The position numbers were made by a program, and so were the translations under genes. Shown piece after piece: positions 1-64,000 of a DNA stretch of 64,000 nucleotides; position 1 is the first letter of the stretch; each line of letters opens with the position of its first letter. Below the pieces are notes generated by a model that was given only the letters and a program-made list of their open reading frames with translations, made no database searches and was not told the DNA's origin. Origin of the DNA: Aggregatimonas sangjinii (GTDB lineage: Bacteria > Bacteroidota > Bacteroidia > Flavobacteriales > Flavobacteriaceae). The stretch is taken from the NCBI RefSeq assembly GCF_005943945.1, contig NZ_CP040710.1, forward strand, positions 1,871,001 to 1,935,000, given 5' to 3'.

Positions 1-2
1 AC

Positions 3-1598
3 AATCTGGAAATCAATTCGTTGGGCGTTACGATCCGAGCCGTACAAAAGCAAATGGCCGAAGCCAATAATGCCCCGGAAAAAGAACAGGGTGAGATTAC
101 CATCAAATTCGACGCCCCTATCACCACTACCCTGGAATTGACCTTATCGTACGAGGTGGACAATGCCGGTTGGATACCGAACTACGAGTTCAAATCAAAA
201 GACATCAATTCACCCTTGACTTTGGCCTACAAAGCGCATGTCTACCAAAAAACGGGCACGAATTGGGACAATGTAAAGGTTACCCTCTCTACCGGAAACC
301 CGACTATCAATGTGGCCAAGCCCAACTTGGGAACGAAATATTTGAATTTTACGAACGGGTATCAAAATACAAGCACTAACAGTATAAAAAAGCGGAAATA
401 TATGTACAATCCGACTGTAAAAGAAGTTTCTGGGGTCGTTTTGGATCAATCCGGAGCTCCTTTGGCGGGAGCCAATGTATTGGTCAAAGGGACTACAACG
501 GGTACGACTACGGATTTTGATGGGCACTATTCCCTAAAGGTGCAACACGGGCAGGAATTGGTGATATCGTACATAGGTTTCCGTTCTGAAGTGCTCCCGA
601 TTTACTCATCGGTAATGAACATAGGCCTGGAGGAGGATGCGTCGGCCCTTGAGGAAGTTGTTGTAACTGGATATGGCTCTAAAAAGCGGAACTTCACAAC
701 CGGGTCCGTGAGTTCCGTATCTACTGAACGACTTTTACAGGGAAGGGCCGCAGGGGTAGAAATTCAAGGTACTTCATCGATAAAAGGGAAATCTTATATT
801 TCCCCTTCACAATTGCCACTATATGTGGTGGATGGCGTTATTGTCGAGGGTTTTGTGGATGGCGATCTGGACATGGACGAAATACAATCCGTAAAGGTAC
901 TAAAAGGCTCAAACGCCAATGCCCTTTATGGATATAATGGAGCAAAGGAAATCGTGGTGATTACAACCAAGAAGAGCACTATCCAGGACGATATTACCAA
1001 CACCAAATTCGTCATCAAAAAGCCGTATTCCATTGTTTCTGATGGCGATATTACCGCCATCGAAATCAACACCTTCACCTTAAACGCCAAATACGAATAC
1101 CTTGCGGTCCCCATTGTCAACGAAAATGTGTTCCTAACAACCACTTTCACTGATTGGGAGCAATACAATTTACTGCCCGGTGAAGCCAGTGTTTATTTTA
1201 AAGGCACCTATGCGGGAAAAACGACCATCGACCCTTACACCACCAAAAAGGAGATGACGGTTTCCTTGGGAATCGACCCTAATATTACGGTGACCAGAAA
1301 GCAAGACAGGAACTTTAAGAGCAAATCGTTTACCGGCAGCAATCGTATCCTGGACAAAACCTACGATTTGGAAATCAAGAACAACAAGGCCAAAACCGTC
1401 AACATCAGATTAATGGATAGAATTCCTATTTCCCAAAACAAGGATATCAAGGTAGACGATGTGGTGACAAACGATGCGGAATACGATAAAAAGACCGGCT
1501 TATTGACCTGGAAACTGCACTTGGCCGGTAATGAAGGCCTTACAAAGCGTTTTTCCTTTCAACTAAGGTACCCAAAATACAAGCGCATTTCACTTTAG
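3..1598 (+). CDS. DUF4139 (MuiA-like) protein with inserted SusC-like regulatory and plug segment, 5' partial
   Basis: The reading frame is open from the first bases of the window, so the N-terminus lies upstream; 531 residues are visible. The first ~130 and last ~200 visible residues are the beta-rich DUF4139 region of the 'mucoidy inhibitor A' family (for example GWIPNYEFKS early and the KNNKAKTVNIRLMDRIP segment late). Between them sits a carboxypeptidase-regulatory-like domain (VSGVVLDQSGAPLAGANVLV) followed by EEVVVTGYGSKKRN and a TonB-plug-like stretch ending in LYGYNGAKEIVVITTKK. That order is the N-terminal order of SusC/RagA receptors, but no 22-strand barrel follows. The function of the family is not established; an envelope or surface role is inferred. 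The stop is TAG. Confidence 0.8.
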   Translation, partial: NLEINSLGVTIRAVQKQMAEANNAPEKEQGEITIKFDAPITTTLELTLSYEVDNAGWIPNYEFKSKDINSPLTLAYKAHVYQKTGTNWDNVKVTLSTGNPTINVAKPNLGTKYLNFTNGYQNTSTNSIKKRKYMYNPTVKEVSGVVLDQSGAPLAGANVLVKGTTTGTTTDFDGHYSLKVQHGQELVISYIGFRSEVLPIYSSVMNIGLEEDASALEEVVVTGYGSKKRNFTTGSVSSVSTERLLQGRAAGVEIQGTSSIKGKSYISPSQLPLYVVDGVIVEGFVDGDLDMDEIQSVKVLKGSNANALYGYNGAKEIVVITTKKSTIQDDITNTKFVIKKPYSIVSDGDITAIEINTFTLNAKYEYLAVPIVNENVFLTTTFTDWEQYNLLPGEASVYFKGTYAGKTTIDPYTTKKEMTVSLGIDPNITVTRKQDRNFKSKSFTGSNRILDKTYDLEIKNNKAKTVNIRLMDRIPISQNKDIKVDDVVTNDAEYDKKTGLLTWKLHLAGNEGLTKRFSFQLRYPKYKRISL

Positions 1599-1695
1599 CA
1601 AAGGCCGAACTGTCCATTTGGGCGCAGTCCGTAATCTGACCTCGGTTATTTTGACTGCACCCAATGTGACAGTTACCTTGGTTTCTGCTTTCGAA

Positions 1696-2736
1696 CTAGA
1701 GCGTGGCCAATCTACTATTAAACAAATAATCCGGGTACATCTTCTTGTAATTCACTTTCTTTTCGATGGATTTAATAACCTCGGTAGCAAAGTCGACTTC
1801 GTACATTTTGCCCATCATATTTAGTCCACCTGGACTAAATACATTGATTTCCATTAATTTATCGCCCACAATATCGATTCCCACTAAGAACATCCCGTCC
1901 TGAACCAATTTAGGACGGACGATTTCGGCCAGTTCGAGTATTTGATCGGTGATTTTCTTTCCCTCCGTTGTACCCCCTGCATGTACGTTACTGCGGATGT
2001 CCCCCTCGGCATTCACCCGTTGCAGCATCGCATATTTACCATCCGATTGCAAGGGCTCCCCGTTCATTAAGAAGAGGCGGGTATCCCCACCAGTAGCGTC
2101 CGGTAAATATTCTTGGGCAATAACATAACCGTCCCGGCTGATGGCATCGATGGTCTGGGAGAGGTTATGCACATTATTTTTATCCATCATAAAAACATTC
2201 GTACCACCCGAACCCTGCAAGGGTTTTAAAATCATCTTTTGCTTCTGTTGTTTAAAGAAATCCTCGATTTCCTTATGATCTCTGGTAATCACCGTCTTGG
2301 GCCGTAAAATTTCCGGAAAATGCTGAAAGTACATTTTATTGACCGCTCCGGCGAGACTGCTCGGATGATTTAATACCAATACCCCGTCCCGTTCCGCGAT
2401 TTCACCAAATACAAAAGCGGCGTTCTGCGCCCATTCCCGATCATTGATTTCATCGGCAGGATTATTTCTCAAAAACAATACGTCTAAATCCTTGGAGTTA
2501 ATTCTTTGAAATTCTTCTTTCTGGACCGCCTGGAAATACGTTTCCTGAGCGTCATAAGATTTGCCGCTTATACTTTTGCAACGCGCAGACATGTGCCCAC
2601 CTGAGGTATAGGCCAATTCCCCTACTCCAATGAAAAATACTTCATGCTCCCGTTTATATGCCGCATACCCTAATCCCGGGGTCGTGTAACTTGGTTTTTC
2701 CGTGTCATGGTCGTTGATGATAAAAGCAATTTTCAT
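1696..2736 (-). CDS. GshB-like ATP-grasp ligase (first of two)
   Basis: 346-residue protein of the glutathione-synthetase-like ATP-grasp superfamily, whose members join a carboxylate to an amine through an acyl phosphate. The N-terminal pre-ATP-grasp domain begins MKIAFIINDHD. ATP-grasp features are MILKPLQGSGGTNVF (phosphate-binding loop), DTRLFLMNGEP, RSNVHAGGT and the metal-binding end VGIDIVGDKLMEINVFSPGG. I start at the ATG at 2736 because the domain begins there; an upstream ATG at 2790 adds 18 unlikely residues. It lies about 100 bp downstream of the DUF1704 gene and closes a four-gene minus-strand cluster that also holds a second, divergent GshB-like ligase. No GshA-type glutamate-cysteine ligase is in the window, so true glutathione synthesis is doubtful; the substrate is unknown. 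Confidence 0.85.
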   Translation of the reverse strand: MKIAFIINDHDTEKPSYTTPGLGYAAYKREHEVFFIGVGELAYTSGGHMSARCKSISGKSYDAQETYFQAVQKEEFQRINSKDLDVLFLRNNPADEINDREWAQNAAFVFGEIAERDGVLVLNHPSSLAGAVNKMYFQHFPEILRPKTVITRDHKEIEDFFKQQKQKMILKPLQGSGGTNVFMMDKNNVHNLSQTIDAISRDGYVIAQEYLPDATGGDTRLFLMNGEPLQSDGKYAMLQRVNAEGDIRSNVHAGGTTEGKKITDQILELAEIVRPKLVQDGMFLVGIDIVGDKLMEINVFSPGGLNMMGKMYEVDFATEVIKSIEKKVNYKKMYPDYLFNSRLATL

Positions 2737-2835
2737 AGTTTTCCGTATTTGTTTTAACGCGATAGAAGATAGGCAGATAAAAAGATCCATATCCCTTTAA
2801 TCTTAGCTCATTCCAAATATTTTCCTGTTCTAAGT

Positions 2836-4659
2836 TCAATCGAGGAGATCGGTCACCGATATACCCTCGGACACCTTCTTCAAACGTTTCTTGACAGCGT
2901 CCCGTTCTAAAAATCGAGGTAGTGTTGGATACTTCAATACCCCTCGGTGTAACAGCTCTTCTATCAATTCAACATGGGTGATGTTGAATTTGCCTGTATA
3001 TAGGGTTTCCAATTTGCCTCCTTGCCCGAGATACTCCAATACATTCATTAGGCCGGCCAGATAAACCGCATCCTTAACGAGACCGCCCCCACGATAGACC
3101 CGCATGGTAATGTAATAAGCCACTCGATCCGGAAAATTGTGTTGCTCCCGAAGCAATTCGAACGTTTTAATAAAATCGACGCCGCTTACCAATGAATCGA
3201 CCGCTACGACCCTCGCAGCAAGCAGGCGCATTCTGTTGACGGTCAAACCGTCGACCAGATATTCGGCCAGCACGGCCAGTCCCTCTTGAAGTTGATCATA
3301 TCCTGCGAAGCCGGCATACATTTGTCTAAGTGGCTGGCCTTTTCCATTGCAATAGGTCAAAATATGTGTCGCGATTTCATGCTGAATGAGTGCATCACAG
3401 CGATCGGCATCCATAGAAAACTGGTCGTTAATCAATAATTTAGTTTTCGAAACCATTATTCCCGCAACGTCCTTCCTGATTTCAAGGGACAACTTCAAAT
3501 CCGGAAATTGCGATTGGTAATAATCCATTTCATCCTTTGCGCGCTCCGCGAATTGGTGGCAATCGAATTTTTTAAGTACTTCCGGATCTTCACCCGTCGG
3601 ATGCTTTTCCAAAATTTTTCGCCCGGCATGCAAGACTTCCGGGGCAATCTTGCCATACAGGCTCTCTCCTATAAATCGAAAATTATCGGTGCCACGCTCC
3701 TCGAGCATGGTCAGCTGTTTTTCGATTTCGAGGCGTTTGTCCCTTAAGATAAAGGCCAATGTAGGATCTTCGACTTTGTCTAAGGGAATATCGTATAATT
3801 TCCTTTTTTTCTTCTCTGGGTCGATCGTTATCAATCGATAATTGAAAGAGGGATTCTTGGAAAATCCGTTTTTTTCAAATTTTCTCCATTCCGAAGTACT
3901 GTTGACAGGAGTGGTTCGGAGCAAAAAGGACATTCCCTCGCTAATCGTGGCCAACTCGCGATCAGCCTTCAGTGTAATACCGTCTAAATTGGTCTTACCC
4001 AACATAAGATAATGATTAAACGGATTGGTGGTTTGCACGCGTACAAACTCATAGGCGGCCCTTTTGATTACCTCCGAGAATTTGGAATGGAATTTCCGAT
4101 AAAAGAGCGAATAGACCTCGTTTTCCTCTCGACGTTCATATAGCGTTGGCACGGCAATACCGACAACCATGCAAGCCGATTCCTTTGAAACGATACTCCC
4201 CATCAATTCCTCCAAGCGTTGTGGATGACGTTGGGAAGAGTCCACGACCTGCACTGAAGTTTCAGGATAAATTTCCCGCATTTCGGCGAAACCTTTTTCC
4301 AATGCGGAAATGGTAGCCGGAATCTTATCATCCTGACAATGAATGACAAATTCGCTCTGGTGGTTGGCACGCAAGGGCCAACTTTCCAATATAAGAAAGG
4401 CTTTTAACTTTTTTGATATCGTTCTAGCGATTTGTTCCAGTAAAACGGTAATATCAATGGAATCCTCAATGATAAGGTACGAAGCCTGTGTTTTTAAAAG
4501 TCCTGAAAAATAAGGGTCTACCTCTTTATAGCGGTAGACACAAATGTAGGGGAGTAATTTATCAATATGTAAAATACCGTCTTTGGGTAATTTTTGGTTG
4601 ACGGTCCGTTCTTCCAATAGTTTCTTGCAGACGCTTTGAACGGTCTTTTTTTGAATCAT
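2836..4659 (-). CDS. DUF1704 'QEGLA' family zinc metallopeptidase-like protein
   Basis: 607-residue protein of the family annotated 'flavohemoglobin expression-modulating QEGLA motif protein' (DUF1704). It carries HEIATH at residues 427-432 (zinc-binding HExxxH) and QEGLA at 458-462, whose Glu is the probable third zinc ligand. The family is homologous to the eukaryotic MATCAP/KIAA0895L tubulin tyrosine carboxypeptidase, so a carboxypeptidase-like activity is a fair inference; the bacterial substrate is unknown. The N-terminal ~200 residues are less conserved and may bind substrate. Its ATG overlaps the stop of the upstream N-formylglutamate amidohydrolase-like gene by four bases (4656-4659), which indicates translational coupling. 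Catalytic residues appear intact. The historic name comes from a genetic effect and says little about its chemistry. Confidence 0.85.
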   Translation of the reverse strand: MIQKKTVQSVCKKLLEERTVNQKLPKDGILHIDKLLPYICVYRYKEVDPYFSGLLKTQASYLIIEDSIDITVLLEQIARTISKKLKAFLILESWPLRANHQSEFVIHCQDDKIPATISALEKGFAEMREIYPETSVQVVDSSQRHPQRLEELMGSIVSKESACMVVGIAVPTLYERREENEVYSLFYRKFHSKFSEVIKRAAYEFVRVQTTNPFNHYLMLGKTNLDGITLKADRELATISEGMSFLLRTTPVNSTSEWRKFEKNGFSKNPSFNYRLITIDPEKKKRKLYDIPLDKVEDPTLAFILRDKRLEIEKQLTMLEERGTDNFRFIGESLYGKIAPEVLHAGRKILEKHPTGEDPEVLKKFDCHQFAERAKDEMDYYQSQFPDLKLSLEIRKDVAGIMVSKTKLLINDQFSMDADRCDALIQHEIATHILTYCNGKGQPLRQMYAGFAGYDQLQEGLAVLAEYLVDGLTVNRMRLLAARVVAVDSLVSGVDFIKTFELLREQHNFPDRVAYYITMRVYRGGGLVKDAVYLAGLMNVLEYLGQGGKLETLYTGKFNITHVELIEELLHRGVLKYPTLPRFLERDAVKKRLKKVSEGISVTDLLD

Positions 4660-5483
4660 GGGGTCTTTTCGCTGAATTCCTTGACTTGTAAAGGTATCAA
4701 TTCTTTTAACTGTTTTTCAACCGCGGCGATTACTTCTGGGAAAAGAATTCCGGTCATCTCATCACAATATACTTTTGAGATTTCAGTAGCCAGTACCAAG
4801 GTATTACCAAAATTTTGTGTGATGTATTTCAAGAAATACCCATTGCCCTGAAAAGTATCGTTGATTTTAGAAGTGGATGCAATGCCATTCGGTAGCCGTA
4901 TCCTGCCTAATTTACTACTCCATGATGCCGCAAGCTCACCGAACCTGTCATTATCGATATTTGCGGTTCCAAGGTTCCATACGGGCACTTCCCGTTCCCA
5001 ACGCTTCCAGTTGTAACTATGCATATCAAAAACTAGGGCTTTGCCATGAATTTTTTCGATTTGCCGGACCAAGGCATCTACAACTCGGTAGAAATCGGAA
5101 TGCTTTTGTAGACTGAGTCGACGTTCGGCCTCGGGTAAAGGCTTTTTCCAGAGTTGTTTGCCCCAAGCATCCGAATAAATGGCGGTTTCCGGAGCCCGAT
5201 TCAAATCATATTCGAAGCGACTGTCACAGCCCGCTATAACAACGGGGTGCGATTGTACCATTTGTTTGGTGCAGGGGTCTTCTTCATACCATCGCTCGTA
5301 TTCGGTATGTAGGCAATTTTCCCAAAGTGACCGCCTGAATTGGTGTCCGTCGTGCACCGCCCCACAGATATAAGGCGCATATTCCGCAATTTTCAGGGTA
5401 AAGGAATAATCTTCGGAAACCGCTTCAAAGGGGATTTCGGATTCAATGTTTGAAATTATTCGTTCTACGGAAAGCCTATGCAT
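4656..5483 (-). CDS. N-formylglutamate amidohydrolase-like protein
   Basis: 275-residue member of the N-formylglutamate amidohydrolase (FGase) family, zinc-dependent hydrolases related in fold to M14 carboxypeptidases. Visible family features are SHPVVIAGCDSRFEYDLNRA, AVHDGHQFRRS near the N-terminus and FDMHSYNWKR, which supply the His, Asp and Glu ligands. In histidine catabolism FGase deformylates N-formyl-glutamate, but no hut genes are present here. Its setting between ATP-grasp ligases and a DUF1704 peptidase suggests a different amide or peptide substrate. The start at 5483 overlaps the end of the upstream ligase gene by 8 bp. A longer frame to 5555 exists but runs into that gene. The gene overlaps DUF1704 by 4 bp downstream. 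Confidence 0.82.
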   Translation of the reverse strand: MHRLSVERIISNIESEIPFEAVSEDYSFTLKIAEYAPYICGAVHDGHQFRRSLWENCLHTEYERWYEEDPCTKQMVQSHPVVIAGCDSRFEYDLNRAPETAIYSDAWGKQLWKKPLPEAERRLSLQKHSDFYRVVDALVRQIEKIHGKALVFDMHSYNWKRWEREVPVWNLGTANIDNDRFGELAASWSSKLGRIRLPNGIASTSKINDTFQGNGYFLKYITQNFGNTLVLATEISKVYCDEMTGILFPEVIAAVEKQLKELIPLQVKEFSEKTP

Positions 5484-6507
5484 TTTCAACTTCGTTTCGA
5501 AGCCTAGAGCGTCTGTCGAAGGCCTGTAATTTATCCAATACCTTGCTTTCCACAAAATCGATGACTTTGGATTGTATTTTCGTCTTATAGACCTTGTTCA
5601 TATAGGTAATGCCGCCCGGAGACATCACGTTTACTTCGACCAGTTTACCACCGATGACATCGATTCCCACAAAAAACAAACCATCCTTGACCAATTTTGG
5701 GCCGATTTGTTTGCAAAGCGCTTTTTCAGACTTGGTTAAACTATGCTTGGCCACCGTGCCACCAGCAGAAACATTCGACCGATGGTCATCAGTTCCCGGT
5801 ATGCGTTTCATCGCCCCGATGGGCTCCCCGTTTAATAATAAAACACGAACATCGCCTTGGTCTGCACCTTCAATATATTCTTGAAGTATCACGTAATTAG
5901 ACGTTCCATCTGAATTACTTATGTAAAAATCAAGAAGTGACTGTATACTTGTCATCGCCGACTTTTCAATTAAGATGACACCCGAGCCGCCATATCCGTT
6001 CAGGGGCTTTAATATCATCTTATCGGTTTTCGACTCCTTAATTTGTTTGATTAAGTGGTTTTTGTTCTTCGATACATGTGTGGCCGGGATGATATTGCTA
6101 TGCGAATCCCCAAAGGCGGCCGTGTATAATTTATTATTCGCCTCACGAATACCTTGCAAGGAATTCATGATGAAAACGTCGTCCTTAACGGAATCCAAGA
6201 AATTCAGCATAATCGGATCCAACGGTGGGTTGGCTCTCATGAAGATTACGTCAAATCCGGCCAAAGGAAGCATTTCCTCGCGCAAGCTCGCCTGTTTATA
6301 GAATGATTTTAGACTACTCGAAACCTTGTCGGCACGATTGATTACGGTACAGAACGCATTCGTGACGCTGTTGCGAATAGTAAGATTCGCAGGGGAGCAA
6401 AGTGCCACGCCATGACCTCTTCTAAAGCATTCGTGTATCAACGCCAAACTGGTATCGGTTTCAGGAACGATTTCTTCCCATGGATACATTAAAAAACAGA
6501 TATTCAT
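5476..6507 (-). CDS. GshB-like ATP-grasp ligase (second, first gene of the cluster)
   Basis: 343-residue ATP-grasp protein that leads the cluster. It starts MNICFLMYPWEEI; the N-terminal domain contains FDVIFMRANPPLD, the equivalent of LDVLFLRNNPADE in the companion ligase at 1696-2736. ATP-grasp motifs are KMILKPLNGYGGSGVIL, EYIEGADQGDVRVLLLNGEP, HRSNVSAGG and VGIDVIGGKLVEVNVMSPGG. The two ligases are clearly paralogous but well diverged, which suggests two successive or alternative ligations. The product is probably cytoplasmic. No canonical TAnnTTTG box is evident upstream (6508-6613), so the promoter is unassigned. Overlap with the next gene (8 bp) argues for one transcript. Confidence 0.85.
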   Translation of the reverse strand: MNICFLMYPWEEIVPETDTSLALIHECFRRGHGVALCSPANLTIRNSVTNAFCTVINRADKVSSSLKSFYKQASLREEMLPLAGFDVIFMRANPPLDPIMLNFLDSVKDDVFIMNSLQGIREANNKLYTAAFGDSHSNIIPATHVSKNKNHLIKQIKESKTDKMILKPLNGYGGSGVILIEKSAMTSIQSLLDFYISNSDGTSNYVILQEYIEGADQGDVRVLLLNGEPIGAMKRIPGTDDHRSNVSAGGTVAKHSLTKSEKALCKQIGPKLVKDGLFFVGIDVIGGKLVEVNVMSPGGITYMNKVYKTKIQSKVIDFVESKVLDKLQAFDRRSRLRNEVENA

Positions 6508-6613
6508 AACTAGTTCTATTTTGAATACTTCCGCTAAAGCGGGAACTCATTGATTCATGGCCGTCCAGTAGCTAAATTGTATCATGGAAACGGTTAAAAT
6601 ACCGGACCTTGCA

Positions 6614-7939
6614 CTACTTCACTTGTTCATAATTATCGTCCCAGTTCTTTACCTTTGGCTTACCGAATTTACCTACCGATTTGGCGACCATCATGGCTAC
6701 CGTGGCATCACCGGTGACGTTCACCACCGTACGGCACATGTCTAACGGCCGATCAACGGCAAAAATCAGGGCAAGGCCGATTGCCAACTTATCTGGTGGA
6801 AAACCAATCGATTCCAATACGATGACCAACATGACCATACCGGCGCCGGGCACAGCGGCCGAACCAATGGAAGCCAATAAGGCGGTCAAAACAATAGTCA
6901 ATTGGTCTCCGAAAGTCAAGTCAAATCCCAAAGCTTGGGATATAAATACGGCAGCGACGCCTTGATACAGGCTGGTACCATCCATATTAATCGTCGCCCC
7001 TACCGGCAATACAAAACTTGAAACTTCTTTGTCGACACCAATATGTTCCTCTACCCTTTCCATGGTTACGGGTAATGTAGCCGCACTTGAGCTGGTCGAG
7101 AAGGCCAAAAGTTGTGCCGGGGCCATTTTGCTCAAAAAGGAAAGCGGATTGTAGCGCGTAAAAGTCGAAACGACGAGACTGTAAAATACGATCATCAACA
7201 GAAGCCCCAAAAGTACGACCCCCGCATATTTGAGCAGGGCCAATAACAAGTCGGGGTCTCCCGAAGAAACGACCACGTTGGCCAATAAGGCAAAAACGGC
7301 CACAGGGGCGGTAAGCATGATCAAATCGACCATTTTTAGCACTACGTCGTTCAGGGCGTCAAAAAAATCCTTTAAGGGCTTGGCACGCTCCTCGCCGATC
7401 AAGAGCATTGAAATACCCAGGAAGATGGTGAAAAAGATAACTTGGAGCATTAAACTATTATCCCCAAGCGCGGCAAAAGCATTGTCGGGTACCATTTCTT
7501 CCAGAAAGTTCAGTGGACCTGCATCTTTTTGACGGGAGGCTTCTTCCAATTTCGAAGTAACGCCACTGTCATTGGAATAGGTTTCTGTTAAGGTGGCAAT
7601 GGTATCTTCGGATATGCCCTCACCTGGCTGCATGACATTGACCAGCAGTAGGCCAATGGTAATGGCCACAACGGTAGTACAGATGTAGATGGCAATGGTT
7701 CGCAAACCGATGTTCCGGAATTTGGAGATGTCCTTTAAATCGGAAATCCCTTTGACAAGTGAAGCCAGAATCAGAGGAATCGCAATAAGTTTGAGCAATT
7801 TGACGAAAATGGTTCCGATGGGTTGTATCCAATCCGTAACGAAATCCTTTCCCCATTCGATAAAGGTCATTCCATAGCCGAAAAGAAGGCCAACGACCAT
7901 TCCGATAAGGATTTGCCAGTGCAATTCCAGTTTCTTCAT
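6614..7939 (-). CDS. Dicarboxylate/amino-acid:cation symporter (DAACS family)
   Basis: 441-residue multipass inner-membrane carrier of the DAACS (GltP/DctA) family, which imports glutamate, aspartate or C4-dicarboxylates with Na+ or H+. Diagnostic features are the serine-rich re-entrant loop (AFSTSSSAATLPVTME), the NMDG motif (ATINMDGTSLYQG), and the late segment GAAVPGAG-like (IGSAAVPGAGMVMLVIVL) plus DRPLDMCRTVVNVTGD. Length is normal for the family. About 106 bp separate it from the start of the ATP-grasp cluster on the same strand, so co-transcription is possible and would supply glutamate or aspartate to the ligases; this is inference. The exact substrate cannot be told from sequence. 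Confidence 0.93.
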   Translation of the reverse strand: MKKLELHWQILIGMVVGLLFGYGMTFIEWGKDFVTDWIQPIGTIFVKLLKLIAIPLILASLVKGISDLKDISKFRNIGLRTIAIYICTTVVAITIGLLLVNVMQPGEGISEDTIATLTETYSNDSGVTSKLEEASRQKDAGPLNFLEEMVPDNAFAALGDNSLMLQVIFFTIFLGISMLLIGEERAKPLKDFFDALNDVVLKMVDLIMLTAPVAVFALLANVVVSSGDPDLLLALLKYAGVVLLGLLLMIVFYSLVVSTFTRYNPLSFLSKMAPAQLLAFSTSSSAATLPVTMERVEEHIGVDKEVSSFVLPVGATINMDGTSLYQGVAAVFISQALGFDLTFGDQLTIVLTALLASIGSAAVPGAGMVMLVIVLESIGFPPDKLAIGLALIFAVDRPLDMCRTVVNVTGDATVAMMVAKSVGKFGKPKVKNWDDNYEQVK

Positions 7940-8122
7940 ACCTAGTTTGGTTTAAGTGGGTAAGATAATATTAAAATACGAAGTACGGAATTGCAGGCTT
8001 AAAATACAGGGATTTATTACTGACCTACAGACGCGATTTCACGCTTCATAGCACCGGATTTTGGGACAAATTGGCTTGTCTGAGCATATAAAAATGAAGA
8101 ATTCGGTCCGTTTTAGTAAGAA

Positions 8123-9187
8123 CTATACTTTAATAGTACGGTTAAGCAGCGCATAATCCGCCAAAACCAAGGCGGTCATGGCTTCTACGATCGGTACTGC
8201 CCGCGGCACCACACATGGGTCATGTCTTCCCTTTCCTTTGGTCTGCACCATATTGCCCTCCTTGTCTATGGTCTCGTAGCCCTGAATTACTGTTGCCACT
8301 GGTTTAAATGCCACATTGAAGTAGATGTCCATTCCGTTGCTGATGCCTCCCTGAATGCCACCGCTATGGTTCGTCTTCGTACTACCATCCGACTTAAATT
8401 GGTCGTTGTGCGCGCTGCCTTTCATGGCCACACCTTTGAAGCCGCTACCATATTCGAAGCCCTTGACGGCATTGATGGAGAGCATCGCCTTGCCGAGTTC
8501 AGCATGCAACTTGTCAAATACCGGCTCGCCTAAACCGATAGGGACATTTTGAACCACACAACTGATAATTCCACCGATAGTATCCCCTTCCTTCCGTACT
8601 TCTTTAATGTATGATTCCATTTTAGCAGCTGTTTCCGGATCGGGACAGCGTACGGGATTGGATTCCGTCAGGGTTAAATCCAATGCTTGATACTCTTTTT
8701 CCAGGGTCAGATCACCCACTTGAGAGACGTAGGCGTTTATTTTTATGGCCGATAGGAATTGTTTGGCAATTGCACCGGCTACTACCCTACTAGCCGTCTC
8801 GCGTGCAGAACTACGACCGCCACCACGGTAATCGCGAAAACCATATTTCTGATCATAGGTGTAATCGGCATGTGAAGGACGGTAGGAATCCTTGATATGG
8901 GAGTAGTCGTGCGACTTTTGATTGGTGTTGCGAATCGCAAATCCGATAGGTGTACCTGTGGTCTTTCCTTCGAATATTCCGGATAGAAATTCTACCGTGT
9001 CGGGCTCCTTTCGTTGGGTTACGATGGCGGATTGGCCCGGTTTTCTCCGGTCGAGCTCAATTTGAATGGCATCCAGGTCGATTTCGATGCCGGAAGGACA
9101 TCCATCTAGCACCCCCCCGATCGCTGCGCCATGTGATTCTCCAAAAGTTGTAAGCTTGAAAAGGGTTCCGAAAGTGTTTCCTGCCAT
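8123..9187 (-). CDS. aroC: Chorismate synthase
   Basis: 354-residue chorismate synthase, the last step of the shikimate pathway: it eliminates phosphate from 5-enolpyruvylshikimate-3-phosphate, using reduced FMN as a non-redox cofactor in the cytoplasm. The three family signatures are visible: [15 protein letters not shown] at the N-terminus, [20 protein letters not shown] with the FMN/substrate-binding basic residues, and [17 protein letters not shown] further on. Length matches the family. A TACCTTTG box lies 22 bp upstream of the ATG. It is separated from the symporter by about 180 bp with no obvious gene. Confidence 0.98.
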
Positions 9188-9209
9188 TTGTTTGGTTCAA
9201 GGTGATCGA

Positions 9210-9217
9210 CAAAGGTA
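9210..9217 (-). promoter_or_regulatory. -7 box (TACCTTTG) upstream of aroC
   Basis: On the minus strand this matches the Bacteroidota -7 consensus TAnnTTTG, 22 bp ahead of the aroC ATG. No convincing -33 TTG is visible. Confidence 0.5.
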
Positions 9218-9256
9218 AATCTTAAATTTGAAACTATGAAAGCGGTCAAAACGCCA

Positions 9257-12166
9257 TTATACAAGTGCCTCTTTCAAAATGGTCACGGGATGTTTGGCCT
9301 TCCGCTGCGTACCATCGTAAATCTGATGCCTACAGCTCGTACCGTTTGCGGCGATAATCACCTGCTGTGGCAATTTTCTAATGGATGGGAATAGCTTCAA
9401 CTCCCCTATTTGCATACTAATATCATAATGTTCCTTTTCATAGCCGAACGAACCGGCCATACCGCAGCACCCGGAACTGATGATGGAAACGGTGTAGTTT
9501 TCGGGCAAATTCAGCATGTCGAAAGTCACTTTTTGATTGCTCAGCGCCTTTTGATGGCAATGGCCATGGATTTTTATTTGGCGATGCTCTCTCGTAAACT
9601 GCGAAGGGCTTATGTGCCCTAATTGTATTTCCTTTGCCAAAAATTCCTCGATCAAGAAAGCATTGGCGCCGATCAAGCGGGCGGCTTCGGCATCATCGGT
9701 CAAACGCTTGTACTCATCCCGAAAGGTCAGTATTGCGGATGGCTCTAGGCCAACGACCGGAATTTTGGCCTCTGCGAACACTTTAAGTTCCGGGATATTT
9801 TTCTTAGCAAGTTTTTGAGCCTGCTTTAAAAAACCTTTCGACAAATAGGTTCTTCCACTTTCCGCATAATACAGCTGCACAGCATATCCTAACCTCGTCA
9901 ATACGTCAATGGCATCCCTGCCCAAATCGATATCGAGGTATTTCGTAAATTCATCAATATATAATACAACTTTATTTTTCTCTTTATTATGCTCTTTTTC
10001 AACGCTTGACAAGTACTTATCAAAATTAAAGCTATAAATTTTGGGAAAGCTTCTTTCTGCCGCTACCCCAGCGGAATTCTTCAACCAACCACCCAATGTC
10101 TTTGATTCATAAACGGCGTTGGTGAGTCCCGCCACGGTACTTCCTAAACGGTTTAATCTCGTGTTATGGGCGAATAGTTTACTTCGAAGACTATAACCGT
10201 TAGCTTCCTGGTATTGGTAGAGAAATTCGGCCTTTAATGTGGCCACATCCACATTACTCGGACATTCACTCGCACATGCCTTGCAGCTAAGGCAAAGGTC
10301 GAAAACCTCCTTCAATTCGCTTTGATCAAATCGGTTCTTCTTATCGGTTACCGTCAAAAATTCCCGGAGGGCATTGGCCCTACCGCGGGTCGTATCCTTT
10401 TCGTTCTTCGTAGCATGGTAACTAGGGCACATGGCCCCTTTCATATGGTGTGTCTTTCTACAGTCACCACTCCCATTACACTTTTCGGCCGCTTTGAGAA
10501 TACCTTCGCTATCCGAAAAATCAAGCAGGGTCTTTATTTGCGGTTCTTCCCGATCGATTACATACCGTAACGATTCATCCATGGGATACGCATCAACGAT
10601 TTTTCCAGGATTGAAAATGTTGCTTGGATCAAAGTAGGTCTTGATACGTTTAAGCAGTTTGTAGTTTTTCTGTCCGATCATTAGCGGAATGAATTCCGCC
10701 CGAACAATACCATCGCCGTGTTCCCCACTAAAGGAACCATTGTATTTTTTGGTCAATTTGGCCACATCGGTGGTTATTCCCCTGAACATGGCCACGTCTG
10801 CGGATTGTTTTAGATTCAGAATAGGTCTAAGATGCAATTCTCCCGCTCCGGCATGGGCGTAGTATACGGCTTCTTGATCGTACCCTTTCATGATCTTGGT
10901 AAATTCGCCGATAAAATCCTTTAAATCCTCCAAAGCCACGGCGGTATCTTCGATACAGGCCACAGCCTTCCGGTCACCGACCATATTGCCCAAAAGTCCT
11001 AAACCTGCTTTCCGTAGCTCTATGGCCTTATTGATGTTTTCTCCTTTTAAGATGGGGTTGGCGTAACTAAGGCCAGATTTCCCAATCGTCGTTTCCAAGG
11101 CGGTCAGTTGTTGGTTCAATTCCTCTTGGCTATGCGCTTTTACTTCCAACATCAACAAGGCAGCTGGGTCACCTACCACAAAAAACCGATTGGCAAGTTG
11201 TTGTTTGTTGTTTTTCGTACAATCGAGTATCACCCGGTCCATCATCTCGCATAGATGCAACGGGTGCTGCATGACCGGTGCAACATCCGAAAGACAGTCC
11301 TCCAGACTTTTATAATGCGTGACCACCATTGCGGAAAACGGAGGCGGTACATCGTCCAATTGCAACGTTATTTCCGTCGTAAAGGCCAAGGTTCCTTCGC
11401 TCCCACTGAGTAATTGGCACAAATTGATGTTGTCGGGAGCACTCCCGAAAATATTGTTCTTCAATAATTCATCAACTGCATACCCCGTATTTCTGCGATG
11501 AATCGTTGGTTTGGGGAATTCCGTCTCGATTTCCGATTTAATACTGCTATTGGAAAGTTCTTTGTACATATTTTGATAGAGGGATGCCTCCACAGAGTCC
11601 CCGACCATCTTTGCCATAAATTCTTCCTGCGTCAGGGCCTTGAAAGTAACCTCCTCGCCATTGGAAAGTATCGTTTTCATTGAGATTACCTTGTCCCTGG
11701 TGACACCGTATTGAATGGAAGTGGTGCCGGACGAGTTGTTCCCGACCATACCACCGATCATACAACGGTTGGAAGTTGATGTATTGGGTCCAAAAAAGAG
11801 TCCATGAGGTTCTAGATACTGGTTCAGCTCATCCCGAATGACGCCCGGCTGAACGGTTACCTGCTTCCTGTCTGTATCTAATCCGATGATTTTAGTAAAA
11901 TGTTTGGAAACATCGACTACAATACCATCCCCAACACATTGCCCAGCCAAAGAGGTGCCCGCCGTTCTCGGTATGAGTCCGATTGAATTCTCCTTAGCGA
12001 AACGAATGATTTTTTTGAGGTCATCATCAGTCTTCGGAAAAGCGACGGCCGAAGGAATTTTACGATAAACGGAAGCATCGGTGGCATACAGTGTATTGGT
12101 TAACGAATCGGAGCGCAATTGCCCCTCTAATGAATCCCCAAGGGTTTTAAGTGAAATTTTATTCAA
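9257..12166 (-). CDS. Fused FAD-linked 2-hydroxyacid dehydrogenase / Fe-S oxidoreductase (GlcD-GlcF type)
   Basis: 969-residue fusion. Residues ~1-500 form a VAO-type FAD-binding oxidoreductase (PRTAGTSLAGQCVGDGIVVD; IGGMVGNNSSGTTSIQYG; GSFSGEHGDGIVRAEF). Next come two cysteine clusters for Fe-S centres (CNGSGDCRK...CPSY and CLSCKACASECPSNVD), and a C-terminal CCG-type domain (GHCHQKAL, SSGCCGMAGSFGYE). This architecture is that of D-lactate or D-2-hydroxyglutarate dehydrogenases of the YdiJ/GlcDF group, which pass electrons from a 2-hydroxyacid to the quinone pool at the inner membrane. The substrate cannot be fixed from sequence. It appears to be a single-gene unit with a TATCTTTG box 46 bp upstream. 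Confidence 0.9.
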   Translation of the reverse strand: MNKISLKTLGDSLEGQLRSDSLTNTLYATDASVYRKIPSAVAFPKTDDDLKKIIRFAKENSIGLIPRTAGTSLAGQCVGDGIVVDVSKHFTKIIGLDTDRKQVTVQPGVIRDELNQYLEPHGLFFGPNTSTSNRCMIGGMVGNNSSGTTSIQYGVTRDKVISMKTILSNGEEVTFKALTQEEFMAKMVGDSVEASLYQNMYKELSNSSIKSEIETEFPKPTIHRRNTGYAVDELLKNNIFGSAPDNINLCQLLSGSEGTLAFTTEITLQLDDVPPPFSAMVVTHYKSLEDCLSDVAPVMQHPLHLCEMMDRVILDCTKNNKQQLANRFFVVGDPAALLMLEVKAHSQEELNQQLTALETTIGKSGLSYANPILKGENINKAIELRKAGLGLLGNMVGDRKAVACIEDTAVALEDLKDFIGEFTKIMKGYDQEAVYYAHAGAGELHLRPILNLKQSADVAMFRGITTDVAKLTKKYNGSFSGEHGDGIVRAEFIPLMIGQKNYKLLKRIKTYFDPSNIFNPGKIVDAYPMDESLRYVIDREEPQIKTLLDFSDSEGILKAAEKCNGSGDCRKTHHMKGAMCPSYHATKNEKDTTRGRANALREFLTVTDKKNRFDQSELKEVFDLCLSCKACASECPSNVDVATLKAEFLYQYQEANGYSLRSKLFAHNTRLNRLGSTVAGLTNAVYESKTLGGWLKNSAGVAAERSFPKIYSFNFDKYLSSVEKEHNKEKNKVVLYIDEFTKYLDIDLGRDAIDVLTRLGYAVQLYYAESGRTYLSKGFLKQAQKLAKKNIPELKVFAEAKIPVVGLEPSAILTFRDEYKRLTDDAEAARLIGANAFLIEEFLAKEIQLGHISPSQFTREHRQIKIHGHCHQKALSNQKVTFDMLNLPENYTVSIISSGCCGMAGSFGYEKEHYDISMQIGELKLFPSIRKLPQQVIIAANGTSCRHQIYDGTQRKAKHPVTILKEALV

Positions 12167-12211
12167 TGTTGGACAATTTTGAGCGGTAAATCAAGTTTAT
12201 GGCATTAGGAA

Positions 12212-12219
12212 CAAAGATA
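12212..12219 (-). promoter_or_regulatory. -7 box (TATCTTTG) upstream of the FAD/Fe-S dehydrogenase
   Basis: Minus-strand match to TAnnTTTG, 46 bp upstream of the start at 12166. It lies in the space shared with the divergent barrel gene. Confidence 0.4.
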
Positions 12220-12261
12220 AGGATCACCCTTATGTTAAACTCAAATCAAAACAAAGAACTT

Positions 12262-12771
12262 ATGATATTTAAAAGATTATTGCTTTTTTCGGTGATACTC
12301 GTTGCTGCCTCCATGCATGCACAGGAGATTTCTAACCATGCGCTCGGCCTTAGGTTAGGGGATAGCGATGGGTTTGGAGCTGAAATATCCTATCAGAAAC
12401 AAATTAAAAGAACGAATCGGTTGGAAATCGATTTTGGCTGGAGAGACAGCAGACGATACAATGCCTTTAAATTGGCTGGACTTTACCAATGGGTACGACC
12501 AATAGATGGAGGATTCAACTGGTACTATGGCTTTGGAGGCGGCTTGGGTAGCGTTGCTTTTGAGCGTACGCTGAACAGCGATAATGAACCTTTCGAACCG
12601 GATGGCGGTCTTTTCGTCTTTGCGGCTGGGGATATCGGTATCGAGTATAATTTTGACTTCTCTCTTCTGCTTTCTTTGGATTTTAGGCCAGAAATCGGTG
12701 TTGTCGGTTATGGGGATTTCAATGACAATCTCGATTTTGATATTGCCCTCGGTGTGCGCTATCAATTTTGA
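12262..12771 (+). CDS. Small outer-membrane beta-barrel protein
   Basis: 169-residue protein with a Sec signal peptide (MIFKRLLLFSVILVAASMHAQ, cleavage after MHAQ likely). Alternating aromatic/hydrophobic beta strands follow and the last residue is Phe (GVRYQF), a typical outer-membrane barrel C-terminal signal. Its size suits an 8-stranded OmpW/OmpX-like barrel. I start at the ATG at 12262 because the signal peptide begins there; the 12199 start adds 21 hydrophilic residues. The function is unknown; no ligand or enzyme motif is visible. A strong terminator follows, so it is probably monocistronic. Confidence 0.8.
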   Translation: MIFKRLLLFSVILVAASMHAQEISNHALGLRLGDSDGFGAEISYQKQIKRTNRLEIDFGWRDSRRYNAFKLAGLYQWVRPIDGGFNWYYGFGGGLGSVAFERTLNSDNEPFEPDGGLFVFAAGDIGIEYNFDFSLLLSLDFRPEIGVVGYGDFNDNLDFDIALGVRYQF

Positions 12772-12794
12772 GCGTTACACAAACTAATCGAAAG

Positions 12795-12829
12795 AGCCCT
12801 TAACCTGCAATGTGTTAAGGGCTTTTTTT
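12795..12829 (+). terminator. Rho-independent terminator
   Basis: Perfect 10-bp stem AGCCCTTAAC / GTTAAGGGCT with a 9-nt loop, followed by a run of T. It ends the barrel gene ahead of the TlpA-like lipoprotein gene. Confidence 0.9.
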
Positions 12830-12845
12830 ATTTTGGGCATATCAC

Positions 12846-12853
12846 TACATTTG
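12846..12853 (+). promoter_or_regulatory. -7 box (TACATTTG) upstream of the TlpA-like gene
   Basis: Exact TAnnTTTG match, 20 bp before the ATG at 12874 and just after the preceding terminator. The -33 element is not clear. Confidence 0.6.
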
Positions 12854-12873
12854 CCCTTATAAAAACCAAATAA

Positions 12874-14004
12874 ATGAAAAAAGTTATTTTAGGTCTTATC
12901 ACGACTTTTGCCCTAATCTCCTGTAATCAGAAACCAGAAGGCTATGAAATTAACGGTACATTGACCGGTGATGTTGAAGAAGGCACAGCCGTCTATTTGA
13001 AAGCAATCGGAGACGATAATCAACCTACCCCCATCGATACTGCAACCGTTACAAACGGTACATTTCAATTTGTCGGTACGGCCGGCTTACCCGAAATGCA
13101 TTATATTTTTATTGACAAAACACCAGGCTATACCGCTGTCATCCTAGAAAATGGTGAAATCGATTTTACGGCGCAAAAAGACAGTTTGGGTTTTGCCAAA
13201 ATTTCGGGAACTCCGCAAAACGATATTTTCGCCGACTATTTGAAACAATCCAAGGGCATTTCAGAACGGGCGAACTCGATACAAGCCGACATGCAAAAAG
13301 CGAGCGCCTCCAAGGACCAAGCTACGATTACCGCGTTACAGGAGGAGATGGGCGAATTACAGGAAGAATACAAGAATTTTGAACTGGATTACATTAAAAA
13401 CAATCCGAACGGACTCATTTCGGCATTGTTGGTAGACCGAGCGCTGGCATCCAGGCAGCTCACTGCTGAGGAGGTTCGTGCCTTATATGACGGTCTATCA
13501 GCTGAGATAAAAGAAACCAAAGCTGCAAAGGGGGTTTTGGAACGTTTGGTTGAATTCGAAAAAAAAGCGGCTACCGCTAAAAGTACCGAAGTCGGTGCCG
13601 TGGCTCCGGAGTTTTCCGCTCCAGATCCAGATGGCAACCAGATCGCCTTGTCGGATGTAAAAGGAAAACTGACCCTTATCGATTTTTGGGCCGCTTGGTG
13701 CAAACCTTGCCGAGCGGAAAACCCGAATGTGGTCAATGTATACAACAAGTACCACGACAAAGGACTCAATATCATTGGAGTGTCTTTGGATAGAAAGGCC
13801 GATGATTGGAAAAAGGCTATTACTGCTGATAATTTGAGTTGGAACCAAGTATCGAACGTGGCCTATTTTAACGACCCTGTCGCTAAATTATACAATGTCG
13901 ATGCGATACCAGCTGCCTTCTTACTCGATGAGAATGGCGTTATCGTGGCTAAAAATTTAAGAGGTCCTGCACTTGAAGCCAAGGTGGCAGAGTTGCTGAA
14001 TTAA
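12874..14004 (+). CDS. TlpA-family thioredoxin-like lipoprotein with DUF4369 domain
   Basis: 376-residue lipoprotein: the signal ends in a lipobox (ALISC, Cys17). Residues ~20-130 are a DUF4369 beta domain (YEINGTLTGDVEEGTAVYLK), followed by a helical linker rich in Glu and Lys. Residues ~235-376 are an AhpC/TSA-type thioredoxin fold with the active-site motif WAAWCKPC (Cys276 and Cys279) and the cis-Pro region AIPAAFLLD. This layout is common in Bacteroidota and serves periplasmic thiol-disulfide exchange, plausibly for cytochrome maturation or envelope redox repair. It has its own promoter box and sits between two terminators, so it is monocistronic. Confidence 0.92.
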   Translation: MKKVILGLITTFALISCNQKPEGYEINGTLTGDVEEGTAVYLKAIGDDNQPTPIDTATVTNGTFQFVGTAGLPEMHYIFIDKTPGYTAVILENGEIDFTAQKDSLGFAKISGTPQNDIFADYLKQSKGISERANSIQADMQKASASKDQATITALQEEMGELQEEYKNFELDYIKNNPNGLISALLVDRALASRQLTAEEVRALYDGLSAEIKETKAAKGVLERLVEFEKKAATAKSTEVGAVAPEFSAPDPDGNQIALSDVKGKLTLIDFWAAWCKPCRAENPNVVNVYNKYHDKGLNIIGVSLDRKADDWKKAITADNLSWNQVSNVAYFNDPVAKLYNVDAIPAAFLLDENGVIVAKNLRGPALEAKVAELLN

Positions 14005-14062
14005 AAAAGATTCCACTTTCTCAAGACGGCTGGATGCTTTCACAGCTTGGAATTGAACATAA

Positions 14063-14094
14063 AAAATCCCCCAGGAACATATTCCTAGGGGATT
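14063..14094. terminator. Bidirectional terminator between convergent genes
   Basis: AAATCCCCCAGGAA pairs with TTCCTAGGGGATTT with one mismatch. The A-run on the left serves the minus strand and the T-rich right flank serves the plus strand. It lies between the TlpA-like gene and the convergent lipoprotein gene. Confidence 0.8.
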
Positions 14095-14115
14095 TCAATT
14101 ATACACTATACTCGA

Positions 14116-15756
14116 TTAAAATTTACTTCTCACGTCTCTAAAGACACCATTCACTTCTACGTTTCCGTTTCTGATCACATTTCCGAAAATATTTACTACG
14201 GAATTGTCTCCAAGGAATTCCAAGGTTGCGCCATCATTCAGGATCAAATCCCCGTAGATGGTTAAATTACCTTCTACTCTAAACGTTGCGCCTTCATCGA
14301 TCGTTACATCTCGTCTTCTATTGTTACTCGCGATGACCAAGGTTCCGTTCATTTCAAAAAGGGCATTGCTATTTATCTCGATGGTGTTCCGCACGGTCCA
14401 GGCGCCACATAACAATAGAGATCCGTCGATTTCCAATCGGTTAAAACGTTTTGCACCTCTGTAGGCCAAGGTTTCGTTGGCACTCACTTCAAGTACATTG
14501 CGTCCTGAATAAAGTGGACTGCTGGCACATTGCTCTACCAAACTCTGCGTTGGTCGGTTCAACTTAATGATTTGGAATCCGGCCTTACCGGCGGCGGCGA
14601 AGAGGTAATCACCACGGGATTGCACGTAGTTGATTGAACCTTCCAATTCGATTACACCTACCATTTCGGCATTTCCTTCCTGATCTTCCGCAAGGGAGAG
14701 ACCTCCACCACCATTGGCGATGAACAAAAGATCGTTGTTACTTGCGACACCGTTTGTAACAATATCGGAATTGTCCACTCCATTCGGAGAAGTCAAAATC
14801 GGCAGATATTCAATAAAACTGCCGGTATTGGAATTATAAACTCCCGTACCTTTAGCACCTTCGGCTACCGCAATGGTATTTCCAAAGAAGTCGAGAGTAC
14901 GTTTCGTAGCCAAACCGAAATCACTATCGATGGCTATTTCGCTTGTTACGGCCAGGTCGTCATCTAAAAAACTTACCCCTTTGCTTCCATCAAGAACGGC
15001 GATCCTGCCATTGTTCAAGGCAATCGAACGGATATCGAAGAATGATTCTTCTTTGATCGTCGTTAGGGTATTTTTATCATAGGTAGCTACAACACCGTCT
15101 TTTCCACTACCTACCAGAATAGTATTGTCCATAACCTTTACATCGGTAGCATTGAATCCGGGCTGAAAACCGTACTCAATTCCCGCGCCAAGATTAAATC
15201 GGCCATCTTCGACAGTTAATTTGGCAACAAGGGAATTAAAGGTTGCTCTAACCGAGGTTTCAGAATCCACACCTCCGGCGATATACAAGAAGCCATTTTC
15301 GTAGGCCAATGCATTTACGTCTACGTTCGTATAATATAGACGTCCGGTAATTATAGGATTATTCGGGTCCGCTATTCGAATAATATCGACTGCTCCTGAA
15401 AAGCCATCCTCGACCGTATTATAAGACACATACGCGAAATTACCGTCAATAGCAACATGCGAAGCCGTTAAATTCGTTGAACCGTCTCTTGATGGAGGGT
15501 CAATTTGGGCAACCAAGGTCAACGGATAATCCCCAGCCTGATCACTAGGTCTTTTGCCCGATTTGCTTGAAGTACCATCTTCTTCAAAAATGTCGATGAC
15601 ACCAGCGTTATCAAAACCAACGCTATTATCTAAAACGGATTGGGATTTTTCTAGGATTATGTCGTCTTGGGGATCACTAAAAACTGTAGTCTGATCCGCA
15701 CATGCAGAAAAAAGGACTATAATGGCCAAAGCCATTAATTGGGAAACATTTTTCAT
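14116..15756 (-). CDS. Lipoprotein with LVIVD-like propeller repeats and C-terminal beta-solenoid
   Basis: 546-residue predicted lipoprotein (lipobox LFSAC near residue 19). Residues ~75-400 consist of repeated ~45-residue units such as DGNFAYVSYN, ENGFLYIAGGVD, GDYLFAAAGKAGFQII, resembling LVIVD/beta-propeller repeats. Residues ~415-546 form short regular repeats rich in Asn, Gly, Ile and Leu (IDGSLLLCGAW, MNGTLVIAS, VEGNLTIYGDLILNDG), as expected for a right-handed beta-solenoid. Probably exposed on the cell surface or in the periplasm; the function is unknown. A serine/lysine-rich linker (DGTSSKSGKRPSD) follows the lipid anchor. A TACATTTG box lies 45 bp upstream. Confidence 0.8.
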   Translation of the reverse strand: MKNVSQLMALAIIVLFSACADQTTVFSDPQDDIILEKSQSVLDNSVGFDNAGVIDIFEEDGTSSKSGKRPSDQAGDYPLTLVAQIDPPSRDGSTNLTASHVAIDGNFAYVSYNTVEDGFSGAVDIIRIADPNNPIITGRLYYTNVDVNALAYENGFLYIAGGVDSETSVRATFNSLVAKLTVEDGRFNLGAGIEYGFQPGFNATDVKVMDNTILVGSGKDGVVATYDKNTLTTIKEESFFDIRSIALNNGRIAVLDGSKGVSFLDDDLAVTSEIAIDSDFGLATKRTLDFFGNTIAVAEGAKGTGVYNSNTGSFIEYLPILTSPNGVDNSDIVTNGVASNNDLLFIANGGGGLSLAEDQEGNAEMVGVIELEGSINYVQSRGDYLFAAAGKAGFQIIKLNRPTQSLVEQCASSPLYSGRNVLEVSANETLAYRGAKRFNRLEIDGSLLLCGAWTVRNTIEINSNALFEMNGTLVIASNNRRRDVTIDEGATFRVEGNLTIYGDLILNDGATLEFLGDNSVVNIFGNVIRNGNVEVNGVFRDVRSKF

Positions 15757-15800
15757 AATTTGTAGGTTAAACCATTTAGATTTGGGTTCTAAATGAAACG

Positions 15801-15808
15801 CAAATGTA
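15801..15808 (-). promoter_or_regulatory. -7 box (TACATTTG) upstream of the beta-solenoid lipoprotein
   Basis: Exact minus-strand TAnnTTTG match followed by GCG context, 45 bp from the ATG at 15756. Confidence 0.5.
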
Positions 15809-15856
15809 CGCTCGTTGGTATAAATTCCTACAAAATTTTCGACGAACGGCTCACAT

Positions 15857-16510
15857 TTACCGAAATTTACCCGTTTTTTCCATTACGAAGAGAATAATTA
15901 TAGGAATGGATAGAAGTCCGACCATCAGGCTATTCTCGACCAAAAGGCCTGGTGCGAAAAGTAATGTGGTTGCAAAACCCCCGATAGCGCCGCCGAAATG
16001 TGCCGTATGCCCGATATTATCCGAACGGCTTTTCATTCCGTAGATGGAATAGAGCAAATAACCAATCCCGAATACGTAGGCGGGGATAGGAATAGGAATA
16101 AAGAATAGGTATAACCCCATTTGCGGCTGTAAGAGGATTGCGGCATATAAAATACCGGTAACTGCACCACTCGCACCTACAGCGCTGTAATAGGGTTCGT
16201 CTTTGTGAAAGAAAAAGCCCAACAAACTTCCTGCTACCAAGCTGATGAAATAGATGCCTACGAATTTCAATGGGCCGAAGGCTGAAATCACCACATCCGC
16301 AAAAAAATATAACGTCAACATATTAAATAGCAGGTGTGTCATATCTACATGTAAAAAGCCCGAGGTGAGCATTCTGTCTTTTTGGCCCGACTGTATTTCT
16401 TTAATGCCGAATTTGTAACGTTCAAAGAAACCTTGGTCATTAAAACCCTTTAATGAGACCAGCACGTTCACCGCGATAATGGCTATTGTGGCAATATTCA
16501 TGTTCTCCAT
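15857..16510 (-). CDS. Rhomboid-family intramembrane serine protease
   Basis: 217-residue polytopic membrane protein with the rhomboid dyad: GASG with Ser114 and a later His in GHTAHFGGAIGG (His171). The HLLFNMLTLYFF helix carries the oxyanion-supporting Asn. Six hydrophobic segments are visible, the minimal rhomboid core. Rhomboids cleave transmembrane substrates within the bilayer; the substrate here is unknown. A second in-frame ATG at 16501 is equally plausible (MNIATIAI). The gene diverges from a lysophospholipid acyltransferase gene, and the two share an 18-bp perfect palindrome that contains a -7 box for each direction. Confidence 0.92.
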   Translation of the reverse strand: MENMNIATIAIIAVNVLVSLKGFNDQGFFERYKFGIKEIQSGQKDRMLTSGFLHVDMTHLLFNMLTLYFFADVVISAFGPLKFVGIYFISLVAGSLLGFFFHKDEPYYSAVGASGAVTGILYAAILLQPQMGLYLFFIPIPIPAYVFGIGYLLYSIYGMKSRSDNIGHTAHFGGAIGGFATTLLFAPGLLVENSLMVGLLSIPIIILFVMEKTGKFR

Positions 16511-16531
16511 ACTGCGTGTTTATGTTGGTGC

Positions 16532-16549
16532 CAAATATAGCTATATTTG
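16532..16549. promoter_or_regulatory. Perfect 18-bp palindrome holding two divergent -7 boxes
   Basis: CAAATATAGCTATATTTG reads the same on both strands. Each arm is a TATATTTG -7 element: the plus-strand one (16542-16549) lies 17 bp before the acyltransferase ATG at 16567, and the minus-strand one (16532-16539) lies 21-30 bp before the two rhomboid start candidates. The two promoters abut, so polymerase cannot bind both at once. Confidence 0.75.
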
Positions 16550-16566
16550 CCCTCATAATTCAGTGC

Positions 16567-17469
16567 ATGCAATTCGTCGTTTTCATTCTTGTCTATCCGT
16601 TACTTTGGATGATTTCGGTACTTCCCTACCGTGTTTTCTACTGGTTTTCGGATGGGTTCTTCTTTTTAGTCTATCGGGTAGTCGGTTACCGAAAAAAAGT
16701 AGTTCGACATAATTTGGAATTGGTATTTCCGGAAAAATCATTCGAAGAACGAAAACGTATCGAGGTCGACTTTTTTATACATATGTGCGATATGTTCATG
16801 GAAATGGTAAAAACCATGAGCCTGAGCAAAAGCGAAGTCAAAAAACGATACAACGTCCTGAATATCGAAATAATAAAAGAGATAGAAAAAGAACGAAGTA
16901 TCCTGATCGTCTGCTCCCATTACGCAAATTGGGAATGGAACGTAAGCATCAACAACTACATCAATTCAAAAGGTTATGCCGTTTATCAACCTATCTCAAA
17001 CACGTATTTTGATCGCTGGATTCGAAGAGTGCGCGCACGGTGGAACACCACGCTTATCACAACAAGGGAAACCACGAAAACAATTGTCAGGAACAAGCGA
17101 AATGGCATTACGGGTGTTTTCGGGATGGTAAGCGACCAATCCCCACAATGGCATCGTGCAAAATATTGGCGTGATTTCATGGGGATAACCGTGCCGGTGA
17201 TCAACGGAGCTGAAATGTTGGCCCGAAAACTTGATCTTGCCGTTGTTTTCCTAAAAGTGTCTAAAGTGAAACGGGGATATTATCAGGCTGAATTCATCCC
17301 AATTACTACTTCTGGCAAAACGACCGAAAAAAATGAAATTACTGATCGATTCATCGAACTTGCCGAACAACAGATTCATGAACGGCCCGAACACTACCTG
17401 TGGACGCATAAGCGCTGGAAACATCGTAACAAGACGCCCAAGGCTTTCGCCACGACTCCAGATAATTAA
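16567..17469 (+). CDS. LpxL/HtrB-like lysophospholipid (lipid A) acyltransferase
   Basis: 300-residue protein of the lysophospholipid/lipid A late acyltransferase family, which moves an acyl chain from acyl-ACP to a lipid acceptor at the inner membrane. It has an N-terminal membrane anchor (MQFVVFILVYPLLWMIS), VVRHNLELVFPEKS, and the H(X4)E catalytic motif SHYANWEW (His118, Glu123). Later come FGMVSDQSPQ and the ARKLDLAVVFLKV region. I start at 16567, which follows the -7 box at the usual spacing and gives a proper membrane anchor. It is likely to acylate lipid A or an ornithine/other amino lipid; the acceptor is unproved. The gene ends before a 440-bp gene-free stretch. Confidence 0.9.
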   Translation: MQFVVFILVYPLLWMISVLPYRVFYWFSDGFFFLVYRVVGYRKKVVRHNLELVFPEKSFEERKRIEVDFFIHMCDMFMEMVKTMSLSKSEVKKRYNVLNIEIIKEIEKERSILIVCSHYANWEWNVSINNYINSKGYAVYQPISNTYFDRWIRRVRARWNTTLITTRETTKTIVRNKRNGITGVFGMVSDQSPQWHRAKYWRDFMGITVPVINGAEMLARKLDLAVVFLKVSKVKRGYYQAEFIPITTSGKTTEKNEITDRFIELAEQQIHERPEHYLWTHKRWKHRNKTPKAFATTPDN

Positions 17470-17572
17470 TTTTTTTTACGACCATACCTGACCACCAAAT
17501 AGTTAAATAGTAAGCGGGGTGTACTTGGAAGGTTTGCAATGGTCAGATTCTTACGAGCCGGGTCCTCGACAG

Positions 17573-17594
17573 GCCTGCCGAAGGCCAGGTAGGC
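17573..17594. repeat. 22-bp palindromic repeat, copy 1
   Basis: GCCTGCC at the left and GGTAGGC at the right can pair with one G-T wobble, giving a 7-bp stem and 8-nt loop. The arms are shared with copy 2 while the loop differs. Confidence 0.65.
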
Positions 17595-17742
17595 TCGGAC
17601 TGACATCCAGCTTTTGATTCGCTATCGTACGCTCTTAGGCATCTAGTTTATAATTAGGGAAAAGTAGGGAATGGAACCCATATCAATAGTATGTACCAAG
17701 ATTCATGAAAAAGTGCCAGCTAAGTAAACGATTTCGGGGCAA

Positions 17743-17764
17743 GCCTGCCTGACTGGAGGTAGGC
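17743..17764. repeat. 22-bp palindromic repeat, copy 2
   Basis: GCCTGCCT and AGGTAGGC flank a 6-nt loop. It matches copy 1 at 16 of 22 positions, with differences confined to the loop and one arm-edge base, as expected if the hairpin is what is kept. Confidence 0.65.
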
Positions 17765-17910
17765 CCGCAAGGCATTCGAATGAGAAAAGACCTTAGCGCG
17801 TCGAGGTCCCAATGGCTATCGGGACGAAGCATTTAAATCGCGACTATCGAGTAAAAACAGCCCGGCTAGGTGCTAGATGTATTGCCAAACAGTAAATCGA
17901 CATCGGACAT

Positions 17911-19299
17911 TTAAATCCCGGCAACTTCCTTGATCTCACTGATAATCCGATCCGCAAGTTTATCCGCTTCCGATTGGCTTTTGGCTTCCGTATAAATTCT
18001 GATTATCGGTTCTGTATTCGATTTTCGAAGGTGTACCCAGTTCTCGGCAAAATCAATCTTAACGCCATCGATAGTCGATAAATCTTCGTTTTTGTAGCTG
18101 GTGGCCATAGTTTTTAGAATGCCGTCAACGTCCAGACCGGGTGTCAATTGAATTTTTTTCTTGCTCATAAAGTAGGAAGGATAGCTTGCCCGTAATTCGG
18201 CCACCGTACCCCCTTTTTCGGCCATTAACATCAAGAATAAAGCAGTACCTACCAAAGAGTCGCGACCATAGTGACTCGCTGGATAGATAATACCCCCATT
18301 GCCTTCTCCTCCGATTACGGCATTGGTCGCTTTCATTTTGGAAACAACGTTTACTTCGCCTACTGCTGCCGCTTCATACGTACCACCATGTTTTTGGGTA
18401 ATATCGCGTAAGGCCCGCGAAGAAGATAAATTGGAAACCGTATTTCCTTTCGTCTTTCCGAGTACATAGTCTGCACAGGCCACTAAGGTATACTCTTCCC
18501 CGAACATTTCCCCGTCGTTGCTGATAAAAGCCAATCGATCTACATCCGGATCGACAACGATTCCGAAATCGGCCTTCTCTTTGACTACCAGCGCGCAGAT
18601 ATCCGCCAAATGCTCTCTTAAAGGTTCCGGATTGTGCGGAAATTGACCCGTTGGCTCACAATACAATTCGACCACATCAACACCAAGCGCATCCAACAGT
18701 CGGGGAATGGCAATACCTCCTGTAGAGTTCACCCCGTCGACCACTACCTTGAACTTTTCTTTGCGAATGGTATCCGCATCAATCAAATCCAAAGCCAAGA
18801 CTTCATCAATGTGTATATCGATATAAGCCTCATTACGAGTAATTTCTCCCAAATCATCCACCTCACAAAAATCAAAATCCTCCTTTTCAGCGATTTCCAA
18901 AATCTTTGCTCCTTGGGCAGCATCTAAGAATTCACCTTTCTCGTTCAGTAATTTCAGGGCGTTCCATTGTTTGGGATTATGACTAGCCGTTAGTATGATG
19001 CCCCCGTCAGCATTTTCCAAGGGTACGGCAATCTCTACGGTCGGCGTTGTCGAAAGATCTAAATCGACCACATCGATGCCCAATCCCATTAGCGTTGAGA
19101 CCACAAGGTTCTGAATCATTTCCCCGGACAAACGGGCATCTCTCCCAATGACCACCTTTAAATCCGATTTGCCGGCGTAATCCTTCAGCCAAATACCGTA
19201 AGCCGCTGCGAACTTTACCGCATCTATGGGAGTTAAATTGTCGCCTGGCTTCCCTCCTATGGTGCCTCGTATTCCGGATATCGATTTGATCAGTGTCAT
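17911..19299 (-). CDS. glmM: Phosphoglucosamine mutase
   Basis: 462-residue alpha-D-phosphohexomutase. The phosphoserine loop is TASHNPKQWNALK with Ser106; the metal-binding loop is DPDVDRLAF; the sugar-specificity loop is GGEGNGGIIYPASH; the C-terminal phosphate-binding segment is RKSNTEPIIRIYTEA. The sequence resembles the Bacteroidota glmM group, which converts glucosamine-6-phosphate to glucosamine-1-phosphate for UDP-GlcNAc, the precursor of peptidoglycan and lipid A. A phosphomannomutase role is the main alternative. It diverges from the ACP phosphodiesterase gene and has a TATATTTG box 19 bp upstream. Confidence 0.92.
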   Translation of the reverse strand: MTLIKSISGIRGTIGGKPGDNLTPIDAVKFAAAYGIWLKDYAGKSDLKVVIGRDARLSGEMIQNLVVSTLMGLGIDVVDLDLSTTPTVEIAVPLENADGGIILTASHNPKQWNALKLLNEKGEFLDAAQGAKILEIAEKEDFDFCEVDDLGEITRNEAYIDIHIDEVLALDLIDADTIRKEKFKVVVDGVNSTGGIAIPRLLDALGVDVVELYCEPTGQFPHNPEPLREHLADICALVVKEKADFGIVVDPDVDRLAFISNDGEMFGEEYTLVACADYVLGKTKGNTVSNLSSSRALRDITQKHGGTYEAAAVGEVNVVSKMKATNAVIGGEGNGGIIYPASHYGRDSLVGTALFLMLMAEKGGTVAELRASYPSYFMSKKKIQLTPGLDVDGILKTMATSYKNEDLSTIDGVKIDFAENWVHLRKSNTEPIIRIYTEAKSQSEADKLADRIISEIKEVAGI

Positions 19300-19318
19300 A
19301 GTTCCTTAAAAGTTTTTG

Positions 19319-19326
19319 CAAATATA
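19319..19326 (-). promoter_or_regulatory. -7 box (TATATTTG) upstream of glmM
   Basis: Exact minus-strand TAnnTTTG match, 19 bp upstream of the glmM ATG. Confidence 0.6.
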
Positions 19327-19373
19327 CCGATCTCGATGCAATCCTAATGTTTGCAATTTGTAAATTCGACAAC

Positions 19374-19961
19374 ATGAATTTTTTAGCACATATTTATCTG
19401 TCTTTCGGCGATACCGAAATCACCATTGGGAATTTTATAGCAGATAGTATTCGGGGCAACAAATACCAGCATTTGCCCAAACGTGTGCAACAGGGCATAG
19501 TACTGCATCGGGAAATCGATACGTTTACCGATAGCCATCCTATCCCTAGAAAAAGTAGCAAGCGACTGCACAAGAATTACAGTCATTACAGCAGGGTCAT
19601 CGTCGATATTTTCTATGACCATTTTTTAGCCAAGAACTGGTCCCGTTATTCCGAGGTACCGTTGACCCTATTCGTAGAGGAGTTCTATGATCTTTTGGAA
19701 AACAACTACGAAATCCTGCCCGAAGGCATTAAACGAATGATGCCCTATATGATCAGTGATAATTGGATTTTCAATTATTCCAAAATCGAAGGAATCGGCA
19801 AGGTACTCAACGGAATGAACCGCAGAACCCAGAATAAATCGAAAATGAACTTCGCCATTCTCGACCTAGAAGAGCATTACTCCGAATTCGAAAGCGAGTT
19901 CACCAACTTTTTCGATGAATTGATCACCTTCTCGAAACAGAAATATAGTTCCCTAAAATAA
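19374..19961 (+). CDS. Acyl carrier protein phosphodiesterase (AcpH family)
   Basis: 195-residue protein of the ACP phosphodiesterase/DUF479 family, which removes 4'-phosphopantetheine from ACP. It starts MNFLAHIYLSF at the canonical family N-terminus, so I use the ATG at 19374. Metal-binding residues lie in GNFIADSIRG and GIVLHREIDTFTDSHP, typical of the HD-like helical fold, and YSHYSRVIVDIFYDHFLA follows. Length is normal. It ends just before the gamma-glutamyltransferase promoter box. Confidence 0.9.
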   Translation: MNFLAHIYLSFGDTEITIGNFIADSIRGNKYQHLPKRVQQGIVLHREIDTFTDSHPIPRKSSKRLHKNYSHYSRVIVDIFYDHFLAKNWSRYSEVPLTLFVEEFYDLLENNYEILPEGIKRMMPYMISDNWIFNYSKIEGIGKVLNGMNRRTQNKSKMNFAILDLEEHYSEFESEFTNFFDELITFSKQKYSSLK

Positions 19962-19969
19962 TACTTTTG
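19962..19969 (+). promoter_or_regulatory. -7 box (TACTTTTG) upstream of gamma-glutamyltransferase
   Basis: Exact TAnnTTTG match directly after the AcpH stop codon and 19 bp before the ATG at 19989, so the downstream gene can be transcribed independently. Confidence 0.6.
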
Positions 19970-19988
19970 ACTACTAATTATTAAAGAC

Positions 19989-21683
19989 ATGAATTCAATT
20001 AAAACGTATCTCCTCACCTTTTTATTGATTACCCTTTTTGTAAACTGCAAAAGACAACCCGCCGTCCCAACAGGTCTGGTTACCGAGAAGGCAATGGTTG
20101 TCTCTGCTCGTGAAGAGGCGTCTAAAATCGGCGTAGAAATCCTAAAAAAAGGTGGGAATGCCTTTGATGCCATGGTAGCGACCGAAATGGCACTTGTCGT
20201 TGCCTATCCTTTTGCCGGTAATCTCGGTGGTGGCGGATTTATGGTCTATAGAATGGCCGATGGCGATGTGGGCGCCTTGGATTATCGCGAAAAAGCACCT
20301 TTGTCCGCCCATAAAGATATGTATCTCGATTCTCTTGGGAATGTAATTCCGGATATGAGTACCAAAGGTGCAACCGCTGTGGGCGTTCCGGGAACAGTAG
20401 CGGGAATAATGGAGGTGCACGAAAAATTCGGGTCTTTACCGCTGGAAGAGATTTTCGAACCTGTCATTGCCTTGGCAGAAAAGGGAATCGTGGTCACCGA
20501 AAATCAAGCCGCTCGTTTTGAGAATTACAAAGACCTCATTCTGCAAGTAAACGATAGTGTCACGACTTTCCCCATAGGCTGTAAGGCTGGCGACATCGTA
20601 AAATATCCCGCATTGGCCCGAACCATGCGTCTGATCGCCAAAAACGGTCGAGATGGATTTTACAAAGGGGAAACGGCAAAGACCTTGTCGGCATTCATTC
20701 AAGAAAAGGGAGGTTATATCACCGAAGAGGACTTGGAGAAGTACGAGGCCAAGTGGCGCCAGCCGATTATTTTCAACTACAAAGATCTTAGAATCGTCTC
20801 TATGAGTCCACCCAGTAGTGGGGGTGTGACCATTAACCAAATTTTTAAAATGATAGAACCTTACGAGCTTGCGAAATTCGGTCATAATTCCGAAAAGGCC
20901 ATTCAATTGTTTACCGAGGCCTCAAGAAGGGCATATGCGGACCGTAACTACTATTTGGGTGATCCTGATTTTACATCAATTCCTTTGGACGTGCTATTAA
21001 GCAAAAGCTATCTGGAGGGACGGATGGAAAATTTCACTTTTGAAACTGCGACAAAATCTTCCGAGGTCGCCCATGGTTCCGTCGAAATCGTAGAAAGTAT
21101 GGAAACGACCCACTACTCTATCGTAGATGAACAGGGCAATGCCGTATCGGTCACCACGACCTTGAACGGAGCGTATGGCTCTAAATTGTATTGTGATGAA
21201 CTCGGATTCTTTTTGAATAATGAAATGGATGATTTTAGTGCCAAGGCCGGGGTAGCGAATATGTTCGGGCTTATCGGCGCCGAAGCGAACAGTATAGCAC
21301 CCGAGAAACGCATGTTGAGCAGTATGACGCCCACGATTGTCGAGAAAGAGGGTCAATTGTATATGGTGGTAGGCACACCAGGTGGGTCTACGATAATTAC
21401 CGCTGTAGCACAGACCATTTTAAACGCCTATGAATTCAATTTAAGCATGCAGGAGGCCGTAAATGCCCCACGTTTTCACCATCAATGGTTGCCCGATGTC
21501 GTGGTTTTTGAACCTCAAGGTTTTTCTGCAGATCTCAAAGAGAACCTAAAAGCCAAAGGATACTTTATAAACGAAGAACGGACCCCCATAATTGGGAAAG
21601 TTGATGCGATTCGCGTGCTTGAAGATGGCACGTTAGAGGGTGGAGCCGATAAACGGGGCGATGATACCGCTATTGGTTATTAA
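19989..21683 (+). CDS. ggt: Gamma-glutamyltransferase, periplasmic lipoprotein
   Basis: 564-residue precursor that matures by autocleavage before the N-terminal nucleophile Thr373 in TTHYSIVDEQGNAVSV. Substrate-binding signatures are GGGGFMVYR near the N-terminus, the FFLNNEMDDFS segment, the MLSSMTPTIV loop and GTPGGSTIITAV. It starts with a lipoprotein signal (TLFVNC, Cys near residue 20), so it is probably membrane-anchored in the periplasm. It hydrolyses or transfers gamma-glutamyl groups from glutathione and similar peptides, salvaging amino acids. Its stop overlaps the 3' end of the convergent hypothetical gene by four bases (21680-21683). Confidence 0.95.
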   Translation: MNSIKTYLLTFLLITLFVNCKRQPAVPTGLVTEKAMVVSAREEASKIGVEILKKGGNAFDAMVATEMALVVAYPFAGNLGGGGFMVYRMADGDVGALDYREKAPLSAHKDMYLDSLGNVIPDMSTKGATAVGVPGTVAGIMEVHEKFGSLPLEEIFEPVIALAEKGIVVTENQAARFENYKDLILQVNDSVTTFPIGCKAGDIVKYPALARTMRLIAKNGRDGFYKGETAKTLSAFIQEKGGYITEEDLEKYEAKWRQPIIFNYKDLRIVSMSPPSSGGVTINQIFKMIEPYELAKFGHNSEKAIQLFTEASRRAYADRNYYLGDPDFTSIPLDVLLSKSYLEGRMENFTFETATKSSEVAHGSVEIVESMETTHYSIVDEQGNAVSVTTTLNGAYGSKLYCDELGFFLNNEMDDFSAKAGVANMFGLIGAEANSIAPEKRMLSSMTPTIVEKEGQLYMVVGTPGGSTIITAVAQTILNAYEFNLSMQEAVNAPRFHHQWLPDVVVFEPQGFSADLKENLKAKGYFINEERTPIIGKVDAIRVLEDGTLEGGADKRGDDTAIGY

Positions 21684-22627
21684 ACGGTCAGCCCTATTTT
21701 ATTCAGTAAAATATGCTCCGAGGCGAAGCTACCGAAAGAAACATCGTTTACTATTACGAGATGATGTATCTCAAAACCAAATTCCACCCAATGCCACTGA
21801 CCACGTTCAACACGGCGGATGGAGTTTGAGGCACTTGTACCACCTCCAGTTTCGGAAAATGAGCGATGAAATGTGGTATCTAAGCCCGGTATGACATTGA
21901 TGCCCCTTGCTTCACCACCTAAGGTGAACCAGGCAGTAGATCCACCACTTCCGAAGACGCGACAGCGGGGCACGACCAATGTACTATGGGCTTCGATTTC
22001 GCTATTGCCGAACTCATTATAGTTGTAAGTACTCAAGGTACTTTTTAGTGTATCTACATCAAAATTCAAAACCAGGGTGCCACTTCTTTCCGGCATATAT
22101 AGGCAACTAAAGGAAGGGAACAACCTGGTCAATATAATCTCATTATCTGAGGTTCCCTCCATCATTAGTTGGGTATTGGCTACGATGGTACCACATCGCT
22201 CATCGGCGTGAACATAGTTCTCCAGTACCATTTGGTCCGCATTGGTGGTGAAAGCTTCATCAGGTAACGGCCTTGACAATACCCAAAACTGATTCAACTC
22301 ACTACGGTCCGCATAGTGTAGCGGTACGTAGTCCTTGTTTTTCCGTTTAGGAATACACTCTGATTGCAATTTGAACAGTGAGTTCTCCTGCAATGCAGCG
22401 AGATCCCTGTAAAAAGAGCCATAAGTTCTTTCTCGTTTGGAACGGGTCACCCCACTTTTTAATTTTAACCGATGTGCGTCGGTCAGCTCACTTAGCTGCC
22501 TGTAATACGCCTTTAATCTCTTTTTCTCCTCTAAATCACTTTTCTTCCTTGCCGTTAAATATGTTTTTAAAAGACCCGAGGTTTCCAGTAATTGGGAAAT
22601 CGATTGATACTTGTCTACCTTTTTCAT
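21680..22627 (-). CDS. Hypothetical protein, not recognised
   Basis: 315-residue soluble protein that I cannot assign to a family. Residues 1-110 are charged and helical (SDLEEKKRLKAYYRQLSEL; SGVTRSKRERTYGSFYRDL). Residues ~125-315 are beta-rich with conserved-looking pieces GSGGSTAWFTLGGEARGIN and GGGTSASNSIRRVERGQWHW. There is no signal peptide, and codon use resembles the neighbours. It ends convergently with ggt with a 4-bp overlap and stands alone on its strand. The beta half might be a cupin-like or jelly-roll fold, but this is a guess. Confidence 0.7.
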   Translation of the reverse strand: MKKVDKYQSISQLLETSGLLKTYLTARKKSDLEEKKRLKAYYRQLSELTDAHRLKLKSGVTRSKRERTYGSFYRDLAALQENSLFKLQSECIPKRKNKDYVPLHYADRSELNQFWVLSRPLPDEAFTTNADQMVLENYVHADERCGTIVANTQLMMEGTSDNEIILTRLFPSFSCLYMPERSGTLVLNFDVDTLKSTLSTYNYNEFGNSEIEAHSTLVVPRCRVFGSGGSTAWFTLGGEARGINVIPGLDTTFHRSFSETGGGTSASNSIRRVERGQWHWVEFGFEIHHLVIVNDVSFGSFASEHILLNKIGLTV

Positions 22628-22967
22628 GATATTGTTTTCACCCTTTTACGTATATTCATAGCTTTATACACAAAAGGTTAACTTTCAGTTTGATTACATC
22701 AGTTGAAAGGAGTGTTTCCCTTTAACTGGCAGCCTATAAAAACTAGTGATTTTCGACTCAATGAAAGTTCGGCGACTATTAAATTAAAAAAAGTGAAGGT
22801 TTCTTTTGGATGCGAGACGAAGGAATAGTCAAAAGTGCAAACACCACAGTCGGTTTCAGACTTTTTTTGTTGTCCTCTGTATTCCTTCTTCCAGTTCGTT
22901 TGGTGGAGGGAATAGCACGAAGTCTTTAGGCAAACCGAATAGTTATACATTTCCATAATTCACTCCA
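22628..22967. other. 340-bp intergenic region
   Basis: Divergent promoter space between the unrecognised gene on minus and the membrane-anchored hypothetical on plus. I see no TAnnTTTG box, hairpin terminator or repeat that stands out. A minus-strand frame at 22699-22956 has no homology-like features and is probably not a gene. Confidence 0.5.
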
Positions 22968-23678
22968 ATGAGGTTAATAGTAAAATTCTTAAAAATATGT
23001 GGCGTACTGTTTTTAATTCTCTTAATTGCATTTGGCGTGCTCTACCTGATTTACGACCAGCCTCTACCAAAAGGCAAAACGGGTCCACAAGCTGACACCT
23101 TGGCCCAAAAGATGCTTGCCGCAATCAATAACGAACAATACCAAAAGACCCGTTTCTTGGAATGGTCCTATGTCGGCGGCCGGCATCAGTATAAGTGGGA
23201 TAAGGAAAATGGAAAAGTAACCGTTTCTTGGAATGATTTTAAAGTACTGCTGAACCTGTATATGCCCGACAAAAGTGCGGTTTTCGAAAACGGGGTTGAA
23301 ATCATCGGTGATAATCGCTCAGAATTGATCGAAACCGCCATCTCCTATTTTAACAATGATTCTTTTTGGTTGGTAGCGCCCTTTAAGGTTTTCGATAAAG
23401 GAACTAGCCGCAGTCTGGTAGCTTTGGAAGACGGTAGCAATGGACTTTTGGTCACCTATTCCGAAGGGGGAACCACGCCCGGTGATGCTTATTTGTGGAA
23501 ATTGAACGACAGTGGTTTTCCAATCAGCTATCAAATGTGGGTCAAAATTATTCCTATCGGGGGGCTCGAGGCCACTTGGGATGATTGGAAGATTATGGAA
23601 AATGGCTTGTTCTTACCGACCTCCCACGAACTCGGTCCGATAACGTTGAGCATGGGAGAGGTCAGGGCCTATGATTAA
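22968..23678 (+). CDS. Membrane-anchored hypothetical protein
   Basis: 236 residues: an uncleaved N-terminal membrane helix (residues ~8-28, CGVLFLILLIAFGVLYLIY) followed by a periplasmic beta-rich domain with many Trp and Tyr (FLEWSYVGGRHQYKWDKENG; DAYLWKLNDSGFPISYQMWV; ATWDDWKIMENGLFLPTSHE). The pattern recalls LolA/LppX-type half-barrels found in unassigned Flavobacteriaceae proteins, but I cannot name a function. It stands alone, with 136 bp to the next (convergent) gene. Confidence 0.75.
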   Translation: MRLIVKFLKICGVLFLILLIAFGVLYLIYDQPLPKGKTGPQADTLAQKMLAAINNEQYQKTRFLEWSYVGGRHQYKWDKENGKVTVSWNDFKVLLNLYMPDKSAVFENGVEIIGDNRSELIETAISYFNNDSFWLVAPFKVFDKGTSRSLVALEDGSNGLLVTYSEGGTTPGDAYLWKLNDSGFPISYQMWVKIIPIGGLEATWDDWKIMENGLFLPTSHELGPITLSMGEVRAYD

Positions 23679-23814
23679 CTTTTTGGTTTCGAGTAAATGT
23701 AGGTAAAACGAATTCACACTTTAGCATAGCACCGAAATTCGTATGATAGATCGTGGCTTGTGCTTAGTTCACACTAAATAAGGGGAATACCGTATTCCGA
23801 GCATCTGAAATCCT

Positions 23815-24891
23815 CTAAAATTCTTTAAGGCCATATTCGCTCAACACGATTTGCCAGCCCTCGGTTTCCATAATCTCCAAAATACGCTGAGAAATAGTTT
23901 GTTCTAACTCGGGCTTTGCCTTGGTGATACCGAAAGCATAAAATTGAATATCGAACTTAATAGGAAGAATAGCTAAATCTTTCAGCGAGGAATCTTGTTG
24001 AATGCGATATTTGAGGATGGGTTCATCGTAGGCAAAAGCTTCTATCTTTTTATCCCTCAAATCGGTGAGGCCGGCGGAAACATTCGGATACGCCTTGATA
24101 TTTTTGAAGAACTGGGTCCGCAGAAACTGTTCCGTACCCGTATTCTTGACCGAGCCCACCGCACGTTCTTTAAATTCGCTAAAACCTTCGGCATTGTTAT
24201 TTAACTGGTCGATCGTAAGACTAGATGCAATACCTGCCGTTAACCCAGAGATAAACAATAAGCCGGTAAACATTAAAACAAGAGCGGCCAACTTGCCAAA
24301 ACCCGTTTTGGGCGCTTTATCACCATAACCGACAGTGGTCAGGGTAACGGCCGACCACCATAGACCATCCCAAATACCCTTGGCACCCCCGCGAAAGTGC
24401 TCGGGGTTTTCGCGTTTTTCAAAATACCATCCCAACAGCCCAAACAAAAGGATGATGCCCAAGAGGAGTAGAAAACCTTTCAAAACATTGGTGTTGAAAA
24501 AACCTTTTACGAATTGAACGATTTCTTCGAAGGAGGATTGTTCCGCAATAGCAATGGTGGCGTTCGAGGCGTAAAAAGAATGGGTGAACTCCATGCGCTT
24601 ACTGCGTTCTCCGGTAATGGTCAGTGGGTTGATGCTTACATCGATCGAACCATTGGATAAGGAGTCAAGCATATCCGAAAAATTCATTGGCATCAATTTG
24701 TACTTGAGGTCCAAGTCTTTGGCTACCCGACGCCAAAGCCACATATTGATCCCCTCTAAGCGATTGTTTTTTTGGATAATAAATGGAGGTGCCGTGGTAT
24801 AACCGACGATAAGTGTATCGTTGGGAATTTCTTGGGCTTTTATGGGTAGACAGCTTATTGTCAAAATCCATAGTAAAAAAAGTCTGGTCAT
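23815..24891 (-). CDS. GluR0-like ligand-gated potassium channel (prokaryotic ionotropic glutamate receptor)
   Basis: 358-residue protein in which a two-helix K+ channel is inserted into a bacterial solute-binding domain. A signal peptide (residues 1-19, ending KAQ) is followed by binding lobe 1 (~24-125: YTTAPPFII, INPLTITGERSKRMEFT). Next come transmembrane helix 1 (~138-156), a pore helix and filter WSAVTLTTVGYGD (filter TVGYG 186-190), transmembrane helix 2 (~200-222), and binding lobe 2 (~240-358). This is the topology of Synechocystis GluR0, the family that links periplasmic binding proteins to animal glutamate receptors. The filter predicts K+ selectivity. The ligand is probably an amino acid. 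Monocistronic, convergent with the previous gene. Confidence 0.9.
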   Translation of the reverse strand: MTRLFLLWILTISCLPIKAQEIPNDTLIVGYTTAPPFIIQKNNRLEGINMWLWRRVAKDLDLKYKLMPMNFSDMLDSLSNGSIDVSINPLTITGERSKRMEFTHSFYASNATIAIAEQSSFEEIVQFVKGFFNTNVLKGFLLLLGIILLFGLLGWYFEKRENPEHFRGGAKGIWDGLWWSAVTLTTVGYGDKAPKTGFGKLAALVLMFTGLLFISGLTAGIASSLTIDQLNNNAEGFSEFKERAVGSVKNTGTEQFLRTQFFKNIKAYPNVSAGLTDLRDKKIEAFAYDEPILKYRIQQDSSLKDLAILPIKFDIQFYAFGITKAKPELEQTISQRILEIMETEGWQIVLSEYGLKEF

Positions 24892-25002
24892 ATTTTCTTG
24901 TCGATTGTAATTAAATATACAATATTTAGGCTACTCAACGCGCAAGGCGAAACCAAGAAATGGATGGGCAAATCGAGCGTCGTCTGAAAACAAATCAATC
25001 AT

Positions 25003-25428
25003 ATGGAAATAGAACTGCTGCAATCCACGAAGCTAACCTTAAGCATACAAGATCAGGTTTCAAAAATTTATGAACAGTTGAACCCCAATATCGTACAGCG
25101 CCCGTTGGTACAGATACTTCAAAATGAAAACAAGGTTATTGTAGCGGTATGCCGTGAACAAGAAGCTGTTATCGGGATAGCGCTTTTAGCCACCTATACC
25201 GTCATTTCCGGTCATCGCGGCATGGTAGAAGATGTTGTCGTTGATGAAGCACACCGAGGAAAAGGCATCGGTAGAAAACTAATGCAAAAGCTATTGGAAG
25301 AGGCTAAATATCGAAATTTGGACGAAGTATTACTATTTACCGGACATCACCGTTCTGCGGCCATCAATTTATACAAAAGTCTAGGCTTTACATTGCGGGA
25401 GAGTGGACTTTATAATTTAAAGCTGTAA
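25003..25428 (+). CDS. GNAT family N-acetyltransferase
   Basis: 141-residue GCN5-related acyltransferase with the acetyl-CoA-binding motif A VVDEAHRGKGIGRKLMQKLL and a C-terminal AAINLYKSLGFTLRESGLY. The substrate is unknown. It is convergent with the S24 regulator gene, with 20 bp between the stop codons. Length is normal for a single-domain GNAT. Confidence 0.9.
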   Translation: MEIELLQSTKLTLSIQDQVSKIYEQLNPNIVQRPLVQILQNENKVIVAVCREQEAVIGIALLATYTVISGHRGMVEDVVVDEAHRGKGIGRKLMQKLLEEAKYRNLDEVLLFTGHHRSAAINLYKSLGFTLRESGLYNLKL

Positions 25429-25448
25429 ACCGGGCAGGCAAATTTACT

Positions 25449-26213
25449 CTACACCTTTTTAACATGCTTAAACTGGCTTTTTAGCTCGTCCATCGATTCC
25501 TGTAATTGTCTCAGGAGACCGGTTTCGGAAGTAGCATCGAGACCAAAGGTAATTTTACTGTTCACCTCCCACATCTCCTGAATCTGGAAAGGCTTGATTT
25601 CATAAGGCGGATAACTTTCGTTCAATGACACCAAAGTAACATTGTTCGAATTGGGCTTTCGTTCGATTTTCTTGACCAAAACGGCATCCTCCAGCACCAC
25701 AACATACATTTTATTCGCACTTACATTATCAATATGTTCGCAAGCACGGGCCAACACCCAATCTCCGGGTTTTAAATTAGGCACCATACTATCACCCTCT
25801 ACCTGAAAACCGCGATATGTGGCATTCCGAAATTCAGGAATAGGCAAATCAAAAGCTGGTAATTGCTCGTACCAGCTCGTATCGGCAATGTTCTGTGGGT
25901 ATCCCGCTGCCGCTCTCGCGTTGACCAACACCATATTGTCCCGGTTCTCGGAATCAACGGTCACGACTTTGGGAATAACACTGACATTTGAGGGCTGTAA
26001 CAATTTCTCCTCACTTTCCCCAAACAACCAAAGCGGATTGATTTTGAACTGCTTCAACAATTCAGCGACCACCTTACCCGAAAGTTTTGTCCGGCCCCGC
26101 TCAATATCGGCGGTAGTACTGGAAATACCCAATAACTTTGCAAATTCCGCCTGGGTATAACCTAAATCTCGTCTAATGTCGATAAAGCGTTTTAAAGTGA
26201 GTTCGTTTTCCAT
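25449..26213 (-). CDS. XRE/S24 family repressor with LexA-like autocleavage domain
   Basis: 254 residues: an HTH_3 domain (residues ~8-62, YTQAEFAKLLGISSTTADIE) and a C-terminal S24 peptidase domain. Serine 142 lies in VEGDSMVPNLKPGDWVLAR and the catalytic lysine is in VLVKKIER (Lys181 or 182). An Ala-Gly pair at 103-104 in NARAAAGYPQ sits where LexA, CI and UmuD self-cleave. It is therefore predicted to repress until DNA damage promotes autocleavage. It is divergently transcribed from a radical-SAM DNA-modification gene, with dyad and direct repeats between them that are likely operators. It differs from short classical LexA, which has a winged-helix DNA-binding domain. Confidence 0.9.
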   Translation of the reverse strand: MENELTLKRFIDIRRDLGYTQAEFAKLLGISSTTADIERGRTKLSGKVVAELLKQFKINPLWLFGESEEKLLQPSNVSVIPKVVTVDSENRDNMVLVNARAAAGYPQNIADTSWYEQLPAFDLPIPEFRNATYRGFQVEGDSMVPNLKPGDWVLARACEHIDNVSANKMYVVVLEDAVLVKKIERKPNSNNVTLVSLNESYPPYEIKPFQIQEMWEVNSKITFGLDATSETGLLRQLQESMDELKSQFKHVKKV

Positions 26214-26229
26214 AAAAAAAATCGTTTAA

Positions 26230-26268
26230 GTATCGTTATTGAGTCGGTTTAATCTATTTGTATCGTTA
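26230..26268. promoter_or_regulatory. Paired GTATCGTTA direct repeats near the repressor start
   Basis: GTATCGTTA occurs at 26230-26238 and again at 26260-26268, exactly 30 bp apart (about three helical turns). A related ATCGTTTA is at 26221. They lie 17-55 bp upstream of the repressor ATG, which suits autoregulation. Confidence 0.45.
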
Positions 26269-26427
26269 CATAATCACATTATCAGAAGCGTTAGGATAAC
26301 TTTATCCTACTCGCCCAACCTTTTGCACCGACTTTAAGAGAACCCGGGCAACCATTTAAAATTCAACATATTAGCGTTAAAAATCGAATCAAAATCAGCC
26401 CTTCTATCCTTTCAAATATACAAATTA

Positions 26428-26486
26428 TGGATTATATCCAAAAAATAATATGGAATATTTCCATAATTAGGAATATTTCCATAATT
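26428..26486. promoter_or_regulatory. Three dyad operator-like sites upstream of the radical-SAM gene
   Basis: TGGATTATATCCA (26428-26440), TGGAATATTTCCA (26451-26463) and AGGAATATTTCCA (26469-26481) share a TGGAW-TAT-WTCCA dyad. The last two also lie within an exact 17-bp direct repeat, GGAATATTTCCATAATT, at 26452 and 26470, 18 bp apart. They end 32-37 bp before the ATG at 26518, where a repressor would block transcription. Confidence 0.65.
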
Positions 26487-26517
26487 TTGGATTAATTACA
26501 TAATATCTCATTTCCCT

Positions 26518-27780
26518 ATGTCTTTTGAAAGAGTCCGTGAAAAGTTAAACATACTGGCCGATGCCGCTAAATATGACGTGTCCTGTTCAAGTAGCGGGAG
26601 TATACGCACGAACAAGAACAAAGGGTTGGGAAATAGCAGTGGCATGGGTATCTGCCATAGCTACACCGAGGACGGTAGGTGCGTATCCTTATTGAAGATA
26701 TTGTTGACGAACTATTGCATCTTTGATTGTGCTTATTGCGTAACGCGCAAGAGTAATGATATTAAAAGGGCTGCTTTTAAGATTCAAGAAGTGGTCGATT
26801 TGACGATTAATTTTTACCGCCGTAATTATATTGAAGGCCTTTTCTTAAGTTCGGGAATCTTCAAGAATCCAGATTTTACCATGGAACGGCTTGTCGCGGT
26901 CGCGAAGAAATTGAGGTTGGAGGAAAATTTTAACGGATACATTCATTTGAAATCCATACCCGGAGCAAGCGATGAATTAATGTTTGAAGCTGGATTGTAC
27001 GCCGATAGATTATCCGTAAATATTGAAATACCTACTATTTCAGGTCTTAAACTGTTGGCACCCGACAAAAAGCACGAAGATTTTACCAAGCCCATGCTCA
27101 AGGTGAAAAATGAAATCGTGCGCTACAAATCGGAACGAAAAATCATTAAAAATACCCCGAAATACGCTCCTGCCGGCCAAAGCACACAAATGATTATCGG
27201 GGCCACGGGCGAGTCCGACAAGGATATCATGTATTCAGCCACGCATTATTACAAGAACTATAACATGAAACGGGTGTATTATTCGGGGTATGTGCCAGTG
27301 GCAGAGGACAGTCGTTTACCGTCCATCGGCTCTCAGGTACCTATGTTGCGAGAGAACAGGCTCTATCAAACGGATTGGTTATTGCGCTTTTACGGATTCG
27401 ATATTAGGGAGATTTTAAATAATTCCACTCCTAATCTGGATATCGATATCGACCCCAAGTTAGGTTGGGCCTTACGCAATCTGAATCATTTTCCGGTAGA
27501 TATCAATACCGCCGATAAGCGGATGCTGGCGCGCATACCGGGTGTGGGTATGCAGTCTGTAAATAGAATTTTAAAAGCGAGAAAATTTCGAAGATTGGAT
27601 CGGGAGCACCTCAAGCGAATGGGGGTTGCCTTGAACAGGGCCAAGTATTTCATGGTTTGCGGTGCCAAGAATTGGGAAACGAAAGACTTACAACCCGAAA
27701 CCATCAAAGGTCTCATTTTGCAAAGCTCTCAGGGGAAGTTCAGAAATAAATACAGCAGTCAACTAAGTTTGTTTAACTAA
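26518..27780 (+). CDS. Putative DNA modification/repair radical-SAM protein (TIGR03916-like) with C-terminal HhH
   Basis: 420 residues with a radical-SAM cluster motif C67-x3-C71-x2-C74 (NYCIFDCAYC). Further cysteines at 23, 46 and 55 (YDVSCSSSG, GICHSYTEDGRC) are also typical of this family. A helix-hairpin-helix DNA-binding motif lies at ~328-358 (INTADKRMLARIPGVGMQSV). This is the 'rSAM linked to uracil-DNA glycosylase' family (TIGR03916), usually found beside TIGR03915. Here that partner follows 98 bp downstream. The chemistry is unknown; DNA modification or repair is inferred from HhH and context. It is probably controlled by the divergent S24 repressor. Confidence 0.9.
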   Translation: MSFERVREKLNILADAAKYDVSCSSSGSIRTNKNKGLGNSSGMGICHSYTEDGRCVSLLKILLTNYCIFDCAYCVTRKSNDIKRAAFKIQEVVDLTINFYRRNYIEGLFLSSGIFKNPDFTMERLVAVAKKLRLEENFNGYIHLKSIPGASDELMFEAGLYADRLSVNIEIPTISGLKLLAPDKKHEDFTKPMLKVKNEIVRYKSERKIIKNTPKYAPAGQSTQMIIGATGESDKDIMYSATHYYKNYNMKRVYYSGYVPVAEDSRLPSIGSQVPMLRENRLYQTDWLLRFYGFDIREILNNSTPNLDIDIDPKLGWALRNLNHFPVDINTADKRMLARIPGVGMQSVNRILKARKFRRLDREHLKRMGVALNRAKYFMVCGAKNWETKDLQPETIKGLILQSSQGKFRNKYSSQLSLFN

Positions 27781-27878
27781 AGGCGATATGATTGCGATTT
27801 TGCACGTAGCGAAGAGGGAACAACTCACGACAGAGTTAAAATATAAGTATCAGTTATCACACATTAAAATCGTTACCT

Positions 27879-28655
27879 ATGGAAACAGCTAGAATTTTGA
27901 TTTATGATGGAAGTTTCAACGGATTTTTAACTTCGGTATTCAAGGCATTTGATGAGAAAATCGTGGTATCCGATATTCAATCCAATGCGATTTCTCAAAG
28001 TGGACTATTTTCCGAGACTGAAACCGTTTTTACACAAATGGATCTGGCGAAGCGGGTCTGGAACGGTATTCAACGAAAAAGTAATTTGGCCATAAAGAAC
28101 ATCTATTTCGCTTTTTTAAGCGGCCAGAAAGGGATTGAGCTTCAGTTGTATCGATACATTCTTAAACTATTTGCCAAAAAACAATCCATCGCTACCGACT
28201 ATGCCGATGAAATTGTGATGAAAATAAGTCAATTGGCAAAAAGTGTCGGCAGGGAGAAGCATCGTATGGAGGCATTTGTGCGGTTTCAGTTGACCCAGGA
28301 TGGTATTTATTTCGCCAACATAGAGCCTGACTTTGATGTTTTGCCTTTGATCTCGAAGCATTTTCGCTCGCGCTATGCCGACCAACAATGGATTATCTAT
28401 GATGTAAAGCGCAAATACGGACTCTTTTATAATATGGAGTCCGTTGAAATCGTGACGTTGGATTTAGAAGAAGTGTATACGAACAGTATTCAGAAAAACA
28501 AGGCATTTACAAATGAGGAGTACGATTATCAAGATTTGTGGAACGATTATTTTAAAAGCACCAATATCAAATCACGGATTAATAAAAAATTGCATACCCA
28601 ACATGTGCCCAAACGGTATTGGAAGTATTTGAGCGAGAAGAAAGAGGCCGTTTGA
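27879..28655 (+). CDS. TIGR03915 / DUF4130 probable DNA metabolism protein
   Basis: 258-residue protein beginning METARILIYDGSFNGFLTSVF, the characteristic start of the TIGR03915 family, with the helical DUF4130 body (KSVGREKHRMEAFVRFQLTQDG; DFDVLPLISKHFRSRYADQQW; IYDVKRKYGLFY). Family members usually accompany the TIGR03916 radical-SAM protein and are often fused to a uracil-DNA-glycosylase-like domain (UdgX type). No such domain is fused here, so the protein is the stand-alone form. It probably binds damaged or modified DNA or presents it to the radical-SAM enzyme. It is the second gene of the predicted repressor-controlled operon. Confidence 0.88.
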   Translation: METARILIYDGSFNGFLTSVFKAFDEKIVVSDIQSNAISQSGLFSETETVFTQMDLAKRVWNGIQRKSNLAIKNIYFAFLSGQKGIELQLYRYILKLFAKKQSIATDYADEIVMKISQLAKSVGREKHRMEAFVRFQLTQDGIYFANIEPDFDVLPLISKHFRSRYADQQWIIYDVKRKYGLFYNMESVEIVTLDLEEVYTNSIQKNKAFTNEEYDYQDLWNDYFKSTNIKSRINKKLHTQHVPKRYWKYLSEKKEAV

Positions 28656-28804
28656 TTGACTTGATGGCTGACCTTCACCTAAAAATGTAACTCTTAACAC
28701 TGATTCCGTTTTTTCAAAGTGATTTAGATATTTGCGAAAGAAACAATTGGGTTATCTTTAACAGGAAATGACCTATTAATATCATTTGCTATTAAAATTA
28801 AACT

Positions 28805-29659
28805 ATGAATTTCTTCGGAGGAAATTGGACTGAAGCAAAAATTGAAATTCTCGTGGAATATGCTTTTGCATATTTGACAATAATGAATAAATATGCTCCA
28901 AAATTCGGTTGGAAGCTTTTGTATTTCGACGGTTTCGCGGGCAGTGGCTTTATAACAAAAGGCTCTGAGGAGAATAGGAAAATAATTATCGGTGCCGCTC
29001 AACGAATATTGGATTTGGAAGAACCTCGTTCATTTGACCAATATTATTTTGTTGAAAAGGATTCTGACAATGCGCAACAGCTAAGAAGTTTGACCTCGGG
29101 ATACGATAAAAACACATACGTGGTTAATGAAGACTGCAATAATAAGATTCAATCTCTGGCAAAGTTTCTTAATTCTTCAGATGGAAAAAACCATAGGGTT
29201 TTGGCATATATAGATCCTTGTAGGATGCAAGTAAAATGGGATTCGCTAGCTTCTTTAAAAGAATCAAATGTCGATGTATGGATTTTAGTTCCAACGGGTA
29301 TGGGAGTGAACAGATTACTTAAAAATGATGGAAAAATATCTGAAGCATGGATTAAACGTCTTGAGAAATTTTTAGGCTTGACCAAAGAAGATATTTTAAA
29401 TCATTTTTATAAGTCAACACAAGTTCAAACTTTGTTTGGAGAAGATGAAATTGTTATGACCAAAGAAGAAAGAGCAATTGAAAAATCTGCTGATTTATAT
29501 AAGAAAAGGCTTGGTGAGCTTTTTAATTATGTTACTAGACCATATATTTTAAAAAATAGTTCAAATTCAATTATGTTTCATTTCTTTATGGTGTCGAATA
29601 ATAAAAATGCTGTTAGTATTGCCGACGATATTATAAAGAAATACAATAATCAAAACTAA
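28805..29659 (+). CDS. tcmP: Three-Cys-motif partner protein TcmP
   Basis: 284-residue Rossmann-like protein of the TcmP family. Motifs are LYFDGFAGSG (41-48, SAM-type glycine loop), FVEKDSDNA (acidic motif II-like), AYIDPCRMQVKWDSL (136-147, motif IV-like; most relatives have DPYG or DPFG) and DVWILVPTGMGVNRLL. This resembles a methyltransferase with a changed catalytic loop. It always travels with a three-cysteine-motif protein, here immediately downstream with a 1-bp gap. The DNA is visibly more A/T-rich than that of the neighbours, which fits acquisition. The biochemical role is not established in the family; nucleic-acid modification or defence is a guess. Confidence 0.9.
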   Translation: MNFFGGNWTEAKIEILVEYAFAYLTIMNKYAPKFGWKLLYFDGFAGSGFITKGSEENRKIIIGAAQRILDLEEPRSFDQYYFVEKDSDNAQQLRSLTSGYDKNTYVVNEDCNNKIQSLAKFLNSSDGKNHRVLAYIDPCRMQVKWDSLASLKESNVDVWILVPTGMGVNRLLKNDGKISEAWIKRLEKFLGLTKEDILNHFYKSTQVQTLFGEDEIVMTKEERAIEKSADLYKKRLGELFNYVTRPYILKNSSNSIMFHFFMVSNNKNAVSIADDIIKKYNNQN

Positions 29660-29660
29660 T

Positions 29661-30386
29661 ATGGCACAGTCTAGTATTGAATGGACGGAAATGACATGGA
29701 ACCCTACAACCGGCTGCTCTAAAGTGAGTCAAGGGTGTAAATACTGTTATGCAGAGGTAATGTCTAAAAGATTGCATGCGATGGGTCTAGATAAATATAA
29801 AGACAACTTTAAGGTCCGAACACATGAATCTGCTTTAAAAACACCTTTTACTTGGAAAAAACCTAAAATTGTATTTGTCAACTCCATGAGTGATTTATTT
29901 CATCCGGAAGTACCTCTAAGCTTCATAAAAAAAGTTTTTGAAGTAATGAACGAGAACAATCAACACATCTTTCAAGTTCTTACGAAACGAGGGGGTAGAT
30001 TATACGAATTACATGAAGAGCTCAACTGGACTCCAAATATTTGGATGGGCGTTTCCGTAGAGAGCCAAGATGTAGAAAATCGTATTGAATTTCTGAGAAA
30101 AATAAACGCTAAGACTAAATTCCTGTCTCTAGAACCTTTAATCGGTCCTTTGCCAAATTTAAACTTAGAAAATATCGACTGGGTCATCGTCGGCGGTGAA
30201 AGTGGAAGAAGGCCAAGACCAATTAAAGTCGATTGGGTTGTTGATATAAAAAATCAATGTAAAAAATCAAAAGTCGCCTTTTTCTTCAAGCAATGGGGTG
30301 GTACCAATAAAAAGAAAAGCGGACGTTCTTTGAATGGAAGGACTTATAGTGAAATGCCAAAAATAAAAGGAACGATAGCTGCTTAA
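29661..30386 (+). CDS. DUF5131 (phage Gp37/Gp68-like) three-Cys-motif protein
   Basis: 241 residues with the defining cysteines C19-x6-C26-x2-C29 in WNPTTGCSKVSQGCKYCYAE. Segments MSDLFHPEVP, FQVLTKRGGRL, WMGVSVESQD and VGGESGRRPRPI follow, diagnostic of DUF5131 and reminiscent of radical-SAM TIM barrels (a noncanonical cysteine spacing). Many phages and mobile elements encode it. It pairs with TcmP one base upstream, so the two are co-translated. A Fe-S/SAM chemistry on nucleic acid or nucleotides is plausible but unproved. It converges on the next gene with only 7 bp between stops. Confidence 0.92.
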   Translation: MAQSSIEWTEMTWNPTTGCSKVSQGCKYCYAEVMSKRLHAMGLDKYKDNFKVRTHESALKTPFTWKKPKIVFVNSMSDLFHPEVPLSFIKKVFEVMNENNQHIFQVLTKRGGRLYELHEELNWTPNIWMGVSVESQDVENRIEFLRKINAKTKFLSLEPLIGPLPNLNLENIDWVIVGGESGRRPRPIKVDWVVDIKNQCKKSKVAFFFKQWGGTNKKKSGRSLNGRTYSEMPKIKGTIAA

Positions 30387-30393
30387 TAAAGCA

Positions 30394-30921
30394 CTATTTT
30401 GTTCGTTCCCCTACGAAGGTGTCACTTTGGTTCTTGAACAGCACATTAAAGGTGGTTAGGCTACCATAAATTCGAGTGATGTATTGCTGTAAGTCTACTT
30501 TTTCCTGATCATCAAGATTTTTACTGGCGTTTATTTTTTGTTCCATTACTCGAATACGGTCGCGCACCATTACTATTTTATGAAAGAAAGTGTCCATGGT
30601 AATTTCCTTGCTCGATAAACTGCTATCGCCTGGGGTCAGTACGAGACTACCGCCTTTCCATTTGTCGGCAATTGGTGTCAGCGATGAGGTATCGCTCCAT
30701 CGTCGCAATATGGCGATAAGCGATTGTTCCACGTCCGAAAAACTAACGGTATCCAATTCATCGGTAACCCCCTCTATCACTTCAAAATCGGAATCGATAC
30801 CAATGGTTTCCAAACCATTTTCCATAAAAGTGACCCAATAATGTTTTGATGTGACATTGGTAACCACCCCTTTACCAAATTCGGTATGGTTTATTCTAGA
30901 ACCTATTCCCAAAAGCTGCAT
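30394..30921 (-). CDS. Small protein with N-terminal Tudor/SH3-like domain resembling the UvrD tail
   Basis: 175 residues. The first ~48 (GIGSRINHTEFGKGVVTNV and on to VTFMENGLETIG) match in pattern the C-terminal 50 residues of the UvrD helicase in this window (GTVVNHTRFGRGKVLKIEG). The rest is helical with Glu/Lys-rich stretches and a hydrophobic C-terminal helix (LQQYITRIYGSL). A role in binding RNA polymerase or nucleic acid, as for UvrD/PcrA tails, is an inference from that resemblance. It sits between the TcmP island and uvrA, divergent from uvrA, with its own TAAATTTG box. Confidence 0.75.
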   Translation of the reverse strand: MQLLGIGSRINHTEFGKGVVTNVTSKHYWVTFMENGLETIGIDSDFEVIEGVTDELDTVSFSDVEQSLIAILRRWSDTSSLTPIADKWKGGSLVLTPGDSSLSSKEITMDTFFHKIVMVRDRIRVMEQKINASKNLDDQEKVDLQQYITRIYGSLTTFNVLFKNQSDTFVGERTK

Positions 30922-30946
30922 CCGTTCTCTATTTAGTATGAACGGA

Positions 30947-30954
30947 CAAATTTA
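30947..30954 (-). promoter_or_regulatory. -7 box (TAAATTTG) upstream of the Tudor-like gene
   Basis: Exact minus-strand TAnnTTTG match 25 bp upstream of the ATG at 30921. Confidence 0.55.
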
Positions 30955-31017
30955 TGGGCTGGCGTTCAATTAACAAAAACTAAACTACCCCAACTACGAT
31001 TTTAGGTGTCAAAGCCG

Positions 31018-31025
31018 TACTTTTG
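31018..31025 (+). promoter_or_regulatory. -7 box (TACTTTTG) upstream of uvrA
   Basis: Exact TAnnTTTG match 18 bp before the uvrA ATG at 31044; no clear -33 element. Confidence 0.6.
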
Positions 31026-31043
31026 CAACTTTGTCCAATTTAT

Positions 31044-33875
31044 ATGATAAACTACGAGGAAAACATAGAAGTCAAAGGGGCCAGGGTACATAATCTAAAG
31101 AATTTGGATGTTACCATACCCCGGGAAAAATTAGTGGTGATTACAGGGCTTTCCGGTAGTGGAAAATCGTCGCTTGCCTTTGATACTATCTATGCCGAGG
31201 GACAGCGTCGCTATATCGAGACCTTCTCGGCTTATGCGCGCCAGTTTTTAGGTGGTTTGGAACGCCCTGATGTCGATAAAATCGATGGTCTCTCGCCCGT
31301 CATCGCCATTGAACAAAAAACAACGAGCAAATCGCCACGTTCAACGGTAGGGACCATAACCGAAATCTATGATTTTCTAAGACTTCTCTTTGCCCGCGCT
31401 GGAGACGCCTACAGCTATAATACGGGCGAAAAGATGGTGAGTTATAGCGATGCCCAGATTAAGGACCTGATCATCGAATCTTTCGCGGATAAAAAAATCA
31501 ACATTCTTGCCCCTGTTATCAGGTCGCGGAAAGGGCATTATAGAGAGCTTTTTGAACAAATCGGGAAACAAGGTTTTGTTAAAGTTCGCGTCGACGGCGA
31601 GATTCTTGACATCGTCAAGGGAATGAAAGTCGACCGCTATAAGACCCACGATATCGAAATCGTCATCGATCGACTTAAAGTTAAGGAATCCGATGAATTG
31701 GACAAACGCTTGTCCGAAACCATCAATACCGCTATGTATAGTGGCAACGATGTGCTTATGGTCTTAGAAGAAGGACAGGTCGAACCGCGTTTCTTCAGTC
31801 GGGATCTGATGTGTCCCTCTACCGGTATTTCGTATCCATCGCCGGAACCGAATACGTTTTCATTCAATTCGCCAAAAGGTATGTGCCCTGAATGCAATGG
31901 GTTGGGGCATGTATACGAAGTAAACGAGAACAAAATATTTCCAGATAAAAAGCTTTCCATAAAAGCAGGGGGTATTGCACCTTTGGGGGCATACAAAAAA
32001 TCGTGGGCTTTTAAACAAATCGAAACGATAGCGCAGCGCTATGAATTCGAAATGACGGATGCAATTGCAAAAATACCCGAAGAAGCGCTGAATGTACTCT
32101 TGAACGGGGGGCTTGAAACCTTCGAGGTAGACTCGAAGACACTCGGCGTAAAGCGCACTTATAAAATCGATTACGAAGGCATATCGAATTTTATCAAGAA
32201 CCAGTTTGAAGCTGCCGAATCTACTTCCATAAAGCGTTGGGCCAAGGAATATATGGATAAGGTTAGCTGTCCGCGTTGCGAAGGTTCCCGTCTTCGAAAG
32301 GAGTCGCTTAATTTTAAGGTAAACGAAAAGAATATTGCTGAACTGGCGCATCTCGATATCACCGACCTTGCCCTTTTCTTTGAAGATTTGGAGAGTACTT
32401 TACAAGGGAACCAATTTAAGATAGCCGAAGAAATCATTAAGGAAATTAGAACCCGTATCCGATTTTTGTTGGATGTTGGCCTGGACTACCTTTCCCTGAA
32501 CCGAAGTTCAAAATCGCTTTCCGGTGGGGAGGCGCAGCGCATTCGCTTAGCGACGCAGATAGGTTCGCAATTGGTAGGTGTGCTTTATATCCTTGATGAA
32601 CCGAGCATTGGCCTTCACCAGAGGGATAACGACAGGTTGATCAGGTCGTTGGAATCGCTACGGGATATCGGTAATTCCGTAATCGTGGTAGAACACGATC
32701 GCGACATGATCGAAAGGGCCGACCATGTAATCGATATTGGGCCAAGAGCAGGCCGTCATGGTGGTGAGATTATCTCGGAAGGTACCCCGGCCAATTTAAA
32801 AGCGCATCAGACGCTCACCGCGGATTATATTAACGGAAAAAAAGAAATTGCGGTTCCCCAAAAACGAAGGAAGGGAAATGGCAAGAAAATAAAGCTCTCG
32901 GGCTGTACAGGAAACAATTTAAAGAACGTTTCCATCGAATTGCCCCTCGGTAAGATGATCGGGGTTACCGGAGTTTCCGGTAGCGGCAAATCCACTTTGA
33001 TCAACGAGACCCTCTACCCTATCATGAACGCACACTATTTCAATGGTGTAAAAAAACCGATGCCCTATAAAAAAATCACGGGTCTGGAGCATATCGATAA
33101 GGTTATCGATATCAACCAAAGTCCGATCGGGCGAACACCGCGTTCCAATCCGGCAACCTATACAGGGGTTTTTAGTGAAATACGTGCCCTCTTTACCAAA
33201 ACCCCGGAAGCGGCTATTCGGGGTTATAAACCAGGCCGATTTAGCTTTAATGTAAAGGGTGGTCGCTGTGAAACCTGCCAAGGCGGCGGATTGCGGGTGA
33301 TAGAAATGAACTTCTTACCCGATGTTTACGTAGATTGTGAAACCTGTAACGGCAAACGATTCAATCGGGAGACCTTGGAGATTCGTTACAAGGGCAAATC
33401 AATTGCCGACGTTTTGGAGATGACCATCAATGAAGCCGTCGATTTTTTTGAATTGATTCCCAAAATCCATAGAAAACTAAAGACGATACAAGACGTAGGC
33501 TTGGGGTATATTTCGTTGGGGCAACAGTCTACCACCTTGTCGGGAGGTGAGGCACAACGGATAAAGCTGGCAACAGAGCTATCAAAAAGGGACACTGGAA
33601 ATACTTTTTATATCTTGGACGAGCCGACGACAGGTCTCCATTTTGAAGATATTCGTGTGCTGATGGAAGTTTTGAACAGATTGGTAGACAAAGGAAACAC
33701 CATCCTGGTTATCGAGCATAATATGGACGTCATAAAAATGACCGATTATATTATCGATATAGGATATGAGGGTGGCCGCGGAGGCGGAATGGTGGTTGCA
33801 AAAGGCAAACCCGAAGAAGTAGCAAAAGATAAAAAAAGTTATACGGCAAGCTTTTTGAAGAAGGAATTGCGATAA
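31044..33875 (+). CDS. uvrA: Excinuclease ABC subunit A
   Basis: 943-residue UvrA, the damage-recognition ATPase of nucleotide excision repair. Two ABC modules are visible: Walker [14 protein letters not shown] and [13 protein letters not shown], signatures [15 protein letters not shown] and [15 protein letters not shown], and Walker [11 protein letters not shown] and [10 protein letters not shown]. Zinc-binding cysteine pairs are [16 protein letters not shown], and CETCQGGG with CETCNGKR. I start at the ATG at 31044 ([20 protein letters not shown]), which is the normal family N-terminus and follows a promoter box. The LOG gene lies 92 bp downstream on the same strand. Confidence 0.98.
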
Positions 33876-33967
33876 GGACTTCAAAAAGCGAGGCAAATTG
33901 CGAATAAGCTTTCCTTTTGAGATGATTTCGAAAAAGGCCTGCAAATGACAATAAAACATCACATTTA

Positions 33968-34654
33968 ATGAGAAAAGAACAACATCATAAGGGCTGGAAT
34001 GAATTGAAAACCAATGATTCGTGGGCCATATTCAAAATTATGGGCGAATTCGTTAATGGGTTTGAACGCATGAGCACCATTGGCCCCTGTGTTTCTATTT
34101 TTGGTTCCGCTCGTACTAAAGAGAACGACGCTACCTACAAGTTGGCGGTTAGCATAGCCAAAAGTATCGCGGAAGCCGGATACGGAGTGATTACCGGTGG
34201 CGGTCCCGGCATTATGGAAGCAGGTAATCGCGGGGCCCACCTGGCAGGAGGTACTTCCGTAGGGCTGAACATCGATTTACCGTTTGAGCAGCACGACAAC
34301 CCTTACATCGATGGTGATAAGAGTCTTGATTTCGATTACTTTTTTGTGAGAAAGGTAATGTTCGTTAAATACTCCCAAGGTTTTGTAGTAATGCCGGGTG
34401 GTTTTGGCACCTTGGATGAGCTCTTCGAGGCAATTACCCTTATACAGACCGCTAAAATTGAACGATTCCCAATCATTTTGGTCGGTACGAGCTTCTGGTC
34501 AGGACTTATAGATTGGATTAAAACGACCATGCTCACAGCTGGAAATATCAGTGAAAGCGATATGGGACTCATTCATATCGTCGACACCGAGGAAGAGGTG
34601 GTCGAAATCATTGACGCGTTCTACAAAGGACATCAGCTTAGCCCAAATTTCTAA
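33968..34654 (+). CDS. LOG family (TIGR00730) nucleotide phosphoribohydrolase
   Basis: 228-residue Rossmann-fold protein of the LOG family, cytokinin-type nucleoside 5'-monophosphate phosphoribohydrolases. Motifs GGGPGIMEAGNRGA and PGGFGTLDELFEAIT, which hold the catalytic Arg/Glu, are intact. Bacterial members hydrolyse AMP or similar nucleotides. N-terminal residues 1-40 extend the core modestly. It lies between uvrA and the M1-like barrel gene, with just 6 bp to the latter, so co-transcription is likely; a functional tie is not evident. Confidence 0.92.
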   Translation: MRKEQHHKGWNELKTNDSWAIFKIMGEFVNGFERMSTIGPCVSIFGSARTKENDATYKLAVSIAKSIAEAGYGVITGGGPGIMEAGNRGAHLAGGTSVGLNIDLPFEQHDNPYIDGDKSLDFDYFFVRKVMFVKYSQGFVVMPGGFGTLDELFEAITLIQTAKIERFPIILVGTSFWSGLIDWIKTTMLTAGNISESDMGLIHIVDTEEEVVEIIDAFYKGHQLSPNF

Positions 34655-34660
34655 ATTCGT

Positions 34661-37510
34661 TTGAAAAAAATTTCCCTCGCATATGGTATTGTAGCTGCTC
34701 TGTTCATTTTATTCGGAACAGCGGAGGCATGGGCACAGCATACCAATAAGCTTGCGGCAATTCTAAACGGGGACACCAAGGAAATTAGTATAAAGCAGGA
34801 ATTTACGTTTCTTAATACCTCGCAGACCACCTTGCAAGAAATTTACTTTAACGATTGGGCAAATGCCTATTCAAGTAAAAATACCGGGCTGGCCAAGCGC
34901 TTTGCCGAAGATTTTAGAAGAAGTTTACATCTGGCCAAGAAAAAAGAACGTGGGTACACCAAAATAATGAGTGCGGTAGATAGCAACTATGAAGGCCTCC
35001 GATACAAGCGTACCAAGGATAAGGATATTATCAGAATACAGCTGAACGAACCTTTGGCACCCAATGAGAGCACCAAGGTATTCCTGACTTATACGGTAAA
35101 ACTTCCACCGGATAAATTCACCTCTTTTGGTTATGACAATAAGAATGGCTACTATTTAAAGGATTGGTACCTTACCCCGGCCATTTTTGATGGGGAATGG
35201 CAACTATACTCGAACAAAAATCTGGAAGATTTATATACCGGTCTTACCAATACGACCTTAAACTTCACCTTTCCGGAAGGAACATATCTAGCGTCGAACT
35301 TTAAGAGCACCCAAATAGTGACCACCCCACAGGGTCAACAAACGCAACTGGTCGGTAAAAACCGTAAAAGTTGCGAAATTATCCTCAGCCCGGAAAAAAA
35401 GTTCATCACCCACGTAACCGATGCGATATCGGTAACCAGCGATATTGAAGCGTCCCGTTATGATAAAATCTCGCAGGGCCTTTCAATCTTTAAGATAACC
35501 GAGTTCATTGCCGACAATCTAGGCAAGTACCCCCATGACCACTTATTGGTCAGTGAAATTGATTACGCTAAAAGTCCGCTGTACGGTTTGAACCAGCTGC
35601 CTTCGTTTATAAGGCCCTATGAGGATAAGTTTCAGTTTGAAATGAAATTCTTTAAAACCGCATTGCGAAGTATACTAGCCGAGTCGTTGTATCTAAATCC
35701 TAGAAAGGAACAATGGTTAAACGATGCGATAGCGAATTACCTAATGATCGCCTATGTAGAGCAGCATTATCCCGATCAAAAGTTATTGGGAAAGCTGTCA
35801 AAAATTTGGGGCATACGTAGTTTCAATTTAGCGAAAATGGGTTTCAACGAACAATATCCATTCTTATACAATTTAACGGCTAGGACCAATAAAGACCAGC
35901 CGCTTACCGAGTCGAACGATTCACTCATAAAATTCAATCAGAAAGTAGCGAATAAGTACAAGGCAGGACAAGGATTGTCGTATCTCGCCAGTTATATCGG
36001 CAAGGACAAAGTAGATAGTAGTATCAAGACCTTTTACCGATTTTTTAAAACACAACGTACGACAACACAGGATTTCAAATCGATATTGAAAAGAAGCTCG
36101 GACGTCAATATAGACTGGTTTTTTGACACCTACGTCTCTACGGACAGGAAAATAGATTTCAAAATCAAAGAAGTCGAAAAATTAGTCGATTCGCTGCGGG
36201 TCACTATTAAAAACAAAGAAGAGACAGACGTACCCATTTCGCTTTTCGGGTTGAAGAATGATTCAGTAGTGTCGAAATATTGGTTTACCGGTGTGGATGA
36301 AATTAGCACTTTTACGATCCCAAGAAATGGTGAGGAAAAATTGGTGCTGAACTATGACCAAAAAATCCCAGAATTCAATCAGCGCGATAATTGGAAGTCG
36401 TTGGGCGGATTTCTATCCGGTAATAAAAAACTGAAGTTTACTTTCTTCAGGGATTCCGAGAACCCTTATTATAATCAGGTTTTTTACGTGCCCATAGTAA
36501 ATTTTAATATTTATGACGGGTGGACACCAGGTTTACGATTCTATAACAAGACACTCTTGCAGCGTCCTTTTGTTTATGATATCGCCCCTGCCTATTCCTT
36601 TCGGGAGAAGGCCCTTGTGGGTTCAGGTAGGATCAGCTACATAAAATATTTGAGCAAAAGCGGACTGTATGTCGCAAACTACAGCTTACGTGGCTCAACG
36701 TCTCATTTCAATGTGAATTCGCGTTATTCAACCGTTACGCCTTCTATCAGTTTTGGTTGGCGCCCGAAGTATTTAAGAAGTAACAACAGGCAGTCGTTGT
36801 TGTTTCGTTATGTCAATATTTTCCGTGATTTGGACGAAGGGGTAATAGCTGCCGGCGATGCTCCGGAAACACCGGACTACAGCGTGTTCAATATTAGGTA
36901 CCGAAATGTGGACAACAACATTCTGGATTACAAATCGATGCTCGTAGACTTTCAGCAGGCCGACAAATTCACTAAGCTATCCTTGGAATTGGAATATCGC
37001 AAATTATTTGAAAGCAACCGCCAATTCAACCTTAGGGTCTATGCTGGCAAGTTTTTGCGAAATAAGAGCGATTCGGACTTTTTTAGTTTTGCGTTGGATA
37101 GACCGACCGATTATCTGTTCGACTATGGTTATTTGGGTCGTTCCGAAGGCTCTGGAATATATAGCCAACAGATCATTATCGCCGAAGGCGGCTTCAAATC
37201 TATCTTGGATGAAAGGTACCGCTTTTCGAATGATTGGTTGGCGACCATGAACACCAGTGTCAACCTTTGGAAATGGATAGAAGTATATGGTGACCTAGGC
37301 TATGTAAAAAACAAAAACCTCCCTGGTAAATTCGTATACGATTCCGGGATACGGTTGAACTTGGTCACCGACTATTTTGAACTCTATCTCCCCTTCTATT
37401 CCAATAATGGTTGGGAGATAGCGCAACCCGACTACGGTGAAAAAATCCGTTTTGTAGTTACCGTTGATTTAAAAACGCTTGTCGGGCTATTTACAAGGGA
37501 TTGGTTTTAA
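34661..37510 (+). CDS. M1-like pseudopeptidase fused to an outer-membrane barrel
   Basis: 949-residue exported protein (signal peptide to AWA-QH). Residues ~30-560 resemble gluzincin/M1 aminopeptidases, but the zinc motif is gone. Where an active M1 peptidase in this same window has HEMAH and WLHEGFATYY, this protein has AESLY (340-344) and WLNDAIANYL (352-361), with about 8 residues missing between; GMEN is replaced by GLNQ. Residues ~590-949 are alternating beta strands typical of an outer-membrane barrel, ending in Phe. The start is TTG (no closer ATG gives a signal peptide). Role unknown; perhaps a peptide-binding or secretion-linked surface protein. Confidence 0.8.
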   Translation: MKKISLAYGIVAALFILFGTAEAWAQHTNKLAAILNGDTKEISIKQEFTFLNTSQTTLQEIYFNDWANAYSSKNTGLAKRFAEDFRRSLHLAKKKERGYTKIMSAVDSNYEGLRYKRTKDKDIIRIQLNEPLAPNESTKVFLTYTVKLPPDKFTSFGYDNKNGYYLKDWYLTPAIFDGEWQLYSNKNLEDLYTGLTNTTLNFTFPEGTYLASNFKSTQIVTTPQGQQTQLVGKNRKSCEIILSPEKKFITHVTDAISVTSDIEASRYDKISQGLSIFKITEFIADNLGKYPHDHLLVSEIDYAKSPLYGLNQLPSFIRPYEDKFQFEMKFFKTALRSILAESLYLNPRKEQWLNDAIANYLMIAYVEQHYPDQKLLGKLSKIWGIRSFNLAKMGFNEQYPFLYNLTARTNKDQPLTESNDSLIKFNQKVANKYKAGQGLSYLASYIGKDKVDSSIKTFYRFFKTQRTTTQDFKSILKRSSDVNIDWFFDTYVSTDRKIDFKIKEVEKLVDSLRVTIKNKEETDVPISLFGLKNDSVVSKYWFTGVDEISTFTIPRNGEEKLVLNYDQKIPEFNQRDNWKSLGGFLSGNKKLKFTFFRDSENPYYNQVFYVPIVNFNIYDGWTPGLRFYNKTLLQRPFVYDIAPAYSFREKALVGSGRISYIKYLSKSGLYVANYSLRGSTSHFNVNSRYSTVTPSISFGWRPKYLRSNNRQSLLFRYVNIFRDLDEGVIAAGDAPETPDYSVFNIRYRNVDNNILDYKSMLVDFQQADKFTKLSLELEYRKLFESNRQFNLRVYAGKFLRNKSDSDFFSFALDRPTDYLFDYGYLGRSEGSGIYSQQIIIAEGGFKSILDERYRFSNDWLATMNTSVNLWKWIEVYGDLGYVKNKNLPGKFVYDSGIRLNLVTDYFELYLPFYSNNGWEIAQPDYGEKIRFVVTVDLKTLVGLFTRDWF

Positions 37511-37620
37511 AAATTATCAAATTCGCAGAAACCAATTGATTATTTCTTGAATGCTTGGAAAATGTGCAGTCTTTTATTTCTATTATTGTTGATATCTTAA
37601 TATTTTAAAGGATTTTACGG

Positions 37621-37651
37621 TTGCAAAAACGAGATGGTTTTGATAATTTTG
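37621..37651 (+). promoter_or_regulatory. Promoter (TTG - 20 bp - TAATTTTG) for the E1 gene
   Basis: TTG at 37621-37623 and TAATTTTG at 37644-37651 match the Bacteroidota -33/-7 pattern. The ATG follows 19 bp later. Confidence 0.65.
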
Positions 37652-37670
37652 CCCTAAAGCCGCATCGTCG

Positions 37671-40082
37671 ATGAAAATTTCTTCCAAGACCAGTAGTGAC
37701 ATTTCTTTTGAGGATTTCAGGAAACAAATCCTTCAGGATTACGAGACAGCCTACCTAAGCCGCACCTGCAGTCTTATCGGTCGTAAGGAAGTATTGACGG
37801 GGAAGGCCAAATTCGGGATTTTCGGTGATGGCAAGGAGCTCCCACAGCTGGCCATGGCCAGGTCTTTTCAGAACGGGGATTTCCGCAGTGGGTATTATAG
37901 AGACCAAACTTTTATGATGGCCTTGGGACTTCTAAAGCCCAAAGCATTTTTTCACGCCCTGTACGCCACTACCGATATCGAAATGGAACCCATGAGCGCA
38001 GGCAAGCAAATGGGTGCCCATTTTTTGACCTACAGCTTGAACGAAGACGGTAGTTGGCGTGATTTGACTAAACAAAAGAATAGTAGTTCGGATATTTCAT
38101 GTACCGCGGGTCAAATGCCGAGATTGCTTGGTCTTGCGCAGGCATCTAAAATGTACCGGCAGCTGGAAGATGTGAAAACCGAAAAGTTTTCTGAAAATGG
38201 TAACGAAATCGCTTGGGGAACCATAGGCAATGCCAGTACAAGCGAGGGTATGTTCCTTGAAACCGTCAATGCGGGTGGTGTTTTACAGGTACCTATGGTC
38301 ATTAGTATCTGGGATGATGAATACGGCATCTCGGTTCCTGCGAAATACCACACTACCGGAGAGGATATCTCTAAAATGCTCAGTGGGTTCCAACGTGGAA
38401 AAGAGACCAAAGGATACGAGATTCTTAAAGTAAAGGGGTGGGATTACACCGCTTTGATGCATACCTACCAAAATGCGGCCGACATTGCTCGTGAGGCGCA
38501 TGTTCCCGTCATCATTCACGTGTATGAGCTAACCCAGCCCCAGGGACATTCTTCCTCAGGTTCCCATGAACGCTACAAGGACGACGCCCGTTTGCAATGG
38601 GAAGCCGAAAATGACTGCAACAAGCGATTTAGGGAATGGATTCTCAGTTCGAACATTGCGACGGAAGAGGAACTCTTACTCACCGAAAAAAGGGTAAAAA
38701 CCGAAGTGCGATCGGCCCGAAAGCAAGCCTGGGCAGAATCGATCGAGGAACAAAAGCAACGAAAGAAGGAATTAGTCGTGCTTTTGGAACAAGCGGCGCA
38801 AAACAGTATCAACAAAAACTTCCTCTCCAAGGTGAAGAACGACCTTATCGCCCTCGAGGAACCCATTAAAAAGGATATGGCCGTAGCTGGGCGAAAAGCG
38901 TTACGGTACCTTTTGGGAAATACGTCTACGGAGAGTCAAAATCTTAAAAATTGGATCAATGATTTTCTAGCGAGTAGTCAACCCAAATTCAGCAATAATC
39001 TATACAGCGAATTACCTACCAGAGCCACGAACATACCCGCGGTTCTTCCAAAATATGCTTCCGATCCCGAAATGGTGGATGGCCGTATCATCTTAAGGGA
39101 TAATTTTGACAAGTTATTTCAAAAATATCCTGAAGCCCTAGTTTTTGGTGAGGATACGGGAGCGATTGGCGATGTTAATCAAGGGCTGGAAGGCCTACAG
39201 AAGAAATATGGCGAATTGCGCGTCGCGGATACGGGTATTCGCGAAACGACAATTATCGGTCAAGGTATCGGTATGGCATTGCGGGGCTTGCGCCCAATAG
39301 CCGAAATTCAATACCTCGATTATATTTTCTATGCGCTACCAACACTTACCGACGATTTGGCCTGTCTGCGTTACCGTACCTCTGGAAAACAAAAAGCACC
39401 TTTGATCGTTCGTACACGGGGCCATCGTTTGGAAGGTATCTGGCATTCGGGCTCGCCAATGGGCGGACTTATTCACCTGCTGCGGGGTATGTATATTCTA
39501 TCTCCCCGTAACATGACCCAGGCCGCGGGCTTTTACAATACGCTAATGAAAAGCGATGAACCGGCCTTGGTTATCGAAAGTTTGAACGGATATCGATTAA
39601 AGGAAAAACTGCCGAACAACCTAGGAGAACTCTGCACGCCGATCGGAGTCATAGAAACCTTGAAAACCGGCTCGGACATTACTTTGGTGTCCTACGGTTC
39701 CACTTTGCGGATCGTTTCACAAGCCGCCGAGGAATTGAAAGAGGTCGGTATAGATGCCGAAGTGATCGATGCGCAATCCTTGCTACCTTTCGATATCGAT
39801 GGGCAGGTCGTAAAAAGTGTACAGAAAACGAATCGACTATTGGTCATCGATGAAGACGTTCCAGGTGGCTGTGCCGCTTATATTTTGAATGAAATCGTAG
39901 AGAAGCAGGGTGCCTATCAATATTTAGACAGTGCGCCGCAAACCCTGACCGCTAAAGCACACCGACCAGCATACGGTAGTGACGGAGATTATTTCTCCAA
40001 ACCGAACGCAGAAGATGTATTCGAAAAAGTGTACGCCATAATGAACGAGGCGAATCCGGAAGATTATCCCAATTTACGCTGA
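37671..40082 (+). CDS. Fused E1 alpha/beta 2-oxoacid (branched-chain type) dehydrogenase
   Basis: 803-residue thiamine diphosphate enzyme. Residues ~20-420 form the E1 alpha domain (RDQTFMMALGLLKP; WGTIGNASTSEGMFLETVN, with the ThDP/Mg-binding loop replaced by a family variant; SHERYKDDARLQWE). Residues ~470-803 form the E1 beta domain (FGEDTGAIGDVNQGLEGL; VADTGIRETTIIGQGIGMAL; RTRGHRLEGIWHSGSPMGGL). It performs oxidative decarboxylation of branched-chain or related 2-oxoacids in a complex with E2/E3, feeding branched-chain acyl-CoA to fatty acid synthesis. The fusion of both subunits is usual in Flavobacteriia. Monocistronic; no E2 gene is nearby. Confidence 0.92.
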   Translation: MKISSKTSSDISFEDFRKQILQDYETAYLSRTCSLIGRKEVLTGKAKFGIFGDGKELPQLAMARSFQNGDFRSGYYRDQTFMMALGLLKPKAFFHALYATTDIEMEPMSAGKQMGAHFLTYSLNEDGSWRDLTKQKNSSSDISCTAGQMPRLLGLAQASKMYRQLEDVKTEKFSENGNEIAWGTIGNASTSEGMFLETVNAGGVLQVPMVISIWDDEYGISVPAKYHTTGEDISKMLSGFQRGKETKGYEILKVKGWDYTALMHTYQNAADIAREAHVPVIIHVYELTQPQGHSSSGSHERYKDDARLQWEAENDCNKRFREWILSSNIATEEELLLTEKRVKTEVRSARKQAWAESIEEQKQRKKELVVLLEQAAQNSINKNFLSKVKNDLIALEEPIKKDMAVAGRKALRYLLGNTSTESQNLKNWINDFLASSQPKFSNNLYSELPTRATNIPAVLPKYASDPEMVDGRIILRDNFDKLFQKYPEALVFGEDTGAIGDVNQGLEGLQKKYGELRVADTGIRETTIIGQGIGMALRGLRPIAEIQYLDYIFYALPTLTDDLACLRYRTSGKQKAPLIVRTRGHRLEGIWHSGSPMGGLIHLLRGMYILSPRNMTQAAGFYNTLMKSDEPALVIESLNGYRLKEKLPNNLGELCTPIGVIETLKTGSDITLVSYGSTLRIVSQAAEELKEVGIDAEVIDAQSLLPFDIDGQVVKSVQKTNRLLVIDEDVPGGCAAYILNEIVEKQGAYQYLDSAPQTLTAKAHRPAYGSDGDYFSKPNAEDVFEKVYAIMNEANPEDYPNLR

Positions 40083-40134
40083 CCAATAGTTTCAAGTCCG
40101 ACTTTTTTCTATATTTAGAAACAATAAACGGTTG

Positions 40135-41310
40135 ATGTTTCTAGCCTTTCCTGAATTTAATATTTGGAGTTCTCCCCTTCTGATTTTGACGCTGCAAGGA
40201 TTGATTTTTGCAGCATTGATTATGAATAGGTACCGAAAACGAAAGAACCTTTCCGATGTATTTCTTTTTTTTATTTTAATCGTTACTTGTTACCACCAGA
40301 CATGCTATACCTTGGGTTTTATGGGTTGGTACGATACCTTTAGGAATACCAAAATCAACTACGCCCTTATTACTCTATCCATAGCAATTGCCCCGCTGAT
40401 CTATCTGTATGTTAAATCGATGACCATGTCGTCGTTCGCCTTTCGAAAAAAAGATTGGCTTCACTTTTTGCCCGTATTCACAGTGATTTTGTACCGAATC
40501 ATCATTTTTAGCTTAGACGCTTTAGAACCTGGATTTGCACAGACCCAAAACGGTTACTTGAAAATCAACTTGGATGAACCCTATTTTCTTCCGGTCTACA
40601 GTACATTTAGCTACATACAGAACATCCTGTATCTTGCCTTTACGGTTCAACTTTTCTACAATTATCGAAAAAAGATAAACGAATATTTTTCCAACACCTT
40701 CAAACTAGAACTCAATTGGATTCGAAACTTCCTGTTGCTGTACATTATTTTGTTTCTGTATGATATCGTTCAAACGATTATTGGAACTATATTCATGGAC
40801 CTTAATTACAGACAACGCTGGTGGATGACCTTTTTTACAGGGCTGGTTATTATCTATGTCGGAATCAAAGGGTTCTTTACCAACACTTCCAAACTCAAGA
40901 AATTGGATTTTAGTTTTTCCCCAAAACGCGTAGCGATTCCGGAAAACGCATCTACTTCGGCAAAAACCGTCTCTCCGGAAGCCATGCAGCACATAAAATG
41001 GTTGATGGAAGAAGAAAAGCCTTATTTGAATCCAGAGCTCGATCTGTCCGATTTGGCAAAAGCGGCAAAACTGACAAGAGGTCAACTTTCGGAAATCATA
41101 AATTCAGGCTTTGGCCAAAACTTCAACGATTTTGTCAACGGCTATCGCGTTGAAGCCTTTAAGAACATGCTCAGTGATAATAAACACCAACAACTCTCCA
41201 TTCTCGGAATAGCCTATGAATGCGGTTTCAACAGTAAGGCTACGTTCAATAGGGTATTTAAAAAAATCACCCACTCCTCCCCATCGGAATTTCTAAAAAC
41301 ATTCAGTTGA
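40135..41310 (+). CDS. Membrane-embedded AraC-type regulator
   Basis: 391 residues: about seven hydrophobic helices in residues ~10-250 (LILTLQGLIFAALIM, LIYLYVKSM, FLPVFTVILYRIIIF, WWMTFFTGLVIIYVGI) and a C-terminal AraC HTH (LDLSDLAKAAKLTRGQLSEI; ILGIAYECGFNSKATFNRVF; HSSPSEFLK). This architecture, a 7TM-like sensor fused to AraC, is frequent in Bacteroidota. The signal is unknown. I use the ATG at 40135, one codon after an in-frame TTG. It precedes a small exported protein and DoxX genes, which it may regulate. Confidence 0.9.
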   Translation: MFLAFPEFNIWSSPLLILTLQGLIFAALIMNRYRKRKNLSDVFLFFILIVTCYHQTCYTLGFMGWYDTFRNTKINYALITLSIAIAPLIYLYVKSMTMSSFAFRKKDWLHFLPVFTVILYRIIIFSLDALEPGFAQTQNGYLKINLDEPYFLPVYSTFSYIQNILYLAFTVQLFYNYRKKINEYFSNTFKLELNWIRNFLLLYIILFLYDIVQTIIGTIFMDLNYRQRWWMTFFTGLVIIYVGIKGFFTNTSKLKKLDFSFSPKRVAIPENASTSAKTVSPEAMQHIKWLMEEEKPYLNPELDLSDLAKAAKLTRGQLSEIINSGFGQNFNDFVNGYRVEAFKNMLSDNKHQQLSILGIAYECGFNSKATFNRVFKKITHSSPSEFLKTFS

Positions 41311-41432
41311 ATCCCACAAGCCTTTAATTTAGGACGTCTCAAATCGTATTTGATACCTATTCATACGATTTGAAGCGCACTTCATGTGATTGATTTGCAA
41401 TTTTGAGCTGTTCAATCTTAAAAACAATCACA

Positions 41433-41921
41433 ATGAAAACATTTGCACTAGTTCTTCTAACGGCGCTCTTTACCACACCGCTACTCGCACAAAATTCGGT
41501 AACTATTTCAGAGCTCGATTTCTTGGATAACACCTCTTGGAACGGAAACCTCATGTACATAAACTATGCGGACGGTCAAGAGGTCAACCTAAGAACAACG
41601 ATGCAAATACGTATCACAAAGAACGCCATACAAATGAACACGCAGTTTACCGATGAACCGGGGGCTAATTCGAAAAGCATCATCAAACTGAAAAAGGCCG
41701 GCACCTATTTTGGGGCAGAAAAAATCATAGCTCGCGAGAAACTTAAGAACGGCTCGCTACAAATAACGACATCATATGATGGAAATGATGACAATAAGCC
41801 AGCCACCATACTGAAAACCTATCTCTTGGGAGAAAAAGAGCTCATTATCACTAAGGAAGTGAATTTTAAGGATTCAGAAGACGCACTAATCAGAAACCGA
41901 TACACCTATATCAAATTGTAA
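41433..41921 (+). CDS. Small exported hypothetical protein
   Basis: 162-residue protein with a signal peptide (MKTFALVLLTALFTTPLLAQ, cleavage after LAQ) followed by a beta-rich domain (VTISELDFLDNTSWNGNLMY; QIRITKNAIQMNTQF; LLGEKELIITKEVNF). No known family is evident; the fold might be lipocalin-like. It lies 20 bp ahead of the DoxX gene on the same strand, suggesting co-transcription. The start at 41433 is preferred because the signal peptide begins there. Confidence 0.75.
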   Translation: MKTFALVLLTALFTTPLLAQNSVTISELDFLDNTSWNGNLMYINYADGQEVNLRTTMQIRITKNAIQMNTQFTDEPGANSKSIIKLKKAGTYFGAEKIIAREKLKNGSLQITTSYDGNDDNKPATILKTYLLGEKELIITKEVNFKDSEDALIRNRYTYIKL

Positions 41922-41941
41922 TCGATCCAATTACAAGCATT

Positions 41942-42427
41942 ATGAAAAAACTATTTAAATTACTAATCAGCCCGATAACCCAAAAATATTGGGTAGCAGA
42001 CGCACTATTCGGAAGCATCCGATTTATTTGCGGAATGTTGCTGACTTTGGATTTCGGATCTTCCAAGTTCGGTATGCCCTGGACATCCGACGGCCAAAAT
42101 TTAAGACTGTTCGAAGTCGCTGCCTGGTTTCCGGAAGATGTTGCCGAATATGGTGGGGTGTTCGCCCTAGCCCCTGTATTCTTCGCCTGGATGGGCGCAT
42201 TTAGTGAGGCTGTTGGGGGCTTGTTTCTTGCGTTTGGCCTAAATACCAGAATCGCTGCCTTTCTTATTATGTGTACCATGCTGGTCGCCATATTTATGCA
42301 GAAATGGGGTGGCGGCACTTGGGGTATGCTGCCTGCAATGGGTTTTTTATGGATATCGGTCTATAACTTACATCTCGGTTCGGGACGCTTTGGCCTTGAC
42401 TTTCTTATCGCGAAAAAATTGAATTAA
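41942..42427 (+). CDS. DoxX family membrane protein
   Basis: 161-residue protein with four predicted membrane helices typical of DoxX/SURF4-like proteins (FGSIRFICGMLLTLDFGSSK; GVFALAPVFFAWMGAFSEAV; FLIMCTMLVAIFMQKWGGGT). Members are linked to quinone-dependent or thiol-redox functions in some bacteria but are mostly uncharacterised. It follows the small exported protein gene. A second, only distantly similar DoxX gene lies at 44859-45233. Confidence 0.85.
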   Translation: MKKLFKLLISPITQKYWVADALFGSIRFICGMLLTLDFGSSKFGMPWTSDGQNLRLFEVAAWFPEDVAEYGGVFALAPVFFAWMGAFSEAVGGLFLAFGLNTRIAAFLIMCTMLVAIFMQKWGGGTWGMLPAMGFLWISVYNLHLGSGRFGLDFLIAKKLN

Positions 42428-42566
42428 ATGATAAAACACGAAAGGGCAAGTGGAATGGAAGCTGTCCGGGAGATAATCCGCAATAACTGAAATTTCATAA
42501 AGTCTCTTTCCTATTTCGTTTTAAAAATAGTTCATTTGTGCTAGTTTTAAACTACAAGATGACTGA

Positions 42567-44825
42567 ATGGATCCGAACGATATTTTACAATCGCATTTTG
42601 GCTTTGCCAATGCCAAAGTAACACCCCTTGAGGGTTATGACAGTATCAATTTCAAGATTGTATCCGATAAAGGTACTTACGTTCTCAAACAGTATCAGCT
42701 TGGCAAACAGATAGGCGAATTACTCGCTGCCGAAGATGCAATTCTTAATTCACTGTCCACAATCAAAAACTTGGATTTTCCTGTACCGATAAAATCAATA
42801 TCAGGTGATTCGACTGTAGTTGAAAACGGGTTTTTGTTTCGGCTTTTGAGTTACGTGGATGGCGAGTTTTTGGGAAATGTAACCCATACCCCTGCCCTGC
42901 TCCGTTCATTGGGTACTTTTATGGCGCAATTGGATAAAAACCTCTACGACAGCTACCACGCCCCCATCTCTGCAAAGGAAATACAATGGGATCTGCGCTA
43001 TTTCAAACGCAATCATAAATATCTAAAGTACATCCCAAATGCCAAGGACCGCAGTTTGGTCGATTATTTCTTCGTACAATTTGATGAACATATTTATCCG
43101 ATTCAGGATCAATTTCGAAGAGGTATAATCCATAATGATGGCAATCATTGGAACGTACTTACCAAAAACGGCGAAGTAAGCGGCATTATCGATTTCGGGG
43201 ATATGTGCCATTCCTGGTTGGTCAATGAAGTGACGATTGCCATTACCTACGTGATGATGGGCAAATCTGACCCATTGGCGATTGCTGCTCACGTCATCGA
43301 AGGATATCATTCCGTTTTTCCGCTAACTGAAAAAGAGATAAACGCCATCTATTATTTGGTGGGCGCACGACTTTGCACCAGCGTATGCAATTCCGCCTAC
43401 TCCAAAACGCTAAAGCCCGATTCGGAGTACATCACTATCAGCGAGAAACTAGCTTGGGAGCTGCTCAGAAAGTGGTTGACGATAAATCCTATTAAAGCAG
43501 CGAATAGGTTTCGCAGGGCAGCAGGTTTCTCCATAGAAAGTCCAATATTTTTAAAAGACCAGCTAAAGCGTCGAGATCAATTTTTCAGTAAGGCGTTTTC
43601 GTTGAGTTACAAGGAGCCAATTCAAATGCATCGGTCGGCTTTTCAATACATGTACGATGCCGGTGGAAATACGTTTCTCGATGCCTATAACAATATCATG
43701 CTCGCCGGACATTCGCACCCTACCGTGGTCCGGGCAGCTCAAAAAAATATGGCGCGGTTGAATACCAATACCCGTTATGTGTACGAGGAGCTTTTGTCGT
43801 ATGGGGAAAAGCTTTTGGAACGGTTCCCCCCTGCGCTGAACAAGGTCTTTTTCGTGAATTCGGGGAGTGCCGCCAGTGATTTGGCGATACGTCTCGCCAT
43901 GACACATACAAACCGAGAGAAAGTCATGGTGCTGGAGCATGGGTATCACGGCAATACGCGAATCGGTATCGATATTAGCCATTATAAGTACGAACATAGT
44001 GGAGGGTCCGGAAAGCAGGATTATATTATTGAAATACCGATGCCGAATGCCTTTGGAAGCGGTTTTAAGGATAACGGCGCTGCTGGGGCCCACTATGCAG
44101 GGTTAACCGCCAAAAAACTAAGGGAAAATGAAAATCGTATTGCCGCCTTCATTGCTGAACCCATTGTCGGCTGTGGTGGTCAGGTGCCCTTGGCAAAAGG
44201 CTATCTGAAGGAGGTATATCCGCAGATAAGAGCGCAAGGTGGTATCTGTATCAGTGATGAAGTACAAGTCGGTTTTGGTCGACTGGGCGATTATTTCTGG
44301 GGATTCGAAATGCATGAAGTGGTTCCCGATGTGGTCATTTTGGGGAAACCCATGGCGAATGGGCATCCTATAGGCGCAGTGGTTACCACTTCCGAAATCG
44401 CGGAAAGCTTTGCCAATGGACTGGAATTTTTTAGTTCATTTGGTGGAAATCCGGTTTCCTGCGCAATTGGTAATGCCGTATTGAAGGTCATCGAAAACGA
44501 AAAGCTACAGCAACATGCGAAAGTAACGGGGGATTATCTCAAAGAGTTGCTGCGCGACCTGCAACAAAAATGTCCGCAACTTGCCGATGTACGGGGTCAT
44601 GGACTTTTTATCGGTGTTGAGATTTTTGATGATGCCGGGAAGCCGAATACTGAATTGGCGTCCCACATCAAAAATGAACTGCGGCAAAAACATATTCTTA
44701 TCGGCACCGACGGGCCCTATGACAGCGTTTTGAAAATCAAGCCTCCCCTGTCTTTTACTGCTGCTGATTGCGAAATCCTGGTTGGAGCAATTGAATCGGT
44801 ATTGCACGATAGTCATAAAAATTGA
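42567..44825 (+). CDS. APH-type kinase fused to class III aminotransferase-like phospholyase
   Basis: 752-residue fusion. Residues ~10-300 are an aminoglycoside-phosphotransferase-like kinase with a catalytic loop IIHNDGNHWN (Asp191, Asn196) and GIIDFGDM (Asp209). Residues ~345-752 are a class III PLP-dependent aminotransferase: GSAASDLAIRLA, ISDEVQVGFGR (Asp564) and the Schiff-base Lys594 in GKPMANG. The pairing mirrors the human hydroxylysine kinase and AGXT2L1/2 phospholyases, so a single polypeptide that phosphorylates an amino alcohol and then eliminates phosphate is the natural reading. Substrate candidates are hydroxylysine, ethanolamine or another hydroxy-amine. A true aminotransferase remains the alternative. 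It lies between two DoxX genes. Confidence 0.88.
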   Translation: MDPNDILQSHFGFANAKVTPLEGYDSINFKIVSDKGTYVLKQYQLGKQIGELLAAEDAILNSLSTIKNLDFPVPIKSISGDSTVVENGFLFRLLSYVDGEFLGNVTHTPALLRSLGTFMAQLDKNLYDSYHAPISAKEIQWDLRYFKRNHKYLKYIPNAKDRSLVDYFFVQFDEHIYPIQDQFRRGIIHNDGNHWNVLTKNGEVSGIIDFGDMCHSWLVNEVTIAITYVMMGKSDPLAIAAHVIEGYHSVFPLTEKEINAIYYLVGARLCTSVCNSAYSKTLKPDSEYITISEKLAWELLRKWLTINPIKAANRFRRAAGFSIESPIFLKDQLKRRDQFFSKAFSLSYKEPIQMHRSAFQYMYDAGGNTFLDAYNNIMLAGHSHPTVVRAAQKNMARLNTNTRYVYEELLSYGEKLLERFPPALNKVFFVNSGSAASDLAIRLAMTHTNREKVMVLEHGYHGNTRIGIDISHYKYEHSGGSGKQDYIIEIPMPNAFGSGFKDNGAAGAHYAGLTAKKLRENENRIAAFIAEPIVGCGGQVPLAKGYLKEVYPQIRAQGGICISDEVQVGFGRLGDYFWGFEMHEVVPDVVILGKPMANGHPIGAVVTTSEIAESFANGLEFFSSFGGNPVSCAIGNAVLKVIENEKLQQHAKVTGDYLKELLRDLQQKCPQLADVRGHGLFIGVEIFDDAGKPNTELASHIKNELRQKHILIGTDGPYDSVLKIKPPLSFTAADCEILVGAIESVLHDSHKN

Positions 44826-44826
44826 A

Positions 44827-44834
44827 TACTTTTG
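44827..44834 (+). promoter_or_regulatory. -7 box (TACTTTTG) upstream of the second DoxX gene
   Basis: Exact TAnnTTTG match one base after the fusion gene's stop and 24 bp before the ATG at 44859. Confidence 0.45.
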
Positions 44835-44858
44835 GGTCTGTTCCAAAAAACGACAAGA

Positions 44859-45233
44859 ATGAATACTACGCTTTTGAAAGATATCGGCCTTGCTATTCTA
44901 AGGGTAGGCATATCGGCTATGATGCTCGTACATGGCTATGGAAAATTACAAATGCTCATTAATGGCGAGGAGTTCGGAAATCCCATTGGTATTGGTGCTA
45001 CACCTTCGCTGTTCTTAACGGTAATTGGCGAATTCGTATGCCCTCTTTTGATCATAATAGGCCTAAAAACGCGTTTAGCGGCAATACCGGCTGCCATTAC
45101 TATGGCCGTTGCCGCATTTATAGTACATGGTGCCGACCCTTTCCAGAAAAAAGAATTGGCGCTGCTCTATTTTGTAGTGTTCGTTGTGATCGCTTTGACC
45201 GGTCCCGGAAAATTCAGTATCGATAAAAGATAG
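44859..45233 (+). CDS. DoxX family membrane protein (short)
   Basis: 124 residues with four hydrophobic segments: ILRVGISAMMLVHGYGKLQM (the typical DoxX LR..G..ml.HG.gK opening), TPSLFLTVIGEFVCPLLIII, IPAAITMAVAAFIVHG and LLYFVVFVVIALTGPG. I start at the ATG at 44859; the frame before it is hydrophilic and overlaps the promoter box. Its role is unknown. It is convergent with holA, with 22 bp between stops. Confidence 0.88.
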   Translation: MNTTLLKDIGLAILRVGISAMMLVHGYGKLQMLINGEEFGNPIGIGATPSLFLTVIGEFVCPLLIIIGLKTRLAAIPAAITMAVAAFIVHGADPFQKKELALLYFVVFVVIALTGPGKFSIDKR

Positions 45234-45255
45234 ATCAGCTGTTCTTAGGTATTTC

Positions 45256-46257
45256 CTAAATAATTTTCACCAGTAGTTCTTTCAGTAAATCTGCCTGTGG
45301 AAGAGCATTTGCATTCACTCCTTTCCCCTTTAAATCCATTTCGCGAAGGTGGGAAACGATGCCGCTGACCTTTTTCATAGGATAATTGCGTGCCGCGGTT
45401 TGAAACTCCCCTACAAAAAATGGACTTATGCGCAATACACTGGCCACGTTTTTAGAAGAGTGGTCCTTTAGGCCGTGGTACTGTAGTAATTGCGAAAAGA
45501 AGGAATACAAAAGGGAGACCGTCAATACAAACGGATTGTCTTTTGGGTTTTGCGCAAAGTAGTTGATAATACGGGTCGCTTTTACCACATTGCGTTCCCC
45601 TATTGCCTTTTTCAATTCGAAGTTGTTGTAGTCTTTACTAATGCCGATGTGTTCCTCGATGTGCACCGGTGTTATTTCGGTATTCTTTGGTAGAACTAAA
45701 AACAATTTATTCAATTCGTTGTCGATTTTCCCTAAATCCGTTCCCAGGAATTCTACCAATAAAATGGCGGCTTTTGGCGCGATACGGAATCCTTTTCCGC
45801 TCAATGTCCTTCGAATCCAATCGGCGACTTGATTTTCATAGAGTTTTTTGCTCTCGAATAATTTCCCGCTTTTTTGAATCGCCTTGTATAACTTTTTGCG
45901 TTTGTCCAGCTTTTTATACTTGTAGCAGATGACCAGTACCGTAGTCGGTTGGGGATTATCGGCATACGATAACAAGTTTTCGATGGTTCGCGATAAGTGT
46001 TGCGCTTCCTTGATGATGAGTACTTGTCGTTCGGCCATCATCGGGTAACGCTTTGCATTTCCGACAATATCATCGATACTGACATCCCTTCCATATAATA
46101 CGGTTTGGTTAAAGCCCTTTTCTTCTTCGGTAAGCACCGTTTCTTCTATATATTCAGCGATTTTATCGATATAATAGGCTTCTTCCCCGAACAGAAAATA
46201 TATCGGTTTTATATTTCCGCCCTTTATTTCGGTTACGATGCGTGCTGCTTCATCCAT
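45256..46257 (-). CDS. holA: DNA polymerase III subunit delta
   Basis: 333-residue delta subunit of the clamp loader, which opens the beta sliding clamp. Family segments are PIYFLFGEEAYYIDKIAEYI, VSIDDIVGNAKRYPMMAERQ and FLGTDLGKIDNELNKLFL, plus the C-terminal helical collar (VLTVSLLYSFFSQLLQYHGL). Length is normal. It diverges from the PD-(D/E)XK protein gene, with starts 26 bp apart. Confidence 0.95.
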   Translation of the reverse strand: MDEAARIVTEIKGGNIKPIYFLFGEEAYYIDKIAEYIEETVLTEEEKGFNQTVLYGRDVSIDDIVGNAKRYPMMAERQVLIIKEAQHLSRTIENLLSYADNPQPTTVLVICYKYKKLDKRKKLYKAIQKSGKLFESKKLYENQVADWIRRTLSGKGFRIAPKAAILLVEFLGTDLGKIDNELNKLFLVLPKNTEITPVHIEEHIGISKDYNNFELKKAIGERNVVKATRIINYFAQNPKDNPFVLTVSLLYSFFSQLLQYHGLKDHSSKNVASVLRISPFFVGEFQTAARNYPMKKVSGIVSHLREMDLKGKGVNANALPQADLLKELLVKII

Positions 46258-46283
46258 GCAAAAAAAATCATCAACTTTGTACC

Positions 46284-46730
46284 ATGCAAGCCTTGAACTT
46301 TTCGGCCTATGATTTTCGCCTCAAAAATAGCGAAAATAAAGTCCATATTTTTGATGTCATCCGTAAAAAATTCGTCGTTTTGCAACCTGAGGAATGGGTA
46401 CGGCAACACGTCGTACATCATTTGATCGTGGATAAAAAATATCCCCAGAGCCTCATTAACGTCGAAAAACAACTGACAATCGGTCGTATTAAAAAACGAT
46501 ATGATGTCGTCGTCTTTAAACCGGACGGAAGTATCGCACTCTTGGTAGAATGCAAATCCCCCTCCATAAAAATCAATCAGCAGGTTTTTGATCAGATTGC
46601 ACGGTATAATATGCAATTGAATGCCACCTACCTTATGGTTACCAACGGCCTTGACCATTATTATTGCGAGATGGACTATACCGAAGAAAAATACCGCTTT
46701 TTACAGGCTATTCCTGATTTTAGCCGTTAA
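46284..46730 (+). CDS. PD-(D/E)XK nuclease-like protein (HsdR N-terminal type)
   Basis: 148-residue stand-alone version of the type I restriction HsdR N-terminal nuclease domain. Asp74 in KKRYDVVVF, Glu89 and Lys91 in LLVECKSPS form the PD-(D/E)XK core, and QVFDQIARYNMQLNATYLMV is the following helix/strand. No helicase or specificity subunit is nearby, and the family is widespread next to holA in Flavobacteriia, so a housekeeping repair role is more likely than restriction. I use the ATG at 46284. It leads into the GT2 gene 12 bp downstream. Confidence 0.88.
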   Translation: MQALNFSAYDFRLKNSENKVHIFDVIRKKFVVLQPEEWVRQHVVHHLIVDKKYPQSLINVEKQLTIGRIKKRYDVVVFKPDGSIALLVECKSPSIKINQQVFDQIARYNMQLNATYLMVTNGLDHYYCEMDYTEEKYRFLQAIPDFSR

Positions 46731-46742
46731 TTTGCTATCGTT

Positions 46743-47744
46743 TTGAAAATCGCCGTCGTTATACTCAACTGGAATGGGGAGCTTTTGTTGGAAAGCTACT
46801 TGCCCTCCGTTATGGAATTTTCCAAAACGGCCGATATTTATGTGGCTGACAATGCTTCTACAGATAATTCAGTAGCCTTTGTCACTGAAAACTATCCTGA
46901 TATACAAATTATACAAAATTCAGATAACGGTGGTTTTGCCAAAGGGTACAACGACGCTTTAAAGCATGTTGATGCCGATGTGTTCTGCTTATTGAATTCG
47001 GATGTTGAAGTTACCGAGAATTGGTTGATACCAATTGAAAAGCTGCTGGCCCAGCACAGTAATATTGCTATCGTTCAACCTAAAATACTGGATTTAATGC
47101 GCCGCGACCATTTCGAATATGCTGGGGCCGCTGGCGGGTTTTTGGATAAATTGGGTTATCCGCTTTGCAGAGGACGTATTTTTCAAGCCTTGGAAAAAGA
47201 TGTAGGCCAATATGATGACTCTTCGGAAATATTTTGGGCCACAGGTGCTTGTATGTTCATTAGAAGCGATATTTTTCGGGAACTTGGAGGCTTTGATGAG
47301 GATTATTTTGCACATCAGGAGGAAGTAGATCTCTGCTGGCGCGCAAAAAACAGGGGGCATCGTATTTTCTACGTCGCCGAATCGAAGGTGTTTCATTTAG
47401 GTGGTTCTACGCTAAGCAATATGAATCCTAAGAAAACCTATCTCAATTTTAGGAATTCCCTTTTCTCAATCACCAAGAATCTACCACCACGTAAGGCATT
47501 TACCGTGATTTTTCTTCGGCTGATACTTGATGGCGTGGCGGCATTGCGTTTTGTTTTCCAATTCAAGTTCAACCACTGCTTTGCCATACTGCGCGCCCAC
47601 CTTAGTTTTTATAGGCAATTCAGGTCGATGTATCGCAAACGGGAAAAAGCCAATTTTATATTAAAATACTATGTTGTCAAGTCCATAGTATGGTCGCATT
47701 TCGTAAATCAGATAACAAAGTTCAGCATTTTAGTAAAACATTAA
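46743..47744 (+). CDS. GT2 family glycosyltransferase
   Basis: 333-residue GT-A glycosyltransferase beginning KIAVVILNWNGELLLESYLP, with DNASTDNSV, the DxD-like CLLNSDVEV, FWATGACMFIRSDIFRELGG and AHQEEVDLCWRAKNRG. C-terminal hydrophobic/basic helices may touch the membrane. It resembles rhamnosyl- or galactosyl-type transferases of surface polysaccharide synthesis; donor and acceptor are unknown. The start is TTG. It is coupled to the nuclease-like gene by a 12-bp gap. Confidence 0.92.
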   Translation: MKIAVVILNWNGELLLESYLPSVMEFSKTADIYVADNASTDNSVAFVTENYPDIQIIQNSDNGGFAKGYNDALKHVDADVFCLLNSDVEVTENWLIPIEKLLAQHSNIAIVQPKILDLMRRDHFEYAGAAGGFLDKLGYPLCRGRIFQALEKDVGQYDDSSEIFWATGACMFIRSDIFRELGGFDEDYFAHQEEVDLCWRAKNRGHRIFYVAESKVFHLGGSTLSNMNPKKTYLNFRNSLFSITKNLPPRKAFTVIFLRLILDGVAALRFVFQFKFNHCFAILRAHLSFYRQFRSMYRKREKANFILKYYVVKSIVWSHFVNQITKFSILVKH

Positions 47745-47756
47745 CTAATTTTGAAA

Positions 47757-47785
47757 TTGTTGAGTACTGTGAATAAATAATTTTG
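47757..47785 (+). promoter_or_regulatory. Promoter (TTG - 18 bp - TAATTTTG) for the OmpA lipoprotein
   Basis: TTG at 47757-47759 and TAATTTTG at 47778-47785 match -33/-7 elements. The untranslated leader to the ATG at 47841 would be about 48 nt. Confidence 0.65.
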
Positions 47786-47840
47786 CAGCGGCTAACAAGA
47801 CTTATACCAAAATAGAAACAATTAATTCTAGAATTTTATT

Positions 47841-48692
47841 ATGAAAAAAATCATCTTAGGCTGTTTGGGCGTAACGCTTTTATTGTCATCATGCGTATCT
47901 CAGAAGAAATATGCGGAATTGGAGGCAAAGCAAAAAGAAACACAAGACCTTTTAAATTCTGCTACGGTTAAACTAAATGACTGTTTAGAGGAGAAAGCTA
48001 CTGCTACTTCGAAATTACAAACATTACAGGACCAAAATTCTTTTTTAAAGGCGAACAACCAAGAGTTGATCAACAATATGGGTAATTTAACTACCCTGAC
48101 CACAAAAGGTGCAGAAAACCTTGAGAAGTCGTTGGAGAGCTTGCAGGAAAAAGATTTGACCATCCGTAAACTAAATGACGCGATTACAAGAAGGGATTCC
48201 GTAAACCTTTCTTTGGTGCAAAGCCTTAAAGGGGTTCTGGGTAACCTGGACGATGAAGATATCGAGGTAAGCGTAGAGAAGGGTGTCGTATTCGTTTCCA
48301 TATCCGATAAATTATTATTTAGCAGCGGTAGCTACAATATCACCAGTAGGGCAAAAGAAGTTTTGGGCAAAGTCGCCAAAGTGGTCAACAACAAACCGGA
48401 TTTCGAATTTATGGTCGAAGGCCATACGGATGATGTTCCTTATCGTAAAGGTGTTTTGTTGGACAACTGGGACCTAAGTACAAAACGTGCCACGGCAGTA
48501 GTTCGGATTTTGCAGAACGATTATGGTGTAGATCCAAAGCGTATGACCGCTGCAGGTAGAGCTGAATATGCTCCTATCTCGGCTACTGAAAAGTCAAGAA
48601 ACCGTAGAACGCGAATTGTTGTACTTCCGAAAATAGACCAGTTTTATAGTATGATCGAAGAAGGAATGAAAGATCCAGCGATCAACGACTAA
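47841..48692 (+). CDS. OmpA-family outer-membrane lipoprotein
   Basis: 283 residues: lipobox LLLSSC (Cys18); a coiled-coil of ~18-140 (ELEAKQKETQDLLNSAT; LQDQNSFLKANNQELINNM); and an OmpA peptidoglycan-binding domain ~150-283. The domain carries VEGHTDDVPYR, DNWDLSTKRATAVVRIL and NRRTRIVVLPK, with the Asp and Arg residues that bind diaminopimelate intact. It tethers the outer membrane to peptidoglycan. A divergent paralogue lies at 56368-57141. It has its own promoter and terminator. Confidence 0.95.
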   Translation: MKKIILGCLGVTLLLSSCVSQKKYAELEAKQKETQDLLNSATVKLNDCLEEKATATSKLQTLQDQNSFLKANNQELINNMGNLTTLTTKGAENLEKSLESLQEKDLTIRKLNDAITRRDSVNLSLVQSLKGVLGNLDDEDIEVSVEKGVVFVSISDKLLFSSGSYNITSRAKEVLGKVAKVVNNKPDFEFMVEGHTDDVPYRKGVLLDNWDLSTKRATAVVRILQNDYGVDPKRMTAAGRAEYAPISATEKSRNRRTRIVVLPKIDQFYSMIEEGMKDPAIND

Positions 48693-48711
48693 CATCGTAA
48701 ATTGAAAAAAT

Positions 48712-48743
48712 AAAAAGGTGTGCTTTACGGCACACCTTTTTTT
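48712..48743. terminator. Bidirectional terminator
   Basis: AAAAAGGTGTGC pairs with GCACACCTTTTT around a 6-nt loop, with A-run and T-run flanks. It separates the OmpA gene from the convergent Sua5 gene. Confidence 0.9.
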
Positions 48744-48761
48744 ATGCAATCGTTTTATACT

Positions 48762-49382
48762 TTAAAAAATATCCAAATTCCCTTTACCTTCCCGAACAAC
48801 CTCTGGTTCAGCTGCCGACAAATCGATTATGGTTGAACCTACATTGCCGCCATAACCACCATCGATTACGATATCCACAAGGTTTTTCCATTTCTCGAAT
48901 ATCAATTCGGGGTCGGTCGTATATTCCAGTAATTCATCTTCGTCCCTAATGGATGTTGACACAATAGGATTGCCTAAGGCCTCAACGAGCGCCTTGCAAA
49001 TCGAGTTATCAGGAACACGTATTCCCACTGTTTTCTTCTTCTTGAAATCCTTGGGTAGATTATTATTTCCCGGAAGGATGAAGGTATAGGGTCCTGGGAG
49101 CGCCCTTTTTAATATTTTAAAGGTGGCAGTGTCTATTTGACGTACATAGTCGGAAAGATTACTCAAATCGGCACAGAGGAACGACCAATTGGCCTTGGCC
49201 AATTTAATACCCTTAATTCTTGCAATTTTTTCCAGGGCCTTGGTTTTGGTGATATCGCAACCTAGGCCGTATACGGTATCCGTTGGGTAAATAACCAACC
49301 CGCCTTTCCGCAACACATCCACTACCCTTTTAATTTCCTTAGGGTTAGGGTTTTCATCATATATTTTTATAAACTCGGCCAT
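48762..49382 (-). CDS. L-threonylcarbamoyladenylate synthase (Sua5/YciO/YrdC family)
   Basis: 206-residue protein of the Sua5/YrdC family, which makes threonylcarbamoyl-AMP for the t6A37 tRNA modification. Motifs include VIYPTDTVYGLGCDITKTKA, ARIKGIKLAKANWSFLCADL, ALPGPYTFILPGNN and VGIRVPDNSICKALVEALG, and STIIDLSAAEPEVVREGKG near the end. The KR-rich YciO-like variant 'IKGIKLAKANWSFL' suggests the YciO branch, so a role other than t6A is possible. Monocistronic. Confidence 0.88.
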   Translation of the reverse strand: MAEFIKIYDENPNPKEIKRVVDVLRKGGLVIYPTDTVYGLGCDITKTKALEKIARIKGIKLAKANWSFLCADLSNLSDYVRQIDTATFKILKRALPGPYTFILPGNNNLPKDFKKKKTVGIRVPDNSICKALVEALGNPIVSTSIRDEDELLEYTTDPELIFEKWKNLVDIVIDGGYGGNVGSTIIDLSAAEPEVVREGKGNLDIF

Positions 49383-49589
49383 ATATTACACTGAAGATAT
49401 AGTATAACAAAATACGCCATAATTTTTAGTTTGAAAGATTTAAATCAGTTCATTATGCAATTACCCAGCCTCGCAATGTAGAACCGCCGGGAAGCGCAGA
49501 CCTCGAAGACCATCTCGGTGTATGTGAACTGAAATATGTGTAACGGCTTGACGCTTTGCGAAGCCTAGATTAGAATAATAACAACTTCA
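49383..49589. other. Intergenic region with a nested hairpin
   Basis: About 207 bp between two minus-strand genes. At 49545-49565 GGCTTgaCGCtttGCGAAGCC can fold into a 5-bp plus 3-bp stem with a 2-nt bulge. No T-run follows on either side, so it is a weak candidate for a terminator of the zinc-ribbon gene. Confidence 0.4.
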
Positions 49590-50198
49590 TTATTTATCGC
49601 GCTCGATATCCTTTATCTTACCGGAATCGTGTAATTCCTTGAGTTGGGCATTCGTCAACACATAGATGTCCTTATCGTAATTTTTCTCGAGGTCAATATC
49701 CTTGATACCACTTTTTTTATCGGTTTCAAAGTCGTTGTAATTGACGTAGATACTATCTTCATAAACTTCTACTACCTTAAAAGTAGAATAGTAATTCGTT
49801 TCCGTTTTGAAGGTGTACTTATCGAACATGGCGGGGCTTGCGACCAACTCCTCTACTTTCGCATCGTTCATTTTATCGGAATAGATTCCTGCACCAATCA
49901 AAAGCGCTACTATTCCTAGTCCGGCAAACTTCCACAACGGTGTTTTTACCGTACGTCTGAAATTGGTGTATTCCAATTTTACCTTTTCGTCAAGCTCCTT
50001 AGGTTTAAACCCTTTATGACAATGCTGGCATTCGAGTATTCCTTGTTTTCCCATGGGAAAAAAGGGAATCCAAAAAACATGGGCATGTCGCCCATAGACA
50101 CTTGCGGTCATTTGGCCTCTGGTTTCACAATTCGGGCAAACGGCATTTCGTAATTGCTCTGATTTCAAATGGGTAGAACGACTTCCGTAAACGATCAT
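49590..50198 (-). CDS. Zinc-ribbon membrane protein, hypothetical
   Basis: 202 residues with a zinc ribbon (C21-x2-C24 in AVCPNCETRG and C57-x2-C60 in LECQHCHKGF), one transmembrane helix (~88-105, LWKFAGLGIVALLIGAGIY) and a charged C-terminal domain (YEDSIYVNYNDFETDKKSGI). Similar proteins are common in Flavobacteriaceae and have no known function. The ribbon is cytoplasmic if the helix is oriented with its positively charged N-side inside. It stands alone on its strand. Confidence 0.82.
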   Translation of the reverse strand: MIVYGSRSTHLKSEQLRNAVCPNCETRGQMTASVYGRHAHVFWIPFFPMGKQGILECQHCHKGFKPKELDEKVKLEYTNFRRTVKTPLWKFAGLGIVALLIGAGIYSDKMNDAKVEELVASPAMFDKYTFKTETNYYSTFKVVEVYEDSIYVNYNDFETDKKSGIKDIDLEKNYDKDIYVLTNAQLKELHDSGKIKDIERDK

Positions 50199-50370
50199 AG
50201 GGTTGGTTTTAAGTAGTTAACGAAGAAAACAACCGACTATTGTCAATAGAAATGGGCCAGCATGCGTTTCTCGACAACTGATTGTTAATTTCGATGTAAA
50301 GGAAGTTGATGTTACGGATTTTGAAATCCCTGAAAACAGGGAAATTCAAATCCGAGATTCAATGGGACGT

Positions 50371-52701
50371 TTATTCGACTACTTCCAACTTAGCAAATCG
50401 CAGCAGCAGTTTCTTTACATTGCCCTGTTCGAATTGTATCTCGGCCTTTTTATCATTACCTATCCCCTCGATTTTTAAGACTTTGCCCCTACCAAAACGG
50501 GTATGGTTCACGACCGTACCCTCTGCAAGACTTGGGTCGATAACATTGGTATTGCCAACTGGTTGCGCTAGTTGAGGTTTTAGTTTACGAAGTTTTCTAA
50601 GCTGGTTTTCATTAGGCTTACCGATACTTGGGGGCGTTCCCTGTTTGGGTTTTACCTGTCGCAATTTGCTCTTATCTACCTCACCGAAAATATCGGAGTC
50701 TACCAAAGGTTTGTAACGGTAAGATGCATTGTCTATTGGTGTTAGGTTCTCGACGTACTGCTCGTCTATCTCCTCCAAAAAGCGACTTGGCTCCGCATCG
50801 ATCAGTTTTCCCCAGCGGTAACGGTTTTGCGTATAGGTCAAATAGGCCTGTTTTTCTGCTCTGGTCAAAGCCACATAAAACAAGCGTCGCTCCTCTTCAA
50901 GCTCGCTTCGGGTATTCATGCTCATCGCAGATGGAAACAAATCTTCCTCCATACCCACGATGTACACGTAGGGGAATTCCAGGCCTTTTGCCAAGTGAAT
51001 GGTCATCAGAGCAACACGGTCATCGTCCCCTGTATCCTTATCCAAGTCGGTGGCTAGGGCCACATCCTCTAAAAATTCACTAATGTTTCCGGTGGCATCG
51101 GCCAATTCTTTTTGGCCTTCAACAAAATCTTTGATTCCGTTAAGTAGCTCCTCTATGTTTTCCATTCGGGCGATGCCCTCCGGAGTACCATCCTTTTTAA
51201 ACTCTAAAAGAATACCGGTCTTTTTGGCTACATGCTCTGCCAGCACAAAGGCATCGACCCCTTCATTCATGATTTGAAAACTTTGGATCATTGTCGCGAA
51301 ATCGCGAAGTTTATTTTTGGTGCCGGAATTGATCTTTAAATTGATTTTGTCCAGGTTTTCAATCACCTCGAAAATAGAGCGGCCGTAATGGTTGGCGGCA
51401 ACGACCAATTTATCTACCGTCGTTTGTCCGATGCCGCGGCCGGGAAAATTGATGACACGCTTTAACGCTTCCTCATCCTTTGGGTTGATTACAAGTCGCA
51501 AATACGACAGTACGTCCTTTATTTCCTTTCTTTGGTAGAACGACAAGCCCCCGTAAATACGATAGGGAATGTCGCGCTTACGCAAGGCGTCTTCAATAGC
51601 GCGAGACTGTGAGTTGGTGCGGTACAGTACCGCAAAGTTACCGTTGGGCAGTTGCTCTTGCATTCGGTGTTCCCATATGGACCCTGCAACGTAACGCCCT
51701 TCTTCGGCATCGGTCGTACTGCGGTGTATTTTGATCAACGCACCTTCATCATTGGCCGTCCATACCACTTTTTCAAGCTGGTTCTTGTTTTTGGCAATGA
51801 TGGAATTCGCCGCATTAACGATATTCTTCGTAGAACGATAATTCTGTTCCAAACGGTACATCCCCACATTTTCGTAGTCCCTTTGAAAGTTGAGGATATT
51901 ACTGATATTGGCCCCCCTGAACGAATAGATACTTTGGGCATCATCACCTACCACGCAAATATTGTGGTAACGATCGGCCAGGGCCTTTACGATAAGGTAT
52001 TGCGAATGATTGGTATCTTGGTACTCATCGACCAAAATGTACCGAAATCGGTCTTGATACTTCATCAATACCTCTGGAAAGCGGTTTAAAAGCTCGTTGG
52101 TGCGCAACAGCAGGTCATCGAAATCCATCGCGCCGGCCTTAAAACAGCGATCTACATAATTTTGGTAGATATCTCCCATCCGGGGACGTTTCGCCATGGC
52201 ATCTGCTTCCACCAACTCGGGATTATTGAAGTAGGCCTTTACCGTAATCAGGCTATTCTTGTAGGATGATATTCGATTCTGTACTTGCTTGTATTTGTAA
52301 ATATCCTTATCCAATCCCATTTCTTTGATGATAGCGGATATCAAACGTTGGGAATCCTGGGTATCATAAATCGTATAATTGCTCGGAAATCCGAGTTTGT
52401 CCCCATCAAATCGAAGCAGCTTTGCAAAGACGGAATGAAATGTCCCCATCCAAAGATTTTTTGCCTCGGAAGAACCGACAATTTCGGCAATACGCTTTTT
52501 CATCTCGCGTGCCGCCTTATTGGTAAAGGTCAATGCCAGTATATTGAAAGAATCTACGCCTTGTGCCATCAAATGTGCGATACGGTACGTAAGAACACGT
52601 GTCTTACCTGATCCGGCACCGGCAATGACCATCAAAGGGCCATCCTTATGTAAAACAGGTGCCTTTTGGGCATCATTCAACTGGTCAATGAAATTTTCCA
52701 A
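50371..52701 (-). CDS. uvrD: ATP-dependent DNA helicase UvrD/PcrA
   Basis: 776-residue superfamily 1A helicase that unwinds 3'-5' in excision and mismatch repair. Motifs are VIAGAGSGKTRVLTYRIAHL (I), DFDDLLLRTN (Ic), VDEYQDTNHSQY (II), VVGDDAQSIYSFRGA (III), QNYRSTKNIVNAAN (IV) and LMTIHLAKGLEFPYVYIVGM (V). FYVALTRAEKQAYLTYTQ follows as motif VI. The last ~50 residues are a Tudor-like tail (AEGTVVNHTRFGRGKVLKIE) that in PcrA/UvrD binds RNA polymerase. Length and order are normal. Confidence 0.97.
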   Translation of the reverse strand: MENFIDQLNDAQKAPVLHKDGPLMVIAGAGSGKTRVLTYRIAHLMAQGVDSFNILALTFTNKAAREMKKRIAEIVGSSEAKNLWMGTFHSVFAKLLRFDGDKLGFPSNYTIYDTQDSQRLISAIIKEMGLDKDIYKYKQVQNRISSYKNSLITVKAYFNNPELVEADAMAKRPRMGDIYQNYVDRCFKAGAMDFDDLLLRTNELLNRFPEVLMKYQDRFRYILVDEYQDTNHSQYLIVKALADRYHNICVVGDDAQSIYSFRGANISNILNFQRDYENVGMYRLEQNYRSTKNIVNAANSIIAKNKNQLEKVVWTANDEGALIKIHRSTTDAEEGRYVAGSIWEHRMQEQLPNGNFAVLYRTNSQSRAIEDALRKRDIPYRIYGGLSFYQRKEIKDVLSYLRLVINPKDEEALKRVINFPGRGIGQTTVDKLVVAANHYGRSIFEVIENLDKINLKINSGTKNKLRDFATMIQSFQIMNEGVDAFVLAEHVAKKTGILLEFKKDGTPEGIARMENIEELLNGIKDFVEGQKELADATGNISEFLEDVALATDLDKDTGDDDRVALMTIHLAKGLEFPYVYIVGMEEDLFPSAMSMNTRSELEEERRLFYVALTRAEKQAYLTYTQNRYRWGKLIDAEPSRFLEEIDEQYVENLTPIDNASYRYKPLVDSDIFGEVDKSKLRQVKPKQGTPPSIGKPNENQLRKLRKLKPQLAQPVGNTNVIDPSLAEGTVVNHTRFGRGKVLKIEGIGNDKKAEIQFEQGNVKKLLLRFAKLEVVE

Positions 52702-52842
52702 TACCTTGTGGGATTTTATAGATTATAGGACTGTGAATTTAGGGATTCTGCTTGGCATTTAGAAAGCATCACTTTAATAATTATAAACATTGGGGCATGG
52801 TTCTTATGAATTTGAATATATTTAGCATGAGAACAAAGTACT

Positions 52843-53385
52843 ATGAAAAAAATCATCTCCCTACTCGTATTCTGCAGCATTCTTTTTTCAATAGATACGC
52901 ATGCGCAGACCAAGGAAAGCGGGCCAATAATTAAAGAGTACGGCAAAGTATGGAAAATCGAAAATCCTGACTACAAGGTTGATGTGAACAAGGAGTACAA
53001 AGTGGTATTCGATATTATGAATTCTCCCGACTCTCATACCGAAATCAACAAGAGTATCGAAACGGCCGCCCGTTTTATGAACATGCATGCACAAAGTGGT
53101 GTTCCCGCAAGTAATTTAAAGGTAGTCTTGGTCGTGCACAATCAAGCATCAAAAGATATGATTACCGATGCCGCCTATCAAGACCGATACCAGGCGGACA
53201 ATCCGAATAAAGGATTGATTCAGGCGTTGATGGATGCCGGGGCGAAGGTAATTTTCTGTGGACAATCATCCCTATCCCGTAATTTTCCGCGTGAGGAATT
53301 ACTCGACGGGGTTCAATTATCACTTTCGGCAATGACGGCATTGATTCAATTACAAGATGAAGGATATCAACTTATTAAATTTTAA
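52843..53385 (+). CDS. Exported DsrE-family protein
   Basis: 180 residues: signal peptide (to THAQ, residue ~22) and a DsrE/DsrF-like alpha/beta domain (VVFDIMNSPDSHTEINKSI; NLKVVLVVHNQASKDMITD; GAKVIFCGQSSLSRNFPREE). Cys ~134 in IFCGQS could be the persulfide-carrying residue. DsrE proteins are cytoplasmic in sulfur oxidisers, while exported forms are common in Bacteroidota and uncharacterised. It is followed by the M20 hydrolase gene at 11 bp, so they share a transcript. Confidence 0.88.
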   Translation: MKKIISLLVFCSILFSIDTHAQTKESGPIIKEYGKVWKIENPDYKVDVNKEYKVVFDIMNSPDSHTEINKSIETAARFMNMHAQSGVPASNLKVVLVVHNQASKDMITDAAYQDRYQADNPNKGLIQALMDAGAKVIFCGQSSLSRNFPREELLDGVQLSLSAMTALIQLQDEGYQLIKF

Positions 53386-53396
53386 ATCAAATACTT

Positions 53397-54671
53397 ATGA
53401 ATAGATTAGTAGTGTGGACATTAGTGTTGGCCGGAGTTACGGTTACGGCACAAGGTCCGAATTTGGAAAAAGACTACGGTGCCATTGAAAGTAAGGTGGT
53501 AGAGTGGCGAAGAGACATCCATCAAAACCCTGAATTGGGTAATCGCGAATTCAAAACGGCGGAAAAAATTGCCGATCATTTAAAATCCCTGGGCATCGAA
53601 GTACAAACGGGAGTAGCCCACACTGGGGTCGTAGGGCTTCTTAAAGGAAATAGTCCCGGAAAGGTAATCGCGCTCCGGGCCGATATAGATGCTTTGCCCG
53701 TTACCGAGCGTAATGACCTGTCTTTCAAGTCTACGATAACTTCTGAATTTATGGGCGAAAAAGTAGGGGTTATGCATGCCTGCGGCCATGATACCCATAC
53801 CGCCATTTTGATGGGCGTTGCCGAAGTATTGTCTAAAAACAAGGACAAAATAAAGGGAACAGTCAAGTTTATCTTTCAACCCTCTGAAGAAGGCCCTCCG
53901 CCGGGTGAAGAAGGTGGAGCCCTATTAATGGTAAAGGAAGGCGTTATGGAAAATCCGAAAGTAGATGCGATTTTCGGGCTACATATCAATTCTCAGACCC
54001 CGGTAGGCGTAATAAAATACAAATCTGGTGGCACGATGGCGGCAGCCCAAAGCTTTACCATTAATGTAAAAGGAAAACAAAGTCACGGTTCGCAACCCTG
54101 GTCCGGTGTCGATCCCATATTGATCAGTGCCAAGATTATTGATGGCTTACAAACGATCATCAGCAGGGAAACCGAACTGACCAATGAGGCTGCGGTTATC
54201 ACGGTAGGTAAGATTAAAAGCGGGGTACGCTTCAATATCATTCCTGAAAGCGCCGAAATGATCGGGACGATTCGCACGTTGGACTATGATATGAAAGATA
54301 AACTGAACAAGCGTATGGTCGAGATGGTCGAGACAATTGCCAAAGCATATGGCGGAACGGCCACTTGTGAAATCAAGGATGCTACAGAGATCACGTATAA
54401 CGAACCTGCCCTGGTCGACCAAATGCTACCCACCATGCAACGGGTGGCGGGAGCTGAAAACGTGCAGACGCAAAAGGCGATAACGGGCGCAGAGGATTTC
54501 TCATATTTTCAAAAAGAAGCACCCGGGTTTTTCTTCTTCCTAGGCGGAATGACGCCCGGGAATACGGAATCGTTCCCACATCACACCCCTGACTTTAAAA
54601 TTGACGATAGCGGTCTGATTTTAGGGGTAAAGACACTTACTGAAATGAGTTTGGATTATTTGAACAACTAA
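53397..54671 (+). CDS. Exported M20 family amidohydrolase
   Basis: 424 residues with a signal peptide (MNRLVVWTLVLAGVTVTAQ) and the M20D metal-binding motifs: MHACGHDTHTAILMG (Asp, His), FQPSEEGPPPGEEGGALLM (Glu) and FGLHINSQTPVGVI. The dimerisation (lid) domain is ~200-310 and the C-terminal metal residue is in FPHHTPDF. The family hydrolyses N-acyl amino acids or peptides (hippurate or IAA-amino acid type). It is periplasmic and probably co-transcribed with the DsrE-like gene. Confidence 0.93.
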   Translation: MNRLVVWTLVLAGVTVTAQGPNLEKDYGAIESKVVEWRRDIHQNPELGNREFKTAEKIADHLKSLGIEVQTGVAHTGVVGLLKGNSPGKVIALRADIDALPVTERNDLSFKSTITSEFMGEKVGVMHACGHDTHTAILMGVAEVLSKNKDKIKGTVKFIFQPSEEGPPPGEEGGALLMVKEGVMENPKVDAIFGLHINSQTPVGVIKYKSGGTMAAAQSFTINVKGKQSHGSQPWSGVDPILISAKIIDGLQTIISRETELTNEAAVITVGKIKSGVRFNIIPESAEMIGTIRTLDYDMKDKLNKRMVEMVETIAKAYGGTATCEIKDATEITYNEPALVDQMLPTMQRVAGAENVQTQKAITGAEDFSYFQKEAPGFFFFLGGMTPGNTESFPHHTPDFKIDDSGLILGVKTLTEMSLDYLNN

Positions 54672-54744
54672 ATTCAACGTTCAAGGATAAGGATTCAAAG
54701 TCGGTTTTCACCGATTTTGGATCCTTACCTTAAAATCAACTGTG

Positions 54745-56316
54745 ATGGATACGGTTCTGAATACACTTTCGAGTTTTCCTTGGTGGGCATGGGTACTTTT
54801 GGCACTTCTTGCTGTTGCCATTAGGGATGTTTTCTTTCAACGGGCACATACGATATCGCATAATTTTCCCGTAGTGGGGCATTTACGCTATTGGCTGGAA
54901 AGTATCGGCCCCGAGATGCGGCAATATTTTGTCGCGAACAACCGCGAGGAACTTCCTTTTAATCGTATCGAGCGCGGTTGGATTTATGCTTCGGCAAAAA
55001 AGGAAAACAACTACGAGGGCTTTGGTACCGATCGTGATATTTATGCACATCAGCATATTTTTATTAAAAATCGGATGATGGCCTATTCCTTACCGGAAAA
55101 TCATCCGAACGAAGCGAATCAGAGCTTTGTTCCTTGCGCCAAGGTCATGGGCTTGTACAATAAGCGAGCAAAACCATTCAGACCGGCCTCCATAATCAAT
55201 GTTTCCGCAATGAGTTTTGGTTCGCTCTCCGCTGCGGCGGTCGAAGCAATGAACAAGGGGGTACTAAAATCCGGAGCGTATCATAATACAGGGGAGGGCG
55301 GACTCTCCTCTTATCACAAACAAGGTGGGGATGTCGTTTTTCATTTTGGAACCGGCTATTTCGGAGTACGGTCAAAAGACGGCAATTTTTCCATGGAAAA
55401 AATGAAACAATTGGTTGCCGATAATCCTTGCATTAAGGCCATAGAGATAAAACTTTCGCAAGGGGCGAAGCCGGGCAAAGGCGGTGTATTACCGGGAGCT
55501 AAAATCACTCCGGAAATCGCGGAAATCAGAGGGGTCGAAGTTGGAAAAGACGTGCTTTCCCCTGCAACCCATAAAGCCTTCGACAACGTGGCCGAGTTAA
55601 TGCGATTAATAGAGAATATCGCCGAAGAAACCGGACTGCCCGTGGGAATAAAAGGTGCCATAGGAAAGCTGGATCAATGGGAAGAATTAGCCGATATGAT
55701 GCTGGCAACAGGCCATGGGCCGGATTTTATTGCGGTAGACGGTGGTGAAGGTGGCACGGGAGCGGCTCCTCCATCTTTTGCCGACCACGTTTCATTACCG
55801 TGGATCTATGGCTTCTCTAGTTTGTACAAGGTTTTTCAGAAAAGAAACCTGACCGATCGCATCGTATTCGTAGGGAGTGGTAAATTGGGGTTTCCCGGGA
55901 AGGCGGCAATGGCCTTTGCCATGGGTGTCGATTGCATTAATGTAGCGCGTGAGGCCATGATGAGCATCGGCTGTATTCAGGCACAGATTTGCCATACGAA
56001 CAAATGTCCGGCCGGTATCGCCACACAGAGCAAATGGCGACAAGGCGGAATAGACATTCCCTTAAAATCCGACAGATTGGCACAATACTTCAAGACTTTC
56101 CGAAAAGAATTTCTGGAAATTACACACGCTGCTGGTTACGAACATCCCTGTCAGTTTACCATGAGCGATGTACAGGTGAACGTAGATGATTCCGAATTGA
56201 GTAGGGACTTGAAGTCTACCTACGGATATGAGAAGACCCCCGTTGCCTTTGAGTCGGTCTCCCGTTTACAACATTGTGAATATCTCGGTGGACGGTATTT
56301 CGAAAAAACTGCTTAA
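54745..56316 (+). CDS. FMN-binding glutamate synthase-family protein
   Basis: 523-residue protein of the GltB2-like family with one N-terminal membrane segment (FPWWAWVLLALLAVAIRDVF). The FMN-binding barrel is marked by MSFGSLSAAAVEAMNKG, HNTGEGGLSSYHKQGGDVVF, KPGKGGVLPGAKITPEIAEI and VDGGEGGTGAAPPSF. A cysteine cluster CIQAQICHTNKCPAGIATQ may bind an Fe-S centre. It lacks the amidotransferase domain of GltB, so it is a stand-alone flavoprotein; its reaction is not known in this family. I use the ATG at 54745, one codon after an in-frame GTG. It ends 51 bp before the degenerate OmpA paralogue start. Confidence 0.9.
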   Translation: MDTVLNTLSSFPWWAWVLLALLAVAIRDVFFQRAHTISHNFPVVGHLRYWLESIGPEMRQYFVANNREELPFNRIERGWIYASAKKENNYEGFGTDRDIYAHQHIFIKNRMMAYSLPENHPNEANQSFVPCAKVMGLYNKRAKPFRPASIINVSAMSFGSLSAAAVEAMNKGVLKSGAYHNTGEGGLSSYHKQGGDVVFHFGTGYFGVRSKDGNFSMEKMKQLVADNPCIKAIEIKLSQGAKPGKGGVLPGAKITPEIAEIRGVEVGKDVLSPATHKAFDNVAELMRLIENIAEETGLPVGIKGAIGKLDQWEELADMMLATGHGPDFIAVDGGEGGTGAAPPSFADHVSLPWIYGFSSLYKVFQKRNLTDRIVFVGSGKLGFPGKAAMAFAMGVDCINVAREAMMSIGCIQAQICHTNKCPAGIATQSKWRQGGIDIPLKSDRLAQYFKTFRKEFLEITHAAGYEHPCQFTMSDVQVNVDDSELSRDLKSTYGYEKTPVAFESVSRLQHCEYLGGRYFEKTA

Positions 56317-56321
56317 TAGCA

Positions 56322-56329
56322 TACTTTTG
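56322..56329 (+). promoter_or_regulatory. -7 box (TACTTTTG) upstream of the OmpA-like paralogue
   Basis: Exact TAnnTTTG match 38 bp before the ATG at 56368, directly behind the previous stop. Confidence 0.55.
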
Positions 56330-56367
56330 TGTTGGATGTTTCAAAATCTAACCCAAAAGTCTATCCC

Positions 56368-57141
56368 ATGAAAAGAATATTACCCTTGCTTGTGTTATGT
56401 ATCGTCTCATCTTCTTCGGTATTCGGACAAAAAAAAAGTGAGTTATTGACTAAAATCGAAGTGCTCAAATTTGAACGGGATTCCGTAAAAGCATTGGTGG
56501 CCGATGCGGAAAGAAACGAGAGACTCAGTACGGCTAGGGCCAAATCCTTACAATCACAGGTCACCGAATTGCAGGATGCCAATGCCTCCCTACTCAAGAA
56601 CCTAAATAGTTTTGCAACGGTGTCGACAAAGAATTCCGAAAATGTGAATTTAGCGATGGCAAGCCTACAGGTCAAAGAAGCTCAGTTAAAAGGAATCAAC
56701 GATGCCATTGCCAAGAACGACTCGACAGCAATAGTGGTACTTACCAATGCCAAACAGGCCTTAGGCGAAGATGCCAAAATAGGTGTATCTAACGGGGCCG
56801 TACTGATTTCCACCGACCTTACCTCGCTCTTCGGTAGCGATAGTGAAACGACAATAAGTACCGAGGCGGAACCTTGGATACAACAAATAGGTCAAATCCT
56901 GAAATTGAATCCTGAAATGGCGGTTACTATCGAAGGATTGAGTATGACCGGGGATTTAAACCTCCCGGCCCAGCAGTCCGCTGCCGTAGGGAGTGCCTTG
57001 CAAAAACTTGAAATCGATCCAGATCGGATTACGACATTGGGAAAGGATGGAAACCTTAAAGAAGGTATCGTCATCAAAATTCATCCTAAATACGATGATT
57101 TTTACATGATGGTAAAAGAGAATATGAAGAACGGCAACTAG
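56368..57141 (+). CDS. Degenerate OmpA-like paralogue, secreted and non-lipidated
   Basis: 257 residues: a cleavable signal (to VFGQ), a coiled coil (~25-125) and a C-terminal OmpA-like domain. It aligns with the OmpA lipoprotein of this window: NASLLKNLNSFATVSTKNSE with NQELINNMGNLTTLTTKGAE, GINDAIAKNDS with KLNDAITRRDS, and IDQFYSMIEEGMKDP with YDDFYMMVKENMKNG. But GHTDD becomes GLSMT, the Asp of NWDLSTKRA is gone (NLPAQQSAA), and NRRTR is replaced by KEGIV. Peptidoglycan binding is therefore unlikely. The lipobox is also lost. A frame start at 56329 is less likely than 56368, where the signal begins. Confidence 0.8.
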   Translation: MKRILPLLVLCIVSSSSVFGQKKSELLTKIEVLKFERDSVKALVADAERNERLSTARAKSLQSQVTELQDANASLLKNLNSFATVSTKNSENVNLAMASLQVKEAQLKGINDAIAKNDSTAIVVLTNAKQALGEDAKIGVSNGAVLISTDLTSLFGSDSETTISTEAEPWIQQIGQILKLNPEMAVTIEGLSMTGDLNLPAQQSAAVGSALQKLEIDPDRITTLGKDGNLKEGIVIKIHPKYDDFYMMVKENMKNGN

Positions 57142-57232
57142 GAACCCTTTAGCAATATACTTTTTGTAAGAATCCAACGTTCTAAAATCGTCAAACCAGC
57201 CCATTCTCAAAACAGGCTAAACCATACCAAAA

Positions 57233-57751
57233 ATGAACGGAGACGAAATACTACAAATGTTCGGATTTTTATTACCTGCGGTGGTCACCGGGGTTGTCGC
57301 TTTCTACTTCTTTAAAATGCATACCAAAAACGAAGAAGGGCGTAGACGCTACCTGCTTCAAAAAGACACCAAGCAGCATACGGTACCCGTACGTTTGCAG
57401 GCCTATGAACGAATGGCGCTGTTTTTAGAGCGAATTGCCATCCCGAGTTTGGTAGTAAGAGTGGCACCCAAATCGTCGGATAAAGGCGCTTATGAAAATC
57501 TTTTGATCAGTAGTATCGAAAAGGAATTTGAGCACAACTTATCGCAACAGATATACATGACCGACGAATGTTGGAATGTGATTAAAGCCGCCAAAAGTGC
57601 CACCATTCAAATGATACGGAAAGCAGGCATGAGCGAAACCGATTCTGCAGATAAAATGCGTGAAGATGTTTTGACCGAAACAATGGACAAAGCCTCTCCG
57701 TCGGCAACTGCGCTATCTTTTGTCAAACGGGAAATTGCAACGCTTTGGTAG
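57233..57751 (+). CDS. Small membrane-anchored hypothetical protein (DUF7935-like)
   Basis: 172 residues with one N-terminal transmembrane helix (FGFLLPAVVTGVVAFYFF) and a cytoplasmic helical domain (RLQAYERMALFLERIAIPSL; SIEKEFEHNLSQQIYMTDEC; FVKREIATLW at the end). It resembles a conserved Flavobacteriia protein of unknown function; my DUF assignment is from memory and is tentative. It lies ~90 bp after the OmpA-like paralogue on the same strand. Confidence 0.78.
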   Translation: MNGDEILQMFGFLLPAVVTGVVAFYFFKMHTKNEEGRRRYLLQKDTKQHTVPVRLQAYERMALFLERIAIPSLVVRVAPKSSDKGAYENLLISSIEKEFEHNLSQQIYMTDECWNVIKAAKSATIQMIRKAGMSETDSADKMREDVLTETMDKASPSATALSFVKREIATLW

Positions 57752-57905
57752 GATAATCTTCGCGAGTAGACTATTAGAAGATAGGGAGAGGTCGGAACAA
57801 CCATCTGGGCGAGTGGCTTATAGTCCTTCGAAATTTAAAATTTATTGTTCAAAAATTCAGTTCGATTTTTATATCAACCACCTACTACCTGCCCCAAATT
57901 ATTAG

Positions 57906-58820
57906 CTACTCATGCTCATTCGGAGTAATAGGGTTTGTTTCCTCATTCTTGTTCTTGGCATAGAGATAACCCCGTTTCCACCAAAGGGTCATTTTATCCT
58001 TATCGAACACCAGGGAGTTGGTCGTTAAAATTGTTGGGGTATAATATAAATTGATGATAGCATTGTTTTGGTTGGCGACGAGCTTACCTATCCGGATATT
58101 CTGATGCTCGATACGGTCCAAAATAAAACTCAACATCGTCGTTAAGAGCTCAAACGGATTACGTGAGGGCATTCTGTTCATATAGTTCACCTCGGTATGC
58201 AAAACAACGACATCTACATGGGTAGCCCCCCTTCGAATAGCTTCCTCAATAGGTACGATACTACCCAAACCACCATCGGCGTATTCACAACCATTTTTTC
58301 TGACCAAACTCATGAATGGGGTGTAATTGGACGAAATCCATATCCAATCGCAAAATTCGTCGTAGCTGCAGTCATTAATGGATTTGTACTCAACCTGATT
58401 CAATGATAAATTGGAAACGGTTACGACCACATCGGCATGACTCGCCTTTATGGTATTGAATTCCTCGACGGTGATACTATTGCGTATGAGTTCCCGTAAG
58501 TTTTCACTTTCGCCAAAAGTCTTTTTCCCTTTGAGAAAATTCTTGAGCACATTCCAATGGTTCACCGAAATTTCATCAAAACCTTTTTTCTTTTTGAGGA
58601 TAAAAGGGTCACTGTTGAAAATACTTTTTTGGTTGACATTGGAATAGATGTCCTTGATTTTGCCCAATTTGCCCAAGGCCAAATGCGATATCAACAAACT
58701 TCCCGTAGAAGTGCCTACGAATAAATCATATTTGTTGCCAGCTTCTTGAATAAGAAATTGGGCAACACCACCGGCAAAGGCTCCTTTACTACCTCCTCCC
58801 GATATGACCAATGCCCTCAT
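57906..58820 (-). CDS. Patatin-like phospholipase
   Basis: 304 residues with the patatin Ser-Asp dyad: the oxyanion loop SGGGSKGAFAGG, nucleophile Ser38 in GTSTGS, and Asp182 in ADGG. It is likely to be a cytoplasmic or membrane-associated acyl hydrolase; the lipid substrate is unknown. The C-terminal ~100 residues (MNRMPSRNPFELLTTMLSFI) complete a slightly long domain. It begins one base after the M1 peptidase gene stop, so the two are co-transcribed. Confidence 0.93.
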   Translation of the reverse strand: MRALVISGGGSKGAFAGGVAQFLIQEAGNKYDLFVGTSTGSLLISHLALGKLGKIKDIYSNVNQKSIFNSDPFILKKKKGFDEISVNHWNVLKNFLKGKKTFGESENLRELIRNSITVEEFNTIKASHADVVVTVSNLSLNQVEYKSINDCSYDEFCDWIWISSNYTPFMSLVRKNGCEYADGGLGSIVPIEEAIRRGATHVDVVVLHTEVNYMNRMPSRNPFELLTTMLSFILDRIEHQNIRIGKLVANQNNAIINLYYTPTILTTNSLVFDKDKMTLWWKRGYLYAKNKNEETNPITPNEHE

Positions 58821-58821
58821 A

Positions 58822-60897
58822 TTATTTCAATTTGGTTTGAATATAACGCAATTCCTCCGGCTTTAGTTCAGGAACCAAAGCCGTAATCCGTTCTTTATAG
58901 ACTTCGTCTTCAAGCAAATCGTCCAAAAGTGCGCGCGCAAATTTTTTAAATTGCCACGCATGATGGTTGGTGGCTTGAATCAGGTCCAACAGGTTTTGCT
59001 CGGTAAAGCCAAAGACCTCTTTTAAGTATTGAAAGGCGGTTTGGCGTATTTCGAAGGAATACCGAGGACTGGTATAAGCGCTTAACTCATCAAAATATTG
59101 CTTCGTCATACGACCGTTATAACCTTCGGTCAACGTGGCCAAAGTCAACCAAAGTAAGCGGACATTCTTGTCGGGCAGACCTATAATATCTTTCGTGACG
59201 TCTAAATAGCTTGAACGATATTCAGGATAGGTCGACCAAAGTTGAATCAGCGCGTTTTCGACGGTTATATAACTTTTATCATTTAATAACGTCTCATAGT
59301 CCGCTTTTGAAAGTGATTTTATATCGTCGAACTTCGCCAATTCTTGTCGAACGGGTAAAGAGTCGGCAGCAAAGGCTTTTTCGATGATTTCCTGTGGTAA
59401 ATTCCGCGAATAATTCGCTAAAATGTATTTTTTGAGGTGAATGGAGTTCGTTTCGTTCCAATACCTCGAATAATCAATAGCATCGCTTTGCGCTTCCTTC
59501 AAATCGGCCTCCATATCAAATAAGGATTTCAGGGATCGTGAATTTTTTGCGAATTCCGATTTCACTTCCGTGGATGGCATCGTCGTACTTTCCAACCACT
59601 TTTTCCTGTAGTCGGATAAATCCGTTCTACCCGCTTTTTCCATCTCCTCAAGAAAATCTGAAACGGTCACGTTTTTAAATTGAAATTTTTCTAGGTACCG
59701 CTTTATTCCTTTCCGAAACGCCTTGTCCCCGATTTCGGCCCGTAACATATGTAACGCTAAAGCACCCTTTTCATAGAATATCAGGCTGCTTGCTTTTGGG
59801 TCTAACAAATGCTGCCCTTCCCCCCTAGCCTGTAATGACTCGAGCTCTTTGAAGGAACGATACAATTTCCATAAGTAATGGTCTATACCGAAAAGCTCTT
59901 TTTCGGCCAAATAGGCATAATAGGTTGCAAAACCCTCGTGTAACCAATGGTGATTCCCGTCTTTCTCGGTAACCAGATTACCGAACCATTGATGCGCCAT
60001 CTCATGTGCATTTACGTTTACGTAGTTCTTGTCGATGAATGCCGTGGAATCGATGACATAACCATCAGCAAAAATGGTCGCACCGGTATTCTCCATTCCG
60101 GCATATAAAAAATCATGAACCGGGATTTGCTTGTAATTTTGCCAAGGGTATGATACGCCGATTTCCTTTTCCAGAACGTCGAAAATCCTTTTGGTATACC
60201 GGTATGTAGGTTCCACTTTTAGACTGTCTTCGGGGTAATAATAATTTTGGATTGTAATGCCACTGGAAGAAGTCAATACATCTTTATCGTAATTCCCGAT
60301 AACAAAAGCTAAGAGATAACTGCTCATGGGTTTTTGCATATCGTACTCCCAAATTTTCACATTTTCGATCGATTCCTCGTTAACAAGACGACCATTAGCG
60401 ATTACTTTCAGCTCATTCGCTACGCTAATAGAAAGATCAAACTCGACTTTCTCTTGCATGTTATCAAAACTTGGTAGCCAATAACTAGTATACTTCCCCT
60501 GCCCTTGTGTCCAGATTTGTTCGTTGCCTGCTATAGTATCGTCCCATCCAGAAAAGTAAACCGTTTGTTTTGGTGTACATGCAAACTCCAATCGTAAGGT
60601 ATGAGAGCTTCCTTTTATAAACGAATCGTAAATGACAATTTTCTTTTCATCGTAATGATACTCAGCATTGTGTTTATTTAAGGTGACTGAGGAAAATTTC
60701 ATGTTTTTCGCATCCAAAAAAATAGAATCGACATTTTTTCGCACTTCAAAGATGTACTCCACATGTCCCTCTATGGATTTCTCTTCGGTGCTGGGAAATA
60801 TCATGGCTTTTCCCAAGATAAAATCAACTTTTTCCTGATGCTGGGCAGTCCCCTGAAAAGGGATACAAATTAAAATGAAAATTAAAAGATGTTTCAT
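58822..60897 (-). CDS. M1 family aminopeptidase, exported
   Basis: 691-residue gluzincin with a signal peptide (to GTAQ). The exopeptidase loop GMENTG is at 267-272, zinc motif HEMAH at 298-302 (Glu299 catalytic) and third ligand Glu321 in WLHEGFATYY. It removes N-terminal amino acids from peptides in the periplasm. The C-terminal ~200 residues form helical (HEAT-like) repeats. Its conserved active site contrasts with the degenerate relative at 34661-37510. A TAAATTTG box lies 25 bp upstream, and the patatin gene follows after one base. Confidence 0.95.
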   Translation of the reverse strand: MKHLLIFILICIPFQGTAQHQEKVDFILGKAMIFPSTEEKSIEGHVEYIFEVRKNVDSIFLDAKNMKFSSVTLNKHNAEYHYDEKKIVIYDSFIKGSSHTLRLEFACTPKQTVYFSGWDDTIAGNEQIWTQGQGKYTSYWLPSFDNMQEKVEFDLSISVANELKVIANGRLVNEESIENVKIWEYDMQKPMSSYLLAFVIGNYDKDVLTSSSGITIQNYYYPEDSLKVEPTYRYTKRIFDVLEKEIGVSYPWQNYKQIPVHDFLYAGMENTGATIFADGYVIDSTAFIDKNYVNVNAHEMAHQWFGNLVTEKDGNHHWLHEGFATYYAYLAEKELFGIDHYLWKLYRSFKELESLQARGEGQHLLDPKASSLIFYEKGALALHMLRAEIGDKAFRKGIKRYLEKFQFKNVTVSDFLEEMEKAGRTDLSDYRKKWLESTTMPSTEVKSEFAKNSRSLKSLFDMEADLKEAQSDAIDYSRYWNETNSIHLKKYILANYSRNLPQEIIEKAFAADSLPVRQELAKFDDIKSLSKADYETLLNDKSYITVENALIQLWSTYPEYRSSYLDVTKDIIGLPDKNVRLLWLTLATLTEGYNGRMTKQYFDELSAYTSPRYSFEIRQTAFQYLKEVFGFTEQNLLDLIQATNHHAWQFKKFARALLDDLLEDEVYKERITALVPELKPEELRYIQTKLK

Positions 60898-60922
60898 GCA
60901 GAGACGGATACAATTTCCGAAC

Positions 60923-60930
60923 CAAATTTA
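60923..60930 (-). promoter_or_regulatory. -7 box (TAAATTTG) upstream of the M1 peptidase gene
   Basis: Exact minus-strand TAnnTTTG match 25 bp upstream of the ATG at 60897. It lies in the 81-bp gap shared with divergent recG. Confidence 0.55.
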
Positions 60931-60978
60931 CCATTTTACTTTGTTGCAGTTGTATGGGCGAACCCCTAAATTCGTTTT

Positions 60979-63084
60979 ATGAATGCCAATGTACTGCAAA
61001 CACCGATTGTATATCTAAAAGGAGTCGGACCAAATAGGGCTGAAACCTTACAATCCGAATTGGGCATTCAAACCTATCAGGATCTGCTGAATCTCTTTCC
61101 AAATAGGTATCTAGACAAAACGAAATATTACAAGATTGCACAATTGCAACGCAGCAATGCCGAGGTTCAAATAGTTGGAAAAATCACCAATATCAAGACC
61201 ATCGAACAAAAAAAAGGAAAACGTCTGGTAGCCACTTTTGTAGATGATACGGGCAAAATGGATTTGGTGTGGTTTCGGGGCCAAAAGTGGCTCCGGGAAA
61301 ACCTGAAAATCAATGTGCCTTACGTGATTTTCGGAAAATGCAATTGGTACAATGGTATTTTTTCAATGCCACATCCGGAAATGGAGCTTTTATCGGAGCA
61401 TGAAAAAGGGTTGAAAATTGCGATGCAACCCATCTACCCCTCTACGGAAAAACTGAGTGCCAAGGGAATAACGAATAGGGCCATCAATAAATTGATGCAG
61501 CAACTGTTTATGGATACCAAGGGAAAATTTTCGGAAACCTTTTCCACTAGTATTTTGACGGAACTGAAACTACTGCCCAAGGCAGAGGCCATGTTCAACA
61601 TCCACTTTCCCAAAAATCTGGATTTGTTGGCAATGGCCCAGTTTCGTTTAAAGTTTGAAGAACTGTTCTATATTCAGCTGCAACTGTTGAGAAAAAATAT
61701 GCTGCGCAAGCAAAAAATCAAAGGCTATTGTTTTGACAAAGTCGGAACCCTTTTTAATAAATTTTATAAGCATCACTTACCCTTTGAATTGACGAACGCC
61801 CAAAAGCGGGTCATAAAAGAAATTCGTGCCGACCTGGGCAGCAATGCCCAAATGAATCGATTGCTGCAAGGAGATGTTGGTTCAGGAAAGACTATCGTTG
61901 CGGTCATGACCATGCTACTGGCCATCGACAATGGCTATCAAGCCTGTTTGATGGCCCCTACCGAAATACTGGCCAACCAGCATTACAACGGCATTAAGGA
62001 ATTATTGGAAGGTACCGGAGTAAGCTGCGCTTTATTGACCGGATCTATTAAAAAATCCGCGCGTAGACCCATTCACGAACAGTTGGAATCCGGAGAACTG
62101 CAGATACTGATCGGTACCCATGCGCTGTTGGAAGACAAGGTGCAATACCAAAACCTGGGACTCGCCATCGTAGACGAGCAGCATCGCTTTGGGGTAGCGC
62201 AACGTTCCAAATTATGGCATAAAAATGAGATTCCACCGCATATACTTGTGATGACGGCGACCCCAATCCCCCGCACCTTAGCGATGAGCTTGTATGGGGA
62301 TTTGGATATATCGGTCATCGATGAACTACCGCCGGGTAGAAAAGCGATCAAGACCGTACACCGTTATGATGCGAATCGCTTAAAGGTTTTCCGTTTTATA
62401 CGGGACGAAATCAAAAAAGGAAGACAAATCTATATCGTATACCCTCTCATTCAAGAATCGGAAGCGATGGATTATAAGGATTTAATGGATGGCTATGAGA
62501 GTATCGCAAGGGATTTTCCGCTCCCCGAATATCAGATTTCCATTGTACATGGCCAAATGAAACCTGCGGACAAGGATTATGAAATGGCACGGTTTGTAAG
62601 GGGAGAAACGCAGATTATGGTCGCCACTACGGTTATTGAAGTGGGCGTTAACGTCCCCAATGCCTCGGTAATGATCATTGAAAGTGCAGAACGTTTTGGT
62701 CTATCACAATTGCACCAACTGCGTGGTAGAGTCGGTCGCGGGGCAGATCAGAGCTTTTGCATATTAATGACCGGTCATAAATTATCGGCGGAAGCCAAGA
62801 CCCGATTGGAAACTATGGTACGTACCAACGACGGTTTTGAAATCGCTGAAGTAGATTTGCGACTGCGTGGACCTGGAGATATCATGGGCACCCAACAGAG
62901 CGGTGTACTCCACCTTAAAATTGCGGATATCATCAAAGACAATGATATTTTAAAAACGGCGCGGTATTACGCGATGCAAATGCTTAAAATCGATCCAGCT
63001 CTAGAAAAACCCGATAATTTGTTGATTAGGCATGCGTATTCGCAGTTGGTGAAGTACAAGAATATTTGGAATTATATAAGTTGA
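60979..63084 (+). CDS. recG: ATP-dependent DNA helicase RecG
   Basis: 701-residue branch-migration helicase acting on stalled forks and Holliday junctions. An N-terminal wedge domain (LKGVGPNRAETLQSELGIQT; OB-fold around QIVGKITNIKTIEQKKGKRL) precedes SF2 motifs: LLQGDVGSGKTIVAVMTML (I), AIVDEQHRFGVAQRSKL (II, DEQH), MTATPIPRTLAMSLYGDLDI (III), VATTVIEVGVNVPNASVMII (V) and QLRGRVGRGADQS (VI). Length is normal. It is convergent with the surface-protein gene, with only 12 bp between them. Confidence 0.97.
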   Translation: MNANVLQTPIVYLKGVGPNRAETLQSELGIQTYQDLLNLFPNRYLDKTKYYKIAQLQRSNAEVQIVGKITNIKTIEQKKGKRLVATFVDDTGKMDLVWFRGQKWLRENLKINVPYVIFGKCNWYNGIFSMPHPEMELLSEHEKGLKIAMQPIYPSTEKLSAKGITNRAINKLMQQLFMDTKGKFSETFSTSILTELKLLPKAEAMFNIHFPKNLDLLAMAQFRLKFEELFYIQLQLLRKNMLRKQKIKGYCFDKVGTLFNKFYKHHLPFELTNAQKRVIKEIRADLGSNAQMNRLLQGDVGSGKTIVAVMTMLLAIDNGYQACLMAPTEILANQHYNGIKELLEGTGVSCALLTGSIKKSARRPIHEQLESGELQILIGTHALLEDKVQYQNLGLAIVDEQHRFGVAQRSKLWHKNEIPPHILVMTATPIPRTLAMSLYGDLDISVIDELPPGRKAIKTVHRYDANRLKVFRFIRDEIKKGRQIYIVYPLIQESEAMDYKDLMDGYESIARDFPLPEYQISIVHGQMKPADKDYEMARFVRGETQIMVATTVIEVGVNVPNASVMIIESAERFGLSQLHQLRGRVGRGADQSFCILMTGHKLSAEAKTRLETMVRTNDGFEIAEVDLRLRGPGDIMGTQQSGVLHLKIADIIKDNDILKTARYYAMQMLKIDPALEKPDNLLIRHAYSQLVKYKNIWNYIS

Positions 63085-63096
63085 CCTTTAATGTAT

Positions 63097-63999
63097 TTAA
63101 GGACATGCTGAACCATCTTTAAACTGAAAATCAATTATTCTGAATTGAGATTCTAGTCCACTGATGTTTGTTGTGACGGTGAAACGAAGTGAATAAAACT
63201 CGCAATTGGTAAAGAGTCCTTCGAGCAGGCCATTAGAGATAACATAATTGGCGTCAAATATGTCACCAGCACCATATTGGTTGCCGTTGTAATCCAAAAA
63301 CAAAGCTCCAAGGGGAATTCCACCACCAGCCGATGCAAATGACATTTCAAATTGAACTCCAAGATCAATAGCTGCCTGATTTGGTTCGATTCTAAATCGT
63401 ACGTTGACCGGCCCGCTAACTTCGTTAGGAATAGGATCTATACTAAACGTAAATTCGGGTGTTTGAGGTTCTTCTACGACTACTATTAAGGATGTATTAT
63501 CCGAGCCATTATTGTCGTCAAATACTGTCAGGGTAATCGTATACTCTCCAGGGCGACTGAATGTGTGTGTAGGATTTACGCCAAAGAATACATTATCGAC
63601 ACCACTGTCTGGGTCCCCAAAATTCCATTGATAAGTAAGTGGGTCGTTCTCAGGATCTGTCGAATCTGCTCCGGAGTAGCTACCTGTAAGCGTTTGAATA
63701 TTAAAAAGGCCTGGTGTGATAACCGCATCAGGGTCCCCATTTTGCACGTTCACGTTCACTTCCCAGATTTGTACATCGGTATTCTCGGCCGTGACGGTAT
63801 ACTCGACGGGAACAGAGAAATCCTGTTGACTGCTTCCCACAGGATCAACGGTTGCACTAGGTGAAATGACGAAGTTGGAAGGCGATACGTTCAGGTTCGT
63901 TCCGAACGGCACCTCGACCACTACCGTATGTGCCGTGGCGTTGATTACAGAAGGGACGGTCTGACCAGGTATCGAAAAAGCGGTAATGTCATTGGCACC
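63097..63999 (-). CDS. Large PKD/DUF5018 surface protein, C-terminal end, 5' partial
   Basis: The frame is open to the end of the window, so only the last ~300 residues are visible. It contains a DUF5018-type beta domain at the visible start (NDITAFSIPGQTVPSVINAT; YTVTAENTDVQIWEVNV), then a PKD domain (GSYSGADSTDPENDPLTYQW; NPTHTFSRPGEYTITLTVFD), and a C-terminal beta domain of unknown type. Such modular proteins are secreted adhesins or enzymes of Bacteroidota. No type-IX sorting domain (CTD) is seen at this end; it ends FQFKDGSACP. Function unknown without the upstream part. Confidence 0.85.
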   Translation of the reverse strand, partial: GANDITAFSIPGQTVPSVINATAHTVVVEVPFGTNLNVSPSNFVISPSATVDPVGSSQQDFSVPVEYTVTAENTDVQIWEVNVNVQNGDPDAVITPGLFNIQTLTGSYSGADSTDPENDPLTYQWNFGDPDSGVDNVFFGVNPTHTFSRPGEYTITLTVFDDNNGSDNTSLIVVVEEPQTPEFTFSIDPIPNEVSGPVNVRFRIEPNQAAIDLGVQFEMSFASAGGGIPLGALFLDYNGNQYGAGDIFDANYVISNGLLEGLFTNCEFYSLRFTVTTNISGLESQFRIIDFQFKDGSACP

Positions 64000-64000
64000 G

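Follow-up and report, generated by a model that had tools for sequence, protein, structure and literature searches.

The window analyzed here, a 64,000-nucleotide stretch of the Aggregatimonas sangjinii genome, carries on its minus strand four ORFs (LigA, FGase, MATCAP, and LigB) that belong to a conserved unit composed of one GshB-like ligase (NF009110), one MATCAP, and an FGase whose place an AstE/AspA relative sometimes takes. The simpler three-gene form is widespread over many bacterial groups, and the four-gene form of the window is a lineage chimera of two modules. We give about even odds to a cassette that forms and cleaves amide bonds within a single class of acidic substrates, most probably by joining an amino acid, reversibly, to an acyl or peptide acceptor of acidic character. 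The features of the locus are as follows.

5476..6507, minus strand: LigA, GshB-like ATP-grasp ligase of the module-I clade, 343 aa (NF009110, 463.9 bits, cut-off 408)
4656..5483, minus strand: FGase-like M14-fold metal hydrolase, 275 aa from the ATG (PF05013, 55.6 bits)
2836..4659, minus strand: long MATCAP (DUF1704/QEGLA) metallopeptidase, 607 aa (PF08014, 316.7 bits, cut-off 27)
4024..4659, minus strand: N-terminal domain of MATCAP, approximately residues 1-212, pseudo-FGase (hhalign, Foldseek)
2860..3972, minus strand: catalytic domain of MATCAP, approximately residues 230-600 (Pfam match 260-597 and alignment A1)
3364..3381, minus strand: HExxxH metal site (HEIATH; H427, E428, H432; motif search and alignment)
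3274..3288, minus strand: QEGLA motif with the third metal ligand, E459 (motif search and alignment)
1696..2736, minus strand: LigB, GshB-like ATP-grasp ligase of the module-II clade, 346 aa from the inner ATG (NF009110, 433.0 bits)
6614..7939, minus strand: SDF dicarboxylate/amino-acid symporter, syntenic neighbour (PF00375)

The FGase ORF begins upstream of its ATG, with a TTG at 5555, and the LigB ORF extends to 2790, the inner ATG giving 1696-2736. LigA and FGase overlap by 8 bp and FGase and MATCAP by 4 bp; the gaps in the window operon measure 106, 99, and 97 bp.

Conservation of the cassette across bacteria

Among 60 relatives, the ligase was present in all 23 genomes with a MATCAP (in G024 as a 201-bit fragment where a contig ends) and in none of the 37 others; therefore, ligase and MATCAP are associated beyond chance. 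Across 198 Bacteroidota drawn evenly, 11 of the 12 MATCAP genomes and 0/186 others had a ligase at full strength. The relatives number at least 580, and in the 80 best of the named loci the ligase occurred in 79/80 and FGase in 66/80; these loci were found partly via metal-motif patterns, so that motif conservation among them is not free of bias. Just 4 of the 14 loci without FGase have an AstE-like gene, and some of the 14 are cut by a contig end. The order FGase-MATCAP-ligase is kept in 53 of the 71 named loci having room on both sides, and gene spacing is tight across loci, with median gaps of -4 bp (n = 54) and 7 bp (n = 67). Together, these counts bear out the conserved co-occurrence that the original prediction had named as its check. 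The four-gene unit that it described holds in part: the four genes and their 8-bp and 4-bp overlaps are there, but the usual unit has one ligase and the two-ligase form is not the commonest.

The three-gene operon is annotated in Mesorhizobium, Roseateles, Sinorhizobium meliloti, and Shinella, and several variants of it exist. For example, FGase and MATCAP are fused in L051, L052, L053, and L146 (Photobacterium sp. DA100), and an AstE/AspA-like gene adjoins the MATCAP-ligase pair in L041-L044, L049, L087, L111, L126, and L137, preceded in two of these AstE-type loci (L041, L126) by an asparagine-synthetase-like gene. Tandem ligases and duplicated MATCAPs occur in some Planctomycetota and others (L117, L119, L132, L134). 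MATCAP homologues with no ligase nearby are found in L154 (G242), in L143 (Pseudoalteromonas), and as an annotated piece in Phyllobacterium. The whole cassette is cleanly missing between the SDF gene and a DCC1 gene in G006, G010, and G020. The SDF symporter itself was rejected as a cassette member, being present in 20/20 genomes searched, 12 of these free of MATCAP, and still adjoining aroC where the cassette is absent. Anti-phage defence and phage cargo were also set aside: PADLOC matched 0/4 proteins at E 0.01, PHROGs gave one weak ligase match, and a phage collection gave one 27.8% record.

Two modules, two hydrolases, and a decayed domain

There are two ligase clades, each with its own MATCAP type. 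In the ligase tree, LigA and the LigA of the congener (L056) are sisters, and LigB groups with ligases partnering long MATCAPs. Trees and synteny place LigA and FGase with the resident locus of congeners, and the long MATCAP and LigB constitute a second module (II) standing in place of the congeners' short MATCAP (module I). The trees are of the quick kind; the ligase tree flags long branches at L051 and L050, and the MATCAP tree comprises 40 rows, the motif filter having left out some loci including L045 and L060.

The kinship of DUF1704 with animal MATCAP, which the original prediction had put forward, is confirmed by a profile match to human MATCAP1 (7z5g, E 2.8e-15) and by the AF2 model (pLDDT 93.0), which matched 7z6s in Foldseek at E 7.4e-9 with 20% identity; the HExxxH and QEGLA motifs noted at the same time are also present. 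The long MATCAP scored 321.7 against the QEGLA equivalog TIGR02421, just under the cut-off of 338.65. The catalytic motif (HExxxH) is present in 103 of the 104 MATCAP domains examined, the sole exception (L057) being solitary and lacking both LigA and FGase. The N-terminal domain of the long MATCAP is a decayed FGase-like domain. Against the FGase profile it gave an hhalign probability of 94.6 (E 6.4e-8), whereas seven other profiles reached no more than 1.0, and in 89 rows chosen by their HExxxH/QEG motif, R43 and E92 are present in 89/89 and no His is conserved. Foldseek matched this domain weakly to FGase and to a poly-gamma-glutamate hydrolase (E ~0.007), the FGase match (E 0.0076) standing among matches to nucleoside phosphorylases, which share this fold. 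An AstE-like protein, tried as a profile homologue of the domain, was discarded at an hhalign probability of 0.4.

The FGase itself (AF2 model, pLDDT 92.5) has as its best fold match the N-formylglutamate amidohydrolase 2q7s (E 2.0e-12, TM 0.70). Its residues H68, D177, H179, and E258 (ORF numbering), which resemble a metal site, are kept in 66/66 alignment rows, and a stricter regular expression fits 40/76 only.

Proposed mechanism

One ligase coupled to two amide hydrolases suggests both adding and removing, as the original prediction proposed, and the coupling of these genes holds up in gene order and joint presence alike. The acceptor would be an acyl compound or a peptide, whose carboxylate the GshB-like ligase, judging from its family, would turn into an acyl phosphate before joining an amino acid to it. 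MATCAP, a gluzincin, would remove the C-terminal residue again, as its tested human relatives suggest, and FGase, given its fold and conserved residues, would act at the conjugate's base and cleave the bond linking acyl group and amino acid, a step that the AstE/AspA relative may take in one lineage. The FGase-MATCAP fusions, together with the decayed FGase domain kept on the long MATCAP, suggest a substrate common to the two hydrolases. Rather than a protein, the acceptor might be a short peptide or an acyl-amino acid of small size and acidic character, and the setting of the cassette might be adjustment to osmotic or other stress. According to PMC10308900, a GshB-annotated gene of Photobacterium damselae is up 38.4-fold and a QEGLA-annotated gene 27.5-fold in 1% versus 3% NaCl, the two being linked to our cassette by their annotation; they bear neighbouring tags, and that paper takes its gene as an ordinary glutathione synthetase. 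The genus Photobacterium has LigA and the FGase-MATCAP fusion. Some observations count against this mechanism, namely the action of MATCAP on protein tails in tubulin work, which speaks for a protein target no less than for a small one, the glutathione synthetase reading of the P. damselae gene, the LigA score over the NF003573 cut-off, the absence of FGase from 14/80 loci, the ligase-free MATCAP loci, and the weak Foldseek matches of the N-terminal domain.

Alternative readings

A protein-tail cycle, which we hold to be possible though unlikely, would have the ligase extend a host protein, at its C-terminus or on a side chain, by one amino acid or a short chain, with MATCAP trimming the addition and FGase removing the base residue, as TTL/TTLL, MATCAP, and CCP do on tubulin. 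Relatives of MATCAP act on protein tails in tubulin work, according to PMC10499314. The three folds (ATP-grasp, MATCAP, and M14-like hydrolase) match those of the tubulin cycle, the FGase model matches the bacterial metallo-carboxypeptidase 4a37 at E 4.9e-5 and CCP5 (8v3p) at just E 0.021, and RimK-type ligases score as kin (TIGR00768, 82.1 and 99.2 bits for the two ligases, under the cut-off of 143.4). On the other hand, FGase and AstE/AspA relatives are, as far as known, small-molecule hydrolases, and no conserved target gene was seen next to the operon in the neighbourhoods examined. The tubulin tyrosine ligase profile PF03133 (cut-off 20.1) gave 14.0 for LigB, LigA not being among the matches, and of the parallel with TTL drawn in the original prediction nothing was seen beyond the shared ATP-grasp fold. 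A bolder version built on this analogy, in which one operon would be a bacterial forerunner of the tubulin-tail cycle, reversibly adding residues to a bacterial protein C-terminus, osmotically switched and widespread, appears distinctly unlikely.

We attach a similarly low likelihood to a pathway that runs in one direction only and makes a small peptide-like product (an osmolyte, a metallophore, or a signal), in which MATCAP and FGase would process or edit with no reversal. The tandem ligases and duplicated MATCAPs suggest several ligation steps, and the asparagine-synthetase-like gene preceding L041 and L126 would fit as well, but most loci have no additional biosynthetic gene, and the clustered neighbourhoods show neither a transporter nor a regulator that recurs in different phyla. 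A precursor-peptide gene (graspetide/RiPP) finds no room in the gaps of the window's operon, and the small peptide-encoding gene that had been suggested nearby is thus missing from it.

Plain synthesis of glutathione or a gamma-Glu-Cys-type thiol, with the neighbours present by chance, is unlikely and already disfavoured as the cassette's role; we would be very surprised to see it hold. E. coli GshB (1gsa) is the closest solved structure to both LigA (E 1.3e-40) and LigB (E 7.9e-36), both ligases have GSH-S_ATP (179 and 184 bits) and GSH-S_N domains, LigA exceeds the cut-off of 272 of the glutathione-synthase equivalog NF003573 at 283.9 (LigB, 222.1, is below it), and one carboxylate-amine ligase of the GCS2 family is encoded in the source genome (PRK13515, 534 bits). 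However, NF009110 fits both ligases far better than the others, the equivalog TIGR01380 (cut-off 299.05) is missed by both (237.8 and 211.9), 96/100 ligases have SPG[GAT] at the position of SPT in GshB, a profile search for GshA (PF04262) found 0/60 genomes, any GCS2 occurs in just 4/23 ligase genomes (inside a separate cluster in 2 of these 4), and the near-perfect linkage of ligase and MATCAP would be left with no explanation. The original prediction was right to turn away from glutathione and histidine pathways; its premise of no GshA or hut gene is true of the window but not of the genome, which encodes the GCS2 ligase and a hut operon (hutH, hutI, hutU, and hutG, each above cut-off). That FGase is HutG in histidine breakdown, with the remaining genes there by chance, has next to no likelihood: its domain is above the Pfam cut-off and histidine breakdown is encoded in the genome, but FGase scored 13.1 bits against the N-formylglutamate deformylase profile TIGR02017 (cut-off 278.75), co-travels with MATCAP and ligase, and is not needed in this pathway because the hut operon elsewhere holds its own formimidoylglutamase (289.6, cut-off 229.15), on a route without N-formylglutamate.

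Significance and comparison with known systems

If the reversible-ligation mechanism is right, a widespread operon whose genes go by the names glutathione synthetase, formylglutamate hydrolase, and "flavohemoglobin" would encode an undescribed amide-conjugation cycle. Such a cycle would provide bacterial MATCAPs with a partner ligase and a context, make a 20-year-old DUF testable via a three-gene operon in tractable bacteria, and bear on the origin of animal tubulin carboxypeptidases. The "flavohemoglobin" name is misleading, and many NF009110-type "glutathione synthetase" annotations may be wrong.

Compared with E. coli GshB, the cassette ligases share the fold and ATP-grasp core but differ in their SPG[GAT] motif, in having no dedicated GshA, and in being linked to two hydrolases. 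Two relatives (G016 and G023) carry an FGase-GCS2-RLAN/ATP-grasp cluster, which likewise sets FGase beside amide ligases but is without MATCAP and uses other ligase families. In RimK/RimABK, which acts in ribosomal S6 glutamylation, an ATP-grasp amino-acid ligase is also paired with a dedicated protease, whereas the cassette ligases fall short of the RimK profile and the peptidase has another fold. The animal system of MATCAP1/TMCP, TTL/TTLL, and CCP shares with the cassette the MATCAP fold and its HExxxH...E site, an ATP-grasp ligase, and an M14-fold hydrolase, but sequence identity is low, the cassette ligase is GshB-like and not TTL-like, and its hydrolase is closest to FGase, not CCP. A literature search for FGase with ATP-grasp found nothing, and the operon of the TIGR02421 "flavohemoglobin expression-modulating QEGLA motif protein" is known by annotation names only. 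That annotated operon (TIGR02421/DUF1704, NF009110, and N-formylglutamate amidohydrolase) has the same three families in the same order, to which the window adds a second ligase, an FGase of another clade, and a MATCAP below the TIGR02421 cut-off.

Gene content and catalytic motifs

The gene listing bears out the four genes of the original prediction at the positions proposed there, all on the minus strand, with the 8-bp overlap of LigA and FGase (once FGase begins at its ATG) and the 4-bp overlap of FGase and MATCAP.

5476-6507, minus strand: LigA, GshB-like ATP-grasp ligase
4656-5483, minus strand: FGase, N-formylglutamate amidohydrolase-like protein
2836-4659, minus strand: MATCAP, DUF1704/QEGLA metallopeptidase
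1696-2736, minus strand: LigB, GshB-like ATP-grasp ligase

Pfam and NCBIfam profiles place LigA and LigB in the GshB-like ligase subfamily NF009110 (463.9 and 433.0 bits, cut-off 408), FGase in PF05013, and MATCAP in PF08014, formerly DUF1704. The four genes are flanked upstream by an SDF symporter gene and aroC, and downstream by a convergent DUF4139 gene (21-1598, plus strand), whose product has both a carboxypeptidase-regulatory-like domain and, inserted inside the DUF4139 match, a TonB Plug-like stretch. The MATCAP motif is unbroken in 103 of 104 MATCAP domains, the sole exception being a short MATCAP (L057:8907-10058) with HEIGVN and QAGL instead of HEIGVH and QEGL, which has no LigA or FGase adjoining. 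The window's MATCAP reads HEIATH at 3364-3381, where the fourth place is nearly always G in aligned relatives.

Distribution and co-occurrence

A profile scan with one genome per species returned at least 580 relatives, of which the best 80 were retained for locus counts. The titles of these best 80 name Bacteroidota, Calditrichaeota, several classes of Proteobacteria, Planctomycetota, Verrucomicrobia, Kiritimatiellae, Gemmatimonadota, Acidobacteriota, Poribacteria, and an Acidimicrobiales. Among the same best 80 of at least 580, a ligase is present at 79 loci (the one without, L073, stops at its contig end), an FGase at 66, and an AstE/AspA-like gene at 4 of the 14 FGase-less loci, and the order FGase-MATCAP-ligase holds at 53 of the 71 loci having room on both sides. 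The median spacing at the two gene junctions is -4 bp (n=54) and 7 bp (n=67), and plasmid records carry the same three-gene operon as annotated. Beside some MATCAP homologues (L143, L144, L154) a ligase is not in view.

Co-occurrence was assessed in two sets: 60 relatives' genomes, the window's own counted in, and 198 evenly drawn Bacteroidota. MATCAP is present in 23 of the 60 and FGase in 24; NF009110 ligases scoring 200 bits or higher occur in exactly the same 23 MATCAP genomes and in none of the remaining ones, all other ligase matches being RimK-like pieces below 100 bits. The score is at least 336 bits in 22 of the 23, the other (G024) having a 201-bit piece at a contig end. In the Bacteroidota draw, 11 of the 12 MATCAP genomes have a ligase of at least 390 bits, the exception (G242) encoding a divergent 424-aa MATCAP with no ligase nearby; none of the 186 genomes without MATCAP has such a ligase, two (G250, G134) reaching about 200 bits. 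A search of mostly open-access literature found no published description of the cassette.

Several variants were seen. Tandem ligases occur at L117, L119, L132, L134, L095, L097, and L106, with a second MATCAP at L119, L134, and L095; an asparagine-synthetase-like gene immediately precedes the MATCAP-ligase-AstE loci L041 (6874-8568) and L126. A rhodanese gene lies between LigA and FGase at L045:11316-12137 and L054:6770-7938, followed in L054 by a small gene that matches TerB below the cut-off, and is retained at L147:5223-6390, where the cassette is lost. The phage collection gave a single MATCAP-like match (27.8%), in the unannotated record of Pseudomonas phage Y1 (OQ572403.1:63503-64540).

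Two modules and a chimeric locus

The neighbourhoods of 20 loci fall into module I, ordered LigA-FGase-short MATCAP (the last of about 390 aa) or consisting of LigA and one FGase-MATCAP fusion protein (L051-L053; Photobacterium L146), and module II, FGase-long MATCAP-LigB; another form has an AstE/AspA-like gene after LigB (L041-L044, L049). The ligase tree separates module I partners (11 rows) from module II partners (38 rows) in two fully supported clades. The window's LigA and FGase are sister to those of the congener locus L056 (96 and 99), and its MATCAP and LigB are placed among module II. Because L056 and the window have the flanks aroC-SDF and DUF4139 in common, long MATCAP and LigB occupy the place of the congeners' short MATCAP, and the window's four-gene form, which recurs in L045, L046, and L060, is a chimera of both modules. 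The cassette is absent in three genomes (G006, G010, G020), where SDF is directly followed by a DCC1 gene; in a fourth, G014, the N-terminal part of a ligase survives behind SDF as a relic covering 83 of 349 positions.

The N-terminal domain of long MATCAPs

Long MATCAPs have about 220 additional N-terminal residues. In profile comparison this region matches FGase (probability 94.6, E 6.4e-8), seven other profiles of the same loci giving 1.0 or less, and residues 156-580 of the window's MATCAP align to 219-642 of a fused FGase-MATCAP, spanning the domain border. The AF2 model (pLDDT 93.0) has human MATCAP as top Foldseek match (E 7.4e-9), followed by weak matches in which a phage poly-gamma-glutamate hydrolase (E 0.0069) and an N-formylglutamate amidohydrolase (E 0.0076) are interspersed with nucleoside phosphorylases sharing that fold class. 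R43 and E92 are kept in all 89 rows, which contain no conserved histidine, whereas FGase retains H68 and H179. We read the domain as a substrate-binding pseudo-enzyme. Foldseek rank 2 against the long MATCAP model is 3o0y, a solved "putative lipoprotein" of Colwellia that matches across 462 columns (E 1.6e-3, rmsd 25) and may be a relative with two domains arranged differently.

Function and comparison with known systems

Family and fold indicate the probable reaction types of the cassette enzymes. The FGase model is nearest to N-formylglutamate amidohydrolases (2q7s, E 2.0e-12, TM 0.70); metallo-carboxypeptidases of bacteria come next (4a37, E 4.9e-5), and CCP5 is a weak match (E 0.021). FGase and AstE/AspA relatives act on small N-acyl amino acids. 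Since they also substitute for one another in the cassette, and since no target gene is linked to it, the acceptor is more likely a small acidic acyl or peptide than a protein tail. Human MATCAP kin strip C-terminal tyrosine, glutamate, and others off tubulin tails (PMC10499314). A protein-tail acceptor is retained here as the less likely, novel case.

For Photobacterium damselae at 1% versus 3% NaCl, PMC10308900 reports 38.42-fold induction of the GshB-annotated A0J47_RS17020, taken there as a glutathione synthetase, and 27.51-fold induction of the QEGLA-annotated RS17025. Judging by Photobacterium sp. DA100, in which a LigA (59% identical to the window's) overlaps an FGase-MATCAP fusion, the induced genes would be members of the same cassette.

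A glutathione pathway is an unlikely explanation: GshA (PF04262) was found in none of the 60 relatives' genomes and GCS2 in 9, including 4 of the 23 ligase genomes. In two of these 4 it sits in a cluster of its own, where FGase, a GCS2 ligase, and an RLAN/ATP-grasp protein lie together without MATCAP (L152:3952-7355 and L153:4063-7419; domains scanned in L152), a further combination of FGase and amide-forming ligases. The original prediction's statement that there is no hut gene does not hold for the window's genome, in which hutH, hutI, hutU, and hutG are consecutive and each above cut-off; as this row includes its own formimidoylglutamase (hutG), the cassette FGase is not needed for that pathway. 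In addition to hutH, the window's genome has a second HAL/PAL-family gene (G000:C1:3729557-3730978). Both cassette ligases are nearest to GshB, from which the family differs in a motif that is SPT in GshB and SPG[GAT] in 96 of 100 ligases.
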